Source of the DNA: Candidatus Cloacimonadota bacterium
GTDB taxonomy: Bacteria; Cloacimonadota; Cloacimonadia; Cloacimonadales; TCS61
Direction of reading: 5' to 3'
DNA length: 49,949 nt
NCBI GenBank assembly: GCA_018400535.1
Contig: JAGYMQ010000037.1
Span: forward strand, 1-49,949
The stretch's first letter is position 1; each line of letters opens with the position of its first letter. Position numbers and translations under genes: made by a program. The notes beneath the pieces are model-generated. The model saw nothing but the letters and a program-made list of their open reading frames with translations. It did no database searches and was not told the origin of the DNA. This document shows, one piece after another, positions 1 through 49,949 of this stretch.

Positions 1-50
1 TCATCCTGAGCCCTTCGGCTTCGCTCAGGACAGGCTTAGTCGAAGGATGA
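1..50. repeat. Imperfect palindromic intergenic repeat (TCATCCT...AGGATGA)
   Basis: Ends TCATCCT (1-7) and AGGATGA (44-50) are inverted. An inner inverted pair TCCTGAGC (4-11) / GCTCAGGA (23-30) is also present. Resembles dispersed 'CCTTCGACTAAGCCTGTCCTGAGC' type repeats seen in many environmental bacteria. Confidence 0.6.
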
Positions 51-296
51 AAACAGAAAACAACCTAAAAAAGTATCATCTAACATACTTTTGTCACAGT
101 TTTTCACGAAATTGTTCGGAAAAGAAGCTTTTGTTTTTTCCCACATTTCGATCTTTATTATATCTCAGTTAATGTATTTGTTGAACAGTCTGTTATCATT
201 CATTGAGTTATCCGAGTTTGGAATGTTTTCAATTTTTTTAAAGTTTGACCACGCTACCAAGCAAAATCGGTGAAGATAATATTCCAGACAAATAAA

Positions 297-321
297 AAAG
301 CTCCCGATAGTTGGGAGCTTT
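297..321 (-). terminator. Rho-independent terminator downstream of trxA
   Basis: Minus strand AAAGCTCCC-AACTATC-GGGAGCTTT followed by a T-rich tail (TTTTTATTT). Confidence 0.8.
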
Positions 322-337
322 CAGGATAAGTTCTGAT

Positions 338-658
338 TCATAATAAAGGTTTCAGCCTGCTTTCGATCTTCGTTTTATCGACTAGACCGACGATTTGATT
401 TACTACTTCTCCATCTTTGAAAAAAAGTAAAGTAGGGATCGACATGATCTGATACCGAGCTGCGATCGCAGGATTTTCATCGATATTCAGTTTCAAAGCT
501 TTCACTTCACCTGAATAATCCTCTGCCACGCTTTCCACATTTGGCGTCAGCGCTTTGCAAGGACCACACCAGGGTGCCCAAAGATCGATGATAACTGGAA
601 TATCTGATTTCAGGACTTCTTGTTCAAAATCGTCTTGATTTACATCTGCCAAAGCCAT
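338..658 (-). CDS. trxA: Thioredoxin
   Basis: 106 aa with WAPWCGPCK active site and the cis-Pro region SIPTLLFFKDGE. Confidence 0.95.
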   Translation of the reverse strand: MALADVNQDDFEQEVLKSDIPVIIDLWAPWCGPCKALTPNVESVAEDYSGEVKALKLNIDENPAIAARYQIMSIPTLLFFKDGEVVNQIVGLVDKTKIESRLKPLL

Positions 659-666
659 AATCTTTC

Positions 667-936
667 CTATTTGACAAGGGCTAAAATATCTGAACGAGAA
701 ATGATCATCAGCTTTTCATCTTCGATATCAACTTCTGTTCCACCATATTTGGCATACAAAATCTTATCTCCGACTTTCACGTTTTCTTGCAGATCTTCAT
801 CATTACCGACTGCGATAACTTCTCCGAACTGAGGTTTTTCTTTCGCCGTATCAGGAATAATGATGCCACCTACATTTTTTTCTTCTAATTCCGTCGCTTT
901 GATAACGACTCGGTCATCTAAGGGTTTTAATTTCAT
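667..936 (-). CDS. groES: Co-chaperonin GroES
   Basis: MKLKPLDDRVVIKATELEEKNVGGIIIPDTAKEKPQFGEVIAVG; internal Met at 936 preferred, preceded by GGAGG. Confidence 0.96.
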   Translation of the reverse strand: MKLKPLDDRVVIKATELEEKNVGGIIIPDTAKEKPQFGEVIAVGNDEDLQENVKVGDKILYAKYGGTEVDIEDEKLMIISRSDILALVK

Positions 937-983
937 AATTTCCTCCATTAAATTTTTTCTAAAATATAATTAATTTTTTAAAA

Positions 984-1010
984 TTAGCAAAGACCTTTTT
1001 AGAGTGCCAG
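984..1010 (-). promoter_or_regulatory. CIRCE-like HrcA operator upstream of groES
   Basis: TTAGCAAAG-N9-GAGTGCCAG compared with consensus TTAGCACTC-N9-GAGTGCTAA: 13/18 arm matches and exact 9-nt spacing. Confidence 0.65.
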
Positions 1011-1023
1011 CTTTTTGCGTCAA
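996..1023 (-). promoter_or_regulatory. Putative sigma70-type promoter of groES-trxA
   Basis: Minus strand TTGACG (1018-1023), 16-nt spacer, TAAAAA (996-1001), overlapping the CIRCE-like element. Confidence 0.4.
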
Positions 1024-1042
1024 GTAAAAATTGCTGCTATTA

Positions 1043-2314
1043 TCAAGATGATGCAAGTCTGTTTCTGATTTCACTGATAATGCTGTCTAAAGGATATTCA
1101 TGCTGCACTCCGCTCGCCATATCTTTCAAAATAACTCTTTTCTTCACAAGTTCATCTTCTCCTAGGATCAAACAAAATTTCGCACCTGCTCTATTAGCAG
1201 CTTTCATCTGAGAACTGATCGATGTTCGGTCTGGATCGAATTCTACAGAAACATCATTTTGCCGTAATTCCTGCATAATTTTGATCCCAGTTTTCTGTGC
1301 TTTTGAACCGATATTCACAAAATATAGATCAGGAATATCTTCTGTTGCGAAACCGATCTTTTCAGTTTTCATCGCCAAAAGCAATCTTTCAAATCCGCCA
1401 GCAAAGCCGATTCCTGACTGATCTTTTCCACCCAATTTTTTTATCAAACCATCATAACGTCCACCACCGATAAGCGTGTTTTGCGCTCCCAGATTATTAT
1501 CAACGAATTCAAAAGCAGTTTGCGTGTAATAATCCAAACCGCGCACGATCCTGTGATTGATCTTGAACGAAATTTCCATTTCCTCGAGATGAGCTTGTAA
1601 TGCTTGGAAATTAGCAGCACAATCGTTATCCAGATAATCAAGCATCGAAGGTGCATCCACCGCGATCTTTTGACAAGATTTGACTTTGCAATCCAGAATC
1701 CGTTTTGGATTTTTATCCAGTCTTTTCTGGCAATCAGCGCAGAGTTCACCACGATAGGAAGAAAAATATTCTTGCAAAGCTTTGTCATAATCTTTCGCAC
1801 AATTTTCACAACCGATGCTATTGATCTGCAATTGATAATTTTCCAAACCCAATTTCTTTAAAAAATGATCGGCAAGAGCGATGACTTCGGCATCAATGTA
1901 TGGAGAAACGCTGCCAATATTTTCGATCCCATATTGATAGAACTGACGGTGTCTTCCCTTTTGCGGTCGATCATAGCGAAACATTGGACCGAGATAAAAA
2001 AGTTTGGAAGTATTATTTTTTACATGCAAACCATTTTCGATATAAGCACGAACAACAGAAGCAGTTCCTTCCGGGCGCAAAGCAAAGATCCTTCCTTTTT
2101 TATCTTGAAATTTATACATCTCTTTTTCCACGATATCTGAAGTATCGCCGACAGTTCGCTCGAAAATATTGCTATCTTCAAAGATCGGGGTTTCTATCTC
2201 ACGATAATTAAAGAGTCTGGCAGTCTGACGAAATAGCGCTCGAACATATTGCCACTTATAGCTTTCTCCTGGTAAAATGTCGTAAGTGCCACGTGGTGCT
2301 TTATATTTCGGCAT
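1043..2314 (-). CDS. hisS: Histidyl-tRNA synthetase
   Basis: MPKYKAPRGTYDILPGES..., FALRPEGTASVVRAY, GGGRYDGLIKKLGG. The start is placed at 2314 because the longer ORF runs into the SRP RNA. Confidence 0.95.
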   Translation of the reverse strand: MPKYKAPRGTYDILPGESYKWQYVRALFRQTARLFNYREIETPIFEDSNIFERTVGDTSDIVEKEMYKFQDKKGRIFALRPEGTASVVRAYIENGLHVKNNTSKLFYLGPMFRYDRPQKGRHRQFYQYGIENIGSVSPYIDAEVIALADHFLKKLGLENYQLQINSIGCENCAKDYDKALQEYFSSYRGELCADCQKRLDKNPKRILDCKVKSCQKIAVDAPSMLDYLDNDCAANFQALQAHLEEMEISFKINHRIVRGLDYYTQTAFEFVDNNLGAQNTLIGGGRYDGLIKKLGGKDQSGIGFAGGFERLLLAMKTEKIGFATEDIPDLYFVNIGSKAQKTGIKIMQELRQNDVSVEFDPDRTSISSQMKAANRAGAKFCLILGEDELVKKRVILKDMASGVQHEYPLDSIISEIRNRLASS

Positions 2315-2349
2315 TTTTCCTCCAAGATCACTGCTGATCCAGTTATTTT

Positions 2350-2625
2350 GATAAAGTGTGCACCTGCACTCGATACCTATTTTAGAGCAGGAAAAGAGAG
2401 CCAGCTCAGAGCAAGTGGACCGACGGCACATTGCGAAAACCACTTAGTGCTGCTTCCTTCCGGATCTGACACGATTCATAGCTCACAATTGCGTCGGGCT
2501 TGCTCCTCGACACCACTTTTCTTTCCGACAATAAAAATCAGTATTCTCGTGCAGGAATTCAGCCCCGCTATAGCGGTTTGCGGGTTACAGGGCACCGCTA
2601 ACTCCCCGCCTAGCACACAAGCTGT
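2350..2625 (-). ncRNA. ffs: Signal recognition particle RNA, large bacterial type with Alu domain
   Basis: Minus strand contains the core GTCAGATCCGGAAGGAAGCAGCACT, a 5' Alu-like part (GTGTGCTAGGCGGGGAGTTAGCGGTGCCCTGTAACCCGCAAACCGCTATAGCGGGGCTGAATTCCTGC), and closing 5' GTGTGC / 3' GCACAC complementarity. Ends approximate. Confidence 0.92.
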
Positions 2626-2653
2626 AAAATTTTTTTCAAGGGTTTGATGTCAA
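2625..2653 (-). promoter_or_regulatory. Putative SRP RNA promoter
   Basis: Minus strand consensus TTGACA (2648-2653), then after about 18 nt TTTTAC, just upstream of the predicted RNA 5' end. Confidence 0.5.
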
Positions 2654-2748
2654 GTTTTGTGTATGATGTGATCAATTTGAAACGATATTTTGTAAATATT
2701 TTTCTTTGAATTCAACAAAAAACAATTAATTATAATAGATTTTTATTA

Positions 2749-2940
2749 TCAAAACATGTAATATATTTTTTCAAACCATTGCGAAGTTCTGCGGTCATCC
2801 ACAAGGTTTCGCTTTTCCAGATCACGCAAAACTAATGTTGGATTTTGGTGACTGAAACAAGAAAGTAATGTTTTCGTTCTTTCCTCACCGAATTGGCTGA
2901 TCAAAATTGTTTCTTGCTCCGCTGCTGATATGAAATAAAT
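2749..2940 (-). pseudogene. 63-codon open frame without ATG start, possible C-terminal gene remnant abutting tRNA-Ser
   Basis: Reads IYFISAAEQETILISQFGEERTKTLLSCFSHQNPTLVLRDLEKRNLVDDRRTSQWFEKIYYMF* on the minus strand and begins exactly at the tRNA CCA end. Confidence 0.35.
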
Positions 2941-3029
2941 GGCGGAGAGTCAGGGATTCGAACCCCGGGTCCAGAAACCTGGACAACGGTTTTCGAGACC
3001 GCCCCGTTCGACCGCTCCGGCAACTCTCC
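2940..3029 (-). tRNA. tRNA-Ser(CGA)
   Basis: Acceptor GGAGAGT/ACTCTCC, discriminator G, encoded CCA, anticodon loop CTCGAAA, long variable arm (TTGTCCAGGTTTCTGGACCC), T loop GGTTCGAATCC. Confidence 0.95.
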
Positions 3030-3087
3030 GCATCTTGTTCAAATATTTTTTTTACAATTATTATATCAACCAGAAATTTTCAGAATT

Positions 3088-5082
3088 TTATAATAATCCC
3101 CATCTTTTTCTCAAATACAATTCCAGGCAAAAAGCCGAAATGAATAATGCTATAAAATACCATTTTTTGTAGATAGGTATCTCATTTTTTATCTCTATAC
3201 TCTTGCTGGAAGCTTGATCTAAAGAATGATCAGCTAATTTTTTTTCAGTTAGAACATCGCCTTTTGTTTGACTGGAAATGTAGGAAAGCAAAGGAATATT
3301 AAAACCTATATCAAAATTTTCTGGATTGTCTTTATTAACAATGAATTCACCTTTTGTGCGCAATTGCAATTTGCTGCTTTCTATTTCGTAGTGATAATCT
3401 CCTGCAGACAAGGAATTGATCTTTAGAAAATATTCATCATCTGCTGCCAGCAAAAATTTTTCCAAAACAATATCATCCTTTTCGTCGAAGAGAGTTAATT
3501 TTGCATTCAATTCACGGATAGGTGCGAGCTTTTCATCAAAAGCCTGCAAGATCACTTTCACTGTTTCACCTGCGTAATAGGCATTTTTATCTGGATATGA
3601 AACGAAACGTTCGCTGGCTTTCTGTCCTAACCATTGCAAGATATCACTGATAAACTTTGAGAATTTTCCCTCTTCAGACCAGAGCTGCCACTTCCATAGA
3701 TTCAGAAATGTGAACTGGAGTAGATTCCCCTTTACGTTCAAAAGGATCGCTGGCGAGTTTTCTTGATTATTCATCCGCGCCAGAATTTTTGCCTGCAATT
3801 TAGCTTCTGTATAGAAATATTCAACAGGTGGAATATCTTCGATAGTTAAATTATCCATAACCGAAAAAGAATGATAGCGTTGGCTTTCTTCAGTCAGTCT
3901 GAAAGTAGATTTGAAGGTTTTTGTAATTTCCAGATCGTTTGCGGGTAAATAATTGGCCAAAGCTGTTATTACCTTTCCACAAGAGAGCAAACCACCGCCT
4001 TGATCCAAGTAGTTTGCTATCAATTCTCTATCTGCCTTTTGCAAAGAAAAATTTCCAGTATTGATAATGACAATAACTGCTACTTCTTGCAACATATCAG
4101 CAAGATCGACGATTTTCCCATTACGGGTGAATCTATCTCTTTTCAAGAGGAATTCGTGGTGCCAGCGTGGATTTTTTTGGATCACATCGATAATAAATTT
4201 CACGTCCCAATTCAGAGTTTCCGAAAGAAGCAAAATATTGGTTTTCTGTTCTTTGATCTGGATCGCACCATTAATTTCGTTATTATCAAGATTTGTTTCC
4301 TGCAATAAATCAGTTTTAAGAAGAATAGTAAATTTTTTCAAACCCGCACTTATGAAACGTTGTTCAAGTTCGATCGTTTGGATTGGTTCTTTAGAGAAAT
4401 CCAATTTTTTAGTTTGTAATACATTATTATTTTGCGATAAGATCAGTTCAGCTTCTTTCTGGAAGTTTTGCGCTTTCACAGTAATATGGAGCGGAGTTGC
4501 TTCGTTTTTATATCCAACCTTATTATATTTAACCTCATCGAGCGCTAGATCACTCTCTTGAATTTCAGAGCCTGGATCGAAAGAATGGATCGGAATGTCA
4601 AGATTATTGATCGCTTGCAATTCATCATCTTTGAACCAGCCGTCTGATAAAAGGTAGATCGCTTCCACATCCTGAAATTGTGAATCTGTAGCTAATTCTT
4701 CGAGAGTTCTGGTGAGCTCTGTGGAATTTTTTCCTCCATCCAGTCCTTGAGCAAATTCATAAGTTTTAATCTGATAATTTTTGTCTTTTGCTTTTTTTTC
4801 AATCGCCTTTCGAAAGCTTTCCAATTTTGTGGTTTTGGATTCGTTATCTTCCATCAATTCCATACTTTGCGAGACATCATCCAAAAGAATTATACGCGCA
4901 TTTTTTATTTTACTACTGATAAATTTCAAGATCGGATTGAAAAGCAGAAAGATCAAGATTATCAGCACAATCGCCCGTAGTGAAATGAGCAGATATTTGC
5001 GCCAGCCTTCTATTTCTGGAACTGTGTGCCGATAAAAATAGATGACGATCAATATTGCTATTATTATTGGAATTATAATCAT
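3088..5082 (-). CDS. Membrane protein with VWA-like/BatA-like region
   Basis: N-terminal TM helices, then IILLDDVSQSMEL (MIDAS-like) and a C-terminal TM helix. Met at 5082 chosen to avoid overlap with the upstream gene. Confidence 0.65.
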   Translation of the reverse strand: MIIIPIIIAILIVIYFYRHTVPEIEGWRKYLLISLRAIVLIILIFLLFNPILKFISSKIKNARIILLDDVSQSMELMEDNESKTTKLESFRKAIEKKAKDKNYQIKTYEFAQGLDGGKNSTELTRTLEELATDSQFQDVEAIYLLSDGWFKDDELQAINNLDIPIHSFDPGSEIQESDLALDEVKYNKVGYKNEATPLHITVKAQNFQKEAELILSQNNNVLQTKKLDFSKEPIQTIELEQRFISAGLKKFTILLKTDLLQETNLDNNEINGAIQIKEQKTNILLLSETLNWDVKFIIDVIQKNPRWHHEFLLKRDRFTRNGKIVDLADMLQEVAVIVIINTGNFSLQKADRELIANYLDQGGGLLSCGKVITALANYLPANDLEITKTFKSTFRLTEESQRYHSFSVMDNLTIEDIPPVEYFYTEAKLQAKILARMNNQENSPAILLNVKGNLLQFTFLNLWKWQLWSEEGKFSKFISDILQWLGQKASERFVSYPDKNAYYAGETVKVILQAFDEKLAPIRELNAKLTLFDEKDDIVLEKFLLAADDEYFLKINSLSAGDYHYEIESSKLQLRTKGEFIVNKDNPENFDIGFNIPLLSYISSQTKGDVLTEKKLADHSLDQASSKSIEIKNEIPIYKKWYFIALFISAFCLELYLRKRWGLL

Positions 5083-5083
5083 A

Positions 5084-6064
5084 TTACCAGAATTTCTCAG
5101 CTGCTTTTTCTGTGAATAAAAAATTATGTCTTTCCAATTTATGATCAACCAAAATGGGAAGTTTTGTCCTGCCTAATTTTGTCTTTAAGTTACTAAGCAT
5201 TCTTTTTTTGAATCCCAAAAAAAGGGAAATATCCCGAGCAGAGATCTGCAAAGTTTTATCTTGAAAATTTTCCACAATTTTCTGCTGCAAAATTCTGCTG
5301 TGCACAAGTTCACCAAAAGCTTGATGATAGGGACCAGCTACGATATTTTTGGGATCGATATCGGAATGTAAACCCAATTTTGCAATATCAATATCTGGAA
5401 TAGAACGCAATAATCTGGCTGTAACTAAAACCGCTCTTTCTAAGGACAAGGGAGAATAAACTGATATCTGATAGAGCTTTTCTAACAATGTATTTTTCAA
5501 AACGATCGTTGGATAGATCCTGACAAAAGCAAGAGAAATATCTTTTGTAGTTTTGATGGTCTCTGTCCAAGAAGCTGTTGAAAATCCAGGTAAGCCCGGC
5601 ATCAATTGAATTCCCAATTCAAAATTTCTAGATTTAATCAAATTGCAGCTTTCTATAGCTTGGTCTCGATCATAACCACGTCGGCTCTTTTTCAGGACAA
5701 GGTCAGAAAAGCTCTGCACGCCAAGTTCGATTGTTCGAATGTGATGAGCTTCACAGAAATCCAAAATATCGTTATCGATAAAATCAGGACGCGTTGAGAT
5801 CCTTATTCCTTGCAGCTCTTGATGATATGGTGCACTCAACTTCAATAATTTTTTTTGTAATGACATTTCCAGATTGGTGAAAGTTCCACCAAAAAAGGCA
5901 ATTTGTTTGGGAATATTTTTGTTCTGATGACAAAATTTTTGGATCATTATTTTCATTTTTGCAAAATCGATCTTGTTTTCGGCATGTGTAATTGCCTGTT
6001 GATCACAGAAAACACATTGGAAAGGACAGCCCAGATTGGGAATGAAAAGTGGCAGGATCTTCAT
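5084..6064 (-). CDS. Radical SAM protein (Elp3-like)
   Basis: CPFQCVFCDQ (Cx3Cx2C), FFGGTFTNLE, ELGVQSFSDLVLKKSRRGY. Confidence 0.85.
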   Translation of the reverse strand: MKILPLFIPNLGCPFQCVFCDQQAITHAENKIDFAKMKIMIQKFCHQNKNIPKQIAFFGGTFTNLEMSLQKKLLKLSAPYHQELQGIRISTRPDFIDNDILDFCEAHHIRTIELGVQSFSDLVLKKSRRGYDRDQAIESCNLIKSRNFELGIQLMPGLPGFSTASWTETIKTTKDISLAFVRIYPTIVLKNTLLEKLYQISVYSPLSLERAVLVTARLLRSIPDIDIAKLGLHSDIDPKNIVAGPYHQAFGELVHSRILQQKIVENFQDKTLQISARDISLFLGFKKRMLSNLKTKLGRTKLPILVDHKLERHNFLFTEKAAEKFW

Positions 6065-6804
6065 TTAAGATTCAATTTTTCGCAAGCTCTTTTGGCTGCA
6101 TTTTGATGAGCTTCTTTTTTTGTTGCTCCTTTGCCTGTGCCAAAAGATCTATTTTCCCAAAAAACTTCAGCAGTAAATTCTTTCTTGTGTTCAGGTCCTT
6201 TCTCTGCAGTGATCTCATATTTTGGAACTTCTTTGCCTTTTGATTGAAAATATTCTTGTAAAATACTTTTATAATTTTTCAGATTTTTATCTGAAATGAA
6301 ATTTCTTGCTTCTGCCAAAATAAATTTTTCGATAAATCTCTTCGTCGGTTGAAAACCGCCATCAAGAAATATCGCACAGATCAAAGATTCCATAGCATTA
6401 CCGAGAACCGAACTTACAGAAATGGATCGATTTGTCGAAGCATCCAGATTTAATAGAAGAAATTTCTGCAGATCAATTTCCTTTGCCTTCAAATTCAGAT
6501 ATTTGCGCGAAACGATCTTTGCTTTTAATTTGGATAATTCACCTTCAGAATAATCAGGATATTTGTGAAAAATATGTTCCGAAACCAACAGCCCGAGAAC
6601 TGCATCTCCCAGAAATTCCATCCGTTCAAAAGAAAGGTCTTCGTGTTGCATTTTATCATGGGAGGTGTGGGTCAAGGCAACCGTTGCGATCATTTTATTG
6701 CGGAAAGTATAATTGATGATCTTTTCCAGATTAACCAGATTGGGATGAGTAACCTGATTTTTATCGGTCAGGAAAGATTTCATTTTGTGAAAAAAATTTG
6801 TCAT
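6061..6804 (-). CDS. rnc: Ribonuclease III
   Basis: ERMEFLGDAVLGLLVSEHIF signature and C-terminal dsRBD (KSILQEYFQSKGKEVPKYEI...GATKKEAHQNAAKRAC). Confidence 0.95.
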   Translation of the reverse strand: MTNFFHKMKSFLTDKNQVTHPNLVNLEKIINYTFRNKMIATVALTHTSHDKMQHEDLSFERMEFLGDAVLGLLVSEHIFHKYPDYSEGELSKLKAKIVSRKYLNLKAKEIDLQKFLLLNLDASTNRSISVSSVLGNAMESLICAIFLDGGFQPTKRFIEKFILAEARNFISDKNLKNYKSILQEYFQSKGKEVPKYEITAEKGPEHKKEFTAEVFWENRSFGTGKGATKKEAHQNAAKRACEKLNLK

Positions 6805-6814
6805 GATATAGTAA

Positions 6815-6834
6815 GGCGAGTATATGAACTCGCC
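6815..6834 (-). other. Stem-loop in fabF-rnc intergenic region
   Basis: GGCGAG (6815-6820) / CTCGCC (6829-6834), immediately upstream of the rnc start. Confidence 0.5.
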
Positions 6835-6840
6835 CAAAAT

Positions 6841-8079
6841 CTATTTATGTTTTTTCAGAAGGATTGCACCGTTATGTCCACCGAATCCGAGTGAATTACT
6901 AAGCACATATTCCACGTCAAGTTCGATAGCCTGATTGGGAATATAATCCAGATCACAGTCGGGATCGGGAACTTCATAATTTATTGTAGGATGCAAAATT
7001 CCGGTTTCCAAGGTTTTACAACAAGCGATTGTTTCGATGGCTGCTGCTGCGCCCAAAGTGTGTCCCACCATCGATTTTGTGGAATTTATTTTTATTTCTT
7101 TGGCGTGTTCACCAAAAATTGTTTTGATCGATGTTGTTTCATTTTTATCGTTCAAAGGTGTGGAAGTTCCATGGGCATTTATATACATAATTTCTTTTGG
7201 TTCCACTTTTGCATCATGCAATGCCATTTTCATAGCACGTGCGCTACCCTCTCCATTTTCAGCTGGCGCTGTGATATGATAGGCGTCGCAGCTAGCTCCA
7301 TAACCAACGATTTCAGCAAAGATATGAGCACCTCTTTTGATAGCGTGTTCTCTCTCTTCCAAAACAACAACGCCAGCACCTTCGCCGATAATAAATCCAT
7401 CTCTTTCCTTGTCGAATGGACGGCAAGCTTTGTGCGGTTCGTCGTTTCTTGTCGATAGAGCTTTCATTGATGAGAATCCGGCAACAGAGAGAGGTGTGAT
7501 GGAAGCTTCGGTACCGCCAGCTAAGATCAGATCCGCATCGCCATATTGGATTGAGCGAAAGGCAGTTCCGATCGAGTGCATTGAGCTGGCGCAAGCGGAG
7601 GTGATATTAAAATTGATCCCGCGTAGATCAAATTTGATCGCAACTTCGGCAGCAGCAATATTTGAGATCATTTTTGGAATGAAAAAGGGACTGATTCGTT
7701 TTGGCCCTTTACGCACAAATTTTGACGCTTCATTTTCAAAAGTTTCCATTCCGCCGATCCCTGAAGCGATCAAAACACCCGCCAGATCATGATCAAAAGG
7801 ATGATCTAACAAACCTGAGTTTTTCATTGCCTGTTCTGCAGCGATCAAAGCAAATTGTGTATATTTATCCTTCTTCTTGATCTCTTTGCGCTCAAAATAT
7901 TTTTTTGGATCATAATTTTTTACTTCAGCAGCAATCTGGCTGGCATATTCATATGTAACATCAAATACGGAGATCCGTTCAATCCCATTTTTCCCTGCGA
8001 TCAAATTTTCCCAGGTCGTCTGCACATCATTTCCGATAGCATTCAAAGTTCCCAAACCCGTGATAACAACTCTTCTCAT
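6841..8079 (-). CDS. fabF: Beta-ketoacyl-ACP synthase II
   Basis: MRRVVITGLGTLNAIGN, NITSACASSMHSIG active Cys, NAHGTSTPLND, GHTLGAAAAIE. Confidence 0.96.
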   Translation of the reverse strand: MRRVVITGLGTLNAIGNDVQTTWENLIAGKNGIERISVFDVTYEYASQIAAEVKNYDPKKYFERKEIKKKDKYTQFALIAAEQAMKNSGLLDHPFDHDLAGVLIASGIGGMETFENEASKFVRKGPKRISPFFIPKMISNIAAAEVAIKFDLRGINFNITSACASSMHSIGTAFRSIQYGDADLILAGGTEASITPLSVAGFSSMKALSTRNDEPHKACRPFDKERDGFIIGEGAGVVVLEEREHAIKRGAHIFAEIVGYGASCDAYHITAPAENGEGSARAMKMALHDAKVEPKEIMYINAHGTSTPLNDKNETTSIKTIFGEHAKEIKINSTKSMVGHTLGAAAAIETIACCKTLETGILHPTINYEVPDPDCDLDYIPNQAIELDVEYVLSNSLGFGGHNGAILLKKHK

Positions 8080-8105
8080 AATCTCCTCACGAAAGATAAA
8101 ATTAT

Positions 8106-8128
8106 GGTGGGGACGTGAATACCCCACC
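8106..8128 (-). other. Stem-loop between acpP and fabF, possible attenuator or processing hairpin
   Basis: GGTGGGG (8106-8112) / CCCCACC (8122-8128); minus-strand tail ATAATTTTAT. Confidence 0.5.
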
Positions 8129-8141
8129 TTGTGAAATTATA

Positions 8142-8375
8142 TTAATCCAATTTTGTTTTCAAATAGTCGATAGCTTTACCGACTGTCACCAATTTTTCAG
8201 CATCTTCATCAGGAATATCGATATCAAATTCTTCTTCGAATTTCATGATCAATTCTACCGTATCGAGAGAATCAGCTCCCAGATCTTCGATAAAATTTGC
8301 TTCCAGTGTGACTTCACTTTCCTCTACGCCGAGTTCTTCAACGATAATTTCCTTTACTTTGTCTTCAACGTTCAT
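8142..8375 (-). CDS. acpP: Acyl carrier protein
   Basis: 77 aa with the [14 protein letters not shown] phosphopantetheine site. Confidence 0.97.
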
Positions 8376-8387
8376 ATTTCCTCCTTT

Positions 8388-8528
8388 TTATTCTTTGAAT
8401 AATTTCTGTATCATTAGTTTATTTTCTATTATACTGTCTATTCTGCGGGAAAGACCAACAGACAAAATGGTTGTTTTCACTTCGTCATCAGTCAGCAGAT
8501 CGACAATATTTAAATCTACAGAATTCAT
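8388..8528 (-). CDS. Small hypothetical protein (46 aa) within the fab operon
   Basis: MNSVDLNIVDLLTDDEVKTTILSVGLSRRIDSIIENKLMIQKLFKE*, about 7 nt after the fabG stop and upstream of acpP; below the ORF track cutoff. Confidence 0.5.
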   Translation of the reverse strand: MNSVDLNIVDLLTDDEVKTTILSVGLSRRIDSIIENKLMIQKLFKE

Positions 8529-8535
8529 TTTTTCT

Positions 8536-9279
8536 TTAGATGATCAAACCACCGTCCACATTGATCGTTTGACCGGTAATGTAATTGGCTTCAGTAGAAG
8601 CCAAAAAAAGACAGAGATTTGCAACATCAGCTGGAGTTCCCATCCGAGCTAAAGGAATTGCTTTTGCATAATTTTCAACAACTTCTGGTGATAATTTTTG
8701 TGTCATTTCAGTTTGAATAAAACCGGGAGCAATAGCATTGACTCTGATCTTTCTGCTGGCAAATTCTCTGGCAGCAGATTTGGTCAGAGCGATCAAACCA
8801 CCTTTGGAAGCAGCATAATTTGCCTGTCCAGCATTTCCCATGATTCCGATCACAGAAGCAATATTCAAGATCACGCCTGTTTTTTGTTTTAACATATAAC
8901 GTGAAACTGCCTGGATACAATTGAAAGCACCTTTCAGATTCACGTTGATCACTGCCTCCCAATCAGATTCTTTCATCTTCATTAATAAGCCATCTTTGGT
9001 GATTCCAGCATTGTTAACTAAAATATCTATTGAACCAAAATCTTTGTAAATGTCTCTAAAAACATTTTTTATCGCTTTGTTATCAGTCACATCTGCCGGA
9101 TATCCAATTGCTTTCAAACCTGCATCATCGATCTTTTGCACTGCACTATCGATATCCTTTTGATGCAAATCTATGATCAAGCTGGTCGCTCCTCTTTGAG
9201 CAAAATATTTGGCAATAGTGAAACCAATACCACGAGCACTACCGGTGACGATAGCAATCTTGTTTCGAAAATCATTCAT
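8536..9279 (-). CDS. fabG: 3-oxoacyl-ACP reductase
   Basis: SDR: TGSARGIG, NNAGITKDGLLMKM, YAASKGG, C-terminal YITGQTINVDGG. Confidence 0.96.
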   Translation of the reverse strand: MNDFRNKIAIVTGSARGIGFTIAKYFAQRGATSLIIDLHQKDIDSAVQKIDDAGLKAIGYPADVTDNKAIKNVFRDIYKDFGSIDILVNNAGITKDGLLMKMKESDWEAVINVNLKGAFNCIQAVSRYMLKQKTGVILNIASVIGIMGNAGQANYAASKGGLIALTKSAAREFASRKIRVNAIAPGFIQTEMTQKLSPEVVENYAKAIPLARMGTPADVANLCLFLASTEANYITGQTINVDGGLII

Positions 9280-10216
9280 AAGCTTTCAACTCCTCTTTCA
9301 CGGCTTCAAAAGATTCAATAGTGTCAATACTGATAATTTTTGCTTTTCTGTCAATTTTTCTGAGCATTCCAGCCAAAACTTTCTGCGGTCCAAATTCAAT
9401 GAAAAGTTCCACTCCAGCTTCTAACATAAATTTGACGGAATCCAACCAAAGCACAGAAGAAGTAACTTGACGACGCAAATTTTCTTTGATCTTGTTGATG
9501 TCGGTTGTCGGTTTGGCATCAACATTTGAAATTAATGGAATATTAGTTTCTGAAAATTTGATCTTATCCATTTCACTCGCCAGCCATTCTCCCGCTTTTT
9601 TAATCAAAGGTGAATGAAAAGCACCGCCCACTTTGAGTGGAATGATCCTTTTCACTTTCTGCTCTTTGAGAATTCTCGTAACTTCGTGCACGCCTTTTTG
9701 CGTTCCAGAAATAACAGTTTGCACAGGAGTGTTGAAATTTGCAGCAACGACAATATTATGTTCAGAAACTTTTTTGCAAATATCTTTGATCGTGACAGGA
9801 TTTGAGCCAATAACAGCGCTCATCGCATAAGAAGATCCTTCGCTGGCTTTGATCATAAATTCACCACGTTTATGCACAAGATACATTGCATCTTGTAATT
9901 TCAATACGCCATTTGCAACGAGAGCAGAAAATTCTCCGAGTGAATGACCGGCTACAAAAGCGGGTTTGATCTCAATTTCTTGTTGCAACATTTTCAGAGC
10001 AGCAATGCTGTGAAACAGAATTGCTGGTTGGGTGAAACGTGTTTCTTTCAATTTTTCTTCCGGTCCTTCTTTCATTATCTTATAAAGCTCAAGATTATTT
10101 TTTTCATCAAAATTCTGTAATTCCTGCTTCAGTTCAGGAAATTTTGCCAGGATGTCCATCGCCATTCCAACATATTGCGCACCTTGACCGGGAAATAGTA
10201 AGGCAATTTTTTTCAT
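9272..10216 (-). CDS. fabD: Malonyl-CoA:ACP transacylase
   Basis: FPGQGAQYVGMA, GHSLGEFSALVANG, GGAFHSPLI. Confidence 0.96.
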   Translation of the reverse strand: MKKIALLFPGQGAQYVGMAMDILAKFPELKQELQNFDEKNNLELYKIMKEGPEEKLKETRFTQPAILFHSIAALKMLQQEIEIKPAFVAGHSLGEFSALVANGVLKLQDAMYLVHKRGEFMIKASEGSSYAMSAVIGSNPVTIKDICKKVSEHNIVVAANFNTPVQTVISGTQKGVHEVTRILKEQKVKRIIPLKVGGAFHSPLIKKAGEWLASEMDKIKFSETNIPLISNVDAKPTTDINKIKENLRRQVTSSVLWLDSVKFMLEAGVELFIEFGPQKVLAGMLRKIDRKAKIISIDTIESFEAVKEELKAYE

Positions 10217-10228
10217 ATCAAAAACCTC

Positions 10229-11224
10229 TTATAATCTTAGTAGCAAGCTGCCAGAAGTGAGACCAGCTCCAAAAGAAGCCAGTAAAACGATATCACCATG
10301 ACGAATGACATTATTTCGGATCGCTTCATCCAAAGCAATGGGAATGGTGGCAGCAGAAGTATTAGCATATTTTTCAATATTTACGATAACTTTGTTTTCA
10401 TCGATCTTCAATTTCTTGCCAAGAGCCTGAATTATCCGTAAATTTGCCTGATGTGTGATCAACCAATCGATCGATTTTACGTCCATGTTATTTCTTTTAA
10501 GAACGATGTCACAAGCGTTATACATCGAACGAATAGCCAATTTGAATATCTTGTTTCCTTCCATATAAACCGTGTGCAGATTTTTTTCGACAGTTTTTTG
10601 AGAAGCCGGCATTCGTGAACCACCTGCATGTTGCACGAGAAGATCATAATGTGATCCATCAGCGGAAATTTCTGTATCAATAAAACGGGAAATATCTTTG
10701 GGCTCTGCGCGAGAAATAATCGTGGCTCCGGCTCCGTCACCGAAAAGAACACAAGTATTTCGATCCTGATAATTCGTGATCTTTGTAAGGATCTCCACGC
10801 CGATGACAAGAACGTTTTTTGCCAGGCCATTTTCCACGTATTGCTTGGCAATATTAGCTCCATAGATCCAACCGGTGCAACCAGCAGAAACATCGAAAGC
10901 AGGAAAATTTTTCAAGCCTAATTTTTTTTGGAGGATACAAGCTGTCGAAGGAAAAGGATGATCTCCCGAAATTGTTCCGCAAATGATCATATCGATATCT
11001 TTATTTTTTATATTAGCATCTTCAATCGCTTTCAAAGCAGCTTCATAGGCAAGATCAGAAGCTGCCTGTGATTCTGAAGCGATGTGTCGTTCAGACATAC
11101 CAGTTCGGGTGCGTATCCATTCATCAGAAGTATCGACCATTTTTTCCAGATCGAAATTCGTTAATATTTTTTCTGGAACATATCTACCTGTTCCTTTAAT
11201 CTTAGCAAAATATTTTTCTATCAT
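10229..11224 (-). CDS. fabH: Beta-ketoacyl-ACP synthase III
   Basis: GTGRYVPEKILTN, TSDEWIRTRTGMSERH, DVSAGCTGWIYG, THQANLRII. Confidence 0.96.
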   Translation of the reverse strand: MIEKYFAKIKGTGRYVPEKILTNFDLEKMVDTSDEWIRTRTGMSERHIASESQAASDLAYEAALKAIEDANIKNKDIDMIICGTISGDHPFPSTACILQKKLGLKNFPAFDVSAGCTGWIYGANIAKQYVENGLAKNVLVIGVEILTKITNYQDRNTCVLFGDGAGATIISRAEPKDISRFIDTEISADGSHYDLLVQHAGGSRMPASQKTVEKNLHTVYMEGNKIFKLAIRSMYNACDIVLKRNNMDVKSIDWLITHQANLRIIQALGKKLKIDENKVIVNIEKYANTSAATIPIALDEAIRNNVIRHGDIVLLASFGAGLTSGSLLLRL

Positions 11225-12222
11225 AATTCATACCTCTCAAAATATTCTCCAGCATGATCCACGAAGCCACTTCTGGCAATACGAGCTGCGATCTTAACAG
11301 CATTTTTGATCGCTTTTGCATTTGAACGTCCATGCGCCACGACTGAAACGCCATTCAATCCCACTAACAAAGCTCCACCATATTCTGTGTGGTCCATTTT
11401 TTTTTTAATATAAGCATAAACAGGAAAAGAAAGTAAAGCTCCGATCTTGGCGACCCAATCTTTTTTGATCTGTTCTTTCATGATATCAAAGATTGTGATC
11501 GCTGCTCCTTCAATCGTTTTCAACATTATATTTCCGACAAATCCATCGCACACGATCACATCAGCCACACCTTTTAGAAGATCTTTTCCTTCAATATTAC
11601 CGATGAAATTTATATCTGAATAATTTTGCAATTTTTTATTCGTAACCTTCATCAATTCATTGCCCTTTGAATTTTCTTCTCCAATGTTCAAAAGCGCAAC
11701 ATCCGGTTCTTTGATCTGATAAAAAAATTTGGAATATAAACTGCCTAATTTAGCAAATTGAACCAGATTTTCTGATGAACAATCAACGTTCGCACCAACA
11801 TCCAGAACAATAACATTTCGATTTTGAGTGGGCAAGATAGTAGCGATTGCTGGGCGAAGAATATTTTTCATTCGTCCCAGAGCAAAAAGAGATGCAGCCA
11901 TCACCGCACCAGTATTACCTGCGCTTACAAAAGCATCGACTTTTTTGTCAGCGTGTAATTTTATCGCTTTCACAAGAGAGGAATTTTTTTTCTTTTTCAC
12001 AATGCGGGAAGGTGAATCATTCATTGTTATAACTTCTTCGGCTGGAACTATTTCGATTCTTTCTTTGTCATAATAATATTTGTCTAATTGACCTACGAGC
12101 TCTCGCTCTTTTCCAACTAAAAAGATCTTGTCACAGATTTCTTCTTTAATTGCAAGAATTGCACCTTCAACTTCTGGAAAAGGTGCATTATCACTACCAA
12201 AAGCATCAAGTGCAATTTTCAT
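11221..12222 (-). CDS. plsX: Phosphate acyltransferase PlsX
   Basis: MKIALDAFGSDNAPFPEVEGA, SAGNTGAVMAAS, VGANVDCSSENL. Confidence 0.95.
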   Translation of the reverse strand: MKIALDAFGSDNAPFPEVEGAILAIKEEICDKIFLVGKERELVGQLDKYYYDKERIEIVPAEEVITMNDSPSRIVKKKKNSSLVKAIKLHADKKVDAFVSAGNTGAVMAASLFALGRMKNILRPAIATILPTQNRNVIVLDVGANVDCSSENLVQFAKLGSLYSKFFYQIKEPDVALLNIGEENSKGNELMKVTNKKLQNYSDINFIGNIEGKDLLKGVADVIVCDGFVGNIMLKTIEGAAITIFDIMKEQIKKDWVAKIGALLSFPVYAYIKKKMDHTEYGGALLVGLNGVSVVAHGRSNAKAIKNAVKIAARIARSGFVDHAGEYFERYEL

Positions 12223-12243
12223 TGATCAACCAAAATGATCGTT

Positions 12244-12426
12244 TCAATCTTCTTTTATCGTTATCACTTGTTTACCGTTATAGTAACCGCATTTTTGGCA
12301 AATGTTATGAGGTTGGATCGGTTCACCACAATTTGAACAAGTCGCCACTGTTGGCATTGTGGCTTTGTAATGTGTTCTTCTCTTATTTCTCCTGGATTTT
12401 GAAGTTTTTCTTTTTGGAACTGCCAT
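12244..12426 (-). CDS. rpmF: 50S ribosomal protein L32, Cys4 form
   Basis: MAVPKRKTSKSRRNKRRTHYK... CSNCGEPIQPHNICQKCGYYNGK. Confidence 0.96.
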   Translation of the reverse strand: MAVPKRKTSKSRRNKRRTHYKATMPTVATCSNCGEPIQPHNICQKCGYYNGKQVITIKED

Positions 12427-12813
12427 AATTACTCCTTTATACTCTGATATCTTTTTATATTTCAGTATATTACAATCTAAGCACAATGGATCGACAAGTT
12501 ATTTCTAACCTTTATGGTGTCAAGAATTTTGCTTTTAGAGAATAGACAGAAAATGTTCGCTAATCGCAATTCTGGATTTTTCAATAACTAGCCTCTTTTA
12601 TCGCAAAATCTTGGATATTACCTTTTTCGTTGATATTGAAATTCCAGCTTTTTCGGAGAATTATTATTCCGCTCCTATCTAATCCGTGTATTTTTAATCA
12701 AGATCGCTGGCCTGACTCTTTGCTCTTTCTTCCTGAAATAAAACTTTTCAGTTTTTTCTTGTCAAAAATGCTGAACATTCAAAAAGAAAATTATCAAAAA
12801 AATTGGAGGAATG

Positions 12814-13476
12814 ATGAAAAATTTATTGATCCTTTTACCTTTGTTTATTGTTTTCATAACAGGATGCACGGAAGAAGGGACATTAGTAATTAAAAATGAT
12901 TCACAAGATGAAATTTGGTATGAAATTGATTATGGCACAACGCATTATCTTAATACAAACGAATCAGATGAATACAACTGGGAATTGTCACCTGATGAAA
13001 GCAAGTTCATTCAAGTCGATTATGGCGGTGGTTATTGGTTTTTCTATGACTATTGGCAAGAAGTAGAAATCAAACCGGGCAAAACAAAAACAATGAGGAT
13101 CATCGGTGACGCTGGCGAGATCGAGATCTGGAATGATTCAAATTATTATTATATTTATTATGTTTATCTTTCACCAAGTTCCGATGAATATTGGGGCGAA
13201 GATAGACTTGGTGCTGATATTATCTCACCTGGAGAATCTGTCGTCTGGAAAGTTTCTACAGGCGATTGGGATGTGAGAGTAATTGATGATTTTGGCGAAG
13301 AGTTTACTTCCTACGAAAATTACATTGCACCAGAAGAGCGCACAACTTTCTATTACAATGGTTTTATGCGTTCGGAAGATCCTGACAGTGAAAAGCTGGC
13401 AAATTCCCAAAAAGATCATCGTATCACAAAAAATCTGGTCGAAAAACGAGAAAAGAATAATTTTTCAGCAGAATAG
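12814..13476 (+). CDS. Putative lipoprotein with two repeated beta-type segments
   Basis: Signal peptide and lipobox LFIVFITGC; segments starting GTLVIKNDS and GEIEIWNDS. Confidence 0.65.
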   Translation: MKNLLILLPLFIVFITGCTEEGTLVIKNDSQDEIWYEIDYGTTHYLNTNESDEYNWELSPDESKFIQVDYGGGYWFFYDYWQEVEIKPGKTKTMRIIGDAGEIEIWNDSNYYYIYYVYLSPSSDEYWGEDRLGADIISPGESVVWKVSTGDWDVRVIDDFGEEFTSYENYIAPEERTTFYYNGFMRSEDPDSEKLANSQKDHRITKNLVEKREKNNFSAE

Positions 13477-13524
13477 GCGAAATTGTTTTTCCAAAAAAAA
13501 TCATAATATGCAAAAAGTGAGAAT

Positions 13525-14241
13525 ATGGAATTAAGAGAATTTTTAGCAGCGTTGAAATTTCCGCTTCTGTTCTTTAGCAGTCTTTTGATCATCGTCACCT
13601 TTCTTTCCTATTTTTTGGGATTTCAGATCGTTGTTAATAAATCTACGACTGTTTCCAATCTGCTGCTTTTCAATTTTTTCCAGCAATTTGATCTGACTGC
13701 TACAGCGAATTTTGCGCTTTGGTTCAAAACGATCTTCATTTTTTTGAACGCATTGGCGCTGGGGATGTTCGGCTGGACAAGGTCAGATAAGTTTCCTCTG
13801 AATAGCGGGCAAAAACTTATTTTCAAATTTTTCTCAATCGGATTGATCTTTGCTTCGCTTTTGGAAACGCTTTCTATGTATGGGAAAATTCTCCAAGCGA
13901 TCGATCTTTCTTCTCATTTCATTGCGATGAAATTACCATCCTTCAAAACTCTTCCTTTCAATTATTATTTTCTTCTACTGCTGATCCTGATCATTTTTCT
14001 CTTGTTGATGTATAAACTGTTACGCAACCTGAAAAATAAAGAAAGAAAAGCACAAACCAAACGCTATCTGTCTTTTACGCTGATAATTTTTATTTTGATC
14101 ATGCTGATGAAATATTTAGATGAGAAAAATCTTACTAACCAGATCAATTTTATTTCTAATTTACTGGAATTCTTGAAGATAACATTTCTGGCAAATCTCT
14201 ATTTTCTCAATTTAAATATCATCGATAATTTTAAAATTTAA
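13525..14241 (+). CDS. Multi-pass membrane protein, unknown function
   Basis: 238 aa with several hydrophobic segments; clustered with the following two genes. Confidence 0.55.
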   Translation: MELREFLAALKFPLLFFSSLLIIVTFLSYFLGFQIVVNKSTTVSNLLLFNFFQQFDLTATANFALWFKTIFIFLNALALGMFGWTRSDKFPLNSGQKLIFKFFSIGLIFASLLETLSMYGKILQAIDLSSHFIAMKLPSFKTLPFNYYFLLLLILIIFLLLMYKLLRNLKNKERKAQTKRYLSFTLIIFILIMLMKYLDEKNLTNQINFISNLLEFLKITFLANLYFLNLNIIDNFKI

Positions 14242-14254
14242 AAAAGGAAAAATT

Positions 14255-15406
14255 ATGTCGAAAAAAGTTTATATTTTTATGTTCATTGATGCGCTGGGTT
14301 GGGAAATTGTGAATAAATATCAATTTATGGAAAAGACCTTTCCCTATCGTTATCCAGCAAAAATGCAATTTGGATATTCCTGCACCGCCATTCCAACTAT
14401 TCTAACTGGACAACCACCGACAAAGCACCAACATCTAAGTTTCTATTATTATGATCCAAACAATTCACCCTTTCATTTTTTCAAATATCTGAAATTTTTG
14501 CCGTCATCGATCTTTGACAGTTGGCGATTTCGACATTTAATGTCACGATTAATAAAAAAAATGAAAGGTTATACCGGATATTTTGAGCTCTATGCAATGC
14601 CGTTTGAACGCTTGCCCTATTTTGATTACATCGAAAAAAAAGATCTTTTTATTCCAGGCGGATTGAGTCCAGTTCCCAATATAGCTGATGAATTGGAAAA
14701 GCGGGAAATTCCCTATCACATATCTAATTGGCGATTGAGCGAACAGCAAAATATCGATGCGATGAAAACAGCTTTAGAAAAAGGTGAGATCAATTTTTCC
14801 TTTCTTTATACAGCAGCGATGGATGGACTCTTGCATCAAGTCACAAAGGACGGCAAAGAAATTCCTGAAAAATTGGATTGGTATGAAAAGCAGATCGCAG
14901 AGATCCTGACTGCTGCGGAAAAAAATTATGATGAATGCAAATTGTTCGTGATGAGTGATCACGGCATGACGACGCTTACCGAGGCTGTCGATGTGAAAAA
15001 AGAAGTGGAAAAGACAAATTTCCAATTTGGCAAAGATTATGCCGCAGTCTATGATTCCACGATGGCAAGATTGTGGTTCTTCAATGATTTTGCGCGAAAA
15101 GAGATCAATCAGAAACTTCAGCAGATTCCTCATTCTCATGTATTGGATCACGAAGAAAAAGTGAAATACAACATCGATTTTCCTGACAATAAATTTGGTG
15201 AAACGATTTTGTTGATGGATCCAGGCTATCAGATCGCACCCAGCGATATGGGATTGGAACCGCTGCCTGGAATGCACGGATTTGCGCCAGAACATGAAGA
15301 TTCTTTTGCCAGCTTTCTTTCGATGGAAGATTTGGAAACTCCACCAAAATGGGTAGGAAATTACTTTGACGTCATGGTTTCAAAAATGGAAGCATTAAAA
15401 AACTGA
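14255..15406 (+). CDS. Alkaline phosphatase superfamily / type I phosphodiesterase-like protein
   Basis: FMFIDALGWE, SCTAIPTILTGQPPTKH, FVMSDHGMTTL, GMHGF. Confidence 0.7.
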   Translation: MSKKVYIFMFIDALGWEIVNKYQFMEKTFPYRYPAKMQFGYSCTAIPTILTGQPPTKHQHLSFYYYDPNNSPFHFFKYLKFLPSSIFDSWRFRHLMSRLIKKMKGYTGYFELYAMPFERLPYFDYIEKKDLFIPGGLSPVPNIADELEKREIPYHISNWRLSEQQNIDAMKTALEKGEINFSFLYTAAMDGLLHQVTKDGKEIPEKLDWYEKQIAEILTAAEKNYDECKLFVMSDHGMTTLTEAVDVKKEVEKTNFQFGKDYAAVYDSTMARLWFFNDFARKEINQKLQQIPHSHVLDHEEKVKYNIDFPDNKFGETILLMDPGYQIAPSDMGLEPLPGMHGFAPEHEDSFASFLSMEDLETPPKWVGNYFDVMVSKMEALKN

Positions 15407-16620
15407 TGATTGCCTTTAGTCTCGCATTACGCTATTTGAAAGGAAGAAATAGATTCTGGTTCTCGACGGTAAATTTACTTTCTTTTTCCGGAATTGTGCT
15501 GGGAGTTTTTTCGCTGCTTGTCGTTTCTTCGGTAATGAATGGTCTGAGCGCTGATATGCGAAATCGAATTATTGGCTCGAAAGCAGAAATTATGGTGCAC
15601 AACGCAGATTTTTCTCCCATTTCAAACTACCGAAAATTAACAACAAAAATTGAAAAAAATCCTGACGTGATCGCTGCTGCTTCCGTCTGTGAATCAGAAT
15701 TGATGATCAACAAAGATAATAATATTAGCGCTACGATCTGCTTAGGAATCGAACCCGAGAAGTACGACAAGATCACAAATATCTTTGATAAGATCGTGGT
15801 CGGAAATTTCGAAAACGAAGATCTTGCTGAAGGCATAATTTTGGGATTGGAACTTTCTCTGACGTTAAACGCTACAGTCGGCGAAGAAATTGTTCTTTCT
15901 TCTCCAATTGGCACAAAACCTTCTCCTTTCGGATTATTGCCTGAAACTAAAAGATTGAAAGTTGTCGGAATTTTCTCTTCCGGCTTACCCGAATTTGATC
16001 GGGTTTACACTTTCATTTCGCTCCAAAACGGACAGCTCTTTCTTGGAAAAAATGATGCTGTCGGGCATATCGCAGTGAAAACAAAAAATGTCAGAAAATC
16101 TCATCTCGCAGCAAAAAAATTGCAAAAAAATCTTTATCAAAAATTTAAAGTGGAAGATTGGCGTCAATTCGAAGCAAATCTTTTTAATGCGATAAAAATG
16201 GAAAAGGCCGTAATGTTCACTGTTCTTGCCTTGATGATCATAATTGCAGCTTTTAATATGGCAGGAAATTTTATCAAACTGGTTGCAGAAAAAAGAACTG
16301 ATATTGGAATTCTCAAAGGCTTGGGTGCTCCCCAAAAACTCGTGCAAAATATCTTTGTGACAATGGGAATCGTGATCGGTTCTATGGGAGCAATATTTGG
16401 AATGGTATTAGCTTTAATTCTGTTAAATTTACAGCAAAAATATCATTTCGTCAAAATCCCGATTTCCGGACTTCCTATTCATTGGCTTCCCGTGGAAATA
16501 AAATTATCCGATTTTATTTTTGTGCCTTTGCTGGTTCTATTCATAAGCTTGCTGACGACTTTTTATCCTTCCCGAAAAACACTGAAAATTAAACCGATTG
16601 AGATCATTCAGAATAGATAA
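15406..16620 (+). CDS. ABC transporter permease, LolC/LolE-FtsX family
   Basis: ALRYLKGRNRFWFSTVNLLSFSGIVLGVFSLLVVSSVMNG..., KRTDIGILKGLGAPQKLVQNIF, FYPSRKTLKIKPIEIIQ. Confidence 0.85.
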   Translation: MIAFSLALRYLKGRNRFWFSTVNLLSFSGIVLGVFSLLVVSSVMNGLSADMRNRIIGSKAEIMVHNADFSPISNYRKLTTKIEKNPDVIAAASVCESELMINKDNNISATICLGIEPEKYDKITNIFDKIVVGNFENEDLAEGIILGLELSLTLNATVGEEIVLSSPIGTKPSPFGLLPETKRLKVVGIFSSGLPEFDRVYTFISLQNGQLFLGKNDAVGHIAVKTKNVRKSHLAAKKLQKNLYQKFKVEDWRQFEANLFNAIKMEKAVMFTVLALMIIIAAFNMAGNFIKLVAEKRTDIGILKGLGAPQKLVQNIFVTMGIVIGSMGAIFGMVLALILLNLQQKYHFVKIPISGLPIHWLPVEIKLSDFIFVPLLVLFISLLTTFYPSRKTLKIKPIEIIQNR

Positions 16621-16951
16621 ACAAAGAACTCATGTGAAATAATTTAAATTTTCTTTCTGTCAGTGTTTTTTCTTGTAACGTTTCGATTTGATCCAAAATT
16701 GCTTCCCGATTTAGTGAAACAAGAAAAATTAATTTTTTTTTCCTCCATATTTCTTTACTGATTACCCATTTGAGAATTTCAAAAATATTAAGATAAAAAC
16801 ATTCTTGACACATAGCTAACTGACCAAAAATTAACCAGCAAGAAACGTAAAATGAGTTATGAGATTTCATGCAATATTGAGCATAACTTATTTAAAATCA
16901 GGCAATTATTGTTTTCAATGATTGTTATAAAAAAATACTACGGAGTTACAT

Positions 16952-19201
16952 ATGAAGCTTTCTGAAAATGCCTTAACAGTTTTAAAAAAAAGATATTTCA
17001 AAAAAGATAAAGAAGGAAAATCAACAGAAAATTGGGAAAAAATGATCGACCGCGTTGCTGGTAATATCAGCGCTGGTGATCCTGATAAAAAGAAAAAATA
17101 TTACAAATTGTTAGATTCAGGTTATTTCCTGCCAAATTCACCGACCTTGATGAATGCTGGAAATGATCTACAACAGCTTTCTGCTTGTTTTGTCCTGCCT
17201 TTGGAAGACAGTATGGATAGCATTTTCCAAACCATAAAAAATGCAGCACTTATTCACAAAAGTGGTGGTGGCACCGGTTTTAGTTTCAGCAAATTACGAC
17301 AAGCAAATGCCAGAGTTCGTAGCACAAATGGAGTTTCCAGTGGTCCGATCTCTTTTCTTAAGGTTTTCAATTCTGCTACCGATGCTGTGAAACAAGGAGG
17401 AACCAGACGCGGCGCGAATATGGCGATCCTCAATGTCGATCATCCGCAGATCATCGAATTCATCAAATCAAAAGAAAATACAAGTGAATTGACTAATTTC
17501 AATATCAGCGTCGGTATCACGAAAAGATTTATGGAAGCTTTCTATCAAGATACCGAATATGAGCTGATCGCTCCCCACACCAAAGAAGTAGTGGAAAAAT
17601 TGAAAGCCCGTGATGTCTTTGAGCTGATCGTGGATATGGCTCATAAAAATGGAGAACCTGGTCTTGTTTTTATGGATCGTTTGAATGAGCATAATCCGAC
17701 TCCACATGTAGGTAAGATTGAAAGTACAAATCCTTGTGGTGAACAACCTCTTTTGCCAAATGAAGCTTGCAATCTTGGTTCCATCAATTTGGCTGCTTTC
17801 GTCAAAGAAAAAAAAATAAATTGGGAAAAATTGCGATCTGTTGTGACAGACAGCGTCCAATTTTTAGATGATGTCATCGATCAGTCTCGCTTTCCGCTGC
17901 CAGAAATAAATGAAATGGTAAAAGCCAACCGCAAGATCGGACTCGGAGTTATGGGCTGGGCAGATCTGCTTTATCAACTGAAAATACCCTACAGCAGTGA
18001 AGAAGCGATCGAACTGGCGGAAGAGATCATGGAATTCGTAGATTATCATTCCAAAATCGCTTCAATGAATTTAGCTGAGAAATTAACTGCTTTTCCCAAT
18101 TTCAAAGGAAGTATCTATCAAGAAAAAAAATTGATCCGACCATCGATAAAAATGGATTGGAAAGTTTTGCAGGAAAAAATCGCAGAAAAGGGAATTCGGA
18201 ACGCCACAACGACAACTATCGCACCGACTGGCACGATAAGTATGATCGCTGATACCTCAGGCGGGATCGAACCTCAATTTTCTCTGGTCTATGTTAAAAA
18301 CGTGATGGATGGTGAAAAATTGCTTTATGTCAATCCGCATTTTGAAGAAGCTTGCCGTCAAGCTGGTATCTTTTCCAAAGAATTGATGGAAAAAGTTTCA
18401 CAAAAAGGTAGCATCAAAGAAATCCCGGAAATTCCTGATAACATAAAAAAAATCTTTGTCACCGCCCATGATATTTCTCCCAAATGGCACATTTTGATGC
18501 AAGCAGCTTTCCAAAAATACACTGATAACGCTGTTTCCAAAACGATCAATTTTTCCAAAGATGCAACCAAAGAAGATATCCGCATGGCTTATGAACTCGC
18601 TTATGAAAAAGGTTGCAAAGGGGTTACCGTCTATCGCGATGGCAGCAGGGAAAATCAAGTTTTGAATTTGGGAAAAGAAATAAAAAAATCTCAAAATGGT
18701 AATCGTATAGCTCCCCGTGAACGACCCGAAACAACTGTCGGTATTACCCAAAAGATCGAAACAGGTTGCGGTCATCTTTATGTTACAATAAATTCAGATT
18801 CAAAAGGAGCTTGTGAGATATTCACCCAGATGGGAAAAGTAGGTGGCTGCGCTTCTGCTCAATTGGAAGCTATTGCACGGCTCACTTCTCTTTGCCTGCG
18901 TTCGAATGTTAAAGTTAGCTCGATCATTCGCCAGCTCAAAGGCATTCGCTGTCCCAATCCAATGTGGCATAATGGAACGATCATCACTTCCTGCGCGGAT
19001 GGATTAGCAAAATCTCTGGAAAAATTTTTGCAACTGGATCAGGATTCTCTGCAAGATATCGACAAGATCAATCAAAGCTACGAACGCAAAGCTCAAGACA
19101 GCAAAAAGAATTTCTCGGCTATTTGTCCTGATTGTGGTAGCCCTGTCGAACACAGCGAAGGCTGTCTTGTCTGCAATGCTTGCGGTTGGTCAAAATGCTG
19201 A
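16952..19201 (+). CDS. nrdJ: Ribonucleoside-diphosphate reductase, adenosylcobalamin-dependent (class II)
   Basis: PNSPTLMNAG, SACFVLPLEDSMDSIF, NPCGEQPLLPNEACNLGSINL, ATTTTIAPTGTISMIADTSGGIEP, C-terminal CPDCGSPVEHSEGCLVCNACGWSKC. Confidence 0.9.
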   Translation: MKLSENALTVLKKRYFKKDKEGKSTENWEKMIDRVAGNISAGDPDKKKKYYKLLDSGYFLPNSPTLMNAGNDLQQLSACFVLPLEDSMDSIFQTIKNAALIHKSGGGTGFSFSKLRQANARVRSTNGVSSGPISFLKVFNSATDAVKQGGTRRGANMAILNVDHPQIIEFIKSKENTSELTNFNISVGITKRFMEAFYQDTEYELIAPHTKEVVEKLKARDVFELIVDMAHKNGEPGLVFMDRLNEHNPTPHVGKIESTNPCGEQPLLPNEACNLGSINLAAFVKEKKINWEKLRSVVTDSVQFLDDVIDQSRFPLPEINEMVKANRKIGLGVMGWADLLYQLKIPYSSEEAIELAEEIMEFVDYHSKIASMNLAEKLTAFPNFKGSIYQEKKLIRPSIKMDWKVLQEKIAEKGIRNATTTTIAPTGTISMIADTSGGIEPQFSLVYVKNVMDGEKLLYVNPHFEEACRQAGIFSKELMEKVSQKGSIKEIPEIPDNIKKIFVTAHDISPKWHILMQAAFQKYTDNAVSKTINFSKDATKEDIRMAYELAYEKGCKGVTVYRDGSRENQVLNLGKEIKKSQNGNRIAPRERPETTVGITQKIETGCGHLYVTINSDSKGACEIFTQMGKVGGCASAQLEAIARLTSLCLRSNVKVSSIIRQLKGIRCPNPMWHNGTIITSCADGLAKSLEKFLQLDQDSLQDIDKINQSYERKAQDSKKNFSAICPDCGSPVEHSEGCLVCNACGWSKC

Positions 19202-19480
19202 GCTATTTATTTCATTTCTGCAAAATTAATAACTTTCAACTGATGAAGCGATCAAGATATTAATTATGGTTTCAGAATATCAGCAAATACGAATTCTGAG
19301 GTCATCAGCTGTTTTCTTTTGTAGCAAAAAGTAAAAAAACAGAATAAAAAAGCAGAATCATTTCATCCTAGAAAAAAAAGTAACTATCAGCTCTTCGGTT
19401 TCCCTTATTTTTTCTTTACAAATAAACTTATCCTACAATTTACTACTTGCTAAAAATAATTAAAATGTTTGAGGTTAATA

Positions 19481-22081
19481 ATGATAAGTAGTCAAGAGAT
19501 CAGAAATCAATTTATCGAATTTTTTAGACAAAAAAAACATAAAGAAGTGCGCTCTGCGCCAGTCATTCCGATCGACGATCCAACCTTGCTTTTTACAAAT
19601 GCTGGCATGAACCAATTTAAAAGCATTTTTCTGGGACAAAAAAAAACTGAGCACAGCCGCGTGGTGGACAGCCAAAAATGTATCCGCGCTGGCGGCAAAC
19701 ACAACGATCTGGAAGAAGTCGGAAAAGATGGCTTCCATCACACTTTTTTTGAGATGCTGGGAAATTGGAGTTTCGATGATTATTACAAAAAAAAAGCGAT
19801 CATCTGGGCGTGGGAACTTTTGACAGAAGTCTGGAAACTGCCAAAGGAAAAACTTTATGCGACCGTTCACAAAACAGATGGTGAAGCTTATGAATTATGG
19901 AAAAAAGAAACTGACATTGATCCACAGCATATTGAATATCACGGTGATAAAGATAATTTCTGGGAAATGGGAAATACAGGACCTTGCGGTCCTTGTTCAG
20001 AAATTCATTATGATCGTGGCCCAGAATTCTGTAATCTCCAGAATGAACCGAACCATAAATGTCTCGTTAATGGAGATTGTCATCGATATATCGAACTTTG
20101 GAATCTCGTTTTCATCCAATATAACCGCGATAGCGAAGGAAAATTGCATCACCTTTCTCAAAAATTTGTTGATACAGGTGCAGGCTTTGAGCGAATTTGT
20201 CAGGTTTTGCAACATAAAAATTCAAATTATGATACCGATCTTTTTATGCCAATAATCCAAGAAATTGAAAATATGAGCAAAAAAATATATCTCGCTTCAT
20301 CTGAAGGGATTTCTCACCGCGTTATCGCTGATCATATCAGAGCGTTAACCTTTGCTCTCGCTGATGGCGGAATGCCTTCCAATGAAGGACGCGGTTACGT
20401 GTTGCGGCGGATCTTGCGGCGCGCTGCTCGTCACGGCAGATTGCTGGAAATTCACAAGCCATTTCTCTATAAATTAGTGAAGAAAGTCGTTAAATTGATG
20501 GGAACGCATTACGAAGAATTAACAGAAAAACAAGCACATATCGAACTTATCATCAAAGCAGAAGAAGAACGCTTCAATCAAACTTTGGATAAAGGACTGG
20601 AAAAATTTGACGAGTTCCTTTCCCAATCTGAAAAAACCATCTCGGGTAAAAATGCTTTCATGCTTTACGATACCTACGGTTTCCCCTTCGACCTGACAAA
20701 AGTGATGGCTGAAGAAAAAGGATTTGAAGTCGATGAGAAAAATTTCCAGGAAGAGATGAAAAAGCAGAAACAACGCGCTCGTGAAGCTCATAAATTTGAT
20801 CGTAAAATTTCACTCACAGAACTTGTGAGAACAGAAAAAAATTGGAAAACAAAATTTGTGGGATATGAAACCGAAAAATGTGAATCCAAGCTCATAGCTT
20901 TCCAGCAGAAAAAGGATGATGAAATTATCGTCGTTTTAGATAAAACACCTTTTTATGCAGAATCGGGCGGGCAGGTTGCAGATACGGGAAAAATCTATAA
21001 CAAAGATTGCAAAATTGAGGTCAACGACGTGCAAAAGGAAAATGATATCTTTTTCCATTTTGGAAAAATTTTGTCAGGAAAACCCCAGAAAGGAATTTTT
21101 ACCGCAAAGATCAATTCCGAAAACCGTAAAGCAATTTCACGCAATCACACGGCAACACACCTTTTGCATAAAGCGCTAAAGCTCGTTCTGGGCGAACATG
21201 TGAATCAAAAAGGATCGCTTGTTAATCCTGAACATCTGCGTTTTGATTTCACGCATTTCCAGAAAATGAGCGCCAGAGAATTGCAATTCGTCGAAGAAGA
21301 AGTGAATAGACAGGTGCGAAATTGTTTGCCAGTTCAAGTTGTTCATCAAAAACTGGCTGATGCAAAAAAATCTGGAGCTGTTGCACTGTTTGGTGAAAAA
21401 TATGGAGAAGATGTGCGCGTCGTGTCAATGGGTGATTTTACCAGAGAACTTTGCGGTGGCATCCATTTGAATTTCACTGGTGAGATCGGTTTTTTCAAGA
21501 TCATTGCTGAATCTTCGATCGCCGCTGGCATCAGAAGGATCGAAGCGATCACTGGAAAAAAGGCAGAAGAATTCGTGCAGAAATTGCAAAATGATCTGGA
21601 AGATATCAGCAGCAAACTCCATTCGCCAATCTCAGAAATCACTGACAAAATCGAAAAATTATTAACAGAAAACAAAGAGCAACAGATGAAATTGCAACAG
21701 CTCAAAACAAGTTCTGCCAGCCATTCCCTGGATAATTTGATAAAAAATGCAAGAAAAATCTCCAGCTTTAAACTGGTCACAGCAAAGGTAAATATCGAAG
21801 ATCAAACGATGATGAGACAATTGGGCGATCAATTGAAAAATAAATTAGGATCTGGTATTGGAGTGCTGGCTGCAGAAAATGACGGAAAAGTCTCGTTGAT
21901 CGCAGTAGTCACCAAGGATTTAACCAAAAAGTATCAAGCTGGCAAGATCATCGGAAAAGTTGCTAAGATCGTATCTGGCGGTGGCGGCGGTAGACCTGAT
22001 ATGGCAATGGCTGGCGGTAAAGACGTGAAAAAAATCAGCGAAGCCCTGGCAGAAGTTCCAAACATCATTTCCAAAATGTAA
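19481..22081 (+). CDS. alaS: Alanyl-tRNA synthetase
   Basis: FFRQKKHKEVRSAPVIPIDDPTLLFTNAGMNQFK, GGKHNDLEEVG, SRNHTATHLLHKAL, C-terminal GGGGGRPDMAMAGGKD. Confidence 0.97.
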   Translation: MISSQEIRNQFIEFFRQKKHKEVRSAPVIPIDDPTLLFTNAGMNQFKSIFLGQKKTEHSRVVDSQKCIRAGGKHNDLEEVGKDGFHHTFFEMLGNWSFDDYYKKKAIIWAWELLTEVWKLPKEKLYATVHKTDGEAYELWKKETDIDPQHIEYHGDKDNFWEMGNTGPCGPCSEIHYDRGPEFCNLQNEPNHKCLVNGDCHRYIELWNLVFIQYNRDSEGKLHHLSQKFVDTGAGFERICQVLQHKNSNYDTDLFMPIIQEIENMSKKIYLASSEGISHRVIADHIRALTFALADGGMPSNEGRGYVLRRILRRAARHGRLLEIHKPFLYKLVKKVVKLMGTHYEELTEKQAHIELIIKAEEERFNQTLDKGLEKFDEFLSQSEKTISGKNAFMLYDTYGFPFDLTKVMAEEKGFEVDEKNFQEEMKKQKQRAREAHKFDRKISLTELVRTEKNWKTKFVGYETEKCESKLIAFQQKKDDEIIVVLDKTPFYAESGGQVADTGKIYNKDCKIEVNDVQKENDIFFHFGKILSGKPQKGIFTAKINSENRKAISRNHTATHLLHKALKLVLGEHVNQKGSLVNPEHLRFDFTHFQKMSARELQFVEEEVNRQVRNCLPVQVVHQKLADAKKSGAVALFGEKYGEDVRVVSMGDFTRELCGGIHLNFTGEIGFFKIIAESSIAAGIRRIEAITGKKAEEFVQKLQNDLEDISSKLHSPISEITDKIEKLLTENKEQQMKLQQLKTSSASHSLDNLIKNARKISSFKLVTAKVNIEDQTMMRQLGDQLKNKLGSGIGVLAAENDGKVSLIAVVTKDLTKKYQAGKIIGKVAKIVSGGGGGRPDMAMAGGKDVKKISEALAEVPNIISKM

Positions 22082-22083
22082 CA

Positions 22084-23061
22084 ATGAAAATTTTGATAAT
22101 TCGTTTTAGCTCGCTGGGCGATATTGTTCTTACTCAACCCGTAATCAGCGTTTTACGAGAATTTTATGAAGAAGAATTAAAAATAGATTATCTAACGAAA
22201 AGACAATATGCATCGGTGATCTCAGCTTTCAACGAGATCAATAACATCTATTTTTGGGAAAAAAAAGCCGAATTACTCAAAAATTTACGTCAAAAAAAAT
22301 TCGATCTTGTCATCGACTTGCAAGCAAAGTTCAATTCCTGGCTGGTAAAATTTATAGTAAAGCCAAAAAAAATCGTTACCTATCAAAAAAAACACTTTTA
22401 CCGCTTTTTGCTTATCAAGAAATTTGCGAAAAAGCCAATCAATTCAACGACTGATCTATATTTTTCTGCTCTCAGAAAATTGGGAATTGAAAGAGAAGCA
22501 AACGTTCCAAAATTGTATATAAAAAAAACTGATGATTTGCTAGCTTCAAGCGCTGACCAGAAGTTGGGAATTTTTCCTGGTGCACTTCACAAAACGAAGC
22601 AATATCCGATCGAGCAATTAGTCCAATTTATGGATAAATTTCTTGAAGACAACACAATTCAGATTTACATTTTGGGTTCTGCAGTAGAAAAAAAGCTATC
22701 GCAAATAATAAGAGACAAAAGTAAAAAAAGGTTTATAGATTTATGCGGAAAATTATCAACAGAAGAATTATTGATCGCAATACAGGAAATGGATTTCGTG
22801 ATCAGCAATGACAGCGGACCAATGCACATTGCAGCAGCCATGAATAAACCACAGATCGCTATATTTGGTGCAACTCATCCGAAGCTGGGTTTTGCTCCGC
22901 AAAATGAAAAAGCGATCATTCTTTGCGCAGAACTCCCATGTCAACCTTGTTCACTTCACGGTAGTGAAAAATGCCCTTTAAATCATTTCAAATGTATGAA
23001 AAACCTGACAGCGGAAAGATTGTTCACAACTTTTGTAACACTTCGTGAACGATTCGCATAG
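22084..23061 (+). CDS. Glycosyltransferase family 9 (heptosyltransferase-like)
   Basis: MKILIIRFSSLGDIVLTQPV, ISNDSGPMHIAAAMNKPQIAIFGATHPKLGFAP. Confidence 0.85.
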   Translation: MKILIIRFSSLGDIVLTQPVISVLREFYEEELKIDYLTKRQYASVISAFNEINNIYFWEKKAELLKNLRQKKFDLVIDLQAKFNSWLVKFIVKPKKIVTYQKKHFYRFLLIKKFAKKPINSTTDLYFSALRKLGIEREANVPKLYIKKTDDLLASSADQKLGIFPGALHKTKQYPIEQLVQFMDKFLEDNTIQIYILGSAVEKKLSQIIRDKSKKRFIDLCGKLSTEELLIAIQEMDFVISNDSGPMHIAAAMNKPQIAIFGATHPKLGFAPQNEKAIILCAELPCQPCSLHGSEKCPLNHFKCMKNLTAERLFTTFVTLRERFA

Positions 23062-23098
23062 AAATTGTATCAATTCTTTACAGTTTAAAAGTTCTTTA

Positions 23099-23128
23099 TT
23101 GACAATATTTTTTCCAAAAAGATATGTG
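23099..23128 (+). promoter_or_regulatory. Putative sigma70-type promoter upstream of the 1435-aa regulator
   Basis: TTGACA (23099-23104), 18 nt, TATGTG (23123-23128). Confidence 0.4.
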
Positions 23129-23154
23129 TCTCTCATTATTCAGACGAGGTAATT

Positions 23155-26100
23155 ATGAATCCAAAATTTGATGATATTTTAGTAAATTATATCACAAAAG
23201 ATTTTTTAATATTCGAGAATATATTGTCTGATATCAGATCAAGCAAAGGGAAAATAATCGAGATTATCGGCAAACAAGGATCAGGTAAATCTTTCATTTG
23301 CAGAAAATTAATAGACTATTCCCAGAAAAATAAGGGATCCTATCAGCTTTATATTCCAGCAATTTTTAAATTCAATCATTTTCAAGAGATCGTGAAACTT
23401 CTCACAGATATCAGTAACGTTGAATATGATGAGATCGTCCAAAATTCGCAAAAATATCAACTGAAAAATAATTTTGATTTTTTCTTTTATTTTATTGAAC
23501 AATTGATCGAGAGAGATCTTTTAAAAGACCGCACAATAATTATTTATGAAAAACATTATTTGGATGATTACACAACAGATTTCATTCATTATATCAATGA
23601 GTATGTAAAGAACAAATTAATAAATTTTATCATTTTCACCCGCGAAAAAACCTTCACTTTTTCCAAAAAGTATGAATTACCGATTCCTACAACGCAAGAT
23701 TTAAAAAGCATTTTGAAAGAATTATTTCCAGAATCTCATAAAGATTTTAATGTGGAAAGCGAGATCTTGCACAAGATCACAAAGGGAAATTTTTTCCAGA
23801 TCGGTTTCATTTTGCATGATCTAACTGCAAAAAATATCAAACAAAAGATCACTGATTTCCTCGACAAAAAGGTCACAACAACCGAGATCATCAATGAGAA
23901 GATTAAACATCTCAGTGCTGGTCACAAGAAATTACTGATCACGATCTTCCTTTTGGACACCTATGCCTCTTTGGAAAATTTACAGAATTTCTTCAAAAAG
24001 AAAGAATTGGAATCTGGTTTAAAAAAGCTATATGCAGAAACTTTGATCTTCGAAGAGAACAAAGTCTATTATATCAGAAAAACTTCGATCTTGAAAGATT
24101 ATTTCTTTGCCCTTCCATCTAAAGAAAAAAAAATTCATTACAAAAGAGTTTTACCGCAAATCGATGAATCATTGCGAGCAGAATTTCAGCTCACTTTTCA
24201 AGAAGAGGATTTGGATAATTATCAGCAGATCATTGATTATTTGAGGAATATTTGTGATTATCAAAATCTGGTGATAATCTATCAAAAATATTTGAATAAT
24301 ATATCAGATAATGAAAGGAAGATCAGCATCAATACTAAATTGGGCATCGCCTATAAAAATATGAATAAACTGGATACAGCGGCAGAATATTTTCGACAGG
24401 CTCTGAAAAAATGTCTGAAAATAAATAAACCTGCTGATGATATCATATTTTATCTGGCCGAAACCTTACATCATCTCAATTCATCTGCCTACGCTCTGGA
24501 AGTTATCAAAAAATATTCAGCTAAATCAGACAACGCCTTTTTAAAAACCAAAATATTGCTTTTAAAAGCTGAGATCCAGCTGGAAAAGGAAGATTTTTCT
24601 TCTGCTTTGAAAACGATTGAAGAAGCTTCCTATTTTTCTGATCAGATTGAAGATAGAGAATTGAATAACATCATCAAAGCAGATCAAAAAAAGATCAAAG
24701 GTAAAATTTTTTATTATTCGGATCAGAGAAGCAAAGCTACAGGTGAATTTGAAGAAAGCGAAAAACTCTATAAAAAAGCTGATAGTAATGCTGGCCTGGC
24801 AGCGATCTATAATAATCTGGCTGTTCTGGCAATGTTCCGCGGGGAAAATCATCACGCTGAATCGCTGTTCAAAAAGAGCTTAAAATTTGAAGCTGAACGT
24901 TTTAATTTACATGGAATGTCCGTTTGCTACAGCAATCTGGGAAGCTTGTATGAAGACCGAGCTGATTATCAGAAATCTCTGGATAGCTTGGACAAGGGAC
25001 TTCGTATCCAGAAATTATTAGGCGATCGCTTCAGTGTGATAAATATTTATCTGAATATTGGCGTGACTTATATGGACAACGGAAATTTCAAAAAAGCCGA
25101 AACAGCACTGATGAATTCCATGAAGATCGCTCTGGAATCTAATCTGCAAAAAAGCGTCATTGCTACGCATAATAATCTCGGTGCGCTCTATTTCAAATGG
25201 GGAAATTTTAGCGCAGCGATCAAACACAATGAAGAAGCGATCAAGAAATCGAAAGATCTGAATTTTTATGAAGGAATGGTGCAATCCTACAATAATATTG
25301 GTGAGCTTTATGAAAAGCGAGGTGAATACAATCTTGCCTATGATTTTTATATCAAAGGTAAAGACCTGCTTTCAAAATGTTCAGATGAATTTATCAAATC
25401 CGAATTGAAAGGAAATCTGGGCAGCGTCTTGACGCGCTTGCACCAATTCAAAGATGCCTATTCCTGTCTGGTAGAAAGTTTTGATTTTTTTAAAAGTTTA
25501 AATGCAAAAGCGAAGATCATAGAAGGATCTCAAAAGCAGGCGATCTATTTCATTTTTACCCGAAATTTTGAAAGTGCAAATTATTATATCGATTCGGCTC
25601 TGGAACTGGCAGAAGAGATCGAAAATGAATATCAGATCGGGAAATGCTATTATCTGAAAGCACAGGTCGAAAAAGACGATCAAGAACAAGCACTGAACTA
25701 TTTGCAGCAAGCGATCGAAAAATTCGTTAAAACCAATAATAATTATGATCTAGCGCTGGCAAATTATGATTTTGCTAACGTGCTTTTCAAAATAAAAGAA
25801 GATTGGGAACAAGCTTTACAGATCCTGCAAAATAATAAGAAGATCATCAAAAAATTTGAAGCAATCAATCTCTTGGAAAAAAATGATCTGCTCATCCAAA
25901 AGATAAAAAAGAAATTTGCCAATGAGTTAAAAGAATCAAAACTTCAAGAGGATCTGCTCAATAAATTTTATAATGTGACGCAAGAGATCAAAGATATTTC
26001 TGATTTTGATCTGATGTTGGAAACGGCTTTAGATAAATTGATCGACTTTGCCGATGCCGATGGCGGGCTTTTTGCACTTTATTACAATGCAAAAGTCAAG

Positions 26101-27462
26101 GATGCCTGGGAATATTTGATCATGAATAATATTTCTAATAAAAATGAAGATTTCCCGACATTAATGAAGATCTGCGAAGATACTTATTATTCTGGAAATA
26201 ATAAAAATCTGAAGCAACCACACCAAGCACCGCAATATAACAACCTCATCTCCTTCCCGCTAACAGTCCGAAATGACAAAAAAGGCGTGATCATGCTGTT
26301 CATCAAAAGAGGATCGCATTATTTTACTGAAAAGATGGTAAACCTGATCTGTGCTTTGTGCAATCAAATTATCGTGATCGTAGAAAATATATCCTATGAA
26401 AAACTGCAAAAATCCCATAATATGATCCGTGAACAACTGGAAGCTAGCAGCTCCTTTCCAAATATTATCGGTAAAAGCGAAAAGATCCAACAAATATTCC
26501 GCATGATCGATAAGATCAAAAATTCTCCCACAACTGTTCTTCTAGAAGGTCCGAGCGGCACAGGAAAAGAACTGATCGCAAGAGCGATCCACTTCAATAG
26601 TAAAAGACGGAATAAACAATTTATTGCCCAATATTGCGGAGCTCTGCCCGAAACTTTGTTGGAAAGTGAACTTTTCGGCCACATCAAAGGTTCTTTTACC
26701 GGTGCTACTCATGACAAAAAAGGACTTTTTGAAATAGCTGATGGCGGAACTTTCTTCTTGGATGAGATCGCTGATATCAGTCTTTCCACGCAAGCAAAAT
26801 TGCTCAGATTTTTGCAAGAAGGCGAGATCAAAAGAGTCGGCTCCACACACACGCAAAAAGTCGATGTGCGCGTGATCTGCGCTACAAATGTATCTTTGAA
26901 AGATCGCGTCGATGCTGGTGAATTTCGACTTGATCTCTATTACCGCCTGAACGTTATCCGCATGGAAGTTCCTTCTTTGAAAGAAAGAAAATCCGATATC
27001 CCGCTCTTAGCCATTCATTTTTTAGACAAATATTGCAAAAAAATCGGACGACAGATCAATGGCATCACTGATGAAGCGATGAAATATCTAAAAAATTATG
27101 ATTGGCCAGGCAATATTCGCCAGCTGGAAAATGAATTGGAACGAGTGGTAACGCTTTCTGAGGATAATACTTCGGTCAGATCATCCGATCTTTCGGAAGA
27201 GATCTTACGTTTTCAAGAAAATAAGGAAACTTTGAGCTTGCTGGAAAAAGAAGCAGGACAAAGCAATATGGAAGAAAAAGCACAAAATATTTTGGAGATG
27301 AATTCTCTGAAAGACGCTGTGGAAGAATTGGAAAAAGATATGATCCTGCGTGTTCTCAAGGAAAATGATGGCAATCAAACACAATCTGCCAAACAGCTCG
27401 GACTCAGCCGACAGGGTCTCATCAAAAAAATGCAAAGGTATAATCTGCCCAAAAAAGTTTAG
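23155..27462 (+). CDS. NTPase-TPR-GAF-sigma54-interacting transcriptional regulator fusion
   Basis: N-terminal P-loop GKQGSGKS, multiple TPR units, GAF-like region, AAA+ (LLEGPSGTGKELIARAIH, ELFGHIKGSFTGATHDKKGLFEIADGGTFFLDEI), Fis-type HTH (NQTQSAKQLGLSRQGLIKKMQRY). Confidence 0.88.
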   Translation: MNPKFDDILVNYITKDFLIFENILSDIRSSKGKIIEIIGKQGSGKSFICRKLIDYSQKNKGSYQLYIPAIFKFNHFQEIVKLLTDISNVEYDEIVQNSQKYQLKNNFDFFFYFIEQLIERDLLKDRTIIIYEKHYLDDYTTDFIHYINEYVKNKLINFIIFTREKTFTFSKKYELPIPTTQDLKSILKELFPESHKDFNVESEILHKITKGNFFQIGFILHDLTAKNIKQKITDFLDKKVTTTEIINEKIKHLSAGHKKLLITIFLLDTYASLENLQNFFKKKELESGLKKLYAETLIFEENKVYYIRKTSILKDYFFALPSKEKKIHYKRVLPQIDESLRAEFQLTFQEEDLDNYQQIIDYLRNICDYQNLVIIYQKYLNNISDNERKISINTKLGIAYKNMNKLDTAAEYFRQALKKCLKINKPADDIIFYLAETLHHLNSSAYALEVIKKYSAKSDNAFLKTKILLLKAEIQLEKEDFSSALKTIEEASYFSDQIEDRELNNIIKADQKKIKGKIFYYSDQRSKATGEFEESEKLYKKADSNAGLAAIYNNLAVLAMFRGENHHAESLFKKSLKFEAERFNLHGMSVCYSNLGSLYEDRADYQKSLDSLDKGLRIQKLLGDRFSVINIYLNIGVTYMDNGNFKKAETALMNSMKIALESNLQKSVIATHNNLGALYFKWGNFSAAIKHNEEAIKKSKDLNFYEGMVQSYNNIGELYEKRGEYNLAYDFYIKGKDLLSKCSDEFIKSELKGNLGSVLTRLHQFKDAYSCLVESFDFFKSLNAKAKIIEGSQKQAIYFIFTRNFESANYYIDSALELAEEIENEYQIGKCYYLKAQVEKDDQEQALNYLQQAIEKFVKTNNNYDLALANYDFANVLFKIKEDWEQALQILQNNKKIIKKFEAINLLEKNDLLIQKIKKKFANELKESKLQEDLLNKFYNVTQEIKDISDFDLMLETALDKLIDFADADGGLFALYYNAKVKDAWEYLIMNNISNKNEDFPTLMKICEDTYYSGNNKNLKQPHQAPQYNNLISFPLTVRNDKKGVIMLFIKRGSHYFTEKMVNLICALCNQIIVIVENISYEKLQKSHNMIREQLEASSSFPNIIGKSEKIQQIFRMIDKIKNSPTTVLLEGPSGTGKELIARAIHFNSKRRNKQFIAQYCGALPETLLESELFGHIKGSFTGATHDKKGLFEIADGGTFFLDEIADISLSTQAKLLRFLQEGEIKRVGSTHTQKVDVRVICATNVSLKDRVDAGEFRLDLYYRLNVIRMEVPSLKERKSDIPLLAIHFLDKYCKKIGRQINGITDEAMKYLKNYDWPGNIRQLENELERVVTLSEDNTSVRSSDLSEEILRFQENKETLSLLEKEAGQSNMEEKAQNILEMNSLKDAVEELEKDMILRVLKENDGNQTQSAKQLGLSRQGLIKKMQRYNLPKKV

Positions 27463-27466
27463 AAAA

Positions 27467-30298
27467 ATGAAAAAATTGATCGATTTTATTGCATTGGATA
27501 TTGAAACGACTGGATTTGATTTTGAAAAAAACGAGATCATCGAGATCGGAGCAATGTCTTTTGTGAAAGGTGAAATGAAAGAAAAATTCTCTTATTTCAT
27601 CAAACCTAAAAAAAAAATTCCTACATTCATCAAACATTTAACTGGCATCACGGACGAAGATCTGAGAAGCGGGATCGCCTTGAAAGATGGTCTGGAAAAA
27701 TTGCAAATATTTGTCGGAAAGAAAAATATCGTCTGCCATAATGCTGGTTTTGATATTGGTTTTATCAATGAAAAATTAAAACAGCAAAATCTTCCAACTT
27801 TGAAAAATCCGCTTCTGGACACTTTGACGCTCAGTCGCATTTATCTGCCATTCATTCTCAATCATAAATTAGGAACGGTTGCTGAATATCTACAGATCGA
27901 ACTCAAAAAAGCTCATCGTGCGATCCACGACGCAATAGCGACAGGACACATTTTGCTGCAGCTATTATCTTTCATCGAGAAAAATATTCCACTTCAAATA
28001 AATCATCAAATTTACGAAGTTTCACGTCTGGATCGGAAAAACAGCTGGCTGCCTGATCTAATGCAAAAGATCATCGATTTCCAAAAAAATTCTGCACTTC
28101 TGAAAAAAGTGACAGGTAAGGACATTAACTTCCATAATCGTAATTATCTGGAAAATAAACCATATAAAACCGAAGATCCCTTGCTCACAGATATCTTCGG
28201 CAAAGATGGTTTGATCTCTAAAAAATTGGTGAAATTTGAATTCCGAAACTGTCAATTGCAAATGGCAGAAGCTGTAAAAAAAGTTTATGAAGATAGAGAA
28301 TTTCTGGTCGTCGAGGCTGGAACAGGCGTGGGAAAATCTCTGGCATATCTGATCCCATCACTCATTTTTTCCAATAAAAATGCTAAAAAGATCATCATTT
28401 CAACAAACACAAAGAATCTGCAAGAACAGCTTTTTTACAAAGATTTACCAGCAGTCAAAACTTCCTTGAATATTCCCTTTGCTGCTACCTTGCTGAAAGG
28501 AAGACGAAATTACATCTGCCAGAGAAAGTGGTTGGAAACAAGATTGGATCTGGAACGAAATCTTTCTTCTGCCGAAATTCCCGCCTACCTGAATTTGATC
28601 GTCTGGAAAGAATTCACAAAAACTGGTGATATTTCTGAAAATTCTTCTTTTAATGTGAAACGAGATGGACGGGTCTGGAAAAAAGTGGTTGCTGATCGCT
28701 TTCTCTGTCAGGGAAAAAAATGTCCTCATTTCAATGATTGTTTCTTGATGCAGATTCGCCGCAAAGCAGAAAAATCAAATTTGGTCATCATCAATCATCA
28801 TTTGTTATTAGCAGATATGCAAAGTGATAATGCAGCACTGCGGAATTATGAATATGTTGTGATCGACGAGGCCCATAATATACCTCATCTGGCTCCGACA
28901 GAACTTGGCATCAGTTTTTCCTATCCAGATTTTTCAAACTTTTTTTCCCAGCTTTTCGTGGTGAGAAAAAAATTCCAAACCGGCATTTTGGTGGGATTGA
29001 AAGCTGCTGCCAAAAAAAGTGAATTTCCAGAAAAAGAAAAATTGCTACTTCGCATTGAAAAGGCCATCTCACTATTGGAAGATAAAAATGATATCTTTGT
29101 TGATCTCTTTAAAAAAGTCGGCAATCTGGTCGATGAAAAAGGTAGTTACGGGAAATTGAGGATCAATGATCTTTCAGATCATCCTTTCTTGAGCAAATAT
29201 CTGGAGAAGATCACAAAATTCTGGTACGATCTCTCATCAAAGATCGAACGCATAAAAGATGTGATGAATAAGGTCAATGAGCAGCTTTTCGTTGATTATG
29301 ATAAATATAAAGAATTTCTGACGAACATTTCTCAGCGCATCATTGAGACAAATAATAATCTGGAAGCGATCTTCAATCCCGATATGAAAGAACATGCTTT
29401 CTGGCTGGAAAATTTTCGCTCAAACGATCCAAAATATCCTAACGGCGTCATCGTTTATTGCCCTCTCAATATTGATGATATTTTACAGCATAAACTCTAT
29501 AATAAATTGGGCTCGGCTGTTTTTACTTCGGCGACGATGGCGATCCGTGGAAAATTCAAATATTTTTCCAATCGAATGGGCTTGAACAATCTGGAAGCTG
29601 GCAAAGTCCATGAGCTCATCGTGAGTTCGCCTTTTGATTATCAAAAACAAACAAAAGTTTTGGTCGCTGGTTTTTTGCCAGATCCCAAAGATCGATTTTT
29701 TTCAGCACAGAGCATCAAGATCATCAAAGAAGCGATCAAGGTTTCTCAGGCTGGAACGATGGTGCTTTTCACTTCTTACAAAGACCTTAATGAGACTTAT
29801 GATGTGCTCAGTGGTTATTTCACGCAGAATGATATTTTATTGCTGACGCAGGGTAAAGGGATCAGTCGCTCAGCAATGTTACAAGAATTTCGTAAGCATC
29901 GTAATTCGGTGCTTCTGGGCACGAATTCTTTCTGGGAAGGCGTCGATGTTCCCGGTGAATCACTGGAATTGTTGGTGCTATTCAAGCTTCCCTTCCTTGT
30001 TCCATCTGAGCCGATCGTGGAAGCTTATCTGGAAAAGCTGGAAGCAGAAGGCAAAAACAGCTTTATGCACTATATGTTGCCCAATGCTTTGCTGAAATAT
30101 CGACAGGGTTTTGGCCGTCTGATCCGCCACAAAACTGATCGTGGAGTTGTCTTAGTCTTGGATAACCGTATCATGACCAAGAAATATGGCAGATATTTTA
30201 TGGATACTATTCCCACGAAAACTATCATTCCACAAAGTTCGATCGAGATCGAAGATCATCTTTCGCATTGGTTCAAAGATGCAAAATGGCGAAACTAA
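27467..30298 (+). CDS. dinG: DnaQ-like exonuclease / DinG-family helicase
   Basis: N-terminal FIALDIETTGFD and HRAIHDAIAT; helicase VVEAGTGVGKSLAYLIPSL, VIDEAH, TNSFWEGVDVPGESLELL, RQGFGRLIRH. Confidence 0.88.
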   Translation: MKKLIDFIALDIETTGFDFEKNEIIEIGAMSFVKGEMKEKFSYFIKPKKKIPTFIKHLTGITDEDLRSGIALKDGLEKLQIFVGKKNIVCHNAGFDIGFINEKLKQQNLPTLKNPLLDTLTLSRIYLPFILNHKLGTVAEYLQIELKKAHRAIHDAIATGHILLQLLSFIEKNIPLQINHQIYEVSRLDRKNSWLPDLMQKIIDFQKNSALLKKVTGKDINFHNRNYLENKPYKTEDPLLTDIFGKDGLISKKLVKFEFRNCQLQMAEAVKKVYEDREFLVVEAGTGVGKSLAYLIPSLIFSNKNAKKIIISTNTKNLQEQLFYKDLPAVKTSLNIPFAATLLKGRRNYICQRKWLETRLDLERNLSSAEIPAYLNLIVWKEFTKTGDISENSSFNVKRDGRVWKKVVADRFLCQGKKCPHFNDCFLMQIRRKAEKSNLVIINHHLLLADMQSDNAALRNYEYVVIDEAHNIPHLAPTELGISFSYPDFSNFFSQLFVVRKKFQTGILVGLKAAAKKSEFPEKEKLLLRIEKAISLLEDKNDIFVDLFKKVGNLVDEKGSYGKLRINDLSDHPFLSKYLEKITKFWYDLSSKIERIKDVMNKVNEQLFVDYDKYKEFLTNISQRIIETNNNLEAIFNPDMKEHAFWLENFRSNDPKYPNGVIVYCPLNIDDILQHKLYNKLGSAVFTSATMAIRGKFKYFSNRMGLNNLEAGKVHELIVSSPFDYQKQTKVLVAGFLPDPKDRFFSAQSIKIIKEAIKVSQAGTMVLFTSYKDLNETYDVLSGYFTQNDILLLTQGKGISRSAMLQEFRKHRNSVLLGTNSFWEGVDVPGESLELLVLFKLPFLVPSEPIVEAYLEKLEAEGKNSFMHYMLPNALLKYRQGFGRLIRHKTDRGVVLVLDNRIMTKKYGRYFMDTIPTKTIIPQSSIEIEDHLSHWFKDAKWRN

Positions 30299-30962
30299 TC
30301 ATAAAAGCAAAATTTTAGAGAAAATCTATCACAGCCTGATAAATCGCTTCGGCTTCCAGAATTGGTGGCCAGGCGAAACGAAAGATGAAATCATCATCGG
30401 AGCGATCCTCACACAAAGCGTTAGCTGGAAAAACGTGGAAAAAGCGATTGATATACTCAAAGAAAACAAACTTTGTTCGCTTTCCAAACTAAAAAACACT
30501 GATCAGGAAACGATCGCATCTCTAATCAAATCAACACTTTATTACAATCAAAAGGCAAAAAAACTACATAATTTCATTTCCCATCTTGAAAAAAAATATG
30601 CTGGAAAATTGGAAAAATTGTTTGCTCTGGATGTGAATAAATTGCGTGCTGAATTACTCAAAATAAAAGGGATCGGTAAGGAAACTGCAGATTCGATCAT
30701 TCTCTACGCCGCTGAAAAACCAATTTTCGTCATCGATAGCTATACAAAACGGATCTTTGTGCGGTTGGGTTTGGCAAAAGATGATTGGAATTACCAAATT
30801 CTGCAGAATTTTTTTCAGACAGAACTTCCAGCAAAAACCGATCTTTTCCAGGATTTTCACGCCCAAATAGTCAAACTGGCAAAATCCTATTGCACAAAAA
30901 AACAACCAAATTGTGTAAATTGTCCGATCAAAGAATTTTGTGACTATTATGCTGAAAAATAA
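30279..30962 (+). CDS. Endonuclease III-related DNA glycosylase
   Basis: HhH LLKIKGIGKETADSIILYAAEKPIFVIDSYT and Cx6Cx2Cx5C (CTKKQPNCVNCPIKEFC). Confidence 0.82.
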   Translation: MQNGETNHKSKILEKIYHSLINRFGFQNWWPGETKDEIIIGAILTQSVSWKNVEKAIDILKENKLCSLSKLKNTDQETIASLIKSTLYYNQKAKKLHNFISHLEKKYAGKLEKLFALDVNKLRAELLKIKGIGKETADSIILYAAEKPIFVIDSYTKRIFVRLGLAKDDWNYQILQNFFQTELPAKTDLFQDFHAQIVKLAKSYCTKKQPNCVNCPIKEFCDYYAEK

Positions 30963-31587
30963 AATCTTTTATCACTTTGGGAATAAGCAAATCAGTCTTA
31001 ACGCTCTTCAAAATAGGGGCTATCTAAAAATCGACGATCACAAAATTTACCAGGATGATATAATCTTGATGGAACAAACTCACTCTGTTCTCGTTCAGAT
31101 CGTAAAAAATCGGAGTTCCAATTATATGCCAAAAGTCGATGCGCTGATCACAAAAAGAAAGAATATCTTTTTGGCCGTAAAAACAGCAGATTGCATTCCA
31201 ATTTTGATCTATGATACAAAAAAAATGATCGCCGCGATCCACGCTGGCAGAGAAGGTGTGAAAAAAAACATTGTAGAAGAAGTTTGTCATTTTTTCCAGA
31301 AAAGCAGAAGAAAAGAAATTTTCGTTCTTTTGGGCCCGGCAATTTGCGCCAGACATTATGAAGTCGATGAACAGACTTTCTCCGAATTTGTAAACGAAAC
31401 AGAAGTTCTGCAAAAGTTCCCTCAACTCGATCTGAAGAAAGTTGTTCTCCAGCAATTGCTTTCCTTTGGAATTCCCGCTTCCAATATTCAGAATTCTCCG
31501 ATCTGCACCTGGGAGAACGAAAATTACTTTTCCTACCGCAAAAATAGAACAACGCAACGTCAAATCTCGCTCATCGCGATCTTATGA
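30949..31587 (+). CDS. YfiH/PgeF-family (laccase-domain) protein
   Basis: AVKTADCIPILIYDTKKMIAAIHAGREGV and LLGPAICARHYEV. Confidence 0.8.
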   Translation: MLKNKIFYHFGNKQISLNALQNRGYLKIDDHKIYQDDIILMEQTHSVLVQIVKNRSSNYMPKVDALITKRKNIFLAVKTADCIPILIYDTKKMIAAIHAGREGVKKNIVEEVCHFFQKSRRKEIFVLLGPAICARHYEVDEQTFSEFVNETEVLQKFPQLDLKKVVLQQLLSFGIPASNIQNSPICTWENENYFSYRKNRTTQRQISLIAIL

Positions 31588-32462
31588 AAGTTATTCCAAT
31601 TCAGGCAAAAAAATTGCTTTCCCACGTGAAACAACCAGATGATTGGTTTGGCTTGAAATATAATATGAATCTCTATCGTGGTTGTCAGCATCAGTGCATC
31701 TATTGTGATACGCGCAGCGAATGTTATCAGGTAAAAAATTTCAGTACAGAAATACGCTATAAAGAAAATTTTGCTGAACTTTTGCGCCAGGAATTGGCAG
31801 CAAAAAGAGTGCACGGCACTATTGGATTGGGCTCGATGAATGATCCTTATATGCCATTAGAAAAACAACTTTCTTTGACCAGAAAAGCACTTATGATCAT
31901 CGCTGAATTTCAATTTCCCGTTCATATTATCACGAAAAGTGATCTCATTTTGCGTGATCTGAAAATTCTGGAAAAGATCGCAAGAGTTTATTTAACTGTC
32001 AGTTTCAGTATCACCACTTGTGAAGATAGGCTCGCTCGCAAAATCGAACCTTATGCTCCTTTGCCTTCGGCGCGGTGGCATGCGCTCAACATTTTGCGGC
32101 AACACAAAATTCAAGCTGGAGTCTTGATGATGCCTTTGCTTCCATTCATCGAAGACGATCGGGCAAATATAATCGGAATCGTCAAAAATACTGCAAAAAA
32201 TAACGGTTCATACATTTTACCCGCTTTCGGTATGACCCTGCGTGATCGACAACGAGAATATTTTTTTAATAAATTAGACCAGCTTTTTCCTGATATCCGG
32301 CCGAAGTATGAAGCGCAATTTGGAAATAGTTACGGCTGTTCAGTACCGAGGGCAAAATCATTGAAAAAGCTTTTCAATTCACAATGCGAAAGTTTTGATC
32401 TTCCCAGGAGAATTCCCTTTTATCAAAAAAATAAAGTTGAACAATTAACTCTTTTTTTTTAA
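31584..32462 (+). CDS. SPL-family-like radical SAM protein
   Basis: NLYRGCQHQCIYCDTRSE (Cx3Cx2C), GLGSMNDPYMPLEKQLSLTRKAL, ITKSDLILRDLKIL. Confidence 0.82.
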   Translation: MKVIPIQAKKLLSHVKQPDDWFGLKYNMNLYRGCQHQCIYCDTRSECYQVKNFSTEIRYKENFAELLRQELAAKRVHGTIGLGSMNDPYMPLEKQLSLTRKALMIIAEFQFPVHIITKSDLILRDLKILEKIARVYLTVSFSITTCEDRLARKIEPYAPLPSARWHALNILRQHKIQAGVLMMPLLPFIEDDRANIIGIVKNTAKNNGSYILPAFGMTLRDRQREYFFNKLDQLFPDIRPKYEAQFGNSYGCSVPRAKSLKKLFNSQCESFDLPRRIPFYQKNKVEQLTLFF

Positions 32463-32478
32463 ATACAGGATAAAAAAA

Positions 32479-34554
32479 ATGGATGCATTAAAAGAGAATA
32501 TCAAATTTTTGAAAGGCGTCGGTGAATATCGCGCCAAAAAATTGAACAAGCTTCACATCTGGACGATCGGTGATCTGATAGAATTTTTCCCACGTGATTA
32601 CATCAATCGTAAAAAAGCTGTCAGCATCAATAACCTTAAGTTCAATGAAATAAATTCTCTGGTGGCAAAGGTCGTTTCGCTCGAAGAAAGAAGATTGCGA
32701 AATAACAAAAAACAATTGAACGTGGTAATATCAGATGGTAAAGATCATCTTTTTTTGACCTGGTTTCGTTACGGGAAATGGATCACCGAACAATTTGAAA
32801 GCGGTAAAACCATCTGGGTAAGTGGAAATGTGACAGAATTTCGTAATATCCCGCAGATCATTCATCCTGAATTTGAGATTCTGGATGAAGAAGAAAAAAC
32901 TTCTTTCTGGCATTCAAGACAAGTTCTACCCGTCTATCATTTGACCAAAGGGATAACGATCAATCTGATGCGACAGCTGATCTACAACGCTTTCCAGCTC
33001 TATGCTAAAAACATCAAAGAGACTTTGCCTGATTATATCTTAGAAAAATATCACTTCCCAGATCGCAACATTGCTCTGCAAAAGATCCATTTCACGCAAA
33101 ATCCAACCGAAGTTAAAAAGCTGAAACTACGCTTTATTTTTGAAGAGCTTTTTTTCACCCAACTGATGCTGGCACGCGTAAAGAAAAAACATCACAAAGA
33201 AATTGGGAACAGATTTCAGCTGAAAAAAACTTTCACAACTCACTTGAAAAAAAACTTGCCCTTTGAACTAACCAAAGCCCAGAAAAAAGTTATCCGCGAG
33301 ATCGTCGAAGATATGACTTCTAAACACCAAATGAACCGTTTGTTACAAGGTGATGTAGGCGCAGGGAAAACCATCGTCACAGTCTTCGCTATGCTCCTAG
33401 CACTGGAAAATGGATTCCAAGCAGTTCTGATGGCGCCGACAGAAATTCTGGCAGAACAGCATTATTATGGAATAAAAAAATTGCTGGAAGATCAAAATCA
33501 GATTAAGATCGCAATTTTGAAAGGCGGAGCTTATAAAGGAAAAAAAACAATTCTCGAAGATATCAAAAATGGTGAAATTGACATTGTCATTGGCACACAC
33601 GCTCTCATCCAAAAAAATGTTCATTTCCAAAAAGTCGGATTTGTCGCGATCGACGAACAACATCGTTTTGGAGTTGAACAGCGTGCCGTTCTTTCCCAAA
33701 AAAATAAAAATCCCGATCTGCTCTATCTGACTGCCACGCCGATCCCACGTTCTCTGGCGCTGACAGTTTATGGCGATCTCGACGTGAGCTTGCTCGATGA
33801 ATTACCTTCTGGACGAAAACAGATCAAAACTATCAGGCACAATGCAAATAAACGAAATGTCGTCTATCAAAAGGTGAAAATCGATCTGCGTCAAGGAAGA
33901 CAGATCTACGTTGTCTGTCCGCTCATCGAAGAATCGGAAAAAGTCGATCTTCTGGATGCTGAAACTTTGTATCATCGTCTGGCAGAAAAAGTATTTCCAG
34001 ACTTCAACGTAGAAATTTTGCATGGAAGAATGAAAACGATTGAAAAAGAAAAAATTATGCAAGATTTTGTGGATGGAAAAATCGATATTTTAGTTTCCAC
34101 GACTGTGATCGAAGTGGGCATCGACGTTCCGAATGCAACTGTTATGATCATCGAACACGCCGAAAGATTTGGTTTGAGCCAGCTTCATCAATTGCGAGGC
34201 AGAGTGGGTAGAGGCAGTGCAAGATCTTTTTGTTATCTAATCGTTCATCCTCCTATCAGTGAAGAAGGCAGGAAAAGATTGAACATGATCGTAGAGACGA
34301 ACGATGGTTTTCAAATTGCGGAAAAGGATCTTGAGATCAGAGGACCGGGAGATTTTTTTGGCACGGATCAATCTGGAATTCCCTATTTCCGCCATGCTAA
34401 TATTTTGCGCGATAAAGCTATTTTGGATCAGGCACGCATTCAGGCTTTCAAGATTATCAAAGAAGACCCAGAACTGGAACTGCCAGAAAATGATAAACTC
34501 AGAAATATCTATTTTTCGAAATTTGCTGAAAGAGAAAAATTGTTTGATTTTTAA
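32479..34554 (+). CDS. recG: ATP-dependent DNA helicase RecG
   Basis: LKGVGEYRAKKLNKL wedge region, LLQGDVGAGKTIV, AIDEQHRFGVEQR, TATPIPRSLALTVYGDLDVS, QLRGRVGRG. Confidence 0.97.
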   Translation: MDALKENIKFLKGVGEYRAKKLNKLHIWTIGDLIEFFPRDYINRKKAVSINNLKFNEINSLVAKVVSLEERRLRNNKKQLNVVISDGKDHLFLTWFRYGKWITEQFESGKTIWVSGNVTEFRNIPQIIHPEFEILDEEEKTSFWHSRQVLPVYHLTKGITINLMRQLIYNAFQLYAKNIKETLPDYILEKYHFPDRNIALQKIHFTQNPTEVKKLKLRFIFEELFFTQLMLARVKKKHHKEIGNRFQLKKTFTTHLKKNLPFELTKAQKKVIREIVEDMTSKHQMNRLLQGDVGAGKTIVTVFAMLLALENGFQAVLMAPTEILAEQHYYGIKKLLEDQNQIKIAILKGGAYKGKKTILEDIKNGEIDIVIGTHALIQKNVHFQKVGFVAIDEQHRFGVEQRAVLSQKNKNPDLLYLTATPIPRSLALTVYGDLDVSLLDELPSGRKQIKTIRHNANKRNVVYQKVKIDLRQGRQIYVVCPLIEESEKVDLLDAETLYHRLAEKVFPDFNVEILHGRMKTIEKEKIMQDFVDGKIDILVSTTVIEVGIDVPNATVMIIEHAERFGLSQLHQLRGRVGRGSARSFCYLIVHPPISEEGRKRLNMIVETNDGFQIAEKDLEIRGPGDFFGTDQSGIPYFRHANILRDKAILDQARIQAFKIIKEDPELELPENDKLRNIYFSKFAEREKLFDF

Positions 34555-34558
34555 AAAA

Positions 34559-34592
34559 AAGCTGGAGTCCAATTAAATCAGATCTCCAGCTT
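34559..34592 (-). terminator. Terminator of the hydrogenase operon, possibly bidirectional with recG
   Basis: AAGCTGGAG (34559-34567) / CTCCAGCTT (34584-34592); minus strand followed by a run of Ts. Confidence 0.75.
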
Positions 34593-34613
34593 AACTTTGT
34601 TATTGTAAGTTTA

Positions 34614-36407
34614 TCAGTGTTTGTGCGTCACTTCTTTCGTTGCTTCGCCAGACATAGCATTTCTTTCAAAATAATATGTGTGTAACAATTTATGAGCTTT
34701 CTCTGAATTAGGAGCATCCAGAAAATCTCTGTAACATTTCATAACGTCTTCATTTTGATGAGAACAGCGTGCGGGAAGATCTTTATCTTCTTTGTACAAA
34801 CTCAATCCTCGACGTGCCCGATCGGCAATGCTGCTGCCATAAGGCTGACCACCACCACCGACGCATCCGCCGGGACAAGCCATAATTTCGACAAAGTGAT
34901 AATTCTTTTCGCCAGATTGGATCCATTCCATAACTTTTCGTGCATTTCCCAAACCATGTGCAACGCAAACGTTCAATTCCACATCACCGAGCTCTTTTGT
35001 AGGAACGGTAAGCGAAGCTTCTTTGATTCCAGTAATACCACGCACAGCCTGAATATCAAGATTATCGAGTTCTTTTCCGACCAAAACGTAATAGGCTGTT
35101 CTGATCGCTGCTTCCATCACGCCGCCCGTAGCACCAAAGATCGTTCCAGCGCCTGTGTATTGTCCCATCAGGTCATCGGCTTTTTCTTCGGGAAGGTTTT
35201 TGAAATCGATACCAGCTTCATTGACCATGCGAACGAATTCGCGAGTTGTGAGCACATAATCCACATCCTGGAAACCAGAATCGCGCATTTCTGGTCGATT
35301 AGCTTCAAATTTTTTCGCTGTGCAAGGCATAATTGAAACAGAGCAGATCTTAGCTGGATTCAAATATTCTTTATCGGCAAAATAAGTTTTCACCAAAGTT
35401 CCAAACATCTGCTGCGGAGATTTACAGGTTGAGACATTTTCAGCCAGATCAGGGAAATAAGTTTCCATAAATTTTATCCACCCTGGAGAACAAGAAGTGA
35501 TCAAAGGAAGTTTCCCGCCTTCTTTCAAACGTGTGATCAATTCTGTACCTTCTTCCATAATGGTGAGATCCGCAGAGAAATTTGTATCAAAGACACGATC
35601 GAAACCGAGACGGCGCAAAGCCGCATACATTTTTCCAACCGTGACTTTTTCTGGATCCATTCCAAATTCTTCACCTAACGTGGCTCGAATCGCTGGAGCT
35701 TCCTGCACGACAACATATTTTTCGTCATCCAGAAGTGCATCCCAGACTTGTTCGACATGACTTTTTTCCTTCAAAGCCCCAACCGGGCAATAAACCGTGC
35801 ATTGTCCGCAATTTACGCAGGGACTGTCTAACATTCCCTTATCAAAAGGCGTGGTGATCTTTCCTTCAAAACCGCGTCCATCGATCGTGAGAGCATGAAC
35901 CGTCTGCACTTCCTGACAGACGATGAGACAGCGTCCGCAAGAAATACATTTGTTTGGATCTCGCACGATTGCAAAGCTATCATCATCAACTGGTTGTGGT
36001 TTCCTGACTTTTGGCATATTTTTTTCATCAACGCCAAAGAGATAAGCAAGATCTTGAAGTTGGCAGCGATTATTTTGCTCGCAGGTAGGACATTCCACTT
36101 CGTGATCAGCCAGGATCATTTCCAACAAAGTTCTGCGTAATTCACGTAATTTTTTGCTATTAGTTCTAACTTTCATTCCTTCCCATACGGCTGTGGAACA
36201 GGCTCTTTTCGTGCCATTTTGACCTTCGATCTCCACAACGCAGATACCACAATTTGCCGTAGCCCGCAAATCTTCGTGGTAACATAAGGTAGGAATGTAT
36301 TTACCGGCTTTTTTGGCAGCATCGAGGATAGACGTTCCAGCAGGAACTTCTACTTCCACATTATCAATCCATAGTTTTAGTTGCTTAGCCACTTTACTTT
36401 CCTCCAT
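34614..36407 (-). CDS. hydA: [FeFe]-hydrogenase catalytic subunit HydA, trimeric/bifurcating type
   Basis: [2Fe-2S] domain, DHEVECPTCEQNNRCQ (His-ligated cluster), two 4Fe-4S motifs, H-cluster motifs TSCSPGW, MPCTAKKFE, EIMACPGGCVGGGGQP. Confidence 0.94.
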   Translation of the reverse strand: MEESKVAKQLKLWIDNVEVEVPAGTSILDAAKKAGKYIPTLCYHEDLRATANCGICVVEIEGQNGTKRACSTAVWEGMKVRTNSKKLRELRRTLLEMILADHEVECPTCEQNNRCQLQDLAYLFGVDEKNMPKVRKPQPVDDDSFAIVRDPNKCISCGRCLIVCQEVQTVHALTIDGRGFEGKITTPFDKGMLDSPCVNCGQCTVYCPVGALKEKSHVEQVWDALLDDEKYVVVQEAPAIRATLGEEFGMDPEKVTVGKMYAALRRLGFDRVFDTNFSADLTIMEEGTELITRLKEGGKLPLITSCSPGWIKFMETYFPDLAENVSTCKSPQQMFGTLVKTYFADKEYLNPAKICSVSIMPCTAKKFEANRPEMRDSGFQDVDYVLTTREFVRMVNEAGIDFKNLPEEKADDLMGQYTGAGTIFGATGGVMEAAIRTAYYVLVGKELDNLDIQAVRGITGIKEASLTVPTKELGDVELNVCVAHGLGNARKVMEWIQSGEKNYHFVEIMACPGGCVGGGGQPYGSSIADRARRGLSLYKEDKDLPARCSHQNEDVMKCYRDFLDAPNSEKAHKLLHTYYFERNAMSGEATKEVTHKH

Positions 36408-37967
36408 TTATTTTTTTATTTTTTCTAAAAAATCATCTCTGAAATTATCGATCGCACTTTTAACAGGCATCAGGAGAGATTGTCCCAAAGCGCAAAAACA
36501 GGAAAGATTCATCATCTCTGCAATATGGATCATCTTATCCAAATCTTCTTTTTTGCCTTCACCCTTACGAATATTGTCGATCAATTTGAAAAGTACTTCA
36601 TTACCATTGGCACACGGTGAACATTTTCCGCAAGATTCATGGCGAAAAAAACGAATGACCGACCACAGCATATCGATGATATCAGCAGTTTCGTTCATCA
36701 CCAAGATCGCACCAGAACCAAGTACAGCAGAGTATTCTTTCAAGTTATTATAATCCATTTTTACATCGAGCAATTTGTTTGGAAGGAAAACACCAGCAGC
36801 TCCGCCGACCAGAGCAGCTTTGAATTTTTTTCCTTCTTTCACGCCGCCACCGTATTGATTGATGATCGTGCGCAAAGTTGTGCCCATATCGACTTCACAC
36901 AAACCAGGAAGTTTCACATCTCCCATAACCGTGTACACTTTTGTTCCGGAGCAATTTTCCACACCGAAATGGAGATACCAGTCAGCTCCATTCTGTAGAA
37001 TTGCGGGAACATTCGTGATGGTTTCCACGTTGTTGACTACCGTCGGCTTTTTCCAGGCACCTTCGACGCCAGGGAAAGGTGGTTTGGCACGAGGAGTTCC
37101 GCGATTTCCTTCCATCGATTCGATGAGTGCAGTTTCTTCTCCGCAAACATAAGCACCAGCGCCGATCTTGATCTTGATATCCAGATCAAATCCTGAGCCG
37201 AAAATGTTTTCTCCGATGAGTCCATATTTTTTCGCTTGTTCAATTGCCTTTTTCAATCTGGAAATGCAGAGTTTATATTCGCCGCGAATATAAATATAGG
37301 CTTTTGTAGCACCGATCGCATAGGCAGAGATCATGATACCTTCGAGCAATTTGTGCGGATCACCTTCCATGATCAAACGATCTTTGAATGTTCCTGGTTC
37401 GCCTTCGTCTGCATTGATCACCAAATATTTTTGATCTGCTTCGAGAGGAGCTGTGAAACTCCATTTCAATCCTGTTGGAAAACCAGCACCTCCGCGTCCT
37501 CTTAAGCCAGATTTTTTTACAATTTCCACGATCTCGCTTGGATTAATGGCGAGAGCTTTTTCCCAAGCTTCATAACCGCCAGTTCCCAGATATTCATCAA
37601 TATCTTCTGGATCTATCAGACCGGAATTGGAAAGAACGATCCTTCCTTTGTAATTATAATCATACATTCCGGTGATCTTTTCTTCCAGAACAAGCCGATT
37701 GACGACACGTCCTTTCAGAAAATGTTCTTGCACTATCTCTTTGATATCTTCTTCGGAAATATTGACGTAAGTGATCTGTTCAGGATAGACTAACATACTG
37801 ATGCCAGTTCCAAAATAACCTAAAGCACCTGTTTCCATAATGTTGATCTCATCAGCTAGTTCATATTTTTCTAATTCATTGCGAAGAGCGTTCTCAATCC
37901 TTTTCACTCCAGCTTTCAGACTTTCGTCATCGATACCGATCAGGATATGACTTCGATAGAATTTCAT
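36408..37967 (-). CDS. NuoF-like flavoprotein subunit, second copy, degenerate N-terminal ferredoxin domain
   Basis: [52 protein letters not shown]. The N-terminal domain has no Cys and there is no C-terminal 2x4Fe-4S domain. Confidence 0.9.
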
Positions 37968-38422
37968 TTTGCCCTCCTGCGAATATTTTCGATTATTTGT
38001 TCCACTCTTTTTTCTGTCAGATCGCCAAAAACATCTTCATTGATCATCATAACTGGTGCATTACCACAGACTCCAAGACAGGCGGTCAGTTCCAGAGTAA
38101 AAAGTCCATCTTCCGTCGTTTCACCGATCTTGATACCGAGTAGCTGGCGCAATTTCGCCAGGATATTTTCCGATCCGCGTAAAAAGCAAGGTGGTGATTC
38201 ACATAGTCGGATAACGTTTTTTCCGCGCGGTTTGAAACTGAACATTGAATAGAACGATATCACACCGTGAATGTGACTCGGTGTGATATTCAAATATTGA
38301 CTGATCTCCCAGACAGCATCATCTGAAATATAATTTTGCTCGTTGCTGTCCTGCACATCGTGCAATATAGAAATCAAATTTTCCTTTTTAGGCTCATATT
38401 TTTCTAATATTTTTTTATACAT
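37964..38422 (-). CDS. NuoE-like [2Fe-2S] subunit, second copy
   Basis: HGVISFYSMFSFKPRGKNVIRLCESPPC... TACLGVCGNAPVMMINED. Confidence 0.9.
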   Translation of the reverse strand: MYKKILEKYEPKKENLISILHDVQDSNEQNYISDDAVWEISQYLNITPSHIHGVISFYSMFSFKPRGKNVIRLCESPPCFLRGSENILAKLRQLLGIKIGETTEDGLFTLELTACLGVCGNAPVMMINEDVFGDLTEKRVEQIIENIRRRAK

Positions 38423-38440
38423 TATTTTTCCTCACTTTGA

Positions 38441-40288
38441 TCATTCATAGAGATCTGCATATTTTTTGAATTCCTGTTTGGGTGAAGCATCAAATTGTCC
38501 TGATAACTTTTCGATCACATTGACTGGACATACTTCCACACAAGTGCTGCATTTCACACAATCTGTCTGCACGATTTCATATTTCTCTTCACGGCTACCA
38601 ATGATGCATTTAGCAGGACATTTTTGAGCGCAAAGGCCGCATCCCAGGCATTTATCTTTATCGATGAGAAAATGAACAAGATCAGGGCAAACTTTTGCTT
38701 CACATCGCTTGTTGAAAATATGTTCTTCATATTCTTTGCGGAAATAGCGAATCGTGCTTAGAACAGGATTTGGAGCTGATTGTCCCAATCCACAGAGCGA
38801 AAGTTCTTTCACTGTTTTACCCAATTTCTCCAGTTTATCGAGATCCTCCGGTTTGCCTTCACCTTTTGTAATTCTATCCAGGATGAGATACATCTCGCGC
38901 AATCCGACGCGGCAAGGTGTGCATTTTCCACAGGATTCTTCCACCGAAAATTCCAGAAAGAATTTTGCCACATTCACCATGCAATTGGAATCATCCATCA
39001 CGATGACACCGCCAGAACCCATCATCGCACCTTTCTGCTGCAATGATTCATAATCTATCTGCACAGAAAGATGTTCATCCATCAGACAACCGCCTGAAGG
39101 TCCACCAAGCTGAACTGCTTTGAATTTTTTTCCTTCTGAAATGCCGCCACCGACTTTGTAAATCAGGTCTTTCAATGTAATTCCCATTGGAACTTCAACT
39201 AAACCAGTATTATTGAGGTCACCAGTAAGTGCAAAAACTTTTGTGCCTTTGCTGGTTTCAGTTCCCATTTTAGAGAACCAATCCGCACCATTAATTATTA
39301 TTGCGGATAGATTTGCCAGAGTTTCGACATTGTTGACGAGAGTCGGTTTATTCCATAATCCTGAGATAGCGGGATAGGGCGGTTTTAGAACCGGATGACC
39401 GCGTTTGCCTTCGAGTGAAGCGATCAATGCTGTTTCTTCGCCACAGACAAAAGCGCCTGCACCTGTTCTAACTTCAGCATCAAAAGCGAAATCAGAATCA
39501 AAAATTGCTTCACCAAGAAAACCATATTTTTTGGATTGTTCGATAGCAATTTTTATGCGTTTAATCGCTAAGGGATATTCAGCGCGAATGTAGAAAAAAC
39601 CTTTTTTCGCACCGACAGCATAAGCTGCGATCATCATTCCTTCCAGAATTTTGTGGGGATCACCCTCGAGCAGCGACCGATCCATAAAAGCACCAGGATC
39701 GCCTTCATCACCATTACAGATCACATATTTTTCATCATTTTTTTGATCATAGACAAATTTCCATTTCATAGCTGTGGGGAAACCAGCTCCACCTCTACCA
39801 CGCAAGCCAGAATCTTTTATGATCTGGATAACATCAGCAGGCTTCATTTCGGTCAGCACTTTTCCGAGAGCTTCGTAGCCTCCGGTTGCAATATATTCTT
39901 CGATCTTTTCTGGATTGATCAAACCGCAATTTTTCAGAGCTACTTTTTCTTGCAATTGATAAAAAGGAATCTCTTTTTTGGTTGGATAGACTTCTTCCGA
40001 TTCTTGAACCATCAAGCGTTTGATCGGTCTTCCTTTCATAAAATGTTCTTCTACCAGCTCTTCAACGTCAGTCAGAGCAACTTTTTTGTAGAAGACACCT
40101 TCAGGATAGACCATCATTACCGGACCATAATCGCAAGGCCCCATACAACCAGTTTCGATGATATTTATCTCATCAGAAAGTCCGCGTTTAACAATCTCCT
40201 GCAAGAGTTTTTCTTTGAGCTTCAGTGCACCTGCCGAAACACAACCGGATCCACAGCAAAGCAGAACATCCGTTCGTTTCAGAGACAT
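38441..40288 (-). CDS. hydB: HydB-type NuoF-like hydrogenase subunit with N-terminal [2Fe-2S] and C-terminal 2x[4Fe-4S] domains
   Basis: LLCCGSGCVSAG...[79 protein letters not shown]. Confidence 0.92.
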   Translation of the reverse strand: MSLKRTDVLLCCGSGCVSAGALKLKEKLLQEIVKRGLSDEINIIETGCMGPCDYGPVMMVYPEGVFYKKVALTDVEELVEEHFMKGRPIKRLMVQESEEVYPTKKEIPFYQLQEKVALKNCGLINPEKIEEYIATGGYEALGKVLTEMKPADVIQIIKDSGLRGRGGAGFPTAMKWKFVYDQKNDEKYVICNGDEGDPGAFMDRSLLEGDPHKILEGMMIAAYAVGAKKGFFYIRAEYPLAIKRIKIAIEQSKKYGFLGEAIFDSDFAFDAEVRTGAGAFVCGEETALIASLEGKRGHPVLKPPYPAISGLWNKPTLVNNVETLANLSAIIINGADWFSKMGTETSKGTKVFALTGDLNNTGLVEVPMGITLKDLIYKVGGGISEGKKFKAVQLGGPSGGCLMDEHLSVQIDYESLQQKGAMMGSGGVIVMDDSNCMVNVAKFFLEFSVEESCGKCTPCRVGLREMYLILDRITKGEGKPEDLDKLEKLGKTVKELSLCGLGQSAPNPVLSTIRYFRKEYEEHIFNKRCEAKVCPDLVHFLIDKDKCLGCGLCAQKCPAKCIIGSREEKYEIVQTDCVKCSTCVEVCPVNVIEKLSGQFDASPKQEFKKYADLYE

Positions 40289-40298
40289 TTATTTCCCC

Positions 40299-40667
40299 CT
40301 AATCATTTTTAGTCGCAACAACGAGGTCGCTCACGACTTTACCATTAACGATATGTTCGACAACGATCTTTCGTGCATTTTCAGGAGTTACATTTCCGTA
40401 GGTGATCTTTGGTTTTCCTTTTTCGATCACGTCAACGACAGGTTCCATTGACGATAGTCCTTTTTCTCCAGTTTGTGTGACAAGAACGTCAGTTAATTTT
40501 CGATTTGAAACTTCATCCAAAATAGCTTTCATGACGTCACGAGCACCTAAGGCAATACCAGAAGTGCCCATTCCAACGACAACTTTCACACGACTTTCAG
40601 AATTGCGCATTTTCATTTCGTTTTGCGCTTTTTCTCTGATCTTTCTTAGTTCCTCTAAGGTTTTCAT
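40299..40667 (-). CDS. Stand-alone thioredoxin-like ferredoxin-fold protein lacking all Cys
   Basis: VKVVVGMGTSGIALGARDVMKAI...TGEKGLSSMEPVVDV aligns with (2Fe-2S) ferredoxin domains, but the protein contains no cysteine. Confidence 0.8.
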   Translation of the reverse strand: MKTLEELRKIREKAQNEMKMRNSESRVKVVVGMGTSGIALGARDVMKAILDEVSNRKLTDVLVTQTGEKGLSSMEPVVDVIEKGKPKITYGNVTPENARKIVVEHIVNGKVVSDLVVATKND

Positions 40668-41233
40668 TAGAGTTCCTCCACTTTTATTTTTTTTAATGAT
40701 CTTTTAATATTTTCTTTGATAAAATCCATCACATCGGGATAGGTTAGCGGAACATCACCCAAAATTCTGCGAATAGCACTGGTGGAAAATTTTTCTTTGG
40801 TCTCGTGGGAATTCTGACGCTGGAGAATGATCTCAAAATCGACTTCTGGATGAGAGAAAATCGTGTTCAACAGCGTGCTTTCCAGATCACCCATCGGCAT
40901 TCTGTCGATATGATCATATTGGAAAACAACGTTTATCACAGTTCCCGCGTCCTTTTCACTTTTCAAAGAAAAATCTCCATCTGTCATCAAAGCATGTTGT
41001 TTAAATAATGGAATACCAAGTCCCACTTTTTTAATTCTTTCTTTTTTTGTTGTGTAAAAAGGATTCTCCACTTCTTGTAAAAGTTCTTCATCGATTCCTT
41101 TTCCATCATCTTTTATTCTGATACTCAGAATATTTTCTTTCTCATTCACATTTATCGAAAGTTCGATCTTTTTTGCCTCAGCGCTGATAGCATTTTCCAA
41201 AATATCTAAAATGTGAAGAGAAATATCCTGCAT
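40667..41233 (-). CDS. GHKL/HATPase_c ATP-binding protein
   Basis: N-box LHILDILENAISA, G1 IKDDGKGID, G2 KVGLGIPLFKQHA; no phospho-acceptor His domain. Confidence 0.8.
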   Translation of the reverse strand: MQDISLHILDILENAISAEAKKIELSINVNEKENILSIRIKDDGKGIDEELLQEVENPFYTTKKERIKKVGLGIPLFKQHALMTDGDFSLKSEKDAGTVINVVFQYDHIDRMPMGDLESTLLNTIFSHPEVDFEIILQRQNSHETKEKFSTSAIRRILGDVPLTYPDVMDFIKENIKRSLKKIKVEEL

Positions 41234-41236
41234 TTT

Positions 41237-41725
41237 TTATTCCCGATATGAATCAATGATCTTTTTCAGTTTTTTGCGGGAATCGATGCGACCATAAGTT
41301 TCATCTCCGATCACGATGACTGGAGCAAGTGAACATGCTCCCACGCAGCGCACAGAAGTTAAGGTGAAGAGCTTATCTTCTGTCGTTTCTCCCATTTCGA
41401 TACCCAATTCTTCTTTCAACATTTGGATCAATCTGGGCGCACCTTTCACATAGCAGGCAGTTCCCGTGCAAACGTTGATAACGTGTTTTCCACGTGGTTT
41501 CATCGAGAAGAAATTATAAAAAGTGACAACGCCATAAACTTGAGCCAAGGGAATGTCCAATTTCTCAGAAACGAATTTCTGAACTTCTGCTGGTAAATAC
41601 CCAAAGATCTCTTGGGCAGAATGCAGCACTTCGATCAGTGGATCGCGTTGATCTTTTTTTTCTGTGATTACAGTTTCCAGATCTTTGAACAAAGCTCCAT
41701 GCAGAGCTTGATTATTTTCCATCAT
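41237..41725 (-). CDS. hydC: NuoE-like [2Fe-2S] hydrogenase subunit HydC
   Basis: YGVVTFYNFFSMKPRGKHVINVCTGTACYVKGA...SVRCVGACSLAPVIVI. Confidence 0.92.
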   Translation of the reverse strand: MMENNQALHGALFKDLETVITEKKDQRDPLIEVLHSAQEIFGYLPAEVQKFVSEKLDIPLAQVYGVVTFYNFFSMKPRGKHVINVCTGTACYVKGAPRLIQMLKEELGIEMGETTEDKLFTLTSVRCVGACSLAPVIVIGDETYGRIDSRKKLKKIIDSYRE

Positions 41726-41739
41726 TCCTCCATTTTCTT

Positions 41740-42471
41740 TTATATTCTTATATTTTTTTTATTTCTGCAAGATTTTATAATTGCTTTCAAGCTGGGTTCT
41801 TCTAAATAGAATTCAGTAAATCCTGAACCGATATTTTTCAAATAATGTGCATCAGAATTTCTGATTAAAGCATAATTTTTCAGATACGGATATTTTGTGA
41901 TCAATTTTTTTTCATCGCAATTTGCCGAAATCCCGACAGCTTCGATATCCGTATTTTCTGGAATAAAACCGAGCTGAGTTATAATGCTGTAGGATAATGC
42001 GTTCACATGCGCTGGAAAGACAAAACCCTGTTGATCTTTTGCTTTTTGCAATAAAGCTTCAAAAGACCAGGTGACAGAATTTAGCAAAGCTTTTTTGATG
42101 AATCTTTTGATATTTCCCGCAGCATCGATCACCACTTGATCTCCAAAACTTTCAGGATCATTTTCCAGCGGAAGCAGAGCTTGATACAATTTGGAATTGA
42201 AAATCACGGCTTTTTGCCAATCATCGAATAATACAATGACATGAACCTGTTCTGCCGTTTGCACTTCGACGCCAAAAATGTAATGCAGACCATATTCACG
42301 GGCAATATCACCATAGACTTTTGAATTTGCCAGTGAGTTATGATCGGTGATAGCGATAATATCCAAGCCTGTTTTTTTGGCTTTTTTCATCATCGCGTGC
42401 GGGTCCATTTCCAAGCTTGCACACGGTGATAGAACTGAATGTAAATGAAGATCAGCTTTGAACCAGCGCAA
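41740..42471 (-). CDS. PHP-domain phosphoesterase-like protein
   Basis: KADLHLHSVLSPCASLEMDP, ITDHNSLANSKVY, FGVEVQTAEQVHV, NSDAHYLKNIG. Confidence 0.85.
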   Translation of the reverse strand: MRWFKADLHLHSVLSPCASLEMDPHAMMKKAKKTGLDIIAITDHNSLANSKVYGDIAREYGLHYIFGVEVQTAEQVHVIVLFDDWQKAVIFNSKLYQALLPLENDPESFGDQVVIDAAGNIKRFIKKALLNSVTWSFEALLQKAKDQQGFVFPAHVNALSYSIITQLGFIPENTDIEAVGISANCDEKKLITKYPYLKNYALIRNSDAHYLKNIGSGFTEFYLEEPSLKAIIKSCRNKKNIRI

Positions 42472-42484
42472 ATTTCACAGCCTA

Positions 42485-42826
42485 TTAATTTGAATTGAGT
42501 AGAGCGAATAGAATCCCTGCCAATTCAAAAGTAGATAAAGAACTAGAGATCAGGCAGATGCCATTTTCTTCTGCTTTCTCGATGATAGTTTTTTCTGGAA
42601 CGATATTTTTTGCAAAGATAATGGCTGAAACTTCAGTGTGGGAAGCCACTGCGATCACGTTCAAATGTTTCATGATCGTCATCCAGACATCGCCTTTTTT
42701 AGCATTTCCCAGCACGTCACTCAGAAGATCAGAAACATAGCCACCTTTAATTTCGATAGAATCGATATTATCTTTTTGGGATAATACAGTTGCTTCAATA
42801 TTTTCTAATAACTTCTTTAATTTCAT
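42485..42826 (-). CDS. DRTGG-domain protein (copy 2)
   Basis: GGYVSDLLSDVLGNAKKGDVWMTIMKHLNVIAVASHTEVSAIIFAKNIVPEKTIIEKAEENGICLISSS. Confidence 0.75.
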   Translation of the reverse strand: MKLKKLLENIEATVLSQKDNIDSIEIKGGYVSDLLSDVLGNAKKGDVWMTIMKHLNVIAVASHTEVSAIIFAKNIVPEKTIIEKAEENGICLISSSLSTFELAGILFALLNSN

Positions 42827-44109
42827 AATTTTTTTCCCTGTCTATTTCTGCGCATCAAAACGATACAGTCATCGATCGAGGCTTTGCCGGCAACAATATC
42901 TTCTGCCAGAGCGCGACAGGTTGGAGAGCCGCAGGCAGAACAATCGAGACCGGGCAATTTTTTGATGATCTCATCGATCTGTTTCATTTTGTTAATCGCA
43001 TTTTTGATCGAAGAATCGAGAGCCGTTATCGGACGTGGTTTCAATTCTAAAACATCCATTTTTCCATCGTGATATAAATTTTGGAAATACTCTGTTTGGA
43101 ATTCTTTCGTTGCGCCTTTTCGGATCATATCTTTGATGCGGCTGGAAGCTACAAAAGGATCTTCGATATTAAAAATTCCACCCACACATCCATTCGTGCA
43201 ATTATCCATCACGATATAGTCGAAAGTTTCTAATTGCTGATTTTCGATCTTGATGAGAACTTTGTTTGCATTGTGAATTCCGCTCACAGCCATAGTGCGG
43301 GCTCTTTCTCGCTGTTCAGAATTGATCTGCTCCGCCTCCAATTGGGATATTGCCCAGGTTAAACCTTTGGGAAAAACATCACATTCTTTTTCAGTTTCTT
43401 CTTTCTTTTGCAATTTTCCCATCACTTCTCTAAAAATATCCTGAGCAGAGATTGCTCCGTCTCCCAAATTTTTGTAAGTTCCTTCTGGCTGATGTGTGGC
43501 TGTTACTTGCGCAGCACAAGGCACAATAAGGAAAATGCCAATATTTTCAGGAGCTATTTTTTTTTCTTTTCGAACTTTTTCTCGAAAATAATAGGCAAGT
43601 GCGCTCATCGGAGCTTCCAAATGAATAACATTTGGCAGCAGCGAAGGAAAACGCACCTGGATCAAGCGAACAATAGCCGGGCATTTTGAGGAAATGATCG
43701 GACGAATTTTGGGATGTCTTTTCACATAATCATGAATGAAACTGCTGATAACTTCGGTGACCATTGATTCTTCTGCGATTTCATCGAATCCAATTTGTAA
43801 AATCGCTTTTTTAGCAGCTCGATAATTTATTTTTTGTGAAAATTGTCCTGCAAAGGAAGAAGAGAGGATCGCTATTTTATATTTGAATTTTGATATTGTT
43901 GATAATTTATCAGCAGAAGTCTGGATAGCATTGAAAGGACAAACCTGCACACATTTTCCGCAATCAATGCAGCGATCATTCAATAATTCCACTTTTCCAT
44001 TGCGCACACGCAAAGCTTCTGTGATGCAGACGCGCACACATTTCGTGCAGCCTGTGCAATTCTCTTTGACGATCTTTATGGCATGAAAATATTCTTTTTG
44101 ATTATTCAT
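42823..44109 (-). CDS. [FeFe]-hydrogenase-like protein with altered H-cluster motifs, putative sensory homolog
   Basis: Two N-terminal 4Fe-4S motifs (CTGCTKCVRVC, CIDCGKCVQVC), hydrogenase-like large domain with ISSKCPAI, IVPCAAQVTA, MDNCTNGCVGG, and C-terminal DCSACGSPTC. Confidence 0.85.
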   Translation of the reverse strand: MNNQKEYFHAIKIVKENCTGCTKCVRVCITEALRVRNGKVELLNDRCIDCGKCVQVCPFNAIQTSADKLSTISKFKYKIAILSSSFAGQFSQKINYRAAKKAILQIGFDEIAEESMVTEVISSFIHDYVKRHPKIRPIISSKCPAIVRLIQVRFPSLLPNVIHLEAPMSALAYYFREKVRKEKKIAPENIGIFLIVPCAAQVTATHQPEGTYKNLGDGAISAQDIFREVMGKLQKKEETEKECDVFPKGLTWAISQLEAEQINSEQRERARTMAVSGIHNANKVLIKIENQQLETFDYIVMDNCTNGCVGGIFNIEDPFVASSRIKDMIRKGATKEFQTEYFQNLYHDGKMDVLELKPRPITALDSSIKNAINKMKQIDEIIKKLPGLDCSACGSPTCRALAEDIVAGKASIDDCIVLMRRNRQGKKL

Positions 44110-44599
44110 AAAAAATTACGAGCTCCAAAAAAGTATTTGCTCCTTCTTGCGATTCGATATGCAGAACATCAGCATTTTTCTTGATATTTGGCAAACCCAA
44201 ACCAGCTCCAAAACCCATTTCTCGGATCATTTCATCGGCGGTGGAAAAACCAGGTTCCATCGATTGATTGATATCTTTCATACCTGGTCCATTATCTTTG
44301 AAAACGACGTGAACACAATTATCATAGATATTCGCAATAATATTGCCACCACGGCTATGAGCGGTCACATTGATCTCTGCTTCATAGACAGCGATCGCCA
44401 CGCGCCGCAAGATCGTGTTATCAACGCCGAGTCTTTTCAGAGCCAGCTTAATTTCGGAAGAAGCTTTTCCTGTGTTCACAAAATCACGTTCTCCTATGCT
44501 GTAGCTGAGATCATAATCCGGTTCAGGTTTATTTTCCATAAATTTTTTTGCTTCAGGTTCTTTGGATTCTCTATAATACCAGAATTCGCTCATGATCAT
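44102..44599 (-). CDS. RsbW/SpoIIAB-like ATP-binding (anti-sigma type) protein
   Basis: AVYEAEINVTAHSRGG, VVFKDNGPGMKDINQ, GFGAGLGLPNIKKNAD. Confidence 0.85.
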   Translation of the reverse strand: MIMSEFWYYRESKEPEAKKFMENKPEPDYDLSYSIGERDFVNTGKASSEIKLALKRLGVDNTILRRVAIAVYEAEINVTAHSRGGNIIANIYDNCVHVVFKDNGPGMKDINQSMEPGFSTADEMIREMGFGAGLGLPNIKKNADVLHIESQEGANTFLELVIFYE

Positions 44600-44943
44600 A
44601 TCTTGCAGCTTGCCAAACCAGAATTGTATAAAATTCCACTTGTTTTATAGAGCGTAAATTTGGTTAGGATCAAAGGAAGATCGCGCTTTGCAGCCATTTT
44701 GATGATCTCGTCTGTCGGTCTTTTTCCTCTCACAAAGACAATACCAAAAAGATCGATCATGTCTGCAAGTCTGATCACCTGCGGATTGGTCAATCCTGTT
44801 AAAAGCAAAGTTGGCTCTTTGGTACAGTGCAAAATATCGCTGATCAGATCAGAGCCGAAAGCGCACGTAACATCAATATCAATATTGACATCTTTGGTGA
44901 GCAATTCACCATTCAATGCTTTTATGACTTTTTTTAAATTCAT
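44596..44943 (-). CDS. DRTGG-domain protein (copy 1)
   Basis: CAFGSDLISDILHCTKEPTLLLTGLTNPQVIRLADMIDLFGIVFVRGKRPTDEIIKMAAKRDLPLILT. Confidence 0.75.
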   Translation of the reverse strand: MNLKKVIKALNGELLTKDVNIDIDVTCAFGSDLISDILHCTKEPTLLLTGLTNPQVIRLADMIDLFGIVFVRGKRPTDEIIKMAAKRDLPLILTKFTLYKTSGILYNSGLASCKI

Positions 44944-45096
44944 TCTAAAACCCTTATGATCTCTATTATTTTGAGTGGCAAAATCTTGAGCGAAATCAAT
45001 AGGTCAAGTAAAAAATGAGAATGCATTTTCATTTGCAATCAGCTACTCTAAATGCTAAAGATCAATAAATAAAAACTTCTGCATAATTACATTTTT

Positions 45097-45280
45097 TGTC
45101 ATTCTGTTTGCCTTGACCAAAGGAAACGAAGGCTTGATGGAACTGACACGATTTGTCTGAAAGAATCTAACAGACTTCTTTTAGCTTTACTTCTTTGTTT
45201 GTGAAGAAGATACGAGAAGCATAAAAAAGATAATCACGAGATTCTTCGTAAGTAAAGATGAAATATTCGTCAGAATGTCA
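45097..45280. repeat. Possible MITE-like or degenerate repeat in the hyd-gld intergenic region
   Basis: TGTCATTCTG (45097-45106) and CAGAATGTCA (45271-45280) are inverted with 9/10 match; the interior is non-coding. Confidence 0.35.
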
Positions 45281-45421
45281 TCCAATTTTCTTATTATGCA
45301 AAACTCATTCAATGAATAAATATCTGTTGTAAAAAAATTAAATTGGTGATTACCCACACTTCTTTGCCAAAAATCTAAAAATTTCTGTTGAAGATCGTTT
45401 CAGAGTTTTTTCAGATAAAAA

Positions 45422-45447
45422 AAACCGACCTGCGATCACAGGCCGGT
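45422..45447 (-). terminator. Rho-independent terminator of the gld-like operon
   Basis: Minus strand AACCGGCCTG-TGAT-CGCAGGTCGGTT followed by a T run. Confidence 0.8.
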
Positions 45448-45456
45448 TAATAATTT

Positions 45457-46383
45457 TTATTTTTTTTGGAAATCCTCAGCTTCTTTCAGATAGCGATCCA
45501 GCCAGCTTTGATAGACGATGAAAAGTGTTTTTGTTTCATCATTTTTCTGCAAAATGAATTTCTTTTCTTCTTCATGAGGGATCATTTTAAATGTCATTGT
45601 CGATCCATCAAATTTCTCGACACTGATCGTTGCTTGTGGAGATTTTAGTTCTTCTTCATACTTTTCAAATTCATTATCGATAAATTTCGTCGAATGAATT
45701 CGTTTCAAACCACTGAAGATACGACGCAGATTTTCATTCTCATTGTCGATCTTAAATTGCACTTTCCCGCTTTTGTATTGCCAGGTCGTATCAGCAAAAG
45801 AAATAGAATAATCATTTTGTTTAGAATCGATGTTTATTTTTGCAATATCAGCTTCTTCAAATTCTGCTACGATCTTTTTACGCCAGTTAGAAAGCTGAGC
45901 TTTCATTAGATAGGAAATATTGCTTTCCAGGCGGAAAATTTTATTCTTTCCTTTTTTTCGAGCAGGCGTGTTGTTATAATCCTGACTTTCCCCGATGAGC
46001 GATCTATCCAATATTTGATCATTTTCATCGAACAAAGTCAATTCCGTTGCCAAACTGTCAGTCAGCTCATATTTTTCGAATGAGCTTTCTTCTTCTGCGA
46101 TGGGAAGGCTGGAAGTTTTCACCTTGATAACGCGATCGAAGAAATTATTTATCTTGGTTTCATCGGCAGGATATTGGATAGGATCGATGATCTGCCAGCT
46201 GCCATTTTGTTTTGCGATGCGGATCGTGTCCTTGACATCAGCAATTTCCAGACTTGCGATAGCAATAGAATCCACGTCAAAAAAATTGACACGTTTTTCC
46301 ACATTATCGTTCATTTTCGTGATCGCAAAGATGATCACAAGCACAAGCAATACAACAAGATAGATTTTGTTTTGTTTACTCAT
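45457..46383 (-). CDS. DUF4340-like protein
   Basis: N-terminal TM segment, IADVKDTIRIAKQNGSWQIIDPIQYPADETKINNFFDRVIKVK; adjacent to gldG-like gene. Confidence 0.75.
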   Translation of the reverse strand: MSKQNKIYLVVLLVLVIIFAITKMNDNVEKRVNFFDVDSIAIASLEIADVKDTIRIAKQNGSWQIIDPIQYPADETKINNFFDRVIKVKTSSLPIAEEESSFEKYELTDSLATELTLFDENDQILDRSLIGESQDYNNTPARKKGKNKIFRLESNISYLMKAQLSNWRKKIVAEFEEADIAKINIDSKQNDYSISFADTTWQYKSGKVQFKIDNENENLRRIFSGLKRIHSTKFIDNEFEKYEEELKSPQATISVEKFDGSTMTFKMIPHEEEKKFILQKNDETKTLFIVYQSWLDRYLKEAEDFQKK

Positions 46384-47956
46384 AAAGCTCTCCTATGATC
46401 TTTCTTTTATTCATTTCTTTTTGGTAGCGAATCAGTCCGATGATGATCAATAAAATTGACGGGAAGAGAATATTCAACCATCTCACGACTTTTTTCATTC
46501 CAGAACTGATCTCTTTCAAAGGCTTGTATTCAGTCTGACGGGATCGGATTTCGATCAATGTTTCTTCAGCTGCCAGATAATCAACGGAATTTAGCACGAA
46601 ATTCAGATTATTTTCCACATTCGCTCCAATTCCTTCTTTCACAAAATCAGAATCTGTGACCAAGATGATCTGAGTAGCTTTGCTGGAAGGTATTGCATCG
46701 TTATACTCTGGGTTGTTGGCAAAATAGCTGGAAATCGAACCGCTGAAGATCCCGCCCAGGATTTTTGGTGGATCGATAAACATCGTTTTCAGATCTGTAT
46801 CCATATACTTTTGCACTCCGATATCCAATTGCGGTTTCGTTACTGCTCCAGAATTATTGGAAGAACTTAGTAGCGGCTCGAAAGAGAAACCACCAGTATT
46901 TGTCGTATCGATCTCGGAAGCATAGACCAATTGCATTTGATCAATATTTTTGACGATCAGATTTTCTTTGTTAAAATTATGAATAACTGGAAAGAAAGGA
47001 TAATTTACAGGTGTCATCATTCGGAAAATGCCTCGTTGTTGCTGAACATTGACCTGACCACAATTTGCATCGGCGATGATATTATCTTTGATGTGAATTC
47101 CATAATGATTGAGTAGTTGAAAAAGATTGGAATTGATCAAATTGGCTTGTTGTGTGCGCATATCAGTCGTCACTCGGTTTTGCAGCAAGACCAGATTCCC
47201 GTTTTTCATCAAATATTGATCGAGATTAAAAAGCTGTTCTTTGGAGAGCGAATCTTCGATCCCAGCCAAGATGAGCACTTCGACATCAGCTGCGATTTCG
47301 CCAGTCAGATCAGTTTTTTGTAATTCATAGCTTTCTGCGATATGTTCTTGCAAAGTGGCAAAATCACTTTGATTCTGCTGCTGATAACCTCGCATCTGCG
47401 GTGGTGTCTTTTCTGTATCATAGAAAGCTATCTTTTTCAAGCCGATCGAAGCTATCTTCTTGATCTTCTTTGTAATATCATATTCCAAACCACGTGTATT
47501 TTCAACTAAGGGAATATTTTCCTTTTTATCTTGATAAAGGAAAACCAATCCCATATAAACTTCCCGCACGACGAACTTATCATTTTCCACAACGCGCATC
47601 GAAGCTGGAAAAATTTGATGTTGTTGCGCTTCTTTCTTCAATTTTTCTTCATCAGATGGGTCGATGAATTCAAAGCGCAATTTCCCGTGCGAATAGGCTT
47701 GATATTCCGATAAAATATCTTGAGTGAAGCGACGTGCATCAGCATATTCTCCTGGCAAATTCTTGGAAAAATAAGCTTTTATGACTAGTCGGTCATCCAG
47801 TTTTTTTACTGCTTCCTTACTTGCTTTTGATAGAGAATAAATCTTTCCTTTAGAAAAATCGAATCTCTTAAATATCGATAGCGAAAGGAGATTGACCAAA
47901 ATTAATATTGCCACAAATATGGTGATATTTACTGAAATCGATTTTTGCAATTTCAT
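46376..47956 (-). CDS. GldG-like ABC-associated substrate-binding/membrane protein
   Basis: SLSKASKEAVKKLDDRLVIKAYFSKNLPGEYADARRFTQDILSEYQAYSHGKLRFEFIDPSD; terminal TM helices. Confidence 0.85.
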   Translation of the reverse strand: MKLQKSISVNITIFVAILILVNLLSLSIFKRFDFSKGKIYSLSKASKEAVKKLDDRLVIKAYFSKNLPGEYADARRFTQDILSEYQAYSHGKLRFEFIDPSDEEKLKKEAQQHQIFPASMRVVENDKFVVREVYMGLVFLYQDKKENIPLVENTRGLEYDITKKIKKIASIGLKKIAFYDTEKTPPQMRGYQQQNQSDFATLQEHIAESYELQKTDLTGEIAADVEVLILAGIEDSLSKEQLFNLDQYLMKNGNLVLLQNRVTTDMRTQQANLINSNLFQLLNHYGIHIKDNIIADANCGQVNVQQQRGIFRMMTPVNYPFFPVIHNFNKENLIVKNIDQMQLVYASEIDTTNTGGFSFEPLLSSSNNSGAVTKPQLDIGVQKYMDTDLKTMFIDPPKILGGIFSGSISSYFANNPEYNDAIPSSKATQIILVTDSDFVKEGIGANVENNLNFVLNSVDYLAAEETLIEIRSRQTEYKPLKEISSGMKKVVRWLNILFPSILLIIIGLIRYQKEMNKRKIIGELYE

Positions 47957-47966
47957 ATATTTCCTC

Positions 47967-48680
47967 CTATTTCCATTTTCTGGCTTCCAAAATGTGAACA
48001 GCCAATTTCAGGAAAAGAAAAGTCAAACTCAAAAAATAGACCAGGTTTCTCGTATCGACCACGCCGCGCGAGATATTGGAAAGATGATAACCAACGCTGA
48101 GATATTGGAAAAATCCAACCAGAAAACTGGGAATAAAATGCAGAGAAAATTGGATAATATACAGGATAAAAACGATGAAGAAGCTGATGATGAAAGCAAC
48201 GATCTGGTTATTCGTCAGACTGGAAGCGAAAATACCGATCGCACTGTAAGCTGCTCCCAACAACAATAATCCAAGATATCCGCAGAAAATAGCTCCATAA
48301 TCGATATTCTGTCCCAAGATCATGATCGTGAGCAAATGAATTAATGTGAAAACCAGACCAATCGCGATCAATCCAAAAGAGGCCCAGAATTTTCCCCAAA
48401 CGATATCAGAATCTTTGATCGGATAGGTTAAAAGCAATTCCATCGTGCCGTTGCTATTTTCCTTCGCGATCAAACCCATTGTGATCGCTGGTATGAAAAA
48501 AAGATAGATGATGGGAACTATCCCAAATAGAGATCTCATTTCTGCTACATTATTGATGAATAGCGGACTGGAAAAGAACCAACCGCTGATCAGTAAAAAA
48601 GCAACTAATAAAATATAGGCAGCTGGAGAAGCGAAATAACTTTTCAATTCACTTTTTGCGATTATCGATCTATAATTCAT
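47967..48680 (-). CDS. ABC transporter permease, GldF-like
   Basis: AKSELKSYFASPAAYILLVAFLLISGWFF, ITMGLIAKENSNGTMELLLTYPI. Confidence 0.88.
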   Translation of the reverse strand: MNYRSIIAKSELKSYFASPAAYILLVAFLLISGWFFSSPLFINNVAEMRSLFGIVPIIYLFFIPAITMGLIAKENSNGTMELLLTYPIKDSDIVWGKFWASFGLIAIGLVFTLIHLLTIMILGQNIDYGAIFCGYLGLLLLGAAYSAIGIFASSLTNNQIVAFIISFFIVFILYIIQFSLHFIPSFLVGFFQYLSVGYHLSNISRGVVDTRNLVYFLSLTFLFLKLAVHILEARKWK

Positions 48681-49615
48681 TTTGCACCTCCATCTTCGAT
48701 CGTCAGATTGCGGAAAACAGCTTCCAAACTAACATGTTCACGATACATCTCCAATATTTTCCAATCTTTAGTCTTGATGAATTCGTAAATTTCCAGGCGT
48801 TTATCTTCGCCAGAATCAAATTCGATCGCAACTTTTGAAACATCTTCTGAAATCTGATCATTGGAAAGAACAGTGATGCCTTCAATGTTTTCGTTGAGTT
48901 CTGGAATTTCTTCAGCCGGTGCGATCAATTCCAATTTCAGCTGTGTTTTATTTTCCATACTGGATTGCAATTCTTCCGGTGAACCATCTGCCACGATAGA
49001 TCCTTTGTTGATGATGACTATTCGATCACAAACTGCTTGCACTTCCTGCAAAATATGACTGGATATAATGAGCGTCTTTTCCTTTCCCAGTTTCTTTATC
49101 AATTCTCTGATCTCAACGATTTGGTTTGGATCCAAGCCGCTTGTCGGTTCATCGAGGATCAATATCTTCGGATCGTGGAATATCGCCTGAGCAATACCAA
49201 CTCGTTGCTTGTAACCTTTGGAAAGACTTTTAATTGGTTTTTGGATGATGCCGTGTAAACCGCAGAGAGAAATCACTTCTTTTAAACGGGCTTTAAAGTT
49301 TACCACTTTTCTAACTTTTGCAATAAATTCCAGATAGTCATAAACGGTCATATCGGTGTAGAGCGGATTGTGTTCGGGGAGATAGCCGATCAATTTTCTG
49401 ATCTCGATCGAATCCTTTTCAATATCCAGGTTTTCAACTGAGATATTTCCCGAACTGGGTTTGAGAAAGCATGTTATCATGCGAAGTGTCGTGGTCTTTC
49501 CTGCGCCATTCGGACCAAGAAATCCCAGGATCTCACCTTCATTGATCTCAAAATTGATATGATCGACCGCTCGTAATGTTCCATAATCTTTAGTTAAATT
49601 CTGTAGCTGAATCAT
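48677..49615 (-). CDS. ABC transporter ATP-binding protein, GldA-like
   Basis: GFLGPNGAGKTTTLRMI, LSKGYKQRVGIAQA, ILILDEPTSGLDP. Confidence 0.93.
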   Translation of the reverse strand: MIQLQNLTKDYGTLRAVDHINFEINEGEILGFLGPNGAGKTTTLRMITCFLKPSSGNISVENLDIEKDSIEIRKLIGYLPEHNPLYTDMTVYDYLEFIAKVRKVVNFKARLKEVISLCGLHGIIQKPIKSLSKGYKQRVGIAQAIFHDPKILILDEPTSGLDPNQIVEIRELIKKLGKEKTLIISSHILQEVQAVCDRIVIINKGSIVADGSPEELQSSMENKTQLKLELIAPAEEIPELNENIEGITVLSNDQISEDVSKVAIEFDSGEDKRLEIYEFIKTKDWKILEMYREHVSLEAVFRNLTIEDGGAK

Positions 49616-49756
49616 ACAATTTCTCCTTTTATTTTGATTTATTTTACGAGCACCTATTTTGAAAAATAGCTGATGCTGTCAAGAAAAAATAAGATTTGTT
49701 AGCAATCGGGTGATCTGACTGTTAAAGAACAAATTGAACAAACCAAGATTTCTCCC

Positions 49757-49932
49757 CTATCCCTGAAGGGATAGACTATTTAATTATTTAACAAACATTT
49801 ACCACGCTATAAATTGCCTAATAGCCTGCGCATTAATAGCCTGCGCCTTCAGGCGTAGGAACAAAATTCGAAAATTAAATTATTTTACGGCGTTCACGTC
49901 GTTACCATTCCCAAACGCCGTGAACGGCGTTT
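49757..49932. repeat. Array of four short hairpins sharing TGAA/TTCA loops, plus a 13-bp direct repeat
   Basis: CTATCCC-TGAA-GGGATAG (49757-49774); CCTGCGCC-TTCA-GGCGTAGG (49840-49859); ACGGCG-TTCA-CGTCGT (49887-49902); AAACGCCG-TGAA-CGGCGTTT (49913-49932); TAATAGCCTGCGC at 49819 and 49834. Confidence 0.75.
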
Positions 49933-49949
49933 ATTTTTGGTCGGGACGT

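Follow-up and report, generated by a model that had tools for sequence, protein, structure and literature searches.

Does the hydrogenase-like protein encoded in one operon with a catalytic [FeFe] hydrogenase of a Cloacimonadota bacterium respond to hydrogen or to the redox state of the cell, and to which enzyme is its signal coupled? The question is raised by twelve minus-strand genes (34614-44943) in the window, the whole analysed stretch of 49,949 nucleotides from a Cloacimonadota MAG. A preliminary description had reported twelve consecutive genes, overlapping or closely spaced and closed by a single terminator, and this arrangement was fully recovered: all twelve ORFs were located by an ORF check of the window, 11 of the 12 products are supported by Pfam/NCBIfam, and neighbouring genes overlap by up to 8 bases or lie up to 18 nt apart. 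In 5' to 3' direction the features are:

44944..45422, (-), intergenic region between the upstream gene's terminator and the operon, expected promoter location
44596..44943, (-), DRTGG-domain protein 1 (DRTGG1), 115 aa, first operon gene (PF07085, 9.7e-6)
44102..44599, (-), RsbW/SpoIIAB-like GHKL ATPase, 165 aa (PF02518/PF13581)
42823..44109, (-), HydS-lineage protein, 428 aa (Pfam, alignment/tree, AlphaFold model)
42485..42826, (-), DRTGG-domain protein 2 (DRTGG2), 113 aa (PF07085, 1e-6)
41740..42471, (-), PHP-family metallophosphoesterase, 243 aa, TTG start (PF02811, 1.4e-10)
41237..41725, (-), NuoE/HydC-type [2Fe-2S] protein 1 (NuoE1), four Cys present (PF01257, 1e-51)
40667..41233, (-), second GHKL ATPase, 188 aa (PF02518, 3.3e-14)
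40299..40667, (-), Cys-less thioredoxin/ferredoxin-fold protein, 122 aa, 0 Cys (NF041612, weak, 1.6e-10, below cut-off)
38441..40288, (-), HydB, bifurcating-type flavoprotein, 615 aa, 25 Cys (Pfam; GAFMD signature)
37964..38422, (-), NuoE/HydC-type protein 2 (NuoE2; PF01257, 3.8e-52)
36408..37967, (-), NuoF-type flavoprotein 2 (NuoF2), 519 aa (Pfam; GTFKD signature, no extra Fe-S clusters)
34614..36407, (-), HydA, catalytic [FeFe] hydrogenase, 597 aa (NF040763, 841 bits, cut-off 765)
34559-34592 (about), (-), intrinsic terminator of the operon (fold -18 kcal/mol, z = -4.6 against shuffles, then T8)

As the gene upstream of the operon closes with its own terminator (45448-45423), about 480 nt are left for a promoter before 44943. 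A sigma-70 promoter scan gave scores no better than shuffles, and an Rfam search found no leader RNA in the operon.

The preliminary description had further pointed to electron bifurcation by HydABC complexes, which agrees with one flavoprotein of the operon and not with the other. HydB possesses additional Fe-S domains at the N- and C-terminus, its NADH site shows the A and M expected of bifurcating beta subunits, and in the PDB it is most similar to the beta subunits in the bifurcating complexes 7t2r and 7q4v; judged by position, NuoE1 is its partner. In contrast, the separate NuoF2 adjacent to HydA lacks this signature and bears a non-bifurcating one by the criteria of PMC7311640. What was found instead fits a non-bifurcating [FeFe] hydrogenase that depends on NADH, for which T/S and K/S/A are expected at this site alongside a group A6 HydA: NuoF2 shares T/K at this site with wolfei Hyd1ABC and S. 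aciditrophicus HydAB, and HydA matches the NCBI model 'NADH-dependent group A6' (NF040763). The same paper lists Ca. Cloacimonas; the window operon differs from this enzyme type in additionally encoding the bifurcating-type HydB/NuoE pair. HydA also aligns with A. woodii HydA1 (7q4v) at 1e-184.

The RsbW-like ATPase has the anti-sigma F factor as its best PDB relatives, with SpoIIAB as closest solved sequences, and its N, G1 and G2 box residues, which are likewise those of SpoIIAB/RsbW partner-switching kinases, are conserved across 102 orthologues. Unlike these kinases, it is paired with DRTGG proteins, a PHP protein and a hydrogenase-fold sensor, while neither a STAS antagonist nor a sigma factor was detected by Pfam/NCBIfam among the twelve genes. 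The second GHKL ATPase is closest to the ATPase domain of a sensor histidine kinase (3sl2). The ATP-binding residues are intact in both ATPases, as are the metal-binding residues of the PHP protein, in which D7, H9, H11, H44, E69, H77, H155, D207 and H209 are conserved in 95 orthologues. A PAS/two-component reading was rejected, as no PAS, histidine-kinase dimerisation or receiver domain occurs among the twelve gene products; the proposal of a catalytic [FeFe] hydrogenase joined to a signalling-type module without histidine kinase or response regulator is upheld by the gene families, the intact ATPase and PHP residues and the conserved block described below. Despite its weak NCBIfam match, the Cys-less protein represents a conserved orthologous family, the gene of which also leads stand-alone NuoE2-NuoF2-HydA and -Fdh cassettes (L182-L191, L198).

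HydS itself consists of an N-terminal 2x[4Fe-4S] region, an H-domain and a C-terminal Cx2Cx4Cx16C motif (Cys 390, 393, 398, 415), with no PAS domain detected by Pfam, and its AlphaFold model adopts the [FeFe]-hydrogenase fold (pLDDT 90.9). In the tree it falls within the group D clade (support 0.79), in a subclade of its own (support 1.0). When the 47 sequences of this Cloacimonadota clade were compared with 70 other group D sequences, the diiron pocket was found to be eroded while the Fe-S ligands are retained. All accessory ligands are kept in the window HydS and in the clade, and the window protein has all four H-cluster cysteines (C143, C198, C304, C308). However, the equivalent of CpI K358, the lysine at the CN ligand that any functional [FeFe] hydrogenase is expected to have, is Q201 and is lost in 47/47 clade members (K or R in 69/70 others), and that of TamHydS E289, a residue important by experiment, is V300 (lost in 43/47, kept in 70/70), unlike E252, the other residue of the group D proton path, which is kept as E258. 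A GG-motif glycine is missing in more than 90% of the clade (kept in 70/70 others), CpI P231 (S84 in the window HydS) and A498 are changed in the clade, both being kept in canonical group D, and the CpI M353 position is V196, with V/I/A in the clade against T or S in 68/70 others. Around the C-terminal cluster, the contact residues specific to group D are retained. At C355, serine occurs in 5 of the 6 HydS directly linked to formate dehydrogenase and in 0 of 9 HydA-linked ones (Fisher p = 0.002); as proof of H-cluster loss this was rejected and is regarded as suggestive only, because four of the five Ser-bearing HydS form one clade and a Ser is also present in the L1 motif of the window HydA and of the solved A. 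woodii HydA1 (TSCSPGW in both).

In six genomes of the clade that carry the module (G006, G012, G013, G018, G041, G047), HydA, HydE, HydF and HydG all remained undetected, absences that are inferential as the genomes are MAGs. Absence of HydG alone was discarded as evidence, since most other HydS-positive genomes lacking HydG still possess HydA; weight was given only to the joint absence of all four proteins. ORFs of 350-370 aa in G006 and G013 that resembled truncated hydrogenases turned out to be selenocysteine formate dehydrogenases with an in-frame TGA stop. Pocket state and maturases do not correspond perfectly, as G119 and G154 harbour a HydS with K or R358, yet neither HydA nor HydG was found in them.

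Neighbourhoods fetched by HydS similarity alone place the gene cluster far beyond chance. DRTGG-RsbW-HydS-DRTGG-PHP constitutes a conserved five-gene block that recurs in about 91-100% of loci in many phyla, a co-occurrence that the preliminary description had proposed to check. In Cloacimonadota loci, RsbW, DRTGG1 and DRTGG2 are each present in 32/32 and PHP in 31/32; in other phyla the counts are 62/65 for RsbW, 59/65 for DRTGG1 (plus two DRTGG-RsbW fusions) and 58/62 for both DRTGG2 and PHP. DRTGG1 is fused to RsbW in L061, L111 and L123. Cloacimonadota extend the block by NuoE-HATPase-(Cys-less ferredoxin fold)-HydB, and what follows HydB varies: HydA, as in the window (L041, L043, L045, L046, L049, L080, L081, L200), formate dehydrogenase (L035, L039, L044, L047, L048, L050), or no partner enzyme (L033, L053, L054, L057). 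Relatives also hold PAS-containing group C HydS paralogues (L062-L064).

How do these observations bear on what HydS senses? A true H2 sensor, in which a group D HydS with a tuned, low-activity H-cluster controls the neighbouring HydA, would be in keeping with TamHydS, which contains an H-cluster and is active in H2 turnover (PMC8163306), and with the shared operon. In addition, a diiron site is possible in the window HydS because HydE and HydG are present in the source genome and the four H-cluster cysteines are retained, and Q or H at the K358 position might still hold the CN ligand. We nevertheless regard such a sensor as unlikely, given that residues kept in canonical group D are altered in the clade and that the same HydS type persists without HydA and the maturases and beside formate dehydrogenase. 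Of the earlier proposal that HydS senses redox state or H2, the second half is thereby weakened.

Two further explanations dispense with sensing of either kind. The accessory genes might serve the assembly, quality control or repair of HydB/NuoE-type flavoprotein complexes, inserting Fe-S clusters or subunits through conformational cycles of the GHKL ATPases without signalling. In most loci the genes for the second HATPase and the ferredoxin-fold protein indeed separate NuoE from HydB within the enzyme operon, and the module follows the type of complex rather than the substrate; but phospho-signalling is the better fit for the kinase boxes of RsbW type, the DRTGG fusion and the PHP phosphatase, the block is divergent from hydABC in five loci (L129, L134, L136, L137, L147), as is typical of regulators, and stand-alone NuoE2-NuoF2-HydA cassettes occur without the module, so that we consider this explanation rather unlikely. 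Alternatively, HydS might be an electron-transfer subunit of a larger complex with NuoE1-HydB that the other genes regulate. Three modules (L033, L053, L057) end at HydB with no catalytic subunit behind it, and the complete accessory cluster ligands of HydS would suit this role, which appears quite improbable in view of the many loci of other phyla that have the five-gene block without NuoE/HydB and of the retained contacts near the C-terminal cluster, as expected of a signalling part.

We therefore return to redox-responsive signalling. Specificity of the module for H2 is very improbable, because the pocket residues are lost in the clade and six genomes carry it without HydA, HydE, HydF and HydG, and it probably reads the redox state of the cell rather than hydrogen. 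Judged from sequence, we see about an even chance that the operon connects a hydrogenase system linked to NAD(H) with a putative redox-responsive phospho-signalling module. Our best, albeit unproven, guess is an NAD(H)/ferredoxin read-out via the GHKL ATPases and the PHP phosphatase. The clade HydS would work with Fe-S clusters only, namely the N-terminal, the C-terminal and probably the H-domain cubane, and would sense electron pressure from the NuoE1/HydB pair (NADH/ferredoxin). Its redox state may control both ATPases, which might phosphorylate partners, perhaps the DRTGG proteins, with the PHP protein reversing the reaction; the output would adjust expression or activity of the attached NAD-linked oxidoreductase, hydrogenase here and formate dehydrogenase elsewhere. 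In favour of a redox module we counted the five-gene block, the partner swap, the pocket erosion, the module without HydA or maturases, the DRTGG1-RsbW fusions, the conserved ATPase and PHP residues, and the NADH-type NuoF and bifurcating-type HydB within one operon; counted against it were HydE/HydG and the four H-cluster cysteines in the source genome, the reliance of absences on MAGs, G119/G154, and the lack of a sigma factor or STAS partner in the operon.

The closest known system is the group D (M2e) TamHydS of Thermoanaerobacter mathranii (PMC8163306, PMC10407848, PMC13104023), which falls in the same group D clade, has the same PAS-less architecture with Cx2Cx4Cx16C, has likewise lost C299 and, with GHKL ATPase genes nearby, is also encoded upstream of a hydrogenase of group A. 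The differences are that the window HydS has lost K358, P231 and E289 as well as the hydroxyl residue at M353, and that the Cloacimonadota module is attached to formate dehydrogenase too and occurs without maturases. PAS-linked group C HydS (T. maritima TmHydS, R. albus HydS) are likewise hydrogenase-fold sensors near hydrogenase operons; the window HydS lacks their PAS domain. Linkage of HydS, kinase and hydrogenase has been published before (PMC3561251, PMC8163306). For Caldicellulosiruptor, C. thermocellum and Caldanaerobacter, PMC3561251 (Table 6) places an M2e gene upstream of a bifurcating hydrogenase of the trimeric type, with about four genes between, the same order as in the window, and takes the kinase at these loci to suggest regulation. 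The window has two NuoE/NuoF pairs, and DRTGG and PHP are not discussed in the consulted passages of that paper. A literature search for DRTGG together with hydrogenase returned one irrelevant match; the conserved five-gene block with its Cloacimonadota extension and the variable enzyme after HydB go beyond the searchable papers.

The hydrogenase literature has yet to settle what group D HydS senses and how it signals without a PAS domain. As likely partners of HydS the locus points to the two DRTGG proteins together with an RsbW-type ATPase and a PHP phosphatase, all of which form one unit across phyla. It might equally well prove right as wrong that a Cloacimonadota lineage of supposed H2 sensors dropped H2 chemistry while retaining the hydrogenase fold, and that an Fe-S-only redox sensor now heads a conserved kinase/phosphatase module that is swapped between the operons of hydrogenase and those of formate dehydrogenase. 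If this idea is extended to canonical group D, the HydS modules there may likewise report the NADH/ferredoxin balance and not H2 itself. The clade provides a natural experiment in the form of close homologues whose diiron pocket is eroded and which occur beside formate dehydrogenase and in genomes without the maturases; set against TamHydS, they would allow H2 sensing to be told apart from a general sensing of redox state.

From 44943 to 34614, twelve open reading frames follow each other on the minus strand with spacings of -8 to +18 nt, in a MAG of 2.62 Mb of which the window is one complete contig; among named organisms, Candidatus Cloacimonadota are the closest to it. According to Pfam and NCBIfam, they encode in order a DRTGG protein, a GHKL ATPase (RsbW/SpoIIAB-like), the hydrogenase-fold protein HydS, a second DRTGG protein, a PHP protein, NuoE, another GHKL ATPase, a Cys-less ferredoxin-fold protein, HydB, a second NuoE, NuoF and HydA. 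A strong terminator forms the 3' end, and the gene upstream of the operon also ends in its own terminator. Gene order and closing terminator of the preliminary description were thus all recovered.

42823-44109, minus strand: HydS
40299-40667, minus strand: ferredoxin-fold protein
38441-40288, minus strand: HydB
36408-37967, minus strand: NuoF of the second flavoprotein pair (NuoF2)
35478-35498, minus strand: L1 motif of HydA

The first five genes form a conserved block. Among loci fetched through HydS similarity alone, the RsbW and both DRTGG genes lie around hydS in 32/32 usable Cloacimonadota loci and the PHP gene in 31/32, and block genes do so in 58-62 of 62-65 loci from other taxa (Bacillota, Bacteroidales, Syntrophorhabdales, Caldatribacterium, Muiribacterium and others), counts that take in close relatives and do not stand for independent events. 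DRTGG1 and RsbW are fused in three loci (L061, L111, L123), and hydABC is divergent from the block in five. ATP-binding residues of both ATPases and metal-binding residues of PHP are kept in 70-102 orthologues. That M2e HydS goes together with kinases and a trimeric hydrogenase is already known from PMC3561251 and PMC8163306; the five-gene block as a unit was not found in the papers searched, nor was any paper on its DRTGG and PHP genes, which subscription papers may cover.

The operon HydA scores above the cut-off of the NCBI NADH-dependent group A6 model, and its closest solved protein is A. woodii HydA1. Its L1 motif reads TSCSPGW, not TSCCPGW, and the Ser at the CpI C300 position is shared with solved A. 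woodii HydA1 (7q4v). The operon has two flavoprotein pairs. Bifurcating flavoproteins are distinguished by A/M rather than T/K at the NADH site and by additional Fe-S clusters (PMC7311640, PMC9304861); on this basis HydB is of the bifurcating and NuoF2 of the non-bifurcating kind, both NADH-site signatures being invariant among the Cloacimonadota orthologues examined; Candidatus Cloacimonas is already among the predicted non-bifurcating owners (PMC7311640). Relatives also have the ferredoxin-fold gene together with NuoE2, NuoF2 and HydA as a cassette of its own (L182-L186, L191, L195), so that cassette and HydS module are distinct units joined in the window. In Bacillota and Deltaproteobacteria (L084, L091, L126) the block is followed by the same cassette; L084 and L091 additionally carry a second NuoE and a HydB of roughly 1018 aa, so that the two-flavoprotein arrangement extends beyond Cloacimonadota. 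Cys residues are absent from the ferredoxin-fold protein of Cloacimonadota and a few other taxa and number 3-4 in most Bacillota orthologues, an apparent loss of a [2Fe-2S] cluster.

Elsewhere in the window, a large bacterial SRP RNA (RF01854; 2356-2618, minus strand) overlaps the 5' end of a hisS-like ORF (1043-2443), which therefore probably starts later. The 1435 aa product of 23155-27462, with TPR repeats, a sigma-54 interaction domain and a Fis-type HTH, is predicted to be a large and unusual enhancer-binding regulator.

None of the 8 N-terminal and 4 C-terminal cluster Cys of HydS is missing, and window HydS also has the 4 H-cluster Cys; AlphaFold models it with an [FeFe]-hydrogenase fold (pLDDT 90.9). 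In a tree of 123 sequences, one clade of 47 within group D (support 1.0) takes in every HydS of the Cloacimonadota order apart from the divergent L061, and a single sequence from Spirochaetota. CpI K358, which on the C355+3 spacing is taken to correspond to D. desulfuricans Lys237, is Lys in 0/47 clade members, versus 65 Lys and 4 Arg among 70 other group D sequences. Likewise, P231 (0/47 versus 65/70), A498 (0/47 versus 65/70), one GG-motif glycine (<10% versus 70/70) and TamHydS E289 (4/47 versus 70/70) are largely lost. Lys237 forms a salt bridge with a CN ligand (PMC13321311), and TamHydS variants altered at E289 lose activity (PMC10407848). Residues typical of group D, namely R30, R32, E392, D393 and D403 (PMC13104023), are kept. 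The diiron pocket of this clade is thus eroding, with structural and possible signalling-side features staying; no such clade was found in the papers searched. Window HydS descends from the group D lineage. It lacks two features tested for a functional group D hydrogenase, E289 and a hydroxyl residue at M353, as well as the K358 of [FeFe] hydrogenases in general, and is thus not filed as a functional group D hydrogenase. In L061, K358 was independently replaced by Ile. A single Oscillospiraceae HydS (L115:9986-11330; VPCSSQ) has also lost K358 and retains P231, GG and E289. An orphan HydS-like protein of Spirochaetota (L082:4871-6190) has lost 3/4 H-cluster Cys and kept its N- and C-terminal clusters; a response-regulator-like ORF adjoins it, with no module genes nearby.

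Downstream of HydB the partner changes. HydA follows in the window and eight further loci (L041, L043, L045, L046, L049, L080, L081, L200), a formate dehydrogenase in six, either a Sec enzyme with in-frame TGA (L035, L048) or a Cys enzyme of ~900 aa (L039, L044, L047, L050), and no recognisable partner gene in L033, L053, L054 and L057. Contig ends L199 and L197 suggest a formate dehydrogenase continuation in genomes G041 and G012, on contigs separate in the data. This swap was not found in the papers searched. A compact divergent version (L061:8356-15514) comprises DRTGG, a DRTGG-RsbW fusion, HydS, NuoE, HydB and a formate-dehydrogenase-like 779 aa protein; its genome, G010, has no HydA and no maturases.

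Among 125 genomes of the phylum, HydS occurs in 69 and HydG in 61. HydA, HydE, HydF and HydG were all undetected in six module-bearing clade genomes (G006, G012, G013, G018, G041, G047), five of them 88-100% complete and G006 73%. Most other genomes with HydS and without HydG still carry HydA (13/17 checked), so that gaps in the assemblies seem to account for their missing HydG. In genomes from other phyla, HydG accompanies HydS in 40/49. Two genomes, G119 and G154, do not fit well: their HydS has Lys or Arg at 358, and neither HydA nor HydG was found.

Where the module persists with HydA and the maturases undetected, it cannot depend on H2 binding. Of the sensing of redox state or H2 proposed earlier, the redox half is thus favoured, and the H2 half is weakened by the eroded pocket and these six genomes. 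In the window's own organism HydS may sense H2, as its genome carries HydE and HydG; window HydS shares the residue state of HydS in the maturase-free genomes. The economical reading is that the module is a redox sensor system, in which electrons from NADH and ferredoxin would feed HydS via NuoE1-HydB, the sensor would act on the GHKL ATPases, and the PHP protein would reverse their action.
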